Shown here piece by piece: positions 1 to 36,462 of a stretch of 36,462 nt of DNA. Position 1 is the stretch's first letter; every line of letters begins with the position of its first letter. The position numbers were made by a program, and so were the translations under genes. Origin of the DNA: a virus; IMG/VR virus record IMGVR_UViG_3300037010_001507, positions 1 to 36,462 of that record. One strand, 5' to 3'. The notes below the pieces were generated by a model that had not been told where the DNA came from, ran no database searches, and saw only the letters and a list, made by a program, of their open reading frames with translations.

Positions 1-636
1 GGCAATCGGCACAATTTGAATCACAGGAGGCACGACAGGCTGATTGACAACCGGCGCAAAAACAGGCGTGCTGGTTGTGACCGGGTTGGCCTGCGTGCTG
101 TAGCTGCCAGAGCCAAGTGCGCCTGTGCCGGAGAGCGTGTCACCCACTGTTGAGCTGGTTGAGTTATGACTGTCGTTTGTCACCGTGCTGACGTTGGCCT
201 GGGGCAGTGTGGGTGTCACGACTGTTGGCGCTTGAATCTTGCCAGCGATACCGACAAATGCGCCTGTCGTAGCGGAGCTAGTCAACATCGCGTTGTTGCT
301 GCTGTTGATGGCCACGTCCGCAGACTTACCGATGGCATAGGCTTGCGTCAAAGTAGGCACAAGGATGCTCGCCCATTGCAATGCGTCTGAGCGCTGCGGT
401 GCGGCTACCTGCTGTGGGCCTTGTTGCGCTGCGCCGCCGATGGCAATAGCCATGACCGCGGCCACGCTGCTTGCTGAATCACCCTTAGATGCAATTGAGG
501 CCAGAGCGCTATAACGGGCAGCGTCAGAGGTGGCGCGAGCCGTGGCGATGTCGCTTTGGGCTTTTGCATACTGGGTGTAGTCGGTGCTGGCGCAAGCGGT
601 CAGAGCGAGGATGGGGATGAGTGCGAGATATTTCAT
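1..636 (-). CDS. Putative phage lipoprotein, 3' end outside the window
   Basis: Open reading frame entering from the left edge; 212 residues are visible and no stop is reached. It starts with ATG at 636, preceded by AAAGGA. The N-terminus has a basic residue, a hydrophobic stretch and a lipobox LTAC, with the lipidated Cys at residue 15, so a type II signal peptide is clear. The mature part is low in complexity and rich in Ala, Ser, Thr and Gln, ending in a Pro/Val-rich stretch. It is the last visible gene of the leftward head operon. Function is unknown: an outer-membrane or spanin-like lipoprotein, or a virion-associated one, are both possible. Confidence 0.75.
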   Translation of the reverse strand, partial: MKYLALIPILALTACASTDYTQYAKAQSDIATARATSDAARYSALASIASKGDSASSVAAVMAIAIGGAAQQGPQQVAAPQRSDALQWASILVPTLTQAYAIGKSADVAINSSNNAMLTSSATTGAFVGIAGKIQAPTVVTPTLPQANVSTVTNDSHNSTSSTVGDTLSGTGALGSGSYSTQANPVTTSTPVFAPVVNQPVVPPVIQIVPIA

Positions 637-670
637 GAGAGTCCTTTCAGTTGATAACCCAGATAGCGGC

Positions 671-1354
671 TTAAGGCTTTTCTTTTGGTGCGACAGCAAC
701 CGTAGCTGCAATCTCTGCGCCCAAAGATGCGGTGACCATGTTGAGGTAGGACTCTGCACGCTGTTCGTTGCCTGCGTACTCTGAGTCTTTCGAATAGGCT
801 CTGTACATGGTCAGGTTCAGCACATCATCGGCATAAATATCAGGCAGGGATAGGTTGCCCACCACCGCTGTATAGAGCGCGCCATCTGCAGGCTCTGTGA
901 TGTCCGTTGGGTAGGCTGAATACATCACTTCAAGCTGCGCCAAAGCGGTGGCTGGTGGGTAGACATAGAAGGTCTTTGGGTCACGGGTATCGAACATGTA
1001 GTGAAGGATGTTCACCGAGCCCGTCAAGTTGTGCCAACCCGGGGTTTGCGCATCCAGGATTTGGCGCGGAACCAGGCGTACAGCACCCTTGTTTGACGTT
1101 GCCGCCATATTTCGGGTGATCTCGATCAGCTTGGCTGGCGGAGGTGTGAGGCTGGCGTTATCCAGGTCTTGCCTAGACCCTGCTGCCAATGTCATCGTGG
1201 CCGTCGTATTCATGGCATCAGGGCGCACCTTGACGATGGCACGCTGCGCATCGTTGAGCCATCGGACAAGTTCATTGGCAGGCCAGCGAATCGATGTCTG
1301 GTCTTGCAACAAATCGGTTGCGCGATGGATGACGGATTGGGCGGTGATGGTCAT
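671..1354 (-). CDS. Head-tail adaptor-like protein (DUF6682-type)
   Basis: 227 residues with a good Shine-Dalgarno (GGAG seven bases before ATG). The N-terminus (about residues 9-45) has the pattern of a phage adaptor: a predicted helix with LLQDQ, then RWPANELVRWLNDAQRAI, as in head-completion proteins of podovirus-like phages that I associate with DUF6682. The rest is beta-rich. It follows the major capsid gene and two other small head genes in the same leftward operon, which suits a connector or adaptor joining portal and tail. The family assignment is from memory of the motif, so the exact role is uncertain. Confidence 0.6.
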   Translation of the reverse strand: MTITAQSVIHRATDLLQDQTSIRWPANELVRWLNDAQRAIVKVRPDAMNTTATMTLAAGSRQDLDNASLTPPPAKLIEITRNMAATSNKGAVRLVPRQILDAQTPGWHNLTGSVNILHYMFDTRDPKTFYVYPPATALAQLEVMYSAYPTDITEPADGALYTAVVGNLSLPDIYADDVLNLTMYRAYSKDSEYAGNEQRAESYLNMVTASLGAEIAATVAVAPKEKP

Positions 1355-1374
1355 GAGGTCTCCAGAAATGCAAA

Positions 1375-1392
1375 AACCCGCCGAAGCGGGTT
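1375..1392 (-). terminator. Intrinsic terminator-like hairpin with UUCG loop
   Basis: On the minus strand a perfect 7-bp stem, AACCCGC / GCGGGTT, closes a TTCG tetraloop and is followed by TTTG. It lies in the 56-bp gap between the 207-aa and 227-aa genes. The C(UUCG)G loop is an extra-stable tetraloop. The T-tract is short, so it may act as a partial terminator or as a 3'-end stabiliser. Confidence 0.6.
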
Positions 1393-1410
1393 GGGTGGGG
1401 TATTCATTAG

Positions 1411-2034
1411 TTAGAAACCGAAGATGCGAGGCTGTACCGTCAATCGACCTGGCGCCCGGTCATGCATCTCTTCAATGCGCGCATCGATGATGGAAGCATC
1501 AAAACTCTGCCGGTAGTAAGCGCCCAGTGCTGGGTTACTCCACGGCACGCCAGGCATCATCAGCAGACGAGCCTTGGCCCCGCTGGCAATGGCATCCATG
1601 TAGTTTTGCCCCAGAAAATCAGGTAGCGTGGTCGCTGTTGGTAACGGGAAATAACAAGCCCGTATCGACAATGTGGCGCCATTCGCCAACATGGGAATTG
1701 GGAACACGCTCAATATAGACCGATCCCTCGCCATGTTGTAAAACGTCGGCACGCTCGACTGCTCGCTTGGGATGATCAACTGGGAGACGCGCGCCTCTAG
1801 CCGACGGTTGCCCACCCAGACATCCCTAACCGTTAGTAAGTTGGCGCCTGTTGGCACATCCATGTCGTAATCAGATACCCCATCAACCAGGGGTATTGGG
1901 TCCTGAAACTCAGTCCAGGCCATCGACTCACGGCACAACTCGGCCGCAGCCATCAAAATAGCCTGGTTCAGCAACGGGTCAGGGCAGCCAATCGCCTCGG
2001 TCAACACCAAGGGTTTGAAGGCATCGAGGTTCAT
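1411..2034 (-). CDS. Phage head-completion / tail-tube-adaptor-like protein
   Basis: 207 residues. It sits between the capsid-side genes and the 227-aa adaptor, with a short gap on each side. The architecture (helical N-terminus rich in Ala/Leu, a beta-strand middle with repeated VRDVWVG-type strands, and a C-terminal helical part with ALGAYYRQSF) resembles the neck or tail-adaptor proteins of podovirus-like phages. No catalytic motif is visible. The call rests on position and general shape, not on a diagnostic motif. Confidence 0.5.
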   Translation of the reverse strand: MNLDAFKPLVLTEAIGCPDPLLNQAILMAAAELCRESMAWTEFQDPIPLVDGVSDYDMDVPTGANLLTVRDVWVGNRRLEARVSQLIIPSEQSSVPTFYNMARDRSILSVFPIPMLANGATLSIRACYFPLPTATTLPDFLGQNYMDAIASGAKARLLMMPGVPWSNPALGAYYRQSFDASIIDARIEEMHDRAPGRLTVQPRIFGF

Positions 2035-2046
2035 GGCTTGTCCCGA

Positions 2047-2367
2047 TTAAACCGGCGTTGCAGAGTAGGCAAACCGCGGGCGATTCGTTGGCACGCCCTG
2101 TGCGTTATAGGTGGTTGTCACTGCGTTTTTGAACACCTCTACCAACTCAATCGGCACATTCACCGGCATGTCGCGTTTGATTTGGAAGCCATAGCCATTG
2201 ATGCCGCAATCTACGTCTTGCATGCCTTCTTCGCCCTGGCCAGAATAAATGGTCAGGATGGAGCGCTTGCCGGATGCGCCTGGCAAGCCGGAAGCAGCAA
2301 CGGGTGCTGGCGCAGCAGATTGTTCAACAGTGTTTTCAAGGGTAGTGATTTCAGATTTGGTGGCCAT
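2047..2367 (-). CDS. Small head protein of unknown function (106 aa)
   Basis: The chosen start is ATG at 2367 because AAAGGT lies just upstream. An in-frame extension to 2421 would run through two terminator hairpins and is unlikely to be coding. The first 40 residues are Ala/Pro/Ser-rich and probably disordered; the remainder is compact, with alternating charged and hydrophobic residues. It directly follows the major capsid gene, a common place for capsid decoration or completion proteins, but nothing in the sequence proves that role. Confidence 0.65.
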   Translation of the reverse strand: MATKSEITTLENTVEQSAAPAPVAASGLPGASGKRSILTIYSGQGEEGMQDVDCGINGYGFQIKRDMPVNVPIELVEVFKNAVTTTYNAQGVPTNRPRFAYSATPV

Positions 2368-2390
2368 TTGGTTACCTTTGGATATGAAAA

Positions 2391-2406
2391 TGGCCCCGAA
2401 GGGCCA
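2391..2406 (-). terminator. UUCG-capped hairpin following the capsid terminator
   Basis: The minus strand reads TGGCCC-TTCG-GGGCCA followed by TTTTC. It lies immediately after the larger terminator at 2413-2436, making a tandem pair between the major capsid gene and the next head gene. Confidence 0.5.
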
Positions 2407-2412
2407 AAAAAA

Positions 2413-2436
2413 GCCCACCAAATTACTCTGGTGGGC
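2413..2436 (-). terminator. Strong intrinsic terminator after the major capsid gene
   Basis: On the minus strand GCCCACCA pairs perfectly with TGGTGGGC (8 bp, 8-nt loop) and is followed by seven T. It sits about 25 bp past the stop codon of the major capsid gene, so capsid mRNA can end here while antiterminated transcripts continue. Confidence 0.85.
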
Positions 2437-2460
2437 GGTGCAGACTTATGTCATTTGCTC

Positions 2461-3459
2461 TTAGTTCAATGCTGCCGTTTCAACGATAGTCATGAATTTA
2501 TCGTTCAAAATTACACAAGTTTGCATAGACTTCCAAGAAACGTGACCACGCTGGGCCAAAGGATCAGAATCAGACGGTGTGGGGTTCACCACCATCGGAG
2601 TCACCGCGTACTGGCCCTTCAAAGCCACGATGCCATAAGCATCACGACCCAGGAAGACCATTGGGTAAACAGCTGCATTGGCAGGTGTGGTGGCATTTGG
2701 GACCATCAAACCCACCGTTCCACCCTTGTCAGCGTCTGCGGTGTAAGCTGCGCAGATCGTTGAGGTCAGGTAGCGAACATCGTCAATCTTGCCGATTTCG
2801 TTTTCCCAAGGGGTGATCGTGCCGTACTTTTCAGCCGGTGTGAAGCCGGTCAAGCCACGGATACCGCCTTCCAGGTCAGGGTGGCAAACGCAGACATAAC
2901 CAGGCGCCACGTTTTCAGTACCGAAGCTCGGTGTCGAACGCACAATCGTGGTGATCGGGCGAGCGTTGTTGCGCTTCAGGTTACGCACCGCAGTGCGCTG
3001 GAGAGCCAGGGTGAAAGCTGTATTGACAGCACTGCGGGTGGTGCCGTTGGCGAAGATCGGGTTCACGTTGGCCTTGAGCACACCAAAGCGCATGGCTTCG
3101 ATAGTCTGCGCAGCTTGTTCACCCAGCAGAGTGATCGACTCATTGAGCACCGGGTCTTCGTGGGTATCCAAAATCACGTCAGAGACTGTGATCTTGTCAC
3201 CGTACTGAGCCAAGGTGGCTGTGATGTCGGTCTTTGCCAAGGTTTGGCCAACAGGTGTCACACCTTCAGTTAGCCCCGTGGTTGCCAAAGGCAGTGCGGT
3301 GTAGCGACGGAACTTTTGAACCGTGGTGCTGTTGCTTGGCTGAGTCTTGGCTTGGCCAAATTTTTCAAACACCAGGTAAGGGAGGCCGCGTTTAAGCAGC
3401 TCTTTAGCTGCATAAGCAGCGGTACGTGGCGTAATGTCGCCATAAGCAGTTTGTGCCAT
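2461..3459 (-). CDS. Major capsid protein, N4-gp56 family
   Basis: 332 residues, starting at an ATG with AAGGAA upstream. The N-terminal region (residues 1-55) has the typical pattern of the N4-gp56 major capsid family: YGDITPRTAAYAAKELLKRG, then FEKFGQ and FRRYTALP. The middle contains helices ending in QTIEAMR, and the C-terminal part has GRDAYG and RGHVSWK, also typical. The protein forms the icosahedral shell. It is placed scaffold, capsid, completion genes, as expected, and is flanked by terminators on both sides, which probably lets it be transcribed in excess. Confidence 0.92.
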   Translation of the reverse strand: MAQTAYGDITPRTAAYAAKELLKRGLPYLVFEKFGQAKTQPSNSTTVQKFRRYTALPLATTGLTEGVTPVGQTLAKTDITATLAQYGDKITVSDVILDTHEDPVLNESITLLGEQAAQTIEAMRFGVLKANVNPIFANGTTRSAVNTAFTLALQRTAVRNLKRNNARPITTIVRSTPSFGTENVAPGYVCVCHPDLEGGIRGLTGFTPAEKYGTITPWENEIGKIDDVRYLTSTICAAYTADADKGGTVGLMVPNATTPANAAVYPMVFLGRDAYGIVALKGQYAVTPMVVNPTPSDSDPLAQRGHVSWKSMQTCVILNDKFMTIVETAALN

Positions 3460-3487
3460 GATTTTTCCTTAAGATAAAAAAACAAAA

Positions 3488-3501
3488 GCTCCATAAGGAG
3501 C
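3488..3501 (-). terminator. Intrinsic terminator before the capsid gene
   Basis: On the minus strand GCTCC-TTAT-GGAGC is followed by TTTTGTTTTTTT. The 5-bp stem with a long T-tract lies about 30 bp before the capsid start, so transcripts from the scaffold gene would partly stop here. Confidence 0.65.
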
Positions 3502-3620
3502 CGTATCAAAAGGAGCGAACCAACGCGTGATGCCGTATGCAGCCCTGGTGCATTCTTTTGGGGAGCCTGTTGGCTTATCCCGAATGACCACGCAGCGCGA
3601 CCGGTGTCGTGCTCCAAAAC

Positions 3621-3644
3621 GCACAGTGATAACGCTCACTGTGC
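3621..3644 (-). other. Perfect 9-bp hairpin downstream of the scaffold gene
   Basis: GCACAGTGA pairs perfectly with TCACTGTGC around a 6-nt loop, about 60 bp beyond the scaffold stop codon. On the minus strand it is followed by GTTTTGG, a weak T-tract. It may be a second terminator, an RNase III-type processing site or an mRNA stabiliser. Confidence 0.5.
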
Positions 3645-3700
3645 AAAGCGGCTAGGTAACCAACTTAGCAATGGTTTTGGCTTGCGCCAGAATCTTCAAC

Positions 3701-4723
3701 TTAACTAAAAGAATTCCACGCCGCTTCGTAGTCATCAGCCTGGGCAGGTTTCTCGGGAATCTTCATACCCTTGGAGCGCACGCCTTCAGCCGCACTCATG
3801 GCCGATTCATCGGGCTCGGTGGCTTCAGTCTTGGCGTCTTCAGTAGATTCCTCAGCCGAAGAGTTTTTGTAGGTGGTCAGCAGTGCATTGATCTGCTTGG
3901 CGTTGCCATTGCCGATCACGTTCAGCGCCGCGGCCTTGTCAGCCTCGGGAAGGTTGTCGATGTACTGTTTAAACTCTGGGCTGCCAGCCACTTCAACAAA
4001 GTCGGGGTGAGCCTCAGAGATTGACTCGTAGTGCTGTTTTTCTTTCTCGCTCACCAGCTCGCCCACCAAGCCATCGAGCTCGCCTTTGACGGCACCGGTC
4101 TTCTCATCCACCATCTTCCCGGCAATCTCACTGGCCTTGCTGGTGATCAGCACGCCTAGCATCTTGGCAAAGTCAGGGCCGAAGTCGTTGGACAGCGTAG
4201 CCATGGCTTGGTCAAAGGTCATGTCGCCACTTTCAACCGCTTCCACGGCATCTTCCAGGGCTTCCGTCACCTGGGGCTCTGACGCCTCCTCTGCCGGGTC
4301 CTCGCCAGCCTCATCAGGTTCGCCGGTCTTGCCGGACTTCAGCGCATCTTCGCGTGCTTTGAGCTCAGCTTCTTTGGCTTTCAGTCGACCTTCCCAGGAC
4401 TTCTGACGTTGAATGTCTTTGGGGTCGGTGGGCTCATCACCCGTCACATCGCCAGACGCATCGGCATTGGGATCAATCACAACCGACTCAGCTGGTGCAG
4501 AGCCGGTCTCTCCGCCAGCTGTTTCACCTTCAGCAGCAGAGGTGTCAGTCGGGCTCTCGCCGGGCTCTTCATCACCTTCAGCCTGGTCTTCTGCAGGAGA
4601 CTCAGCGTCTGGTGTGATACCAAAAGCCTCGTCCTCTGTTTGTGTTTTTTGCGGCATGTCTTTGCCGTTAAATGCAGACGAAAAATCTTCGCCGTCTTTC
4701 GCTTGCTGTACTTGAGTTGCCAT
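3701..4723 (-). CDS. Acidic scaffold-like capsid assembly protein
   Basis: 340 residues, directly upstream of the major capsid gene. Residues 1-110 are strongly acidic and rich in Glu, Asp, Gly, Pro, Ser and Thr, so probably disordered. About 108-130 form a charged helix (EGRLKAKEAELKAREDALK), and helical segments follow. The C-terminus is again charged and ends in AAWNSFS. Charge-rich, helical, low-complexity proteins just before the capsid gene are typical scaffolding proteins of podovirus-like heads. No protease motif is visible. The role is inferred from composition and order. Confidence 0.7.
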   Translation of the reverse strand: MATQVQQAKDGEDFSSAFNGKDMPQKTQTEDEAFGITPDAESPAEDQAEGDEEPGESPTDTSAAEGETAGGETGSAPAESVVIDPNADASGDVTGDEPTDPKDIQRQKSWEGRLKAKEAELKAREDALKSGKTGEPDEAGEDPAEEASEPQVTEALEDAVEAVESGDMTFDQAMATLSNDFGPDFAKMLGVLITSKASEIAGKMVDEKTGAVKGELDGLVGELVSEKEKQHYESISEAHPDFVEVAGSPEFKQYIDNLPEADKAAALNVIGNGNAKQINALLTTYKNSSAEESTEDAKTEATEPDESAMSAAEGVRSKGMKIPEKPAQADDYEAAWNSFS

Positions 4724-4747
4724 GGTGTTTTCCTTTCAGGGGCAAAA

Positions 4748-4764
4748 GAGCCCTTTCGGGACTC
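4748..4764 (-). terminator. Second hairpin of a tandem terminator
   Basis: The minus strand reads GAGTCC-CGAAA-GGGCTC (6 bp with one G-U) and then TTTTG. It lies between the stronger terminator at 4788-4801 and the scaffold start codon. Confidence 0.45.
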
Positions 4765-4787
4765 ATTACTGTCCTGACGTAAAAAAA

Positions 4788-4801
4788 CCGCAATGAAGCG
4801 G
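4788..4801 (-). terminator. Intrinsic terminator after the 82-aa gene
   Basis: On the minus strand CCGC-TTCATT-GCGG is followed by seven T. It lies about 25 bp past the stop codon of the 82-aa gene and before the scaffold gene. Confidence 0.7.
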
Positions 4802-4826
4802 CCTTGTCTTGTCAGGGGTTAGAGAA

Positions 4827-5075
4827 TCAAATCTTTGGTATATCCAGGCCATCATCGGCCAGCACACTGCGAATCGCATACACCTGCTTGATAGCAGCTT
4901 GCAGCTTGATCAGGCCATCCAGGTCCACATTCACCAGGTCTAGCACATAGCTCTTGGCCAAGTCGTCCAGCATCTCAATCACTACGCGAGAGCAATCGCT
5001 CCCCGCGTACTGGCGCACCGTGCGTGTCGCCTCAATCAGGCGCTCTTGCATCAGTAGGGTCTCGTCTTTTTTCAT
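4827..5075 (-). CDS. Small phage protein between portal and scaffold (82 aa)
   Basis: The start overlaps the portal stop as ATGA, so it is translationally coupled to the portal. The protein is mostly helical and rather acidic, with no Cys pair or other motif beyond one Cys. I do not recognise the family. Small helical proteins in this slot can be portal accessories, but that is only positional inference. Confidence 0.7.
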   Translation of the reverse strand: MKKDETLLMQERLIEATRTVRQYAGSDCSRVVIEMLDDLAKSYVLDLVNVDLDGLIKLQAAIKQVYAIRSVLADDGLDIPKI

Positions 5076-7375
5076 TCGATGGCCGGGGTTTCAATACCGG
5101 CATTCATGCCAACCGCAGCGCCCGGCGCCTGCAAATCTGGCGCTGTAACCGGACCAGCTTGCGGCGCAGCAGCCTGCGCTGGAAACATCGGATTCGTGTT
5201 TCCAGGCATTGCCTGTTGATCTGTCTGCACCGGTGGCCCACCCAATTGGGCAATCGACGGATCAGGGGTTGCATCCTTCCAGCCAGAACTGCGCAGAATC
5301 TCATCTCCGGCTGGGGCAATATGCGGGCTACTAGTGGCCACGCCACCTGCTTGCAGGGCGCTGTAGACCGCTTCCACCTTGGATGCTGTGGCCTTGGCCA
5401 GGATAAGCTCCACTTCGGCGCCAGCTTTAGCCGCCTGAGCGGTCAACAGAGCGACCTTTTGCTGCAGTTCAGCCATGGTCAATTCCATCTGTTTCTGCTG
5501 CAGCTGTTGCTGTTGCTGGATTGCACCGTTGTTTTGCTCGGCCGCCACTTCATCTTCGGTCTTGATAACATCGCTCAGTTCATGCGCTTCGGCGCGTTGG
5601 CGCAGCAGCTTGTCGCGTTTGATGAATGGCGCGTCCATCGGGTTCGCCACCATGGCACTGAAGTTGTCCAGTTGCTGGGCTCGCACCTCGCGCGCCACCA
5701 GGCTGGCCGTGCCGCGGGCTTTCACATCAAAGTCACCCTTGATGCTGTTGTCCGGGTGAAACTGCATGTTCCAGCGGTACATCGCGCCAATGAACGACTG
5801 CGTCACACCCTCGTCCCAGTTGCTGATCAAATCCTTGATCATGATGTTGGCTGCGCCCATCAGCATGCTCATGCCAGATGCCGTTCCAGCAGCGCCCTGA
5901 GACATGTTCTCGCCCGTCATGTAGCGCGGAATCGCAGACACCTCGTCAGCATTGTTCTCAAAGCGGTCAGCCAGGCCAGCCAGGTCATTCAACCTAGACG
6001 GCAGCTCAATCGCCCGAATCGCCGCAGCACCTGGGCTGGTCGCATTGCGGTAGAAAATCTTCCAGGGTTCAATCTCGGTGGCATTGGTCATGTTTGAAAG
6101 CAAGCCAGTGGTCACCTCCAGCATGGCGCCTGACGTGATGGCCGCGTTGTCCAGCATCAACCGGGTCGATGCATTCATCATCGTCTGGTCGTCACGCATG
6201 ACCGAACTCAAGCCCTCGCCAAAGATCGAAGTTTCGTCTTTGTCAAAGTAGTAAATGTGGTACGGCCAGGTCACACCATTGATCGGCTGCAACACCGCCT
6301 TGATCACTGTGCCATTGGGTAACAACCAGACGTTCGAGAAAAAGCTCTCATGCAAGCGGTCGTCATCAACCTTAACCCCTACCTCGCGTAAGTCCTCGCC
6401 CGTCAACCAGCCCCAGCGCTCCAGCACCTCAAACTTGCCGCCGTTATCGCCCTGCTTGGTCAACCGGTCGCCAATCAGCTTGAGCTGGGCATCAATCAAT
6501 TTCTGCGTCACCTCTCCGGTTGGATGCGACTTCAGGTAATCAATGATGGCCTCGCTGTTGAACGACTTACGCTGTGCCAAATCCGCCAGGTCAGAGTGCA
6601 TCATCTGATGGCGCTCGTAAACATAGCGGCAGGTCTCCAGTGAATCAGCGCCCATATCTGGGTAAAAGCGCCACAGAGGCACGTAATCCACAAAAGGAAC
6701 CACGTAACTCTCGCTCTTCTCAACCCACCTGCCGTTTTCTTTGACAAACTTGCTGCGGATACGACGCTCAACCAATGGGCCTTTGAGCACACCGGTGCCA
6801 TACAAATGGCCAGAATGCACCACCTGCTTGCAAATCTGCTTGTAGCGAATCTCGCTAAGCTGGTCATCAATGACCTTGCTCATGCCCTTTGAGGCATCCT
6901 TGCACAGCTTCAGCACCGCATCGTCCACCATCTGCTTGGTGATGTGTGGTGTTGGCATCTGCTGGCCTTGGGCCGCCATCGCTTTAGCCTGCTGCTGCAT
7001 TTGCTTGATGATGGTCTGGCGCTCCTCTTCCGAGACGCTTGGCACCGGTGTAGTGTCAACTTCCCAGTTCTTGTCGCTGCCAGCCGGGAACAGCAAATCA
7101 GCCACCCGGCTATCAGCCGTCTTGACCTTCACGCGCGTCTTGCGCACAAACGCCTTGGAGCGCTTGGGACCAATCAGGGCAATCACTTCAGGGTCATATT
7201 GGCCCTTGTACTGACGCAAATCCTTTAGCCAGCGCTGCTCGGTCTCATAGCGATCCCTCTCGGCCTGGGCAAACTCCTGCAGTAGGCGTGGAGCAAGCCC
7301 GTCCAGCACAGTCTGGAACTCCTGGCCGGAGAACACCTCTTGTGCCGCAATCGCGTACTGCAAGTCTTCGCTCAT
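5072..7375 (-). CDS. Portal protein (head-tail connector)
   Basis: 767 residues, the size of long podovirus-type portals. The N-terminal 60 residues are helical with RDRYETEQRWLKDLRQYKGQ. The core has RKTRVKVKTADSRVADLLFP and VVHSGHLYGTGVLKGP, then WPYHIYYFDKDETSIFGEGL and RLMLDNAAITSGAM, patterns typical of portals of phages with N4-gp56-type capsids. A Gln-rich coiled coil lies near residues 620-660 and a Pro/Ala-rich tail ends the protein. The dodecameric portal forms the DNA entry channel and binds terminase. It sits downstream of terminase and upstream of the scaffold, as expected. Confidence 0.9.
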   Translation of the reverse strand: MSEDLQYAIAAQEVFSGQEFQTVLDGLAPRLLQEFAQAERDRYETEQRWLKDLRQYKGQYDPEVIALIGPKRSKAFVRKTRVKVKTADSRVADLLFPAGSDKNWEVDTTPVPSVSEEERQTIIKQMQQQAKAMAAQGQQMPTPHITKQMVDDAVLKLCKDASKGMSKVIDDQLSEIRYKQICKQVVHSGHLYGTGVLKGPLVERRIRSKFVKENGRWVEKSESYVVPFVDYVPLWRFYPDMGADSLETCRYVYERHQMMHSDLADLAQRKSFNSEAIIDYLKSHPTGEVTQKLIDAQLKLIGDRLTKQGDNGGKFEVLERWGWLTGEDLREVGVKVDDDRLHESFFSNVWLLPNGTVIKAVLQPINGVTWPYHIYYFDKDETSIFGEGLSSVMRDDQTMMNASTRLMLDNAAITSGAMLEVTTGLLSNMTNATEIEPWKIFYRNATSPGAAAIRAIELPSRLNDLAGLADRFENNADEVSAIPRYMTGENMSQGAAGTASGMSMLMGAANIMIKDLISNWDEGVTQSFIGAMYRWNMQFHPDNSIKGDFDVKARGTASLVAREVRAQQLDNFSAMVANPMDAPFIKRDKLLRQRAEAHELSDVIKTEDEVAAEQNNGAIQQQQQLQQKQMELTMAELQQKVALLTAQAAKAGAEVELILAKATASKVEAVYSALQAGGVATSSPHIAPAGDEILRSSGWKDATPDPSIAQLGGPPVQTDQQAMPGNTNPMFPAQAAAPQAGPVTAPDLQAPGAAVGMNAGIETPAIE

Positions 7376-7378
7376 GGC

Positions 7379-8128
7379 TTACTTTTTCAGCGGATTGATT
7401 TTGATGCCTGAAGAGGGCTTGTAATCCTTGCCCTCCCAAATCATCTTGATCTGCTCGGCCGAACTTTTTGGCACTGAGTACATTGCACCAAACGTATTGG
7501 GCTTGTCCAGCTCGTCAAGGGTTTCCGTCTCATTTGCTGGCTCGACATAGTCTTTGCCTTGCACCACATACTTCAGCTGCTCAAGCGCGCCCTTTGGCAT
7601 GGGTAATTTGCTACCAAAAGTATTGGGCTTGATTTCAGGCTTGATTTCGGGCTTAGCTACAACCGGATTCTTGGCAGCTCGATCCTTGGCAGACTCACCC
7701 AATGGCTCCACAACAGCCGCCACCGGCTTGGCAATCACTTTCTCTGGCGCCTTCACAATGGTCTCTTTGACCACTGCAACCGGCGTATCGGCCATGGCTT
7801 TGTCTGCAAATTGCTCTTTCCATGCATCCGACTCGCCCTCAGCCTCTGCGGCCTTAGTCATTTCTGGCGTCACCTGCGGGTCTTTGGGTGACTCTGGCAT
7901 TTGAGCTTTCACGTCAGCCTCGGTCGGGTCAGCAGCAGGCTCAACCTTTGGGCTTTGCATAGCCACCAGGTCAGCATCTGAATTGCGCTTGTCCTGAATT
8001 GCGCCACTAGCATCTCGGTAACGCAAAGACGCTTCGCTCTTTGGGTCATCGATGTTCCCGGCTGTCAGACGATCCCAGGCCTGCTGGAATGCGTTGCGGT
8101 CAGAATCTACTTCTTGGGTTGTTGCCAT
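7379..8128 (-). CDS. Unknown phage protein with a duplicated C-terminal motif (249 aa)
   Basis: It starts at an ATG with AAGGAA upstream, between terminase and portal. The first 150 residues are rich in Ala, Pro, Lys, Glu and Asp and look disordered. The C-terminal part contains two imperfect copies of an about 30-residue unit: NTFGSKLPMPKGALEQLKY-VQGKDY and NTFGAMYSVPKSSAEQIKM-WEGKDY. The repeats may be short binding peptides for a virion or packaging partner. I do not recognise the family. Confidence 0.7.
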   Translation of the reverse strand: MATTQEVDSDRNAFQQAWDRLTAGNIDDPKSEASLRYRDASGAIQDKRNSDADLVAMQSPKVEPAADPTEADVKAQMPESPKDPQVTPEMTKAAEAEGESDAWKEQFADKAMADTPVAVVKETIVKAPEKVIAKPVAAVVEPLGESAKDRAAKNPVVAKPEIKPEIKPNTFGSKLPMPKGALEQLKYVVQGKDYVEPANETETLDELDKPNTFGAMYSVPKSSAEQIKMIWEGKDYKPSSGIKINPLKK

Positions 8129-8137
8129 GATGTTTCC

Positions 8138-9664
8138 TTAATATCCTGCGCTGGTTGCTGCTGGTTTGGACGCCTCTCTGGCGCCTGGTAAATAATGGTC
8201 TCTGAAAGCCATAGGTTCGGCAAAAGTCAAGCTTAATGCGTCTGCACCATCCGGGCTTCGCACCTGGCGCTTGGCCATGTCTTCCTTCTTCTCCAGTAGC
8301 TTGCGGCCGTTGGAGCTCACTTTGGGCTGAGGAGCGGTCAAATCACTGATCAGCGCCGCGTTGTTCGGCACCCGGCAAGGCTGATCAGCAAACCAGTCTT
8401 TCATGGTCCACCAAATCTCAGCCCGTTTGTTCTCAAAGCGCTCATGGTCAGTCGCTCGGGTCGCGTTGTTCACGCCAATCACTGGAACACTAAGCTCCAG
8501 CAAGCGGTCATACACGCCAGCGCCCAGGCCACCCTTATCGACAAAAATCATGTCGGGCTGCATGTCGCGGTTGTATTCAGACAACAGACCAGCAATCTGC
8601 ATGGTGTTCAAGCCACTGTGATATTCCAGCCTGAAGCACACCCGGCCACGCCTAAAGGCAATCGCTGTTCGATCAGCGTCATTGACGCCATCACCGGCCG
8701 GGTCACAGCCGATCACCAGTGGGGCATTCATGTCCAGATACTTGCTATTCACCGCGGCCATAACATCATCTGGCGAGATCAGCGAATTCCCAACAGCCAT
8801 CACAAAAGCATCAGCAGCGCAGTTTGGGAACTCCTGGTCAAACAGATAAGCATGACCATCGCCATACGAGGCAATCTTGTTTCTACGCCACTGAAGCTGC
8901 AGATCGTCAAGGCCATAGACCTCTGCTAACTGCTGCTCTTTTTCGGTGCGCTTGAAACCCTCTGTCGTGAATGTTCGGTACTCATCGTTCCAGAACCACG
9001 GGGTGAAAATCGTGATGAAGTCACCGTTACCAGCTTCAGCCGCTTGCCACAACTGGTGAAACCCGTTACCAATCCCATTAGCAGTGGACTCGATCACGAA
9101 CTCCGTGCCATCCACATCACCCAGCGTGTTACCCAGCCCGGCCAGGTGCTTTTGCGGGTTACGCCAGAAGCCGTATTCTGAGCCATGGATAAGCTGCGCC
9201 GTGTTGCCGCGGCCAACATCATCCGTACCTGCGCTGGCCAGCTTGTAGCCAGCGTCAAGGGCTCCAAAAATCAACTCCTTGGCATTGGATGCCTTGGTGC
9301 TTGGAGCCACCAGGTTGTTGTCCTGGTAACGCTTGACCATCTCAAACAAACCAGTTGTTGCCCTATCTTCGTGAGCCACAATGAATGCTGAACGACCCCA
9401 CATCGTGACCTGGTGGTAAAACCTGGCACCAATGTAAGTTGACACACCTTGCTGCCGGCCCTTCAGGACCAATGCACGAACCCTGCCAGTCTCACGCTTT
9501 TGCTTCTCAAGCGCTTCATGCACATGCCGTTGTGCCCGATTGAACATAAACGGTATGAGGTTGCCCGTCTTGTCCTTGATCTTCAGGCAGTTGACCGCAA
9601 AGACCTCCAGGTTGCTACGCAGCCTGCGCAGCGCCTGTTCACGCTCATCATCGGTCAAAGCCAT
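8138..9664 (-). CDS. Terminase large subunit
   Basis: 508 residues. The ATPase domain has a Walker A-like loop GRQQGVST (residues 69-76, with Val where Lys is usual; the R-Q-x-G-x-S-T form is seen in some terminases). HGSEYGFW (160-167) and FVIESTANG (189-197) follow as Walker B and coupling motifs. The nuclease domain has GCDPAGDG (Asp321) and FVDKGG (Asp376) as metal-binding acidic residues. It cuts and pumps DNA into the prohead. The start overlaps the small-subunit stop by one base (TGATG), showing translational coupling. Confidence 0.93.
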   Translation of the reverse strand: MALTDDEREQALRRLRSNLEVFAVNCLKIKDKTGNLIPFMFNRAQRHVHEALEKQKRETGRVRALVLKGRQQGVSTYIGARFYHQVTMWGRSAFIVAHEDRATTGLFEMVKRYQDNNLVAPSTKASNAKELIFGALDAGYKLASAGTDDVGRGNTAQLIHGSEYGFWRNPQKHLAGLGNTLGDVDGTEFVIESTANGIGNGFHQLWQAAEAGNGDFITIFTPWFWNDEYRTFTTEGFKRTEKEQQLAEVYGLDDLQLQWRRNKIASYGDGHAYLFDQEFPNCAADAFVMAVGNSLISPDDVMAAVNSKYLDMNAPLVIGCDPAGDGVNDADRTAIAFRRGRVCFRLEYHSGLNTMQIAGLLSEYNRDMQPDMIFVDKGGLGAGVYDRLLELSVPVIGVNNATRATDHERFENKRAEIWWTMKDWFADQPCRVPNNAALISDLTAPQPKVSSNGRKLLEKKEDMAKRQVRSPDGADALSLTFAEPMAFRDHYLPGAREASKPAATSAGY

Positions 9665-10293
9665 CAGTCTGTCGCTGCGTTGATCTTGGCCATCAGCGAA
9701 TCAACTGCAGACTGGCTTCGGTCACTGTCAATGTCAAGCTTCAGAATCTTGCGCTGCATCGCCACATAAACACCGTGTGATGCCGCAATCTCTTTTGACA
9801 TCTTCACTCTGCCAGCCAGGCTGATAATGTAGCGATACATCTCGTTGGCCTTGTCCGGCTTGTTCTCTGTACTCAGGTCACACGACTCGCCAAGTGAAAC
9901 CAGCAAATCTTTAAACGATGGGTCGCAAAGCGCCGCCACCTCTTCAAGCTGCGAGCGTGAAACTGAGAGCGCCAACAAAACATCCTTGCGATTCAGCAAG
10001 TCGGCAGCTGCAACCACTTCAGCATTAGCCTCAACGATCTGCTTTTCGGCCAATTTGGTTTCAGGTGTAACTGCCTGTGTAACCTGTTTGGCTACAGCCT
10101 GTGTAACCAAAGCCTCGACCTTGCTCTGAATGCGTTTTGTCAGGTCTCGATCGATGCCTTCTTTGGCAAAGTGCTTGTCCATTGCGGCACGGGACACCCC
10201 ATACTCTTCAGACAGTTGCAGCTTGGTTTTGATGCCTGCGCGCCAACCTGGCTCAATCGCATCCCAATCGATAACCTTCTTTGTTTTGTTCAT
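9664..10293 (-). CDS. Terminase small subunit
   Basis: The chosen start is ATG at 10293, which has AGGGGTG upstream. A longer in-frame version to 10509 would read through a terminator and a structured RNA region. 209 residues. The N-terminus (about 5-45) contains a DNA-recognition helix-turn-helix, with LSEEYGVSRAAMDKHFAKEGI; the rest is helical. It recognises the packaging site and recruits the large subunit, which is coded immediately downstream with a one-base overlap. Confidence 0.85.
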   Translation of the reverse strand: MNKTKKVIDWDAIEPGWRAGIKTKLQLSEEYGVSRAAMDKHFAKEGIDRDLTKRIQSKVEALVTQAVAKQVTQAVTPETKLAEKQIVEANAEVVAAADLLNRKDVLLALSVSRSQLEEVAALCDPSFKDLLVSLGESCDLSTENKPDKANEMYRYIISLAGRVKMSKEIAASHGVYVAMQRKILKLDIDSDRSQSAVDSLMAKINAATD

Positions 10294-10330
10294 AACCACC
10301 CCTAGCGCTGCAGGAGCACAAATAAAAAAA

Positions 10331-10369
10331 GACCACCGGGGTGCGCCTCTATTAAGAGGCGTGGTGGTC
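10331..10369 (-). terminator. Long intrinsic terminator in front of the terminase genes
   Basis: On the minus strand GACCACC pairs with GGTGGTC and an inner CGCCTC pairs with GAGGCG. The branched stem is followed by seven T, about 30 bp before the terminase small-subunit start. Late transcription must pass this site, much as lambda late transcription passes tR'. The Q-like protein encoded upstream (11911-12459) is a candidate antiterminator. Confidence 0.75.
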
Positions 10370-10713
10370 AAGGCCGCTTGCGCAGCCACAGGAGAAAAGT
10401 GTGTATAAGGAGAACTGATGCTGTTAGGGGGTTTCCAATCCCTTGGTGTGCAGCACTCTGTGTGCTGCGTACCCTGCGCTGTGTGAATATGGCAGAGGAT
10501 CGCTTTCATCCCCTCGCTTGTCAGGCTCTACCCTGCTTGTGTGCCCAATGGAGTGAACCCCACTGTCACCACGTCTTTGGACGGACTCTTTTAGGCTTTC
10601 GCCAAACGGCTGGCGACTTGCTGTACGTCCACCGGGATGTCCCAGCGGCCAAATCGCCATGCGTTTGACAATTTTCAGAGTCAGATTTCCTTTGAAAATA
10701 AAGCTCATTTTTA
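10370..10713 (-). ncRNA. Structured untranslated region upstream of terminase (leftward)
   Basis: About 340 bp without a convincing gene but with several helices if transcribed leftward. A 12-bp paired stem (10603-10616 with 10654-10667, one 2x2 mismatch) encloses a 9-bp hairpin at 10629-10648. A hairpin joins 10494-10500 with 10508-10514, and a perfect 7-bp hairpin joins 10450-10456 with 10462-10468. Two of these contain pairs that are G-U in the minus RNA but A-C in the plus RNA, which argues for leftward transcription. The region ends at the terminator 10331-10369. It could be a late leader RNA (lambda 6S-like) or an unknown ncRNA. The 94-aa frame inside it looks non-coding. Confidence 0.45.
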
Positions 10714-10803
10714 TCAGGGTGCTGTCTGTCCCTGTTTATCGCTGGCGTTAATGTAACAGAAAACACGTTGTTTGCATAAAGATTGAAAATATTTTTTACT
10801 CAT
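10714..10803 (-). CDS. Possible 29-aa peptide
   Basis: The ATG overlaps the end of the upstream 62-aa gene and has GGGG-type purines before it; the frame ends at TGA followed by TAA. The peptide has two Cys and several Lys but no recognisable motif. Support is only the coupling to the upstream stop, so it may be chance. Confidence 0.2.
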   Translation of the reverse strand: MSKKYFQSLCKQRVFCYINASDKQGQTAP

Positions 10804-10984
10804 TCTCATCCCCATAGTGCGACAGCAAGCAAGGCTGTCTTCCCTGCTCTCTTCCCGACTGGTTCCAAGAGCACAAACTGGCAAAGTCCTGGTCCATCAC
10901 ATCATCCGGCAGCAGCAGCCTGAGTTCACTCATGCGGCTCCGCACTGATACATCAGCCTCGTCATGCGTCGATCGATAGATCAT
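10796..10984 (-). CDS. Small unknown phage protein (62 aa)
   Basis: Translation probably starts at ATG 10984, which overlaps the upstream stop as ATGA. A longer frame to 11017 would enter the upstream gene. The protein is charged, with a central LRLLLPDDVMDQDF segment and two Cys near the C-terminal half. No family is recognised. It is part of the small-gene string between the Q-like gene and terminase. Confidence 0.5.
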   Translation of the reverse strand: MIYRSTHDEADVSVRSRMSELRLLLPDDVMDQDFASLCSWNQSGREQGRQPCLLSHYGDENE

Positions 10985-11193
10985 TCCAACTCTTTCTTGC
11001 GAGCACAGCCTTCGCACTTGGGGTCAATCTTTCCCAGATCGGTCAATCGGTATTGGCAGCTCATCTTTCCAGTGAACTGGACGCGGACCCGGTTGATCAC
11101 CGACCGCCTAGGCATGATGTCGGTGAGCCCATCCATAGCCAGGTAGGCCTCCATGTAATCATCCCGGTCATGGCATCCATACAGCTTCACCAT
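10981..11193 (-). CDS. Small unknown phage protein with C-terminal Cys cluster (70 aa)
   Basis: It begins at ATG 11193 with AGG nine bases upstream. The C-terminal part carries CQY...PKCEGCARKK, three Cys that could bind zinc together with the N-terminal Cys/His (YGCHDRDD). The gene is coupled to the following 62-aa gene through ATGA. No family name is supported. It may be a small DNA- or RNA-binding protein. Confidence 0.6.
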   Translation of the reverse strand: MVKLYGCHDRDDYMEAYLAMDGLTDIMPRRSVINRVRVQFTGKMSCQYRLTDLGKIDPKCEGCARKKELE

Positions 11194-11279
11194 GGGAACA
11201 ACCTGATCCAGCGTGTGCGGGTGCGAAGGAATAGCCCGGCATTGCGATAAAACCTAGGGCTCTGCCAGACCAGTCTCAT
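11187..11279 (-). CDS. Possible 30-aa Arg/aromatic-rich peptide
   Basis: The ATG (11279) overlaps the stop of the preceding 60-aa gene as ATGA, and its TGA overlaps the start of the following 70-aa gene. The frame therefore fills the gap exactly in the coupled style of its neighbours. The peptide is very basic and aromatic (six or more Arg, three Trp). No family is recognised. Confidence 0.35.
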   Translation of the reverse strand: MRLVWQSPRFYRNAGLFLRTRTRWIRLFPW

Positions 11280-11458
11280 TTGAGCTCCACCGCATCATTC
11301 AAATTGTCAATCACCTTACCAAGGGCTACTTCGGTATACATCTCATCTCGGTCATTCAGGGCGCCGCCCAGGGTGATAACGTCGGCTACGAGGGCCACCG
11401 GCATCTGAATCACTACGCCGACTGCGGCCTTGGCCAAGCTTTCAAGCATGCCAAACAT
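11276..11458 (-). CDS. Small unknown phage protein with hydrophobic segment (60 aa)
   Basis: The chosen start is ATG 11458, two bases after the upstream stop, with GAGG six bases before it. The frame extends further upstream but only inside the preceding gene. Residues about 7-34 are hydrophobic and amphipathic (AAVGVVIQMPVALVADVITL), followed by an acidic C-terminus. It could associate with the membrane, but the segment contains charges typical of a soluble helix pair. Its location between a Q-like gene and terminase is where lysis genes often sit, yet no holin family is recognisable. Confidence 0.55.
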   Translation of the reverse strand: MFGMLESLAKAAVGVVIQMPVALVADVITLGGALNDRDEMYTEVALGKVIDNLNDAVELK

Positions 11459-11459
11459 A

Positions 11460-11894
11460 TCAGGCCTCGAACCAGATGTGGTGCGCCGCATGGCTGGTGT
11501 GAGCCCAGCCCAACTGCTTGGCTGCAATCTGCAATGCACCCGCCAGGGCTGAGATCAATTCCTGCGAGGTCTCAGCCTCGTCATAGGCATTTTCCAATGC
11601 GATGGCAACATCCTGGTCAATGTCCAACTCATCTTCATCATCCGTCTCGTCTTCACCCTCTGTGTCGCAATCGCACTCATTGCAGCCCGGGCAAACACCA
11701 CCTGCATCGCGCACGTTCCAGTCGTTACCCAGCAAAGTCTTCGGAACCGCATCGGTTTCTTTGGAAACCGTACCGGTTTTCAGCTCTTCATAGGCCAAGT
11801 CCATTTGTTCATGCGTGACCTCGAAGGGCCGGCCCATGCTTGCATCCATCATCAAGCTGCAAAGCGTCATCAAAGGTGTGATTTTAATTGTCAT
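11460..11894 (-). CDS. Unknown acidic phage protein with Cys motif (144 aa)
   Basis: The start is ATG 11894 with AGGA upstream; a longer frame to 12014 lies inside the preceding gene. The central region has CPGCNECDCD, a compact four-Cys cluster, followed by an extremely acidic run (EGEDETDDEDELD). The C-terminal third is a predicted helix ending in His-rich SHAAHHIW. The Cys cluster suggests metal binding. Family and role are unknown. Confidence 0.55.
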   Translation of the reverse strand: MTIKITPLMTLCSLMMDASMGRPFEVTHEQMDLAYEELKTGTVSKETDAVPKTLLGNDWNVRDAGGVCPGCNECDCDTEGEDETDDEDELDIDQDVAIALENAYDEAETSQELISALAGALQIAAKQLGWAHTSHAAHHIWFEA

Positions 11895-11910
11895 AGTTGT
11901 CCTGTTCAAG

Positions 11911-12459
11911 TTAAAGAAAATCCATCCCCGCATTGATCTCGCGGGCCATCTCGCCAAACACCATGTTGCACATGGCATCCACTTCATTGCTGAGCCAATG
12001 CGCTTGCTCGGCATACTCAGGGCGCACCAGGCGCGTCAGCAAAATCTTTCCTGTGCCGTGGCACTCCGGACAATCCCGGGTCTCATCGATCACCGGAGAG
12101 TTAAGTAGCCGCGGGTGACCATGGCCACCACAAGTCGGGCAAGCCGGCGCGCGCCACCACTTCAGCACAGCCATCGATATATCAAACGCCACCATCCGCG
12201 GCATCACCTTGCGGTCATCGGCTCCAAACGAATGGTTGCGCAACCACCCGGCCATCATGTCTGCCACCTCATTGGCGCCCTGCATGCGCTCGCTCACCAA
12301 AACGCCCCACACAGCCAAGGCCACTGACTTGCGCTTGCTGCGCGCGGCCACCCGTCCAGCCGCAATCATCACGTCGGCTGCGCCAATGCTGTTGAGTGAC
12401 AACTTCAGGTTGCTGGTGTTACGGGCGCTCAGGTAGCGCTCTTGCATGCTGCCTGACAT
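11911..12459 (-). CDS. Zinc-motif protein, candidate Q-like late antiterminator
   Basis: 182 residues, starting at ATG 12459 as TAATG overlap with the upstream stop. It contains two CxxC knuckles of DnaJ type: CPTCGGHG (Cys107, Cys110) and CPECHGTG (Cys130, Cys133), set in a basic, helical protein. Phage antitermination proteins of the Q group carry such knuckles. The order NinG, small gene, this gene, then terminase matches the lambda nin-Q-late order. The intrinsic terminators downstream fit an antiterminated operon. Other zinc-ribbon regulators remain possible. Confidence 0.5.
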   Translation of the reverse strand: MSGSMQERYLSARNTSNLKLSLNSIGAADVMIAAGRVAARSKRKSVALAVWGVLVSERMQGANEVADMMAGWLRNHSFGADDRKVMPRMVAFDISMAVLKWWRAPACPTCGGHGHPRLLNSPVIDETRDCPECHGTGKILLTRLVRPEYAEQAHWLSNEVDAMCNMVFGEMAREINAGMDFL

Positions 12460-12752
12460 TAATAGTTTTCCTCAACAGGCCAGATCACGTTGCGCACTGT
12501 CAGGGTCGGCGCCAAAGGCTTGACTGCTTCATCCTCCTGACGCATCTCCAGCCACCGGTTGGCGCTGTCGGCAATGTCCTGCATGTCGCGCACCGGGGTC
12601 TTGGCACCACGCTTGCCGGCCGCTAGGGCTTTCTTGACAATGTGCTGGGCAATCGGGCACGTCACGTCAAACAGTTCCAAAATTCTGTACACGTCAATCG
12701 TTTCCAGCGCGGACACGTCGCGGAAATAGTGACTGTGCTTTTTCTCGGTCAT
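12459..12752 (-). CDS. Conserved-looking phage protein of unknown function (97 aa)
   Basis: It has a strong Shine-Dalgarno AGGAG before ATG 12752. The N-terminus KHSHYFRDVSALETIDVYRILELF followed by QHIVKKALAAGKRG and a RWLEMRQE helix is a pattern I associate with short phage and prophage proteins of betaproteobacteria, often coded near replication or nin genes. No function is known to me. It lies between NinG and the Q-like gene with close spacing. Confidence 0.7.
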   Translation of the reverse strand: MTEKKHSHYFRDVSALETIDVYRILELFDVTCPIAQHIVKKALAAGKRGAKTPVRDMQDIADSANRWLEMRQEDEAVKPLAPTLTVRNVIWPVEENY

Positions 12753-12767
12753 GGGTGCTCCTGGTGG

Positions 12768-13343
12768 TTAGTCGTAGGTGGCCTTTAGCTCACGGGTCAG
12801 GGTGCGGTAATGCGCCTTGATCTCCTTGAGCTCGTCGATGGTGTATTTCTTGGGCTCATGGTGACCCTCCAGCCACTCAACTTGGTCGATGCCGATCTTT
12901 TCTATCAAGGCTTTTCGGTACAGAATCAGGTTTCCTGATAAGTGCACATTACAGGGTTGGCACTGCAAATGGATATTGGATTCCTCAAACCTGAGCTCTG
13001 GTCGCGCGCCAACTGATAGGTAATGGCCTGCATGCTGTTGTCCTTGGTGGTACCTGCCACATGAAATGCATGGGAGGTCAGCATCCCTGGCGCGAATGAA
13101 GGAATTCACCTCCGCCTGGGCTTCTCGCAACCAGTCGGCCCGACTCTTTAGCTTCTCACGCTTGACCGCGTCCGCCTTACGCTCTTCGGTCTTGGCAGCA
13201 TGCTCATCCTTCTCCCGCTTGGCCACCGCCTGAGCCTGGGCACACACTGGCGAACAAACCACCTGGAGCGCATTGCGCGGCTGGAATGCCTGCTTGCATG
13301 TCCGGCACTTCTTTGCTTTGGTAGGTTTGATTGTGTTTGCCAT
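12768..13343 (-). CDS. ninG: NinG family recombination protein (Rap-like)
   Basis: 191 residues from ATG 13343; a GTG at 13349 is an alternative start and neither has a clear Shine-Dalgarno. The N-terminus has a zinc knuckle (CRTCKQAF...CSPVC), then a long charged helix. The C-terminal half carries CISCGR, HAGHYLSVGARPELRF, NIHLQCQPCN and LSGN, which are hallmarks of NinG. In lambda, Rap/NinG is a structure-specific endonuclease acting in recombination. It is the first gene of the leftward late operon, diverging from the HNH region. Confidence 0.88.
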   Translation of the reverse strand: MANTIKPTKAKKCRTCKQAFQPRNALQVVCSPVCAQAQAVAKREKDEHAAKTEERKADAVKREKLKSRADWLREAQAEVNSFIRARDADLPCISCGRYHQGQQHAGHYLSVGARPELRFEESNIHLQCQPCNVHLSGNLILYRKALIEKIGIDQVEWLEGHHEPKKYTIDELKEIKAHYRTLTRELKATYD

Positions 13344-13376
13344 TGGCACAATTTTACAGTACCATCAACACTATTA

Positions 13377-13405
13377 TTGCCGTTCGCTTGACATTGTGCT
13401 AAAAT
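13377..13405 (+). promoter_or_regulatory. Candidate rightward promoter (extended -10)
   Basis: TTGCCG, 17 bp, then TAAAAT with an upstream TG (TGCTAAAAT), giving an extended -10. Transcription would start near 13412 and produce the structured leader of the HNH gene. Confidence 0.4.
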
Positions 13406-13410
13406 TCTTT

Positions 13411-13795
13411 TTGTCAACGCCGCCGCAACGACAACACATGAGGCCTTTTACTCATACGTTCCACCCAGAAATGGGTTTGCTTGGCGGCGGGAACGTAGCA
13501 GTAAAAGGCCTTTTGCGTTTCAGACCGTACTCCACACGATAGCAGTGGCCTTGCATGGGGCGCTTGGAGTTGGACACCGACACACGAAACCACCTTGTGA
13601 TCGACCAGCCTGTTTGCGAGGGACTGGTAAGCACAGTACGGGAAAAGCGGTGAGATGCCCGATGTGTGAAGTGAATCGCTTGCTTACGGCGTGTCGTTAG
13701 TGATGGCGACTCTCTAGGCTCCTTGGACTAAAGGGGCTGGGGACAGGGTGAGGTTTGAATACCTTCACCCTTAGCAGAACTATGGAGAAACAACA
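13411..13795 (+). ncRNA. Ornate structured RNA / leader upstream of the HNH gene
   Basis: About 385 nt with no coding sense and dense pairing. A perfect 12-bp helix (13441-13452 with 13500-13511) encloses an 8-bp helix (13455-13462 with 13490-13497) and a 5-bp hairpin capped by a GAAA loop (13463-13476). CGCCGCC at 13418-13424 pairs with GGCGGCG at 13483-13489 inside that loop, forming a pseudoknot. CCGTACT (13525-13531) pairs with AGTACGG (13635-13641), ACCAG (13604) with CTGGT (13624), and 13746-13754 with 13761-13770. The GNRA loop supports rightward transcription. The layout recalls HEARO/omega-RNA elements next to HNH genes, but I cannot confirm a family. Confidence 0.55.
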
Positions 13796-14533
13796 ATGCA
13801 GGTTCTTGAGTATCTTCAAAGAAAATATGGCGCCACCATGCCATCCTCAATCCTATATGTCGAGGCTAAGATTTTTGGTATTCCAATACCATTAGAAAGT
13901 GGTTGGCTTTCCATTTATGGGAAAACTGAAATATCAGAGGGAATGTCTTACCGGTTACGACAGTCTCTTGAATCTAGAGCTAAGACAGGTCATAAGTATG
14001 CAACCATAGCTTTAGAGATAATGGGTGGGCCTATACAAACACAAACTACACAATCACAGGATAAAACACAAGAGCGAGATAACACCAAATCGCCACCCGC
14101 CATACAAAGCAAGAAACAAGAGCGTAAAGCAGAGCGTAAAGCAAAGCGCGCAGCCGCAAGAGAAATTAAAAAAGAAAAACAAAAAAACCTAACGGAAGTG
14201 CAAATACCAATACGTGCTCCAAATGAGCAATCGGTAAAAGCATTTATCAACAGTCACTCAAAAGTCGATCCAACATCAGACGACTTCTTAAGCACGTTCG
14301 AGTGGAAAGCCACCCGCATGATGGCGTTAAAAAAGTATGGGCCTGTGTGCCAGTGCTGCGGCGCATCACCGAATACCGGAGCCGTGATGAATGTTGATCA
14401 CATTAATCCGCGCAAACTCTTTCCACAGCTCGCGCTTGATGTAAGTAACCTGCAAATTCTGTGCGGAGACTGCAATAAAGGGAAAGGGAACTGGGACATG
14501 ACCGACTGGCGCAAAGAGCCACTAGCAGCATGA
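13796..14533 (+). CDS. HNH endonuclease with unrecognised N-terminal domain
   Basis: 245 residues; GGAG lies before ATG 13796. Residues 1-78 form an unrecognised domain, 80-135 are a very basic, polar linker (many Lys/Arg/Gln), and 165-240 hold a treble-clef HNH nuclease: Cys185/Cys188, Asp201-His202, Asn218, Cys223/Cys226 and the closing NKGKGNW. There is no RuvC domain and no RRxRR-type N-terminus, so it is not a full IscB. The gene is more AT-rich than its neighbours. It may be a homing-type mobile gene, perhaps linked to the structured RNA before it, or a phage packaging or defence nuclease. Confidence 0.85.
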   Translation: MQVLEYLQRKYGATMPSSILYVEAKIFGIPIPLESGWLSIYGKTEISEGMSYRLRQSLESRAKTGHKYATIALEIMGGPIQTQTTQSQDKTQERDNTKSPPAIQSKKQERKAERKAKRAAAREIKKEKQKNLTEVQIPIRAPNEQSVKAFINSHSKVDPTSDDFLSTFEWKATRMMALKKYGPVCQCCGASPNTGAVMNVDHINPRKLFPQLALDVSNLQILCGDCNKGKGNWDMTDWRKEPLAA

Positions 14534-14619
14534 ACAGAGATGGCAAAGAAGAAAACTGGCAATCCCTATCAAACCAGCACGCCAACAGGTATCTGAAAAA
14601 AATCATCGATGTTAATTAA
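14530..14619 (+). CDS. Possible 29-aa peptide coupled to the HNH gene
   Basis: The ATG overlaps the HNH stop as ATGA and the frame ends at TAA 14619. It fills most of the gap to the next gene. The peptide is polar with a C-terminal KKIIDVN. There is no family and no independent ribosome-binding site, so coding is uncertain. Confidence 0.3.
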   Translation: MNRDGKEENWQSLSNQHANRYLKKIIDVN

Positions 14620-14634
14620 CCAAAGGAAACCCCA

Positions 14635-15387
14635 GTGAACGAAATAACAAACCACGCAATCACCATGTCGAGTATTGAGCTTGTCTCGGTCATCAATGAG
14701 ATGCGCGAATACGGTCAAGCTGAATTGCGGCATGACAATTTCATGGCAAAAATTGAAAAGCACCCCGGAATTGACTCGCCTAAATTTTTAGGCCAGTACA
14801 AGGACAGCACAGGCCGCATGTTGAAGTGCTACCACTTGCCAAAACGGGAATGTGAATTAATGGTGATGTCTGAATCGCTGGCAGTGCAAGCCAGGGTGTA
14901 CGACAAGATGACCGCACTAGAAGCTAGGGCGGTGACAGCGCCAAAGCCAGCCGCTACATCGATCCCTGCCGCAAAGGAGTTCCGGGCACTGTTTGGCATT
15001 TGCCGACTGATCGGGCTTGACAAGAATGTATCGGCTATCAGTGCAAATCAAGGCGTCTTGAAGCTCACCGGTACCAATATGCTACAGCTGCTGGGCAGCA
15101 CGTACCTTGAGAACCCAGAGCAAAAGATTTACCTCACACCAACAGAAATCGGGCTGCGACTCGGAAGCATCAGTGGGCGAAGGGTAAACATGCTGCTGGC
15201 AGAGGCTGGTTTGCAGGCAAAGCAAGGCGACAAGTGGGTGCCGCTGAATCCAGCGGAAGGCCTGTTCAAGATTCTCGACACAGGCAAGGCGCACGCGGAT
15301 GGCGCGATGGTTCAGCAGGTCAAGTGGTCCAGTGATGTCATCGACCTGATCCACCAGCCCAAAGAACTGGCAAAGGAGGCCGCATGA
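14635..15387 (+). CDS. Rha-family antirepressor / phage regulatory protein
   Basis: 250 residues. GTG 14635 is chosen because AAAGGA sits eight bases upstream; ATG 14665 is an alternative. The N-terminal Rha-like DNA-binding domain (about 8-90) shows TMSSIELVSVINE, then LRHDNFMAKI and a YHLPKRECELMVM strand-helix. The C-terminal part (about 125-240) contains LTPTEIGLRLG and GRRVNMLLAEAGLQ, as in phage antirepressor C-terminal domains. Such proteins counter the CI repressor or redirect early transcription. It leads the early rightward cluster and overlaps the next start by ATGA. Confidence 0.8.
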   Translation: MNEITNHAITMSSIELVSVINEMREYGQAELRHDNFMAKIEKHPGIDSPKFLGQYKDSTGRMLKCYHLPKRECELMVMSESLAVQARVYDKMTALEARAVTAPKPAATSIPAAKEFRALFGICRLIGLDKNVSAISANQGVLKLTGTNMLQLLGSTYLENPEQKIYLTPTEIGLRLGSISGRRVNMLLAEAGLQAKQGDKWVPLNPAEGLFKILDTGKAHADGAMVQQVKWSSDVIDLIHQPKELAKEAA

Positions 15388-15605
15388 AATTGATCATGGC
15401 CCACCCGGACGGCGACTTCGTCATTGAATACGGTGATCAGCTCCTGAAGATCGCAATCTGGGGCGATAACGTCGACAACGACGACTCGATGGAAATCAGG
15501 CTCACCCCGCTGGGCCTGGTTGAACTTGGCAACCGGCTGATTCAATGCGGCCTGGAGGACCTTTTGCCAAAAACCCCTATCGCGCACCCACGCACAACTG
15601 GATAA
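15384..15605 (+). CDS. Small unknown early protein (73 aa)
   Basis: Coupled by ATGA to the Rha-type gene. Acidic, beta-rich in the first 45 residues, then a helix with LGLVELGNRLIQCGLEDLL. No motif or family is recognised. It probably acts with, or is at least co-expressed with, the antirepressor. Confidence 0.65.
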   Translation: MKLIMAHPDGDFVIEYGDQLLKIAIWGDNVDNDDSMEIRLTPLGLVELGNRLIQCGLEDLLPKTPIAHPRTTG

Positions 15606-15870
15606 GAAACGCGCGATGCGACTTGCCCATGCCTGCCTACCCATGCAATCACCCACACATGAGCGCATCACCCACACGCGCCGTCTTCGACCCTGTACCC
15701 ACGGCCACGCTGTCTCCGACGGTGCGCATCATGCGCCCAGGTCATGCGCTCACACGATGCGCGAGGACAAACCGAAATACCCCTCAACTTTGCTTGGTCA
15801 AATTTCATAGCAACAAGTCCTTATAGTTTGCTGTTCGGCAACCATTTTCCAGACTTGATCAACTTAACGC
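15606..15870. other. Intergenic stretch without a recognisable gene
   Basis: 265 bp of GC-rich then AT-richer sequence. Short frames exist but show no ribosome-binding sites, no coupling and no protein-like composition. I see no tRNA or strong terminator in it. Confidence 0.5.
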
Positions 15871-15900
15871 TTGACACAATGTTTGCTTTACGGCTACACT
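15871..15900 (+). promoter_or_regulatory. Promoter with shared operator box (box 1)
   Basis: TTGACA (15871), 18 bp, TACACT (15895). The spacer holds TGTTTGCTTTACGG (15880-15893), the same box that recurs at four other rightward promoters. Confidence 0.6.
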
Positions 15901-15906
15901 TCATCC

Positions 15907-16199
15907 CATCAAACGGCATCGACCGGATTGATAGGCAGCCAAAACGCCGCAAGCTCTGCACTCGGAGCTTACCAAAATAAACGGGTGGCACTTAGACCTG
16001 ATGCATGCCAATGCACAGTGAGTGGGCTGGAAGAAGGTAACTGCGCCACCGATTGAAGCCGCAGTGAGGGTTAGCCCCCAAGAAAAACAAAACAGCAGGT
16101 GCCCCGGTGGGTGCCGCCAGTTCTCTGGTGCAAGTGTACGACGCGCCCTTACACCAGCGAATTACTTATCCAGCCGCCTGCAACCTAGGCGGCTTTTTC
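15907..16199 (+). ncRNA. Candidate terminated small RNA or attenuated leader
   Basis: A promoter at 15871-15900 and an intrinsic terminator at 16172-16199 bracket about 290 nt without a gene. The interval contains hairpins AAGCTC/GAGCTT near 15951-15970, TGCAT/ATGCA near 16002-16015 and CTGGTG/CACCAG near 16124-16156. It could be a stand-alone phage sRNA or a 5' leader whose terminator limits expression of the small-gene cluster. Confidence 0.4.
16172..16199 (+). terminator. Intrinsic terminator before the small-gene cluster
   Basis: AGCCGCC pairs perfectly with GGCGGCT around a 9-nt loop, followed by TTTTTCATTTTT. It lies 25 bp before the start of the 52-aa gene. Confidence 0.75.
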
Positions 16200-16221
16200 A
16201 TTTTTCAACCAGGAGAGTGTC

Positions 16222-16380
16222 ATGACCTACATCCAGCGCAAATGTAACGGCTACCTAGAAACCGTCGATGAGTTTGCAGCCTACAAAGAAGCCCGGGCCA
16301 TGCTGGCTGAATACCACATGTCTAACCCGTCCGCTCACTACTACCTGTCCAGCCGCTGCTGCAAAGCGTGGCGTACTTAA
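16222..16380 (+). CDS. Small unknown phage protein (52 aa)
   Basis: ATG 16222 with AGGAG upstream. It is a compact helical protein with several Tyr and a Cys pair near the C-terminus (SSRCCKAW). The pattern YIQRKCNGYLETVDEF is one I associate with short phage proteins, but no function is known to me. It opens a run of small, closely spaced rightward genes. Confidence 0.65.
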   Translation: MTYIQRKCNGYLETVDEFAAYKEARAMLAEYHMSNPSAHYYLSSRCCKAWRT

Positions 16381-16389
16381 GGAACGGCC

Positions 16390-16575
16390 ATGAAACGCAA
16401 AACACCCGCCCAAGCCAAAGCCTTCAAGGCCTACCAATTCGCCGAGCGACAAGAAGACCGCTACCTGGGCGGTGTGTTTGTCACACCTCAAGGCCAGCGT
16501 GACTACGAAGCCAAAACCAAGGCCGCGTACAACGAATGCATTCGCCTCGGCATGACCTGTGAACACGGACTTTAA
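16390..16575 (+). CDS. Small unknown basic phage protein (61 aa)
   Basis: ATG 16390 follows AAGGAA. The N-terminus is Lys/Arg-rich (KRKTPAQAKAFKAYQFAERQ) and helical, suggesting nucleic-acid contact; two Cys lie near the end. Spacing to both neighbours is under 11 bp. Confidence 0.65.
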   Translation: MKRKTPAQAKAFKAYQFAERQEDRYLGGVFVTPQGQRDYEAKTKAAYNECIRLGMTCEHGL

Positions 16576-16584
16576 GGATTAATT

Positions 16585-16803
16585 ATGAACTACCAAGCAT
16601 GCCTTCACACCGCTACCGACACTGGCAGCCGATGGACTACTTTAGCCAGCGGAGCTACCCGCCAGTCCTGCCTGCGTCAACTGTCCATCTTTCTGGCCCG
16701 CCAGCCCCTACACCACTGGGGCATTCGCAAAGAGTCACTGATCAAACTCTACTGCGTTGGTCAAGCCAGCTTTATTGAAACCCTATCCATCGTACCGGGT
16801 TAA
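16585..16803 (+). CDS. Small unknown phage protein (72 aa)
   Basis: ATG 16585 with AAGGA upstream. No motif is seen beyond three Cys and a basic character. It is followed by a 62-bp gap containing only a weak hairpin and T-rich sequence. Family unknown. Confidence 0.6.
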   Translation: MNYQACLHTATDTGSRWTTLASGATRQSCLRQLSIFLARQPLHHWGIRKESLIKLYCVGQASFIETLSIVPG

Positions 16804-16865
16804 ACCCCAAAACAAAGCCTCGCAAGCCGGGTCTTTTTCTTGTGTGTTTTTAAAGGAGAAAAATC

Positions 16866-17330
16866 ATGGGACGATCAGTCAGCTTTGCCAATGACAGTGT
16901 GCATGTTGAATACGCCACCTTTGAAGCCGAAGACGGATGCGATCCACAGTGGGAGTGGGACTATGCTACCGAAGACTTTCAGACGCTGGTCCTTGAGGCC
17001 TTCCCAAGTGCCAGAAAGTCAGATCACTGGTGTGGCCGTGAAGACCGGGCCTTGGCCGAGAACAGCTTTGCCTACTTCGGTGTCTCCGAATACTGTGGCC
17101 TGGTCTCTATGTGGGTCGCCCCAAAGGATGACGAAACCCACATTGGCCTGCGTGACCGCTGGATCGACAGCATTGGAGCCAAGTTTGCAAAAGTGGCCGG
17201 CAACTGCTTCGGCCAGTCACTCAAGCAAGTGGGTCGCTTCAGCAACGGCGAAGCACTCTTTCAGCCTGCCAATGGCGTACAGCAAGGCACCATGGGACTT
17301 GGGTTCAGCAGCAAGTGTGGGTGGCTGTGA
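16866..17330 (+). CDS. Unknown early phage protein (154 aa)
   Basis: Strong Shine-Dalgarno AAAGGAG before ATG 16866. It is an acidic, Trp-rich globular protein with no metal or nucleotide motif; four Cys are spread through it. One of the larger proteins of the early accessory cluster; it is coupled to the next gene (TGATG). I do not recognise the family. Confidence 0.7.
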   Translation: MGRSVSFANDSVHVEYATFEAEDGCDPQWEWDYATEDFQTLVLEAFPSARKSDHWCGREDRALAENSFAYFGVSEYCGLVSMWVAPKDDETHIGLRDRWIDSIGAKFAKVAGNCFGQSLKQVGRFSNGEALFQPANGVQQGTMGLGFSSKCGWL

Positions 17331-17569
17331 TGCATATCATCGCCTACACCTATTGCGCCGATGTTCACTGCCCAGCATGCACCGCTGAGGCTGCTGCCGT
17401 CGGTATCTTGACCCGACTCCCGCCCCTGGTGACAGCCACCAATGAGCATGGTCTGCCCATGGACCTGATCGACCGTGAAGGAAACCCTGTTCACCCGGTC
17501 TACGACATCGATGAAGATGTCGATGGCGCCTTCACCCACTGTGGCGATTGCCACGAGGAGCTGCAATGA
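17330..17569 (+). CDS. Small zinc-ribbon-like protein (79 aa)
   Basis: ATG 17330 overlaps the upstream stop by one base; an upstream in-frame GTG lies within the preceding gene. CADVHCPAC at the N-terminus and CGDCHEEL at the C-terminus form a likely four-Cys zinc site bringing the two ends together. It is coupled by ATGA to the next gene. Function unknown. Confidence 0.65.
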   Translation: MHIIAYTYCADVHCPACTAEAAAVGILTRLPPLVTATNEHGLPMDLIDREGNPVHPVYDIDEDVDGAFTHCGDCHEELQ

Positions 17570-17805
17570 CCACCACCTACACCAAAGAGCCAGACGGTTA
17601 CTGGTTCAAGATCACCCCTGATCACCCGGCGAGTAAAGGCCAAGCCCGGGGCATGATCTACCCGCCAGACCGCTACCACAAAACCTGGCGTATCTGCTAT
17701 GGCACCTGTACCGAGCACGCCAGCCACATGCAAGGCAAGGTCAGTGACTTCAACACCCTGGCAGCGTGCAAGCACCAGCTGCACCTGCAGTTTGCCTACT
17801 TCTAA
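17566..17805 (+). CDS. Small unknown phage protein (79 aa)
   Basis: ATG 17566 overlaps the previous stop as ATGA. The sequence is rich in aromatic residues, His and Tyr (YWFKITPDHP, RYHKTWRICYGTC). Three Cys are present, without a CxxC pair. No family is recognised. Confidence 0.6.
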   Translation: MTTTYTKEPDGYWFKITPDHPASKGQARGMIYPPDRYHKTWRICYGTCTEHASHMQGKVSDFNTLAACKHQLHLQFAYF

Positions 17806-17814
17806 GGAGCCATC

Positions 17815-17970
17815 ATGTGGACCATCAAATACAAGGGCTTTTTCATCCACGGCTACTGCGACAAAGAAGAAGTCAGCGTCATGTATGACCACTGCGCCAT
17901 GCCGCAATACTTCAAAAGCCTGCATGCCGCCAAGTGCCGTATCACCCGCTACATCAACAGCGTCTTTTGA
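17815..17970 (+). CDS. Small unknown phage protein (51 aa)
   Basis: ATG 17815 with AAGGAG upstream, directly after the previous gene. Small basic protein with three Cys and several aromatic residues. It is followed by an intrinsic terminator at 18018. Confidence 0.6.
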   Translation: MWTIKYKGFFIHGYCDKEEVSVMYDHCAMPQYFKSLHAAKCRITRYINSVF

Positions 17971-18017
17971 CCCAGCGTGAACCCCGGTGACAGTCGGGTT
18001 TGCAGTGTGATCAACCA

Positions 18018-18039
18018 AGCACCTACGGGTGCTTTTTTT
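18018..18039 (+). terminator. Intrinsic terminator within the early cluster
   Basis: AGCACC-TACG-GGTGCT is followed by seven T. The stem is perfect. It separates the first group of small genes (16222-17970) from the second (from 18056). Confidence 0.85.
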
Positions 18040-18055
18040 ACGTCTGGACGTTTCC

Positions 18056-18358
18056 ATGAAATTCAATTTTGAAAAATCCTGTGCCGCCATGCTGATCGAT
18101 CTTGGCGCCACCCCCGTCGCCTGGCATCGACCGCAGTTCACGCTCAACACCATCGCCGGTAAGCTGCTCTGCACCCCATTTGAAGACTGGCTGGCATGTC
18201 AGTTTGAGGATGAAAAACTGGCTGTCAAACACATTGGATCAGGCTGCCTGAACCGCTTCAATGGCAAGTGGAACTGGCACTTCGATAAGCCTGATGAAGA
18301 TGATTTGGATGATCTCAAAGAAACCCTGCAACATATTCTTACCAAGAAGCCATCATGA
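18056..18358 (+). CDS. Unknown early phage protein (100 aa)
   Basis: The chosen start is ATG 18056, after the terminator; the longer frame from 18029 would begin inside it. The N-terminal half is mixed alpha/beta with several Cys, and the C-terminus is an acidic helix (DEDDLDDLKETL). No family is recognised. Coupled by ATGA to the next gene. Confidence 0.6.
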   Translation: MKFNFEKSCAAMLIDLGATPVAWHRPQFTLNTIAGKLLCTPFEDWLACQFEDEKLAVKHIGSGCLNRFNGKWNWHFDKPDEDDLDDLKETLQHILTKKPS

Positions 18359-18729
18359 AAGCCTTTCTGCAAATCAAATGGACTGTAAGCCGTGGCCGTG
18401 ACACCTGCGGCTACAACATTGTGACCCTTACAGACACAAGTACGGGTGAAAAGTACCGTACCGATGGTGGTGGTTATGACATGACTGGAACTGTTGTTGG
18501 GCATTGGCTTAGCAGTCACTTTCAAAAACAACTTAAAGCGCTCGACATCAGCCAGTTCTATGGGGCTAGGCGCCTTGAAGATGGAGGCATCTACCTGGAT
18601 GGTGCATGCGGACTGGAATGCATGCTTAGCATTGCCAAAGCCATTGGCATCCAGATGCAGTCTGTTTATATCAAAAGAAAACTTATCGGATTTATTGTGG
18701 AGAACCAAGATGATCACCAACCTGCATAA
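18355..18729 (+). CDS. Unknown early phage protein (124 aa)
   Basis: ATGA-coupled to the preceding gene and overlapping the next by 20 bp. It is a globular protein with a beta-rich, Gly/Thr-rich first half (TDGGGYDMTGTVVGHWL) and a helical second half containing CGLECMLSIAKAIG. No motif allows a functional call. Confidence 0.65.
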   Translation: MKAFLQIKWTVSRGRDTCGYNIVTLTDTSTGEKYRTDGGGYDMTGTVVGHWLSSHFQKQLKALDISQFYGARRLEDGGIYLDGACGLECMLSIAKAIGIQMQSVYIKRKLIGFIVENQDDHQPA

Positions 18730-19087
18730 AAACTGCATGGGCACCATCAGCTTCGATGGCCAATTCAAAGGCATGCGCAAGCCTCAGGAATTCATTTGCT
18801 ACCCATTGCATGCTGGCGACCCAGCTGATCGCATCACGATCCAGTCTGACACCCGCATCGGATTCATTTGCACGTCAGACGGGAGGGCGCTTGTGTCCCC
18901 ATCCCGACCTAGCGGGTCATACTTTCCTCATCTTTCCCTGGCCACATACGCCGGCCAGCTTGATGCTGCAGAACTTCTGCTGCTCAAGGCTCACATTTTG
19001 GCCAGCGCATCTGGCCGAGCTGGAAGCAACGGCATTGTGGTTACCGACAACAGCGCTGCCCTTGATATTTTTGGAGAAAAAGCATGA
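18710..19087 (+). CDS. Unknown early phage protein (125 aa)
   Basis: The chosen start is ATG 18710 with GGAG upstream; the frame is open further but only within the preceding gene. A helix in the C-terminal half reads LDAAELLLLKAHILASA. No family is recognised. Coupled by ATGA to the following gene. Confidence 0.55.
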   Translation: MITNLHKNCMGTISFDGQFKGMRKPQEFICYPLHAGDPADRITIQSDTRIGFICTSDGRALVSPSRPSGSYFPHLSLATYAGQLDAAELLLLKAHILASASGRAGSNGIVVTDNSAALDIFGEKA

Positions 19088-19359
19088 AAACCAAAACCTT
19101 TGACATCTACGTTGACCCAGGACACGGCTGGGTGAAAGCGCCACGCAAACTGCTGGCCGATCTGGGGATTGAGAAGCAGGTCAGTAGCTACTCCTATCAA
19201 CGCGGCGAATTTGTTTACCTGGAAGAAGACTGCGACGCCACCCTGCTTGCCAGGACGCTTAGAAGCCTTGGCATCGAACCCAAGCTGCGTGAGCACTATG
19301 CTGATCGAAGCAGCAAGATTCGCAGCTACGAAGGCTATGCACCTTACACAAACAGCTAA
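19084..19359 (+). CDS. Unknown early phage protein (91 aa)
   Basis: ATGA-coupled. The sequence has a beta hairpin-like start (KTFDIYVDPGHGWVKAP), a short helix and a C-terminal basic, Tyr-rich region. The pattern looks like a small conserved phage protein, but I cannot name a family. Confidence 0.65.
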   Translation: MKTKTFDIYVDPGHGWVKAPRKLLADLGIEKQVSSYSYQRGEFVYLEEDCDATLLARTLRSLGIEPKLREHYADRSSKIRSYEGYAPYTNS

Positions 19360-19371
19360 AGGTACCACACC

Positions 19372-19581
19372 ATGACAAAGACTGAAAAGATAGCTTTGAC
19401 CGAATCATGCAGTCAGGCCAATGACCTGGACCTTTGTCTGCGGCATGTTGGCCATGTCATGAGCAAGCAGAAAGACCAGGCCACCATCAGCAAAGCAGAG
19501 CTCGACAAACGAAAAATCTACGATGTGTTTCTCCAAGACTCACACAAATCCCATGTAGTCATCACTGAAAGCGCCCAATGA
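19372..19581 (+). CDS. Small unknown phage protein (69 aa)
   Basis: ATG 19372; upstream purines AAAGG are 15 bp away, so initiation is weaker than for the neighbours. Helical and Lys-rich, no motif. ATGA-coupled to the next gene. Confidence 0.5.
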   Translation: MTKTEKIALTESCSQANDLDLCLRHVGHVMSKQKDQATISKAELDKRKIYDVFLQDSHKSHVVITESAQ

Positions 19582-19775
19582 AATATCCCATCACAACACA
19601 AAAAGATGTCCGTAAAGAATTCTGGTGGCTGTACAGCAATGACCATAAAAAGGTACCAGGCTGGACGCAAAACGACTACCCAACCGACACCAGGGTAGCC
19701 TTTTGTGACTTTGTTGAATCTCTTCAGCGCAACAACAAAATCAGCGAAGCGCTGGCACAAAGGGCTACCTTATGA
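19578..19775 (+). CDS. Small unknown phage protein (65 aa)
   Basis: ATGA-coupled at both ends. Aromatic-rich start (VRKEFWWLYSNDHKKVPGW) followed by a helix with CDFVESLQRNNKISEALAQ. No family recognised; the chain of couplings supports that it is translated. Confidence 0.6.
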   Translation: MKYPITTQKDVRKEFWWLYSNDHKKVPGWTQNDYPTDTRVAFCDFVESLQRNNKISEALAQRATL

Positions 19776-19867
19776 ACCCGCACCGCCTGCTCCAAGCCAT
19801 CACTGCCGCCGTCTACATGACGGCGTTTTTCATTCTGTACCTTGACTTGCAAGTCTGGAGACCGTAA
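19772..19867 (+). CDS. Single-pass membrane peptide (31 aa)
   Basis: ATG 19772 overlaps the previous stop as ATGA, and its TAA overlaps the next ATG as TAATG, so it fills the gap exactly. Residues about 6-28 form one hydrophobic helix (LLQAITAAVYMTAFFILYLDL) with a basic end on each side. It could be a small inner-membrane modulator; function unknown. Confidence 0.5.
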   Translation: MNPHRLLQAITAAVYMTAFFILYLDLQVWRP

Positions 19868-20124
19868 TGGACATTGAAATTGAATCCAGAGTGGCTGGCA
19901 TCCCCTGCCTGATTCGCCTAGGTCGGGTTGACATCACCCAAGGCACCTACAGCCCGCAAGCAGACAACCAAGACGAATACTTTGGCCACACAGACATCGA
20001 GTTTGAAGTGCTCGATCGCCGCGGCCGCCATGCCCCATGGCTTGAACGCAAGCTAACGGATGACAACACCAGCGACATTGAACAGCAACTCTTGAAAGAA
20101 ATCGAGGCTTACGATGACTACTAA
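19867..20124 (+). CDS. Unknown early phage protein (85 aa)
   Basis: TAATG-coupled to the membrane peptide. Acidic, beta-rich protein with a C-terminal helix (DIEQQLLKEIEAYDDY). It overlaps the next gene by 11 bp. No family recognised. Confidence 0.6.
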   Translation: MDIEIESRVAGIPCLIRLGRVDITQGTYSPQADNQDEYFGHTDIEFEVLDRRGRHAPWLERKLTDDNTSDIEQQLLKEIEAYDDY

Positions 20125-20371
20125 CCTACACCCCATCTTCCAGCAAGCCCTAGCGCCCTACGCCCACCTGCCCCAGGATGAAACCCACGACGTTTTGGTC
20201 AAAGCCTGGACCCAGCAGGCCGCCCCCGACCTGCTGGACGCCCTGCTGCTGGCCTTGCCATTCGTCGAAGACTGTACTGGAGACCCCTGCTACAAGCCAG
20301 GCGCCGTCAGCAAAGCCCTCAAGATCATCCGCGCTGCCATCCAGAAAGCCGCCCGAGAACTCACGCCATGA
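20114..20371 (+). CDS. Unknown early phage protein (85 aa)
   Basis: Helical protein with a Leu/Ala-rich core (DLLDALLLALPFVEDC) and a basic C-terminal helix. It overlaps genes on both sides (11 bp upstream, ATGA downstream). No family recognised. Confidence 0.6.
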   Translation: MTTNLHPIFQQALAPYAHLPQDETHDVLVKAWTQQAAPDLLDALLLALPFVEDCTGDPCYKPGAVSKALKIIRAAIQKAARELTP

Positions 20372-20583
20372 ACAAAATCTGCACCACCGGTAACTTTGTC
20401 CTGCGCGCCAACATCATCAAACTGGCCCAGCCAGACGACTTCTTTCACATCAACTTCAACACCCAGCTGGTTGGTGCCCGCTTCCCGGATGAGCGCCGCA
20501 ACGCCTACAGCAGCTTTTTAAACCGCACCCAGCTCACCAAGCTGCGTGACCTGATTGACCTTGCACTATTGGAGACCACATGA
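20368..20583 (+). CDS. Small unknown phage protein (71 aa)
   Basis: ATGA-coupled at both ends. The pattern FVLRANIIKLAQPDDFFHINFNTQ followed by a helix RTQLTKLRDLIDLAL suggests a small alpha/beta fold. No family recognised. Confidence 0.6.
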   Translation: MNKICTTGNFVLRANIIKLAQPDDFFHINFNTQLVGARFPDERRNAYSSFLNRTQLTKLRDLIDLALLETT

Positions 20584-20768
20584 TCAAAGAACTCATCGCC
20601 ACCTTCCGCAAACCCAGCGCTGAAATCATTGCCCAGGCTGAGCTTGAAGAAGCCAGGCGTCAGCTGCTGGCGGCACAATCGGCTGCGGAATACGCAAATG
20701 GGATCATCCTGTACCGCAAGACGCAGATTGCCAGGCTGCAAAAATACATTCAAGAGGTTACACAATGA
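20580..20768 (+). CDS. Small coiled-coil protein (62 aa)
   Basis: ATGA-coupled at both ends. Nearly the whole chain is a predicted helix rich in Ala, Glu, Gln and Leu with heptad character (IIAQAELEEARRQLLAAQ). It is coded immediately before the HDAC-family gene and shares its translation coupling; it might be a partner or only co-expressed. Confidence 0.6.
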   Translation: MIKELIATFRKPSAEIIAQAELEEARRQLLAAQSAAEYANGIILYRKTQIARLQKYIQEVTQ

Positions 20769-21661
20769 CACCGGTTTTTTATGATCAGCGCATGAATGTC
20801 GCTTGGCTGGACTCCTTCAGCCCCTCAGCTGGCAAGCCTGCTCGCTTTGTTGAATTGCTTCAGCACCATGCCTTTCATGCCTACGGTCCAAACATGTTGG
20901 GCAAGGTTGAGCCGGTAGTCCTGATTGACCTTTGCCGCGTCCACTCACATGACTACGTGTATGGCGTCATTAATGGCGCCATTTTGAACGGCTTTGAGAA
21001 CAACGATCCTCGGGTAGCAGATTCGTGCTTATGGACGATCGGAAGCCTGCTGTCAGCTGCACGCCACGCCATCAAACACCCAGAGGTTCCAGTGTGCAGC
21101 CCAACCAGCGGATACCATCATGCCCACTGGGACAGCGGCGGTGGTTTCTGCACATTCAACGGCTTGATGGTGGTGGCTGCCAAGTTGATAAAAGAGAACC
21201 CAGGCTTCAAGGTAGCTATTCTGGATTGCGATATGCATTTTGGCTGCGGCACAGAAAACATCTTGAAAAAGTTTCCTGGTCTGGCGCCACATGTCCTCCA
21301 TATCACTGCCGGCAAACACTTCTACGGAGACAACCAAAAACAGGAAGCCTTGGAGTTTCAGGCCTGGCTGCATGAATCCATTGAAGACATCAACGCCTTC
21401 AAGCCCGACTTGGTGCTCTATCAATCCGGTGCCGACCCCCATGTGAATGACCCCCTTGGAGGATTCCTGACCACCGAAGAACTTAAGCAGCGCGACCGCA
21501 CTGTCTTCCGCGGAATCCATGCGCCAATTTGCTGGAACCTGGCCGGTGGCTACCAACGCCCCAAAGACGGTACCATCTTCACTGACCCAGTTCTTGAAAT
21601 TCATCACAACACCCTGCGCGAATCCGATGCCAGCATCCCTTCCCGCAAGGCTCACCTGTAG
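20765..21661 (+). CDS. Histone deacetylase-superfamily enzyme (deacetylase / amidohydrolase)
   Basis: 298 residues, the size of a bacterial HDAC-like deacetylase domain. All active-site positions of the arginase/deacetylase fold are visible: the His pair at 118-119 in SGYHHA, GFCTFN (128-132), the zinc-binding Asp156-x-His158 in LDCDMHFG with GTEN after it, Asp224 in SGADPHVNDPLGGF, and Gly-Gly-Tyr263. Relatives remove acetyl groups from lysine, polyamines or small amides using zinc. The gene is ATGA-coupled to small phage genes on its left, so it belongs to the phage early operon. The substrate cannot be read from sequence. Confidence 0.88.
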   Translation: MTPVFYDQRMNVAWLDSFSPSAGKPARFVELLQHHAFHAYGPNMLGKVEPVVLIDLCRVHSHDYVYGVINGAILNGFENNDPRVADSCLWTIGSLLSAARHAIKHPEVPVCSPTSGYHHAHWDSGGGFCTFNGLMVVAAKLIKENPGFKVAILDCDMHFGCGTENILKKFPGLAPHVLHITAGKHFYGDNQKQEALEFQAWLHESIEDINAFKPDLVLYQSGADPHVNDPLGGFLTTEELKQRDRTVFRGIHAPICWNLAGGYQRPKDGTIFTDPVLEIHHNTLRESDASIPSRKAHL

Positions 21662-21669
21662 GCCACACA

Positions 21670-21909
21670 ATGACCACTAAGCAAGACCACATCGCCAGGC
21701 GGCAAGCCAAAGCGCAATACGACATCGAAAACGCCGACTGGCTGCTACCACTGCGCGAATCGTTTCACACCTGGCTCGTATTACAAGGATGGGCTAAGCA
21801 AGAAACCCCTGCACCAGGCCGCAGCTACCCAGGCTCTCACACCCAAGACCTGTGGGAGTGTTGGTTGGCTGCTACCCTGATAGAGCAATCCATCAAGCAA
21901 GAAGCTTAA
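21670..21909 (+). CDS. Unknown early phage protein (79 aa)
   Basis: Helical, Trp-rich protein (DWLLPLRESFHTWLVLQGWAKQE, then LWECWLAATLIEQSI). It starts eight bases after the HDAC-family stop and its stop overlaps the stop of the convergent cI gene by a few bases. No family recognised. Confidence 0.65.
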   Translation: MTTKQDHIARRQAKAQYDIENADWLLPLRESFHTWLVLQGWAKQETPAPGRSYPGSHTQDLWECWLAATLIEQSIKQEA

Positions 21910-22595
21910 CCGCCTCGCCAGAGCAGCCTTCCAAGCACATGAATCTGTTTGGCATCCTGCTCTGTAAGCACCTCTTCGGCATATTTCTGGTTGTCTGACT
22001 TGATCAGCATGCCACCATCAAAGCGCTTAGACAAGCGTTTGATTCTCAGCTCATCACCATAGCGCAGTGCATAAACCTCATGGTCTTTGATTGTGTTCTG
22101 CCCCATGTCGATCAGCACCACATCGTTATCCTGCAAATAAGGCTCCATCGAATCACCCGATACCGATAGCACCCGTAGGTTACGCTTGGATGTTACGCAC
22201 TTGCTTTGCAGCCAATCCTGCCTGAACGCCAGTGGCGGCAACTCTTGTTCTATGTCCACCACTTTTCCACCACCGGCGCTGAGCTCCACCGATACCCTTG
22301 GCACCAGGGCATAGACTCCTTCACGCAAATCTGACGGCACAGACCAGGCCTCCACTGCCTGCTTCTTTTGCTCTCGGGTATTTGAGTCCAGGTAGCCGCT
22401 TGGCATGTGCAAGCTTGTCTCCAGTGACTTGGCAATCTTTTCGCCAAAGAACCTCTCAGGTTTGAACAGCAGCGACACATAAGACCGACTTAGTCCAGCC
22501 TGGTGGGCAATATCAGTCTGCGTCAAGCCGTGCTGATCCATCCAGTTCACCAGATTGACCCGGCGCAAAGCAGCGCGTTCTTTGGTTGATGACAT
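21906..22595 (-). CDS. CI-type repressor, HTH plus S24 peptidase
   Basis: 229 residues from ATG 22595, which has AAGGAG upstream; the frame is open to 22643 but that part overlaps the operators. An XRE-type helix-turn-helix lies at about 24-45 (LTQTDIAHQAGLSRSYVSLL). The S24/LexA-like domain has the likely Ala107-Gly108 cleavage site in ELSAGGG, catalytic Ser149 in SGDSMEP and Lys186 in LRIKRL. Such repressors keep the prophage silent and self-cleave on RecA activation. Divergent from the Cro-like gene. Confidence 0.92.
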   Translation of the reverse strand: MSSTKERAALRRVNLVNWMDQHGLTQTDIAHQAGLSRSYVSLLFKPERFFGEKIAKSLETSLHMPSGYLDSNTREQKKQAVEAWSVPSDLREGVYALVPRVSVELSAGGGKVVDIEQELPPLAFRQDWLQSKCVTSKRNLRVLSVSGDSMEPYLQDNDVVLIDMGQNTIKDHEVYALRYGDELRIKRLSKRFDGGMLIKSDNQKYAEEVLTEQDAKQIHVLGRLLWRGG

Positions 22596-22667
22596 ACAAG
22601 ACTCCTTAATGTTTGTGCTACTGTTTGCTGTAAACTTGAACACTTATCAAGCTTAAAACAAACAACC
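22596..22667. promoter_or_regulatory. cI-cro intergenic operator region
   Basis: 72 bp between divergent repressor genes. It holds TGTTTGTGCTA at 22610 and TGTTTGCTGTAAAC at 22622-22635, direct repeats spaced 12 bp (about one helical turn), and an inverted repeat CTTGA/TCAAG just downstream. These are likely operator half-sites for CI and the Cro-like protein. The promoters themselves do not match sigma70 boxes well by eye. Confidence 0.55.
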
Positions 22668-22931
22668 ATGAAAAAATTCACCGAGTTCCTGGCTGCCAAC
22701 CGTGGCATGTCCAGCCTGATCGCTAAGACCCTTGGCATCAACCCAACCAACATCACCAATGCCAAGACCGGCCGCCTGCTGATGCCTACCGCATGGATGG
22801 CCACCATCGTCAAACTCTCAAAGCGCAAGCTCAGCTACCAAACCTTGGTGCAAGAGCGTGAAGTTCACCGCCTTGAGAAAGCCATCGAACGAACTCAAGC
22901 AAACAAGAATACGCCAAAAGCATTGAGTTAG
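22668..22931 (+). CDS. Cro-like DNA-binding protein (YdaS-type)
   Basis: 87 residues, divergent from the repressor. The first 65 residues form a helix-turn-helix of the Cro/YdaS kind: FTEFLAANRGMSSLIAKTLGINPTNITNAKTGR. The C-terminal part is a charged helix. Position and fold indicate the lytic-switch counterpart of CI. Confidence 0.75.
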   Translation: MKKFTEFLAANRGMSSLIAKTLGINPTNITNAKTGRLLMPTAWMATIVKLSKRKLSYQTLVQEREVHRLEKAIERTQANKNTPKALS

Positions 22932-22935
22932 TTAG

Positions 22936-22949
22936 TGTTTTAGCAAACA
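22936..22949. promoter_or_regulatory. Operator-like palindrome downstream of the Cro-like gene
   Basis: TGTTT-TAGC-AAACA, five bases past the stop of the Cro-like gene. It matches, in inverted orientation, the TGTTTGC half-site seen between cI and the Cro-like gene. Confidence 0.4.
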
Positions 22950-23035
22950 TTTAACAAAAAAAACACACAAATCACGTAGGTATCAAAGACTTCCTACACG
23001 GAGTGGCACGCCTGCATGTTGCTGAAAGGAGAAAT

Positions 23036-23845
23036 GTGTACCACTACCAAAAAAACATTGGTGACTACAGGAGTGCAACCATGCACTTTAGCCTGCTTGA
23101 GCATGGCATTTACAACCAGTTGCTGGACTGGTACTACTTGGATGAGCAACCGCTTTCAAAAGATAACCGCACCCTTTTCCGCCGGTTATCAGCACGTACC
23201 GATGAAGAGCAGCAAGCAGTGCTGGATGTGCTTGCTGAGATGTTTGTTGACACCAATGATGGGTGGCATCACAAGCGTGTTGACCGTGAAATCACCCTGT
23301 ACAAAGCCAAGTCTCAGCAAGCCAGAGAGGCTGGAAAGCTAGGCGGCAGGCCATCTAAAAAGGGTATTGGTTCTGAAAATAACCGTGACGGTTATGAGAA
23401 TAAAGCGGACGCAAAGCCAACCGCTAACCGCGAACCGTTAACCGTTAACCAAGTAGATACCGTCGCAGATGAATCTGCGCCCACCTCCAAGCGTTCAGCC
23501 ATTGGGTTCAGGGCTTACATCGATGCCTGCAAAGCTGCCGGTACCAAGCCCATCCCGGAAGACCACCCGGTGCGCCGCTACTGCGCCCAGGCCGGCATCG
23601 ATGAGGCCATGGTGCACCTGGCCTGGCGCCGCTTCCGAGAAGAACATCTGTCCGGCACCCGCAAGACCAAGCGCTACATCGACTGGCCCGCCGCCTTCAG
23701 CAACTGCGTCAAGGACAGCTGGTACGGGCTGTGGTACGTCAACGCCGACGGCCCAGCCAACTGGTCACCCAAAGGCATCGCCGCTCGCAAGGTGGCTGAT
23801 GCTGAAATTGCCGAACGCCAACACCAGGAGCAACCGAATGATTGA
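23036..23845 (+). CDS. DUF1376 replication-associated protein (DnaT/O-like)
   Basis: GTG 23036 is preferred over GTG 23003 because AAAGGAG sits just before it and because DUF1376 proteins begin with a YHYQKNIGDY-type strand. 269 residues. The DUF1376 domain covers about 1-115 (HFSLLEHGIYNQLLDWYY ... GWHHKRVDREI ... KSQQAREAGKLGGRP), then a disordered linker. The C-terminal domain (from about 150) resembles DnaT-type primosome parts (YIDWPAAFSNCVKDSWYGLW). The gene overlaps dnaB by eight bases, so it probably loads or guides the helicase. Confidence 0.8.
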   Translation: MYHYQKNIGDYRSATMHFSLLEHGIYNQLLDWYYLDEQPLSKDNRTLFRRLSARTDEEQQAVLDVLAEMFVDTNDGWHHKRVDREITLYKAKSQQAREAGKLGGRPSKKGIGSENNRDGYENKADAKPTANREPLTVNQVDTVADESAPTSKRSAIGFRAYIDACKAAGTKPIPEDHPVRRYCAQAGIDEAMVHLAWRRFREEHLSGTRKTKRYIDWPAAFSNCVKDSWYGLWYVNADGPANWSPKGIAARKVADAEIAERQHQEQPND

Positions 23846-25205
23846 CCTTGACTACCAACCCGAGCTGACCCTGTACTCCGCTGAGGCCGAGGCCGGCGTC
23901 ATTGGCACCATCCTGTACGACAACAACGTCTGGGACGTGGTGTCTGACCTGATCACCGATGACTCGTTTTTTAGGGCCCGCAACAAAGACGTCTTCGCGG
24001 CCATGGGCGCCTTGATCAATTCCGGCAAGCAGGCGGACATCATCACCACCTTCGCGCAGTTGCAGCAGATGAACAAGGCCGAGGGGACCGACATGGCCGA
24101 CATCCTGGCCTTGTCGCATGCTGCACCGAGCGCCCGCAATGCTAGGCAATACGCCGCCACGGTGGCAGACCACGCCCTGGCACGCAGGCTGAAGCTGGCG
24201 GCAGACCAAGTACAGGAAATCGCTTCTGACGCAGCCACGGCCGTTCTAGACCGTGTTGGCCAAGCCCAGGCAGTGCTTGAAGCTTTGGAGGCACGCAAGG
24301 GCTCCAGCCAGCCCAGACTGATTGAGGAATTTGTTGCCGGAATGATCGACCACCTGCAGGCCTTGGCTGATGGCACGGTCGCTCCCGGCATGCCCACCCG
24401 CATCCCAACGCTGGACCGCATGCTGGGTGGTGGCTTGAAAGAAAAGAAGCTGGTCGTCATTGCTGCCAGACCATCGGTGGGCAAGTCTTCCATCGCTGAA
24501 CAAATCTGCCTGAACCTGGCGCTCGACGGCATTGGTGCTGCGATGTTCAGCATGGAGATGACTGAGGCCGAGATGACCAACCGGGCTATCTGCAACCTGG
24601 GACGCATCGACCTGGACCATATGGAAACCGGTAAGCTGGACGATAGCGAGTGGTCACGCTTGACCGAAGCGATTGAGCGGGTACGCAACCTGCCACTGCA
24701 CTTTTTGTTCCAGCCGGCCATGACCCTGCAAGACATCGCCAGCCGGGCACGGGTACTCAAGCGCAAGCATGGTATCAAGGTGCTGGTGGTCGACTACTTG
24801 CAGCTGTGCGGCAGCGTCAACTCCAAAGATAGCCGCCACCACCAGATTGAATCCCTGTCGCGCGGCATGAAAACCCTGGCTGGACAGCTGGACCTAGCCA
24901 TCATCGAGCTCAGCCAGTTGAGCCGCGAGGTTGAAAAACGCACCAGTGGCCGCCCGCAACTCAGCGACCTGAAGGAATCCGGAGCCATCGAAGAAGACGC
25001 TGATGTGGTCGCCCTGATGTGGCGCCATGCGGCCCACGACAGCCACCAGGTCATAGGCCTAGAGCTGGCCAAAAACCGCCAGGGTCGCACCGGTGAGCTC
25101 GCCATGCACTTTGAGGGCAAGAACCAGCGCTGGGGTGAGTCCACGGAAAACATGAGTGAGCAAAAGAAGCCAGCCAGCCGGGCCAAATACAGCGATGACT
25201 TCTGA
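23838..25205 (+). CDS. dnaB: Replicative DNA helicase DnaB
   Basis: 455 residues from ATG 23838, which has AGGAG upstream; the frame is open upstream but overlaps the preceding gene. The N-terminal helical DnaB domain spans about 10-115. The RecA-like ATPase domain has Walker A ARPSVGKSS (210-218), SMEM (238-241), Walker B VLVVDYLQL (315-323), and the QLSREVEKR and RQGRTG motifs. It unwinds DNA at the phage fork. Confidence 0.95.
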   Translation: MIDLDYQPELTLYSAEAEAGVIGTILYDNNVWDVVSDLITDDSFFRARNKDVFAAMGALINSGKQADIITTFAQLQQMNKAEGTDMADILALSHAAPSARNARQYAATVADHALARRLKLAADQVQEIASDAATAVLDRVGQAQAVLEALEARKGSSQPRLIEEFVAGMIDHLQALADGTVAPGMPTRIPTLDRMLGGGLKEKKLVVIAARPSVGKSSIAEQICLNLALDGIGAAMFSMEMTEAEMTNRAICNLGRIDLDHMETGKLDDSEWSRLTEAIERVRNLPLHFLFQPAMTLQDIASRARVLKRKHGIKVLVVDYLQLCGSVNSKDSRHHQIESLSRGMKTLAGQLDLAIIELSQLSREVEKRTSGRPQLSDLKESGAIEEDADVVALMWRHAAHDSHQVIGLELAKNRQGRTGELAMHFEGKNQRWGESTENMSEQKKPASRAKYSDDF

Positions 25206-25392
25206 TGATGTGATGCAACCGGTGCGTGAACAGCTGACAGCGCACTGGCTCAAGCACATGGAGGCTCATCCAGACTACATCACCGACGCCATCCAGCGCC
25301 ACTTCGCCGACTACCCGGACGACCGCGAGACCATGGGGCCAGCGCTGCGGGTGGAGCTCAAACGAATCAAACAACTGAAGGAAAACCAATGA
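25195..25392 (+). CDS. Small unknown phage protein after dnaB (65 aa)
   Basis: ATG 25195 overlaps the end of dnaB; ATG 25213 is an alternative. Acidic helical protein (HWLKHMEAHPDYITDAIQRHF ... LKRIKQLKENQ). It overlaps the thyX start as ATGA. No family recognised. Confidence 0.55.
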   Translation: MTSDDVMQPVREQLTAHWLKHMEAHPDYITDAIQRHFADYPDDRETMGPALRVELKRIKQLKENQ

Positions 25393-26072
25393 CCAACGCA
25401 ATCAAACTACTCAACCATGGCAGCATTCAACTTGTCGAATCCATGGGAAACGACCTGTCAATTTGCAGAAGTGCCAGGGTTAGCTACAACGCAGAATGGC
25501 GCACCGGAGAAGATGAAGGCAAAGATGCCAAGCTCATCGACTACCTGGTAAAAAACCACCACACGTCCCCGCTTGAATGTGTGCAGTTCACCTTCGATGT
25601 CCGTTGCCCTATCTTTGTGGCGCGCCAGTGGATGCGCCATCGCACTGGAAAATTTAACGAAATTTCAGGTCGGTACTCTGAGTTGCCAGAGGAGTTTTAC
25701 ATCCCTGAAGTCAGCCAGATCACTACCCAGTCTGCCAGTAACAAGCAAATGCGCACCGATACCGAGCACCCGGGCGCTGCAGAGATTCAGGATGCCATCT
25801 CATTTGCCTGTGCTGAGGCCTTCAAGGTCTACCACCAGCTACTCAAGGTGGGTTGCCCACGAGAGCTGGCGCGCGGTGTGCTTCCGCTCAATACCTACAC
25901 CCACTTCTTCTTCACCATGGATTTGCACAACCTGGCCCACTTCCTGCGCCTGCGCCTGCACGAGCACAGCCAGTATGAAATCAGGGTTTATGCCCAGGCC
26001 ATGCTGGCGCTGATCGAACCCATCGTGCCGGTAGCAGTAGCTGCTTTGAAGAAGCACGGCAGTCTGGTATAG
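25389..26072 (+). CDS. thyX: Flavin-dependent thymidylate synthase ThyX
   Basis: 227 residues, the usual size. The ThyX signature is at 83-97: RHRTGKFNEISGRYS. The third position of the RHRxxS motif, normally Ser, is Lys88 here, while Arg83-His84-Arg85, Asn90-Glu91, Ser93 and Arg95-Tyr96 are kept. Further family segments are PLE near 61, PRELARGVLPLNTYT and NLAHFLRLRLHEHSQYEIR. It makes dTMP from dUMP with methylene-tetrahydrofolate and FAD, supporting phage DNA synthesis. It lies in the replication operon. Confidence 0.92.
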   Translation: MTNAIKLLNHGSIQLVESMGNDLSICRSARVSYNAEWRTGEDEGKDAKLIDYLVKNHHTSPLECVQFTFDVRCPIFVARQWMRHRTGKFNEISGRYSELPEEFYIPEVSQITTQSASNKQMRTDTEHPGAAEIQDAISFACAEAFKVYHQLLKVGCPRELARGVLPLNTYTHFFFTMDLHNLAHFLRLRLHEHSQYEIRVYAQAMLALIEPIVPVAVAALKKHGSLV

Positions 26073-26083
26073 CTGATATTTTT

Positions 26084-26112
26084 TTGCCTTGCATGTTGCT
26101 TTAAGGCATACA
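26084..26112 (+). promoter_or_regulatory. Promoter with shared operator box (box 2)
   Basis: TTGCCT (26084), 17 bp, CATACA (26107; TACAAT at 26109 is an alternative -10). The spacer contains TGTTGCTTTAAGG, the box lacking one T. It precedes the 63-aa gene. Confidence 0.5.
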
Positions 26113-26139
26113 ATAATTCAACCTGAATGAAAGAACACC

Positions 26140-26331
26140 ATGCTCATCACGCAACCCTCTCCACCCTACTCTGCGAAGCCATCAGGCGGCCGGAATGACT
26201 GGTGGTACGTGGCCGACATCCGGGGACTCAACGTCGTTCAGCTGCCAGAGAAGCCAGGCGCCAAGTTCACCAGCAAGGAGCGGGCTGAATCCATTGCTCG
26301 TCAGATGAATGAACAACAGGGGAAAGCCTGA
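26140..26331 (+). CDS. Small unknown phage protein (63 aa)
   Basis: First gene after promoter box 2. Short protein with a beta-rich WWYVADIRGLNVVQLP centre and a C-terminal helix ESIARQMNEQQ. Its stop shares one base with the next ATG. Family unknown. Confidence 0.65.
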   Translation: MLITQPSPPYSAKPSGGRNDWWYVADIRGLNVVQLPEKPGAKFTSKERAESIARQMNEQQGKA

Positions 26332-26798
26332 TGGAAGTCCTGATGACTCGTGCTCCCTCTGGCGCCTTGATCCCCATCAATGACGATGAGGCTAACAAGA
26401 TGACTCGCTTCAAAACAGGTGACACTATCCGCGGGGAATTCACCGTGATGCGCAATGGGGCGTTCCATCGCAAGGCCTTCTCATTACTGCAGCTCTGCTA
26501 CGAAAAGTTCTGCGACAACGTGGCCCCGTCCGAGTACAAAGGTGTGGCAGCCACGCCATGCTTCAACACTTGGCGCGAGCAATTTGTCATTCTTGCGGGC
26601 CACTATGACGTCACATTCGACATCAAAGGCCGGGTGAGGCTCAAGGCCAAATCACTGTCATTCGCCAAGTGCAACCAGGAAGAGTTTGAGGCCATTTATT
26701 CCAGCTTGATCGACTGCGCTCTCAAGCATGTCTACGCCAACACCATGACCGAGCGCGAGCTGCGTGACCTGGTCGATCAAATCCTTCGCTACGCCTGA
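26331..26798 (+). CDS. DUF1367 family phage protein
   Basis: 155 residues. The pattern TRAPSGALIPINDDE, then FHRKAFSLLQLCYEKF, and a region with IKAKSLSFAKCNQEEFEAIY-type spacing fits DUF1367, a phage-specific family often found next to recombination genes. Its function is not established; some members occupy the position of NinB. Confidence 0.75.
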   Translation: MEVLMTRAPSGALIPINDDEANKMTRFKTGDTIRGEFTVMRNGAFHRKAFSLLQLCYEKFCDNVAPSEYKGVAATPCFNTWREQFVILAGHYDVTFDIKGRVRLKAKSLSFAKCNQEEFEAIYSSLIDCALKHVYANTMTERELRDLVDQILRYA

Positions 26799-26823
26799 AA
26801 CAGCAAACAAAAAACAACAACGC

Positions 26824-26852
26824 TTGCATTTTTGTTTGCCTTATGGCATAAT
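26824..26852 (+). promoter_or_regulatory. Promoter with shared operator box (box 3)
   Basis: TTGCAT (26824), 17 bp, CATAAT (26847). The spacer holds TGTTTGCCTTATGG (26833-26846). It precedes the ERF gene, which also has ACAGGAG before its ATG. Confidence 0.6.
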
Positions 26853-26874
26853 TCAATTAAACAGGAGAGAAAAC

Positions 26875-27675
26875 ATGAACGCCATCACCATGATTGAGAA
26901 GCGGGAAATCGCCGCACCACAAAACACCCAGTTGGCTGTCGGCCCCATGGCCAATGCCATTGCTGCCTTGCAAGCTGGTATGACCATTGAAAGCCTTCGC
27001 GGCATCATGGAACTGCAAAAAGAATGGGAGGCATTGGAAGCTCGTAAGGCCTACGTGTCAGACATGGCTGCCTTCAAGCTGAACCCGCCTGAGATTTACA
27101 AAACCAAGCTTGTGTCTTTTTCTGGCACCGAGTACATGCATGCCACTATCGGCGATGTGACCAGGGCTGTAGTTGACTCGCTGGCTCGGCATGGCTTCAG
27201 CCACAGTTGGGAAACCAAACAGGCAGATGGAATGATCACTGTCACCTGCAAGATCACCCACCGCATGGGGCACAGCGAATCCACCAGCATGCAGTCGGCT
27301 CCGGATATCAGCGGCAAGAAGAACAGCATCCAGGCCATTGCCAGCGCCCAGTCCTATTTGCAAAGATACACGCTGCTGGCGGCCTGCGGCCTGGCCACCA
27401 TGGACTTGCCTGATGACGATGGACATGGCTACGGTCAAGAGCCAAGCCAGTTTCAGGTCGACCCAGACCGGCCATTCCAAAACGAGCCGCGCCAACCAGC
27501 GCCAAGTCAAGCAAGCAACCTGCTAGCCTATTCAGACGCCGAGTTTGGAGCCAAGCTGGAAGGATGGAAGTCAGTCATTGCATCAGGAAAGAAAACGCCT
27601 GACACGCTGATTGCCTTTCTGAAAACAAAAGTCAACCTGACGCCCGGCCAAATCAACCAAATTAAAGGAGCATGA
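26875..27675 (+). CDS. erf: ERF-family single-strand annealing protein
   Basis: 266 residues from ATG 26875, with AGGAG upstream. The ERF core lies at about 15-180: EARKAYVSDMAAFK, then SYTxA-like AGTEYMHATIGDV, HGFSHSW, and KKNSIQAIASAQSYLQRYTL with a following Gly-rich loop, all typical of ERF recombinases. The C-terminal part after about 200 is linker plus a helical tail. It anneals single-stranded DNA for phage recombination and works with the YqaJ exonuclease coded next (overlap). Confidence 0.88.
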   Translation: MNAITMIEKREIAAPQNTQLAVGPMANAIAALQAGMTIESLRGIMELQKEWEALEARKAYVSDMAAFKLNPPEIYKTKLVSFSGTEYMHATIGDVTRAVVDSLARHGFSHSWETKQADGMITVTCKITHRMGHSESTSMQSAPDISGKKNSIQAIASAQSYLQRYTLLAACGLATMDLPDDDGHGYGQEPSQFQVDPDRPFQNEPRQPAPSQASNLLAYSDAEFGAKLEGWKSVIASGKKTPDTLIAFLKTKVNLTPGQINQIKGA

Positions 27676-29297
27676 ACATGGAAACGCATGAATTACTCCA
27701 GGGAACTCCTGAATGGCATACCTACCGTAATGAGCATGACAATGCCAGCGATGCGCCTGCTGTCATGGGTTATTCGTCATATACATCTCGCAATGATCTT
27801 CTAAAGCAGAAAGCCACTGGCATCAAGCCAAAAGTCGATCAAGCGCAACAAAACCGATTTGACAATGGCCACATCTTTGAAGCCTTTGCCAGGCCACTGG
27901 CTGAAGCCATCATTGGCGAAGACCTGTATCCAGTCACCGGTTCACTGGGGAAATACTCCGCCTCATTTGACGGCTTGACACTTGATGAAGATGTTGCATT
28001 CGAGCACAAAACATTAAACGAAAAGCTTCGCAGTGTTCTCGTAGAGGGTTGCACTGGCACTGATTTGCCAACTGAGTACCAAATCCAGATGGAGCAGCAA
28101 TGCATGGTATCGGGCTGTGACAAGGTGCTATTCATGGCCAGCAAATGGGAATGGAATCACATTGGTGATAACTATGTGCTGATCGAAGAGCGTCACTGCT
28201 GGTACACGCCCAACGGGTTTTTGCGCAAGCAGATCATTGACGCATGGACACAATTTCATATTGACCTGGCCGCCTACCAACATTTTGAGCCAGCCCTACC
28301 TGTTGTAGCCTCCGTCAAAGAATCCCTGCCAGCCGTCTCAGTACGCCTGAATGGCCAGCTTGCCGTGGCTACCAACCTGCCTGAATTCGGTGTGGCGCTT
28401 CGCTCGTTCGTCAAGACCATTCCAGCCCAGCCCAGCACCGACCAGGAGTTTGCTGACTGCGAGTCCGCCTGCAAGGCCTTGAAGAAAGCCGAAGACGCCC
28501 TGACAGCGGCCGAAGACAACGCCATGGCGCAGGTGACTGATGTAGAAACCATGCGCCGCCTGGTGGGAGACCTCAAGACCCTGGCCCGTACTACTCGCCT
28601 GGCCAGTGAGAAAGTGGTGACGGCACGCAAGGAAGCTATCCGCATCGAGATCATCACGGCGGCCAAGAACAAGTACGCCAACCATGTTGCTGACCTAAAC
28701 AAACGCAATGGCGTGTCCTACCTGGGTGTGGCTTACCCAGACTTCGCCACCGCCATCAAGGGCAAGCGCACCATCAGCAGTCTTCACGAAGCCGTTGATA
28801 CCCTGCTGGCCAATGCCAAGATAGACGCCAATGCCACAGCCGACAAAATCCTGGCCAACATCAGCCTGTCCGAAGTGAAGGAATACAACTTCCTTTTCAG
28901 TGACCTGCCTACGCTGTGCCTGAAAGAGCCTGGCGACTTCATGGCTTGCGTAGCCTATCGTGTCACCGAGCACCAGGCTAAAGAAGACGCTCGCATTGCA
29001 GCCGAGACCGCCAGAATTGCTGAGCAGGAGCGCATCAAGGCAGAGGCAAAAGTACGCACTGAATCATTAGTAGCTGAAGGCAAGATTTCTACAGCTGACC
29101 GATTGATCCAGCAGGCCAATGACATCCTGAACATGCCGTCGGCAAAGGTCTCTGTCGCACCCATTCCAGAGGTCACCCAACGGCCCAGGGCATCTACCCG
29201 AGCCATGGTCGATAACCTGCTGGATGGAATGTCTGATCGCGATTTGAGCTCGGTACTGCGCTACTTGCAAGACAACTTCAACAGACTTGCAGCTTGA
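27672..29297 (+). CDS. YqaJ-type exonuclease fused to a long helical C-terminal region
   Basis: 541 residues, far longer than the usual about 200-300 aa. The N-terminal 210 residues carry the YqaJ/lambda-Exo-like nuclease: EWHTYRN, Glu70 in GHIFE, Asp100 in SASFDG and Glu111-His-Lys113 in FEHKTLN, plus an EQQCMVSGCDKVLF helix. From about 230 a long helical, Ala/Lys/Glu-rich part follows (coiled coils near 260-340 and 430-480), resembling DUF1351-type phage proteins. It resects ends for ERF. Overlaps the ERF gene by four bases. Confidence 0.85.
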   Translation: MNMETHELLQGTPEWHTYRNEHDNASDAPAVMGYSSYTSRNDLLKQKATGIKPKVDQAQQNRFDNGHIFEAFARPLAEAIIGEDLYPVTGSLGKYSASFDGLTLDEDVAFEHKTLNEKLRSVLVEGCTGTDLPTEYQIQMEQQCMVSGCDKVLFMASKWEWNHIGDNYVLIEERHCWYTPNGFLRKQIIDAWTQFHIDLAAYQHFEPALPVVASVKESLPAVSVRLNGQLAVATNLPEFGVALRSFVKTIPAQPSTDQEFADCESACKALKKAEDALTAAEDNAMAQVTDVETMRRLVGDLKTLARTTRLASEKVVTARKEAIRIEIITAAKNKYANHVADLNKRNGVSYLGVAYPDFATAIKGKRTISSLHEAVDTLLANAKIDANATADKILANISLSEVKEYNFLFSDLPTLCLKEPGDFMACVAYRVTEHQAKEDARIAAETARIAEQERIKAEAKVRTESLVAEGKISTADRLIQQANDILNMPSAKVSVAPIPEVTQRPRASTRAMVDNLLDGMSDRDLSSVLRYLQDNFNRLAA

Positions 29298-29538
29298 GTT
29301 AAATAGAGTGGCAACAGCGGTCGCTATGCAAAGCCAGGGTTCATCCCTCGTTAAGCCTCTACTTGCATGCTTTGATAGCGTTTCCTGTTCTCGCCAGAAA
29401 CGTCACTCTATTGATTGGCATGGGCACAGCGCCATAAGCTGGCCCCGACTGGAATGATGCAGAAAGTTGGTCGTAAAAGCACAGTGCATCTGGCAGACCG
29501 GAAAGACGGTCACCTATTTCTAACCACTAAGGAACCAA
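29298..29538 (+). ncRNA. Untranslated, three-way-junction-like structured region
   Basis: 241 bp between the YqaJ and RyR genes. AATAGAGTG (29302-29310) pairs perfectly with CACTCTATT (29404-29412). Inside, CGCTATGCAAAGC (29322-29334) pairs with GCTTTGATAGCG (29369-29380) with one bulged G, and TTTCCTG (29381-29387) pairs with CAGAAA (29395-29400) with one bulged C. GACCG/CGGTC hairpins occur further down. No credible gene lies inside on either strand. It may be a regulatory RNA or leader, or a replication-origin structure. No known riboswitch is recognised. Confidence 0.5.
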
Positions 29539-29874
29539 ATGAAACAAGAAGAAATTGCCCGCGTCTGCCATGAGGTGAACCGGGCCTACTGCGAAGCGCT
29601 CGGAGATATGTCGCAGCCAACCTGGGAAGATGCCCCTGAGTGGCAGCGTGCCAGTGCCCGCATGGGCGTGGACTTGCACACCATGGGTGACTTCGGTCCA
29701 GAGGCCAGCCATATCAGTTGGGCCAATCAAAAGCTCGATGAGGGCTGGAAGTATGGCACGATCAAAGACCCCGAGAAAAAAGAACACCCTTGCATGGTGC
29801 CGTTCTCAGACCTGCCACGCGAGCAACAAGCCAAGGACTTCATCTTCCGCGCCATCGTCCACGCACTCCGTTAA
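29539..29874 (+). CDS. RyR-domain protein
   Basis: 111 residues, essentially one RyR domain (about 1-108), originally named after ryanodine receptors. Diagnostic segments are CHEVNRAYCEALGD, PTWEDAPEWQRASA, WANQKLDEGWKYGTIKDPEKK, HPCMVPFSDLPREQQAKD. Prokaryotic RyR domains occur in phages and mobile elements and are thought to bind small ligands; their role is not settled. AAGGAA precedes the ATG. It lies between recombination and SSB genes. Confidence 0.85.
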   Translation: MKQEEIARVCHEVNRAYCEALGDMSQPTWEDAPEWQRASARMGVDLHTMGDFGPEASHISWANQKLDEGWKYGTIKDPEKKEHPCMVPFSDLPREQQAKDFIFRAIVHALR

Positions 29875-29896
29875 ACCAACCACAAAGGAAATCACC

Positions 29897-30376
29897 ATGT
29901 CAAAAACTTCAGGTCTCTATCGCGTTGGGCGAGATTGTGAGCTTCGCTACCTCAACGATGGCACGGCCGTCGCCAACATCTCCCTGGCATTCAACCACGG
30001 CACCAAAGACCAGGATGGCAACCGAAAAACACAATGGGTGGAAGGTTCCTTGTTTGGCAAGCGTGCGGAGGTTCTTGCCCCATTCCTTTTGAAAGGAAGC
30101 CAGCACGTTTTCCACCTGTCTGACGCACACATCGAAACCTACCGCAAAGCCGATGGCAGCGAAGGCTTCAAGATGGCCGCCCGCGTCGATGATGTGGAGC
30201 TGACCGACCGCCGTGATGCACCACAAGCTCAACGTCAGCAGCCACAGGCCGCACCGCGCCAGGCGCCACCCCAGCGCCAGGCACCACAGCCGCAACGCCG
30301 GCCCACCTACCAAGCGCCAACAGGTGGCGGCGGCAGTGGGTTCGACGACATGGACTCCGATGATATTCCATTCTAA
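29897..30376 (+). CDS. ssb: Single-stranded DNA-binding protein SSB
   Basis: 159 residues from ATG 29897, with AAAGGAA upstream; the frame is open further upstream but overlaps the RyR gene. The OB fold covers about 1-100 (LRYLNDGTAVANISLAFN, EGSLFGKRAEVLAPFLLKGS). A Gln/Pro/Ala-rich linker follows, and it ends with the acidic tail DSDDIPF that recruits partner proteins. It coats single-stranded DNA in phage replication and recombination. Confidence 0.93.
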   Translation: MSKTSGLYRVGRDCELRYLNDGTAVANISLAFNHGTKDQDGNRKTQWVEGSLFGKRAEVLAPFLLKGSQHVFHLSDAHIETYRKADGSEGFKMAARVDDVELTDRRDAPQAQRQQPQAAPRQAPPQRQAPQPQRRPTYQAPTGGGGSGFDDMDSDDIPF

Positions 30377-30377
30377 A

Positions 30378-30406
30378 TTGATAGCACGCAGCGCTTATTC
30401 TATAAG
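30378..30406 (+). promoter_or_regulatory. Strong sigma70-type promoter
   Basis: TTGATA (30378), exactly 17 bp, TATAAG (30401); five of six matches in each box. It starts just after the ssb stop and would drive the gene at 30447. It lacks the shared operator box. Confidence 0.65.
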
Positions 30407-30446
30407 GGCTACGTGCCAAAATAGTCAAATTAAATTGAGGTGAAAA

Positions 30447-30641
30447 ATGAAATGTGCCAACCTAGAAAAAGCCAAGGGTGAGGCTCTCAGGTTCCTTGAA
30501 AAAGTCAAGGAGCTTGAGCAAGCCGACACCGGCGGACTCGCCCTATGCACCTACGTGTGGGGCGGAAAACACATCGGCGCCGTCAAACGTGCCAGCATGG
30601 ATTTAACCCGAGCGCTTGCCGAATTGCGCAAACCAGACTGA
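30447..30641 (+). CDS. Small unknown phage protein (64 aa)
   Basis: Downstream of a good promoter; TGAGGTG lies before the ATG. Helical Lys/Glu-rich protein with LEKVKELEQADTGGLALCTYVWGGKH in the middle. No family recognised. Confidence 0.65.
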   Translation: MKCANLEKAKGEALRFLEKVKELEQADTGGLALCTYVWGGKHIGAVKRASMDLTRALAELRKPD

Positions 30642-30649
30642 AAGACACC

Positions 30650-31057
30650 ATGACACCAGAGCAACTCGTCAAACGCCACCTTCTGATTGAGGCTGACCTT
30701 CATGCAACAAATGGAAAGCGCATTGAAATCACAGATGAAAACATCGATGACATGTGGGAGGATGCCAAAGGAGAAGACGGGTATGGCATGCAGGATCACT
30801 TGTCAGAGTTCAGAGAATCAGGTTCCGGCACAGGCCTTCCAACCCCGTATTCGCGCAACTATGAATGCAATGCAGTTGGACGCAAGTTGAACGACGGCAC
30901 ATGGGTTGGTTGGGACTATTGGTATGGTGGTGGCAAACATAGCGAGCCAGAGGCTATTGACTGGATGGGAGGCGCCTACCTACTGGATGTCACTGAAGAA
31001 GAGAAGCTGGTCACCGTTCGCACATTTTCAAAGAAGGAAGCTCATGAAAACACCTAA
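30650..31057 (+). CDS. Unknown phage protein (135 aa)
   Basis: ATG 30650 is nine bases after the previous stop; the frame is open upstream but overlaps the previous gene. The second half is Gly/Trp/Tyr-rich (TWVGWDYWYGGGKHSEPEAIDWM), suggesting a compact beta fold. No family name is supported. Confidence 0.65.
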   Translation: MTPEQLVKRHLLIEADLHATNGKRIEITDENIDDMWEDAKGEDGYGMQDHLSEFRESGSGTGLPTPYSRNYECNAVGRKLNDGTWVGWDYWYGGGKHSEPEAIDWMGGAYLLDVTEEEKLVTVRTFSKKEAHENT

Positions 31058-31274
31058 CTTCAAATTCACCCCAGCAAAGTCCAGCAATATCGCAGCGACT
31101 GCTTACGACCAGGCTACCCAAAGCATGGCAGTCACCTTCAAAAGTGGTAAGACCTACCAATATGCTGATGTCCCTCAGGAGCTCTACACCAGCATGGGAA
31201 AGGCCGACTCCATCGGAAATTTCATTAGCTCCAACATCGTTGGCAAATTCAAACACAGCACACTGGGAAATTAA
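31044..31274 (+). CDS. KTSC-domain protein
   Basis: 76 residues from ATG 31044 (AAGAAGGAAG upstream), overlapping the previous gene by 14 bp. The KTSC domain signature is present: IAATAYDQATQSMAVTFKSG, TYQYADVPQELYTSM, ADSIGNFISSNI. The domain is named after the C-terminal part of some lysyl-tRNA synthetases and is common in phages; its function is unknown. Confidence 0.85.
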   Translation: MKTPNFKFTPAKSSNIAATAYDQATQSMAVTFKSGKTYQYADVPQELYTSMGKADSIGNFISSNIVGKFKHSTLGN

Positions 31275-31275
31275 C

Positions 31276-32169
31276 ATGATCAAGAATGCCATCATCTACA
31301 CCTTGAACTCCATGCCAGATGCCAGTGTCAACGTGCTGGAAGCCATGGAGCCCCTGCGCTTTGTACCCTGCCTACCAAGTCAAGAGCTGAGCATTGGCTG
31401 GGCTGCACCACGCGAAGAACACGGCGCCCTATGTGAATCCATCAACGGCCAACTGATTTTCAGCGTCACTACCGAAGTCAAGAAGGTGCCGGCTGAAGTG
31501 ATCGACAGAAAGCTCAAGGACCTCGTCAAGCTTGTTGAGCAATCCACTGGACGAAAGCCAGGCAAGAAAGAAACGCGTGAGCTCAAGGATGAGATACTGC
31601 TGGGCCTGTTGCCAGCTGCCTTTCCATCGCGCTCGTCCGTCCTGGTCTGGGTTGACCCTGTTGAGAAGATGGTCGTGGTAGGCACCTCATCCCAAAAGCG
31701 TGCTGACCAAGCTGTCTCCCTGATGATCTCCACCTTCCCTGGCATGGCCATGGGGATGCTCGGTACCAACGTGTCGCCCGCTGGGTCAATGACCAATTGG
31801 CTGTCCGGACTGGAGTCACCCGCCATGTTTGGCATTGACGTCTGCTGTGAGCTCAAAGACTCAAATGAAGCCAAGACCAAGATCAAATACGTCAGCCATA
31901 ACCTCGACATCGAAGAGATCAAGGCCCACATTGTCAGCGGCATGACGGTATCCAGCCTGGACCTGACCTGGTCTGGCCGGGTATCCTTCACCTTGACTGA
32001 TGCCCTTGTCCTGAAAAACATCGAGCTACTGCATGACCTGAGCGAAACACCCGAAGGCAGCGTAGACGCCTTTGATGCTGATGTGTTTCTATTAACAACT
32101 GAGCTATTAGTTCTGATTCAGGATTTGGTCGATGCCCTGGGAGGCCAGGTAGAAGCCAGCAAAGAATAA
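31276..32169 (+). CDS. rdgC: RdgC-like recombination-associated protein
   Basis: 297 residues, the normal length of RdgC. The N-terminal region has FVPCLPSQELSIGWAAP and KVPAEVIDRKLKD, and the middle KKETRELKDEILLGLLPAAFPSRSS, VWVD and VGTSSQKRAD, characteristic of RdgC. RdgC forms a ring around DNA and limits RecA access. The start ATG 31276 directly follows the KTSC stop. It closes the recombination module. Confidence 0.9.
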   Translation: MIKNAIIYTLNSMPDASVNVLEAMEPLRFVPCLPSQELSIGWAAPREEHGALCESINGQLIFSVTTEVKKVPAEVIDRKLKDLVKLVEQSTGRKPGKKETRELKDEILLGLLPAAFPSRSSVLVWVDPVEKMVVVGTSSQKRADQAVSLMISTFPGMAMGMLGTNVSPAGSMTNWLSGLESPAMFGIDVCCELKDSNEAKTKIKYVSHNLDIEEIKAHIVSGMTVSSLDLTWSGRVSFTLTDALVLKNIELLHDLSETPEGSVDAFDADVFLLTTELLVLIQDLVDALGGQVEASKE

Positions 32170-32177
32170 AGCAATCC

Positions 32178-32209
32178 AACAACCTGGCTTTTTTATTTGC
32201 CAGGTTGTT
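32178..32209 (+). repeat. Perfect 11-bp inverted repeat at box-4 promoter
   Basis: AACAACCTGGC pairs perfectly with GCCAGGTTGTT around a T-rich 10-nt loop. It lies 9 bp after the rdgC stop and its right arm overlaps the -35 of promoter box 4. It could be an rdgC terminator-like hairpin or an operator. Confidence 0.55.
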
Positions 32210-32225
32210 TGCTTTAAGGCATAAT
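32197..32225 (+). promoter_or_regulatory. Promoter with shared operator box (box 4)
   Basis: TTGCCA (32197), 17 bp, CATAAT (32220). The spacer holds TGTTTGCTTTAAGG (32206-32219). It precedes the 84-aa gene. Confidence 0.65.
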
Positions 32226-32259
32226 ACATGTCAACCAAACTACGAACTCAGGAACCATC

Positions 32260-32514
32260 ATGGCTACCAAATCACGCCTTTACAAAGTCACTACACCTAC
32301 AGCGGTGCGACTAATTGAAACCACCAGCGCTGCTCGCGCCATCGCCTATGCTGCCCGCAAGGAGATCAGCGCCACCATCCCGGCCCAGCATGAGGTTTAT
32401 GCCATGGCGCGATCTGGTATCGAGATCGAGACTGCTGGCGACGTTGACGTCAGTGACGAAACACGCAGCGCTGTGGCCCAGTCTGACCTGGTAGTTGAGC
32501 ATGACTACCTCTGA
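32260..32514 (+). CDS. Unknown phage protein (84 aa)
   Basis: AGGAAC upstream of the ATG. Small protein beginning with a beta-rich LYKVTTPTAVRLIE, then an Ala-rich helix (SAARAIAYAARKEIS), a pattern seen in other small phage proteins. Function unknown. It overlaps the next gene by 14 bp. Confidence 0.7.
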   Translation: MATKSRLYKVTTPTAVRLIETTSAARAIAYAARKEISATIPAQHEVYAMARSGIEIETAGDVDVSDETRSAVAQSDLVVEHDYL

Positions 32515-32710
32515 CCTACGTGAAACCCTTCGCGCTAATCTGAGGGAGACCTGGAAGAAGGTGCCAGCTAGCATGGCATCCGCCAGTGTCCAAGACGTCA
32601 GGATGTACAAAAAACACTTTGCCACCATGCAGAAACTGCTGGACAAATCTAACGCCACGATCAGCGAGTTGACCGGTGCCATGAACAGAACAAACACCAT
32701 TTACAAATGA
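32501..32710 (+). CDS. Small helical phage protein (69 aa)
   Basis: ATG 32501 is used; the upstream TTG codon is less likely. Helical, Lys/Arg-rich (LRANLRETWKKVP). No family recognised. ATGA-coupled to the next gene. Confidence 0.6.
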   Translation: MTTSDLRETLRANLRETWKKVPASMASASVQDVRMYKKHFATMQKLLDKSNATISELTGAMNRTNTIYK

Positions 32711-33063
32711 GCAAAGATATATCACTGGTTGAGATGCGCCTCAAGGTTATCAGCGCCTTGCACCGCATTGGGCCCATGTCCAGCAAAGACATCAAAGACA
32801 TGACAGGCATCGACTCCCGCTATCTTGGCACCATGCAGCACCTTGGCTTTATCAAAAGTACCGAAGCTTATGGTGAATCAACCTGGTGCGTGACAAATGC
32901 TGGGCGCCAGTCCTGTGGCATTGAAACTGAACGCAAAGGCATTGTGCGTGGCAGGCTTCACGTCCCAGAGGGTAGCTATCTAGGTGAAGAGCTGCGTCCA
33001 TTCTCAGGCCGGCCAGGTTGCAACGATGCCTTTTCATTGCCAAGCCTGGGAACTGGCGGTTAA
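32707..33063 (+). CDS. Winged-helix-like regulatory protein (118 aa)
   Basis: Residues 8-70 look like a winged helix: LKVISALHRIGPMSSKDIKDMTGIDSRYLGTMQHLGFI, then a beta wing with ESTWCVTNAGR. The C-terminal part is Gly/Pro-rich. Likely a small DNA-binding regulator; its target is unknown. Confidence 0.6.
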   Translation: MSKDISLVEMRLKVISALHRIGPMSSKDIKDMTGIDSRYLGTMQHLGFIKSTEAYGESTWCVTNAGRQSCGIETERKGIVRGRLHVPEGSYLGEELRPFSGRPGCNDAFSLPSLGTGG

Positions 33064-33067
33064 TTGT

Positions 33068-33097
33068 TTGACCTAATTGTTTGCCTTATGGTATACT
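33068..33097 (+). promoter_or_regulatory. Promoter with shared operator box (box 5)
   Basis: TTGACC (33068), 18 bp, TATACT (33092). The spacer holds TGTTTGCCTTATGG (33078-33091). It precedes two small membrane-protein genes and is the best sigma70 match of the five boxes. Confidence 0.65.
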
Positions 33098-33130
33098 TTG
33101 ATTTTGCAGTTCGACAACAAAGGAAACAGC

Positions 33131-33301
33131 ATGACAGACTGGGATAAGAAATACATGAGCAAAACACTGCGCAACGGTACAGCTGAAGAAATTGAAGCAC
33201 ATGAGACAGACTGGCCATGGTACCTGGTTGGTGGAGCGATCTCGGTCATCAGCATGAGCTGGCTTGCTGCCTGGCTGATTGATCGGCTTATGTCCGTATG
33301 A
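33131..33301 (+). CDS. Small single-pass membrane protein (56 aa)
   Basis: ATG 33131 after AAAGGAA. A charged N-terminal half of about 28 residues is followed by one hydrophobic helix (WYLVGGAISVISMSWLAAWLI). ATGA-coupled to the next, also membrane-spanning, peptide. Possible holin-like or exclusion role, but no family is recognised. Confidence 0.65.
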   Translation: MTDWDKKYMSKTLRNGTAEEIEAHETDWPWYLVGGAISVISMSWLAAWLIDRLMSV

Positions 33302-33402
33302 ATGACGCCAGTGGAATCATGATTTTGCTTAAGCTTGTTGGCTTGGCTATTGCAGGTGTTGTTCTTGTATTCGGCTGGTTTTTAAGTGAAAAGGACAAAT
33401 GA
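33298..33402 (+). CDS. Small single-pass membrane peptide (34 aa)
   Basis: ATG 33298 overlaps the previous stop and the TGA overlaps the next start region. Hydrophobic helix from about 7 to 28 (IMILLKLVGLAIAGVVLVFG), with a charged SEKDK tail. Its tight coupling to the 56-aa membrane protein suggests a two-peptide unit. Confidence 0.6.
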   Translation: MNDASGIMILLKLVGLAIAGVVLVFGWFLSEKDK

Positions 33403-33674
33403 TGAATTGCCCAATCTGTAATACACCCATGAGGGTCATGATGACGACGCAACTCTCTTCACAGGTTAGTCGAATCAGGCGGTGCAAGAATGGCCACACA
33501 TTCTCGACATGCGAGTCTTTTGATAGTCTGATTGAAAAAGATACGCGCAAATATAACTCTAGTAACAGGAAAAGATCAAAAGAGGAAAAGGCTCAAAAGA
33601 TCGATCTGACGATCCAGCATATTTCTGGAACACCAGCAGAAAAAAGACTGACGGTTTTGGAGATGCTGATATGA
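33399..33674 (+). CDS. Zinc-ribbon protein (Ogr- or NrdR-like N-terminus)
   Basis: 91 residues; ATG 33399 overlaps the stop before it (33402 is an in-frame alternative). The N-terminus is a zinc-finger-like unit: CPICNTPMRV, then IRRCKNGHTFSTCE, similar in spacing to Ogr/Delta transcription activators and to the NrdR zinc ribbon. A basic, helical C-terminus (SNRKRSKEEKAQK) follows. Probably a DNA-binding regulator. Confidence 0.6.
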   Translation: MMNCPICNTPMRVMMTTQLSSQVSRIRRCKNGHTFSTCESFDSLIEKDTRKYNSSNRKRSKEEKAQKIDLTIQHISGTPAEKRLTVLEMLI

Positions 33675-33853
33675 GCTTGAGCGACTTCACCGCCCGGTGT
33701 AAGGGCCACTTTATCGCAGTGGAATCCGACGCTGCGCTGCCCCCGACTTGCATCGACTGTAAAAGGCGCACAGAAAAAACGCTTTCAGAGTATCAATGGT
33801 GGATGCAGGGCGTAGTTTTAGATGGCAAGTGTGAACACAAAATTAAGGAGTGA
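33671..33853 (+). CDS. Small Cys-containing phage protein (60 aa)
   Basis: ATGA-coupled to the zinc-ribbon gene. Four Cys, including CIDCKRR and a C-terminal Cys-x-His (GKCEHK), plus an early Cys: a likely small zinc-binding protein. Function unknown. Confidence 0.6.
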   Translation: MSLSDFTARCKGHFIAVESDAALPPTCIDCKRRTEKTLSEYQWWMQGVVLDGKCEHKIKE

Positions 33854-33857
33854 ACCA

Positions 33858-34523
33858 ATGACAAAAGCTATTCAAATCAAAAACCGCTGGACTGGTGACA
33901 TTCTATTTGAGGGTGACAGCGGCATGACCATGAAGGCTACGCTCGAAAAGGCGACAGCAGCAAAAATCTACTTGCATGGTGCCGACCTGCATGGCGCCAA
34001 CCTGCACGATGCCGACCTGAGCTGTGCCTTTCTGCACGACGCCGACCTGAGCTGTGCCAGCCTGATAGGTGCCAACCTGCACGACGCCGACCTGAGCTGT
34101 GCTTCTTTGCACGAGGCCAACCTGTACGGCGCTAACCTGAAAGATACCGACCTGAGCGGTGCCTACCTAAGTGGTGCCAACCTGAGCGGTGTCAAACTGG
34201 GCGGTGCCAAACTGAGGGGTAGAAAGCTCGTCGGCAATCACCCGTTTTTAACTATTGGACCCATTGGCTCGCGCTGCGATTACATACAAGCGTGGATCAC
34301 CGACACAGGCGTGATGGTGCAAGCCGGGTGCTTTTTTGACACCCGCGTCAAGTTTGAGTTGGCGCTTGATGCAGAACATGGGGACAACGACCACGGTCAG
34401 GAATACCGCGCTGCGCTGGCGCTGATTGACAAGCACGCCGAACTGTGGACGCCTGCAGTTGAGGCTGCTGTTGCGCCGCAAGAGTGCGAGAACAAAATTT
34501 TTAACTCAAAGGAAATAGCATGA
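33858..34523 (+). CDS. Pentapeptide-repeat protein
   Basis: 221 residues from ATG 33858 with AAGGAG upstream. Residues about 39-125 are some 17 pentapeptide repeats of A(D/N)LxG type (GADLHGANLHDADLS...), which build a right-handed beta helix. The N-terminal 35 residues resemble the WTGDILFEGD lead often found before such repeats, and the C-terminal 90 residues are a globular domain with GPIGSRCDYIQAWITDTGVMVQAG. Some pentapeptide proteins mimic DNA and bind gyrase; here the target is unknown. Confidence 0.88.
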   Translation: MTKAIQIKNRWTGDILFEGDSGMTMKATLEKATAAKIYLHGADLHGANLHDADLSCAFLHDADLSCASLIGANLHDADLSCASLHEANLYGANLKDTDLSGAYLSGANLSGVKLGGAKLRGRKLVGNHPFLTIGPIGSRCDYIQAWITDTGVMVQAGCFFDTRVKFELALDAEHGDNDHGQEYRAALALIDKHAELWTPAVEAAVAPQECENKIFNSKEIA

Positions 34524-34882
34524 ATATCGATAATCTGACATTTGGTGAACTCAAGCAAATCGCAGCTATGTTTGGCGCGGCAAAGCAAGAAACAAAGCCC
34601 CACCCGTTTGTTGGGAAGTACGTGATTGCGCGGTGCTATTCAGCAGGCGTCCATGCAGGCGAAGTTGTCAGCGCCGAAGGAGAAAACGTGATCTTAAAAA
34701 ACTCCCGCCGACTGTGGTCATGGAAAGCAAAAGATGGTGTGGCTCTTTCGGGTGTTGCGCAAAACGGTTTGAAGCCAGAAAGCAAGGTAGACACGCTCAA
34801 CCCTGAAACCGCATTGACTGGGGTATGCGAGTTAATTCCATGCAGCGACAAAGCTAGGGAGAGCATCGATGACTTCAAGTAA
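34520..34882 (+). CDS. DUF6948-like phage protein (120 aa)
   Basis: ATGA-coupled to the pentapeptide gene. An N-terminal helix (LTFGELKQIAAMF) is followed by a beta-rich domain with HPFVGKYVIARCYSAGVHAGEV, VILKNSRRLWSWKAKDG, matching a phage family I associate with DUF6948. Its function is unknown. It overlaps the glycine-rich gene by 14 bp. Confidence 0.7.
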   Translation: MNIDNLTFGELKQIAAMFGAAKQETKPHPFVGKYVIARCYSAGVHAGEVVSAEGENVILKNSRRLWSWKAKDGVALSGVAQNGLKPESKVDTLNPETALTGVCELIPCSDKARESIDDFK

Positions 34883-35189
34883 AAAATTCATAGACTCGTC
34901 TGGCTATGGCTGTGGCCGTGTCGATGGCGCGGGCGATGGCTATGGCAATGGATTTAGCGATGGTTTTAGTTCTGGCTATGGCTTTGGCTCTGGAGATGGC
35001 CTTGGCTCAGGCTATGGCTTTGGCTCAGGCTCTGGCGATGGATCTGGAGATGGCCTTGGCTCTGGCTCTGGCTATGGCTCTGGCGATGGATCTGGAGATG
35101 GCCTTGGCTCTGGCTCTGGCTATGGCTCTGGCATGGGCTATGGCTATGGCTCTGGCTCTGGCTATGGCTCTGGCAATGACGAAGATTAA
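34869..35189 (+). CDS. Glycine/serine/tyrosine-rich repeat protein (106 aa)
   Basis: Overlaps the end of the previous gene. From residue 12 on it is almost entirely Gly, Ser, Asp, Tyr, Phe and Leu in GSGxG-type periods (GDGLGSGSGYGSGDGSGDG). No globular domain, signal or membrane helix. The DNA holds a perfect 48-bp tandem repeat. The frame stays open through the repeat while being consistently Gly-rich, and its start and stop fit neighbouring genes, so it is probably translated. Function unknown. Confidence 0.7.
   Translation: MTSSKKFIDSSGYGCGRVDGAGDGYGNGFSDGFSSGYGFGSGDGLGSGYGFGSGSGDGSGDGLGSGSGYGSGDGSGDGLGSGSGYGSGMGYGYGSGSGYGSGNDED
35037..35132 (+). repeat. Two perfect tandem 48-bp repeats in the glycine-rich gene
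   Basis: Positions 35037-35084 and 35085-35132 are identical. A degenerate third copy precedes them. A 48-bp unit keeps the reading frame and adds 16 residues per copy, so copy-number change would vary protein length. Confidence 0.85.
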
Positions 35190-35198
35190 GGATGAATC

Positions 35199-35789
35199 AT
35201 GAGTGAAATGACATTGAAAGAGCGTGTGACAGCATTCAAGTGCTTTGAGTTACCCGGCCAGCCGATGTTTGCACACATTGGAACAAGCTACCTTGTGACG
35301 GACTTGAGCAATGAAGTCGAGCGACTTGAGAACGAACTGCTTGCAGCAACCATCAGGATTGACAACGACACAATGGAGATTGCACGCTTAACACCGTTGC
35401 AATATCGACAAGCACCGTGCCACAAATTTTGTGAGGCTACTGCATTCAAGGTCGAGATACGGGAACTAAAGGCAGAGCGTGACGCTGCTATTGCAGAGCT
35501 TGCCACGATCAAGTTGCAGGAGCCTGTGGCCTTCCTAGAATTAAGTAGGGTGACAGGGGAATGGTTTTTGTCATACATTGCTAAAAAAGATGTGAAGCAA
35601 AAGTCGCTGTATCTTACGCCCGGCGCACAGCCAAAAACATGCATATGGACGCTTGACGATGATGAGTCAAACACTTGGGCATCATCATGCGGTGAGCTTT
35701 GGAGCTTTATTGAAGGTGGGCCAGATGAAAACCGGGTGTCGTATTGCCATCATTGCGGGGGCAAAGTTGTTAAAGGGGAATCACTATGA
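35199..35789 (+). CDS. Phage protein with coiled coil and C-terminal zinc ribbon (196 aa)
   Basis: Residues about 36-62 and 86-105 are predicted helices/coiled coil (LSNEVERLENELL, EIRELKAERDAAIAELA). The C-terminal part is W-x-C-G ... YCHHCGGKV, a zinc-ribbon-like end seen in several phage early proteins. No known function. ATGA-coupled to the next gene. Confidence 0.7.
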   Translation: MSEMTLKERVTAFKCFELPGQPMFAHIGTSYLVTDLSNEVERLENELLAATIRIDNDTMEIARLTPLQYRQAPCHKFCEATAFKVEIRELKAERDAAIAELATIKLQEPVAFLELSRVTGEWFLSYIAKKDVKQKSLYLTPGAQPKTCIWTLDDDESNTWASSCGELWSFIEGGPDENRVSYCHHCGGKVVKGESL

Positions 35790-36067
35790 CGCCTGAAAAC
35801 AAACGCGCCAGAGAAGCATATCGCACCGTCGCTAGATGTGAGGTCTGCCGCTGGCCGCTCAGTGCGCAAAATTGCTTGCATTGCCGGAAACCAGATAAGC
35901 CTGATCGTTTTGCCGATGATGGGGAAACGATACCTTACGGCTGGATGATAGACGGCTCGCATCAAGCCTTTTTTGGCAAGCACACAGAGAAGAATGCTAG
36001 GCGCGAGGCTGATCTTATCGGCGGGACGTGCAAGGCGTTTCCGATTTACAAAGGTGAGGATCAATGA
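35786..36067 (+). CDS. Small Cys-rich phage protein (93 aa)
   Basis: ATGA-coupled at both ends. It has CEVCRWPL and CLHCRKP, a two-knuckle zinc-binding pattern, followed by a region without motif. Family unknown. Confidence 0.65.
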   Translation: MTPENKRAREAYRTVARCEVCRWPLSAQNCLHCRKPDKPDRFADDGETIPYGWMIDGSHQAFFGKHTEKNARREADLIGGTCKAFPIYKGEDQ

Positions 36068-36279
36068 AGCCAGCATATCTAGACCGCGAGAGCATCGCAA
36101 ATTACATCAGCGTGTCAGTCGGTACGCTGCAAAGTATGGTGCAAAAAGGAGCATTCCCCAAGCCAAGGCAGATCACGACTCAGCGCGTTGGCTGGCTGGT
36201 GCGTGAGGTTGATGAATGGGCAGAGAGCAGGCCGGTATCGTCAAATCTGCCTGTGGCAAACTGTGGGAGGAATCAGTGA
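36064..36279 (+). CDS. AlpA-like / MerR-type excisionase
   Basis: 71 residues. A winged-helix DNA-binding unit is clear: YLDRESIANYISVSVGTLQSMVQKGAFPKPRQI, then RVGWLVREVDEWAESRP. Such proteins act as excisionases or integrase regulators. It is the last rightward gene and overlaps the convergent integrase 3' end by 39 bp, supporting the excisionase call. Confidence 0.75.
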   Translation: MKPAYLDRESIANYISVSVGTLQSMVQKGAFPKPRQITTQRVGWLVREVDEWAESRPVSSNLPVANCGRNQ

Positions 36280-36462
36280 ATCTAGCTTATCCGACCAAAG
36301 CGTAAGCCAACGCCTGCGCTCTGCATCATATGAATTTAAGTTGTAGACGCCCTGCACACCCGGCTGAACGTGGCCCAAAATTGCCTCGGCTACGTCAGTC
36401 GGGCAACCCAGTTGCGAGAGCATTGTGCGCCCGGTGCGCCGCAAGTCGTGCGGGCTCCAGTG
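36241..36462 (-). CDS. int: Tyrosine integrase, C-terminal part (5' end outside the window)
   Basis: The minus-strand frame stays open to the right edge; 73 residues of the C-terminus are visible. The catalytic core shows the His-x-x-Arg box in HDLRRTGRT, then GHV and the nucleophile Tyr in GVYNLNSY. A basic helix and the stop at 36241 follow. It catalyses site-specific integration and excision. The attachment site should lie beyond the right edge. Overlaps the excisionase-like gene tail to tail. Confidence 0.85.
   Translation of the reverse strand, partial: HWSPHDLRRTGRTMLSQLGCPTDVAEAILGHVQPGVQGVYNLNSYDAERRRWLTLWSDKLDSLIPPTVCHRQI

What the first reader, a model, noticed from the sequence alone, without database searches (positions are those of the whole stretch)
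13411..14533. Ornate pseudoknotted RNA directly upstream of a RuvC-less HNH protein
Seen: a 12-bp helix, an 8-bp helix and a GAAA-capped hairpin nested together, a 7-bp pairing from the 5' end into that loop (pseudoknot), then long-range pairs 13525-13531/13635-13641 and others, ending just before an HNH gene with its own ribosome-binding site. An extended -10 promoter lies at the left. Known: HEARO/omega-RNA elements sit upstream of HNH-containing IscB genes. Here the 245-aa protein has HNH but no RuvC and no RRxRR-type N-terminus. Inference: either a new RNA-HNH pair, a reduced RNA-guided element, or an intron-like mobile gene.
Basis: partly seen in the sequence, partly recalled or inferred. 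Interest (0 to 1): 0.85.

Follow-up and report, generated by a model that had tools for sequence, protein, structure and literature searches.

The report
New knotted RNA leader in phages
Just upstream of an ordinary phage HNH nuclease gene lies a conserved, heavily folded RNA of about 370 bases that recurs in at least a couple of hundred mostly uncultured phage sequences, is unknown to RNA-family databases apart from one interchangeable piece seen in its relatives, and most likely helps control how the phage reads out its longest gene block.

Summary
About 13411-13778 (+) is a structured RNA made of two modules. The 5' module (P1, kissing pseudoknot, long P2 hairpin, U-tract) has compensatory changes in 27 of 38 pairs over 75 relatives (0/500 shuffles reach its score). 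The 3' module holds three more pseudoknots, with 36 of 47 pairs covarying over 30 relatives. In 63 of 75 relatives a -10 box ends 6-7 nt before P1, so the RNA probably starts at P1. The window RNA matches no Rfam family; in some relatives the 3' part contains Betaproteobacteria-1 RNA. Phages swap the two modules, breaking just after the U-tract. It is essentially phage-only.

The HNH reading mostly fails. The same RNA precedes replication, RecE-like, DpdA-like and capsid genes; HNH is first gene in only 13 of 175 loci found by RNA alone, and near-identical RNAs occur with and without it. HNH is still enriched there, so it looks like a mobile passenger. In the window and four of five other phages mapped, the RNA heads a gene run of about 20 kb. 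My best mechanism, nascent-RNA control of transcription, is inferred and untested.

The parts
13377..13405 (+). promoter: TTGCCG, 17 nt, TAAAAT, extended -10 (TG)
   Evidence: relatives have TANNNT ending 6-7 nt before P1 in 63 of 75
13411..13434 (+). P1 hairpin: 13411-13415 TTGTC with 13430-13434 GACAA; begins at the predicted transcription start
   Evidence: sequence; P1 covaries in alignment A1 (the window row itself is shifted in A1 here)
13418..13489 (+). pseudoknot PK: 13418-13424 (CGCCGCC, P1 loop) with 13483-13489 (GGCGGCG, P2 loop)
   Evidence: sequence; 7 of 8 PK pairs show compensatory changes in A1
13440..13512 (+). P2: outer stem 13440-13452/13500-13512, conserved CAU/AGC internal loop, inner stem 13455-13462/13490-13497, P3 13464-13467/13472-13475 with GAAA loop
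   Evidence: covariance model R1 scores it 63.5 bits, E 1.3e-13 (the window was in the seed)
13511..13521 (+). U-rich tract after P2 (TTTTGCGTTTC), the module boundary; weaker here than in most relatives
   Evidence: 5 or more T of 7 in 69 of 75 relatives; module exchange at this point
13526..13568 (+). 3' module pseudoknot A: 13526-13528/13536-13538 crossing 13531-13534/13565-13568, with hairpin 13548-13551/13558-13561 inside
13578..13603 (+). 3' module hairpin 13578-13580/13601-13603
13604..13679 (+). 3' module pseudoknot B: 13604-13610/13621-13628 crossing 13616-13619/13676-13679
13632..13769 (+). 3' module pseudoknot C: hairpin 13632-13635/13663-13666 and 13639-13642/13658-13661; its loop 13649-13653 (GGTGA) pairs with 13765-13769 (TCACC) near the ribosome-binding site
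   Evidence: the core GGTG/CACC never varies, a flanking pair covaries
13682..13690 (+). small hairpin 13682-13684/13688-13690
13770..13787 (+). conserved 3' end of the module (relatives: CCCTTGGGGAAxCTATG) running into the HNH ribosome-binding site GGAG 13784-13787
   Evidence: alignment A2; sequence
13796..14533 (+). HNH endonuclease, 245 aa: helical N-terminal domain (about residues 1-78), linker, C-terminal HNH (185-232) followed by a conserved KGNWDMTDWR motif; a passenger rather than part of the RNA element

Best explanation
The element is the structured leader RNA of the phage's long rightward operon. Transcription starts at P1. The 5' module (P1, kissing pseudoknot, P2, U-tract) folds on the nascent transcript as it leaves RNA polymerase and sets whether polymerase pauses or stops at the U-tract or continues. 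The separate 3' module, with three further pseudoknots ending beside the first ribosome-binding site, follows in the read-through transcript. The HNH gene is an interchangeable first gene, probably a free-standing mobile endonuclease. Shown here: the RNA fold, its conservation, its independence of HNH, the modular exchange and the head-of-operon position. Inferred from sequence motifs: the transcription start. Inferred only: control of transcription elongation, by analogy with the HK022 put RNA or with attenuators.
For: Covariation of both modules. A -10 box at fixed distance in 63/75 relatives, placing +1 at P1. A U-rich tract directly after P2, 5 or more T of 7 in 69/75. The RNA opens a mostly same-strand run of about 20 kb in the window and in four of five other phages mapped, at a divergent junction in four of the six. 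One copy of this 5' type per phage record. Downstream gene identity does not matter: HNH, replication protein, RecE-like, DpdA-like, capsid. In type A no terminator is seen at the 3' end, and its conserved end runs into the next ribosome-binding site. The module boundary is the U-tract. HK022 putL is a known precedent of a pure RNA element near +1 of an early phage transcript (PMC9378689).
Against: No expression or termination data. The loop of P2 is far larger than in ordinary intrinsic terminators, and the simple terminator scan does not call it. In the window the U-tract is short (TTTT). An antiterminator would not need a conserved U-tract, and an attenuator would not need four pseudoknots. 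In G008 the same-strand run after the RNA is short. The type-A 3' module also occurs without the 5' module in a few loci, so it has a job of its own that this model does not explain.
Confidence: 0.42

Rival explanations
1. A stand-alone trans-acting phage noncoding RNA: either a roughly 110-nt RNA ending at the U-tract, or the whole 370-nt RNA, acting in the host in the manner of the large ornate phage RNAs GOLLD and ROOL.
For: Own promoter, U-tract and high structural complexity with several pseudoknots. Rfam classes the Betaproteobacteria-1 part of relatives as an sRNA. Single copy per phage.
Against: In type A no terminator closes the RNA, and its conserved end runs into the next gene's ribosome-binding site. 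It heads operons. It is about half the size of GOLLD or ROOL.
Confidence: 0.3
2. A cis element controlling translation of the first gene (riboswitch- or thermometer-like), through the long-range helix near the ribosome-binding site.
For: Invariant GGTG/CACC pairing and a conserved sequence up to the ribosome-binding site.
Against: The first gene varies widely, so no common ligand logic is visible. The modules recombine freely.
Confidence: 0.13
3. An RNA-HNH ribonucleoprotein or reduced RNA-guided nuclease system, with this RNA as scaffold or guide.
For: HNH is strongly enriched as first gene downstream (13/175 against 1/956 genes farther away). The model finds the RNA in 22 other contigs of this HNH family.
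Against: Most copies of the RNA have no HNH nearby. Nearly identical RNAs occur with and without HNH. The HNH N-terminal part is not conserved across RNA-linked HNH genes. No RuvC or other known RNA-guided nuclease domain was found. No guide-like variable end was seen.
Confidence: 0.06
4. A ribozyme or self-splicing element with the HNH as its homing gene.
For: Complex pseudoknotted fold next to an HNH gene. Unexplained co-varying direct repeats near the 3' end of relatives with other 3' modules.
Against: No Rfam group I, group II or ribozyme match for this RNA. The RNA starts at its own promoter instead of interrupting a gene. The repeats are absent in the window.
Confidence: 0.05

Closest known systems
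Betaproteobacteria-1 RNA (Rfam RF02932)
   Same: In relatives L082, L103, L110 and L015 the RF02932 match lies within the 3' part of the same leader: about 25 nt after P2 in the first three, about 90 nt after P2 in L015.
   Different: The window RNA has another 3' module (type A) with no RF02932 match even at E 10. RF02932 (120 nt) covers neither the 5' module nor the 3' pseudoknots described here.
HK022 put RNA (putL/putR)
   Same: RNA element near +1 of an early phage transcript, two stem-loops, heads a long operon.
   Different: put is about 70 nt, occurs twice per phage, and the passages read report no pseudoknot or second module (PMC9378689). No sequence link was tested.
GOLLD and ROOL ornate phage RNAs
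   Same: Phage-encoded, unusually elaborate, function unknown; pseudoknots reported for ROOL (PMC12286853).
   Different: About 660 to over 800 nt, often near tRNA islands, own Rfam models that do not match here. The present RNA is about 370 nt and heads operons.
HEARO / omega RNA with IscB (RF02033)
   Same: Structured RNA just upstream of an HNH gene.
   Different: No RF02033 match, no RuvC, and the RNA is usually without the HNH gene.
Phage HNH endonucleases (phrog_144; GVE2 HNH, PDB 5h0m)
   Same: The HNH domain of the window protein: phrog_144 E 8e-19, 5h0m E 1e-6 by sequence and best fold match.
   Different: Adds a helical N-terminal domain of about 78 residues without a family match; the N-terminal part is shuffled among relatives.

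Membership tests
HEARO / IscB (OMEGA) RNA-guided systems | RNA matches the HEARO covariance model RF02033 | tested here: not met
   no Rfam match at gathering threshold in the window, nor any HEARO match at E up to 10 in 13200-14700
HEARO / IscB (OMEGA) RNA-guided systems | protein with RuvC and/or PLMP domains besides HNH | tested here: not met
   Pfam finds HNH only; PDB sequence and fold searches match the HNH part only
HEARO / IscB (OMEGA) RNA-guided systems | RNA and nuclease gene co-occur as a unit | tested here: not met
   HNH is first gene in 13 of 175 RNA loci found without using HNH
HK022 put antiterminator RNA | RNA close to +1 of an early phage transcript heading a long operon | tested here: met
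   the start site is inferred from the promoter, not mapped
HK022 put antiterminator RNA | two copies per phage (putL and putR), about 70 nt, two stem-loops | tested here: not met
   one copy per phage record with model R1; 110-nt 5' module with a kissing pseudoknot
HK022 put antiterminator RNA | suppresses termination without protein factors | not testable with these tools
   needs transcription assays
Betaproteobacteria-1 RNA (RF02932) | match to the RF02932 model at or above its cut-off | tested here: not met
   window: none; relatives L082, L103, L110, L015: met
Group I / group II intron or known ribozyme | match to an Rfam model | tested here: not met
GOLLD / ROOL | match to the Rfam model | tested here: not met
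GOLLD / ROOL | homo-oligomeric RNA cage | not testable with these tools
   needs cryo-EM or mass photometry
Phage HNH endonuclease (phrog_144) | HNH domain with paired CxxC motifs and DHI.P core | tested here: met
Free-standing homing endonuclease | cuts an HNH-less copy of its neighbourhood and spreads by copying | not testable with these tools
   consistent: otherwise similar loci with and without the gene; cleavage not tested

The most novel reading that the evidence does not exclude
A new class of phage RNA: a 5' module that begins exactly at the transcription start and kisses itself shut, joined at a U-tract to any of several exchangeable multi-pseudoknot modules, acting directly on RNA polymerase or as a standalone RNA machine. 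Betaproteobacteria-1 RNA would be only one fragment of this class.
Probability: 0.5. Interest if true: 0.85.

Novelty: new variant of a known kind. Interest (0 to 1): 0.75.

Why it matters
If right, a large group of environmental phages carries an undescribed, modular structured RNA at the head of a main operon, and a known orphan motif (Betaproteobacteria-1) is explained as one piece of it. It would be a directly testable candidate for protein-free, RNA-based control of phage transcription, for which HK022 put is the known precedent, or else a further family of ornate phage RNA besides GOLLD and ROOL. The many natural variants with compensatory changes make mutational tests easy to design.

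Tried and rejected
HEARO, introns, GOLLD, ROOL and every other Rfam family: no match in the window. Weak microRNA matches are just the long P2 hairpin. The 8 hits of the 5' pattern in bacterial genomes look like chance: none shows the flanking stems. One weak model hit among 300 Burkholderiales genomes (31.9 bits) was not followed up; the antisense strand of true copies scores as high. The type-A pattern is in 0 of 398 Pseudomonadota and 0 of 399 Burkholderiales genomes. blastn against named phages with the window RNA: none; with L027, two spring-water phage genomes. Alternative helix P0 (5' strand of P1 with the segment after the U-tract): mean 14.58 against 13.40 (sd 0.25) for mismatched partners, not seen in the window, kept only as a lead. 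A third strand pairing with the direct repeats of relatives: none (14.66 against 14.87). The long-range pair 13525-13531/13635-13641: set aside because it competes with conserved helices. My own loose descriptor scan had too many false positives (28 of 46 on the opposite strand) and is not used for counts. The host is not known.

Full report
What is there. The window is a 36.5-kb virus record. Leftward genes (terminase, portal, a weak Q-like match, NinG) end with NinG 12768-13349(-); rightward genes (HNH, anti-repressor-like, DnaB, RecE-like) begin at 13796. Between them lies a 446-bp non-coding stretch holding a promoter-like site (TTGCCG-17-TAAAAT with an extended -10) and the RNA. The RNA folds better than 100 of 100 shuffles (z -3.66). 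No Rfam family matches.

Homologues. A search with the HNH protein gave 52 viral loci. Many have a hairpin of the same design upstream on the same strand. In bacterial genomes the first pattern gives 8 apparent chance hits and the second none in about 800 genomes. So the RNA belongs to phages, nearly all uncultured; two phages from Manatee Spring carry relatives.

5' module. Alignment A1 holds 75 distinct copies. With P1, the pseudoknot, P2 and P3 written in, 91.3% of cells pair (shuffles 77.6%), 27 of 38 pairs have compensatory changes and the covariation score is 0.440 against 0.179 (0/500 shuffles; slid controls at most 0.179). Seven of eight pseudoknot pairs vary on both sides. In the window row P1 and the pseudoknot are misaligned, but the true pairs are present in its sequence (13411-13415/13430-13434; 13418-13424/13483-13489). 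A covariance model without the pseudoknot scores the window 63.5 bits (the window was in the seed) and finds further HNH loci that were not in its seed (L031, L037, L047, L016).

Start and U-tract. In 63 of 75 copies a TANNNT ends exactly 6 or 7 nt before P1, and 5 or more of the 7 bases after P2 are T in 69 of 75. The RNA therefore most likely starts at P1, and the U-tract looks selected.

3' module. The window's module aligns with about 70 others. Alignment A2 of 30, with 12 helices forming three pseudoknots, gives 47 pairs, 36 with compensatory changes, score 0.563 against 0.188 (0/500). One long-range helix (13649-13653/13765-13769) ends near the ribosome-binding site of the next gene. Its core never varies, so that part is not proved by covariation. 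The helices were partly chosen on this alignment, which favours them; the slid controls (at most 0.116) limit that concern.

Modularity. Among pairs of loci with 5' modules at least 92% identical, 60 of 240 have unrelated 3' modules. Among pairs with 3' modules at least 88% identical, 67 of 184 have 5' modules below 80%. The change-over lies just after the U-tract. Other 3' parts include one that contains Rfam's Betaproteobacteria-1 RNA. A few type-A modules follow a coding gene without a 5' module. These pair counts include related loci and are not independent events.

Genes downstream. Among 192 loci with a first gene of 85 aa or more, the largest groups are HNH (31; biased, because some loci were found through HNH), a replication-initiation-like protein (27), a RecE-like exonuclease (16) and a queuine tRNA-ribosyltransferase/DpdA-like protein (11). 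Without loci found through HNH, HNH is first in 13 of 175, against 1 of 956 genes farther away (crude motif test, p about 2e-10). HNH is thus enriched but optional. Nearly identical 5' modules precede HNH in L018 and other genes in L126 and L074, and in L126 the 3' module is nearly the same too. The HNH protein is a phage HNH nuclease (phrog_144; PDB 5h0m) with a helical N-terminal domain that matches nothing and is not shared by all relatives. A free-standing homing-type endonuclease settling behind a conserved RNA gene fits this, but cleavage was not tested.

Position and mechanism. In the window and in G004, G005, G006 and G007 the RNA opens a mostly same-strand run of about 20 kb, at a divergent junction in the first four; G008 is an exception. 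There is one copy of this 5' type per phage record. A promoter-proximal RNA fold at the head of a long phage operon suggests control of transcript elongation, as HK022 put does (PMC9378689). The conserved U-tract points to pausing or termination at P2. This last step is inference. A trans-acting role is the main rival.

Novelty. Neither module of the window RNA is in Rfam 15, and my paper searches found no description (the library lacks most subscription journals, and the 2017 survey of 224 candidate RNAs that I tried to open is not held). The RNA family is new as far as tested. I rate the kind as known, since phage structured leaders and ornate phage RNAs exist, with a new architecture, and one exchangeable piece of its relatives is already an Rfam entry.

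Noticed in passing
L015, L020, L032, L056, L082, L103, L110, L116, L141, L143, L163, L168, L171 (leaders, near the 3' end): In relatives with the other 3' modules, GGCTCC-G-[7-8 nt] is followed 50-80 nt later by CACC-A/T-[the same 7-8 nt]; the repeat differs between phages but is identical within each (common substring 6.6 nt against 3.7 for mismatched loci). No third pairing strand found.
   Followed up: partly
L072 7942-8003(-), L082 4325-4382(+): Hammerhead type II ribozymes in two of the phage contigs, away from the RNA.
   Followed up: no
L215, L267, L273, L290: The type-A 3' module occurs directly after what looks like coding sequence, without the promoter-linked 5' module, so it may be an RNA element in its own right.
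   Followed up: partly
L018, L027, L173, L115, L154 and others: The 5' strand of P1 can also pair with the segment just after the U-tract (possible switch; mean score above mismatched partners); not seen in the window.
   Followed up: partly
L004-L055 HNH proteins: One strongly conserved HNH domain (KGNWDMTDWR motif) is attached to several unrelated N-terminal parts.
   Followed up: partly
window 25389-26072(+): Thymidylate synthase-like gene in the rightward operon (PHROG match).
   Followed up: no
L204 896-967 and 991-1060(+); 5427-5494(+): Two tRNA genes just upstream of the leader RNA in this contig, and an int-alpA RNA match elsewhere in it.
   Followed up: no
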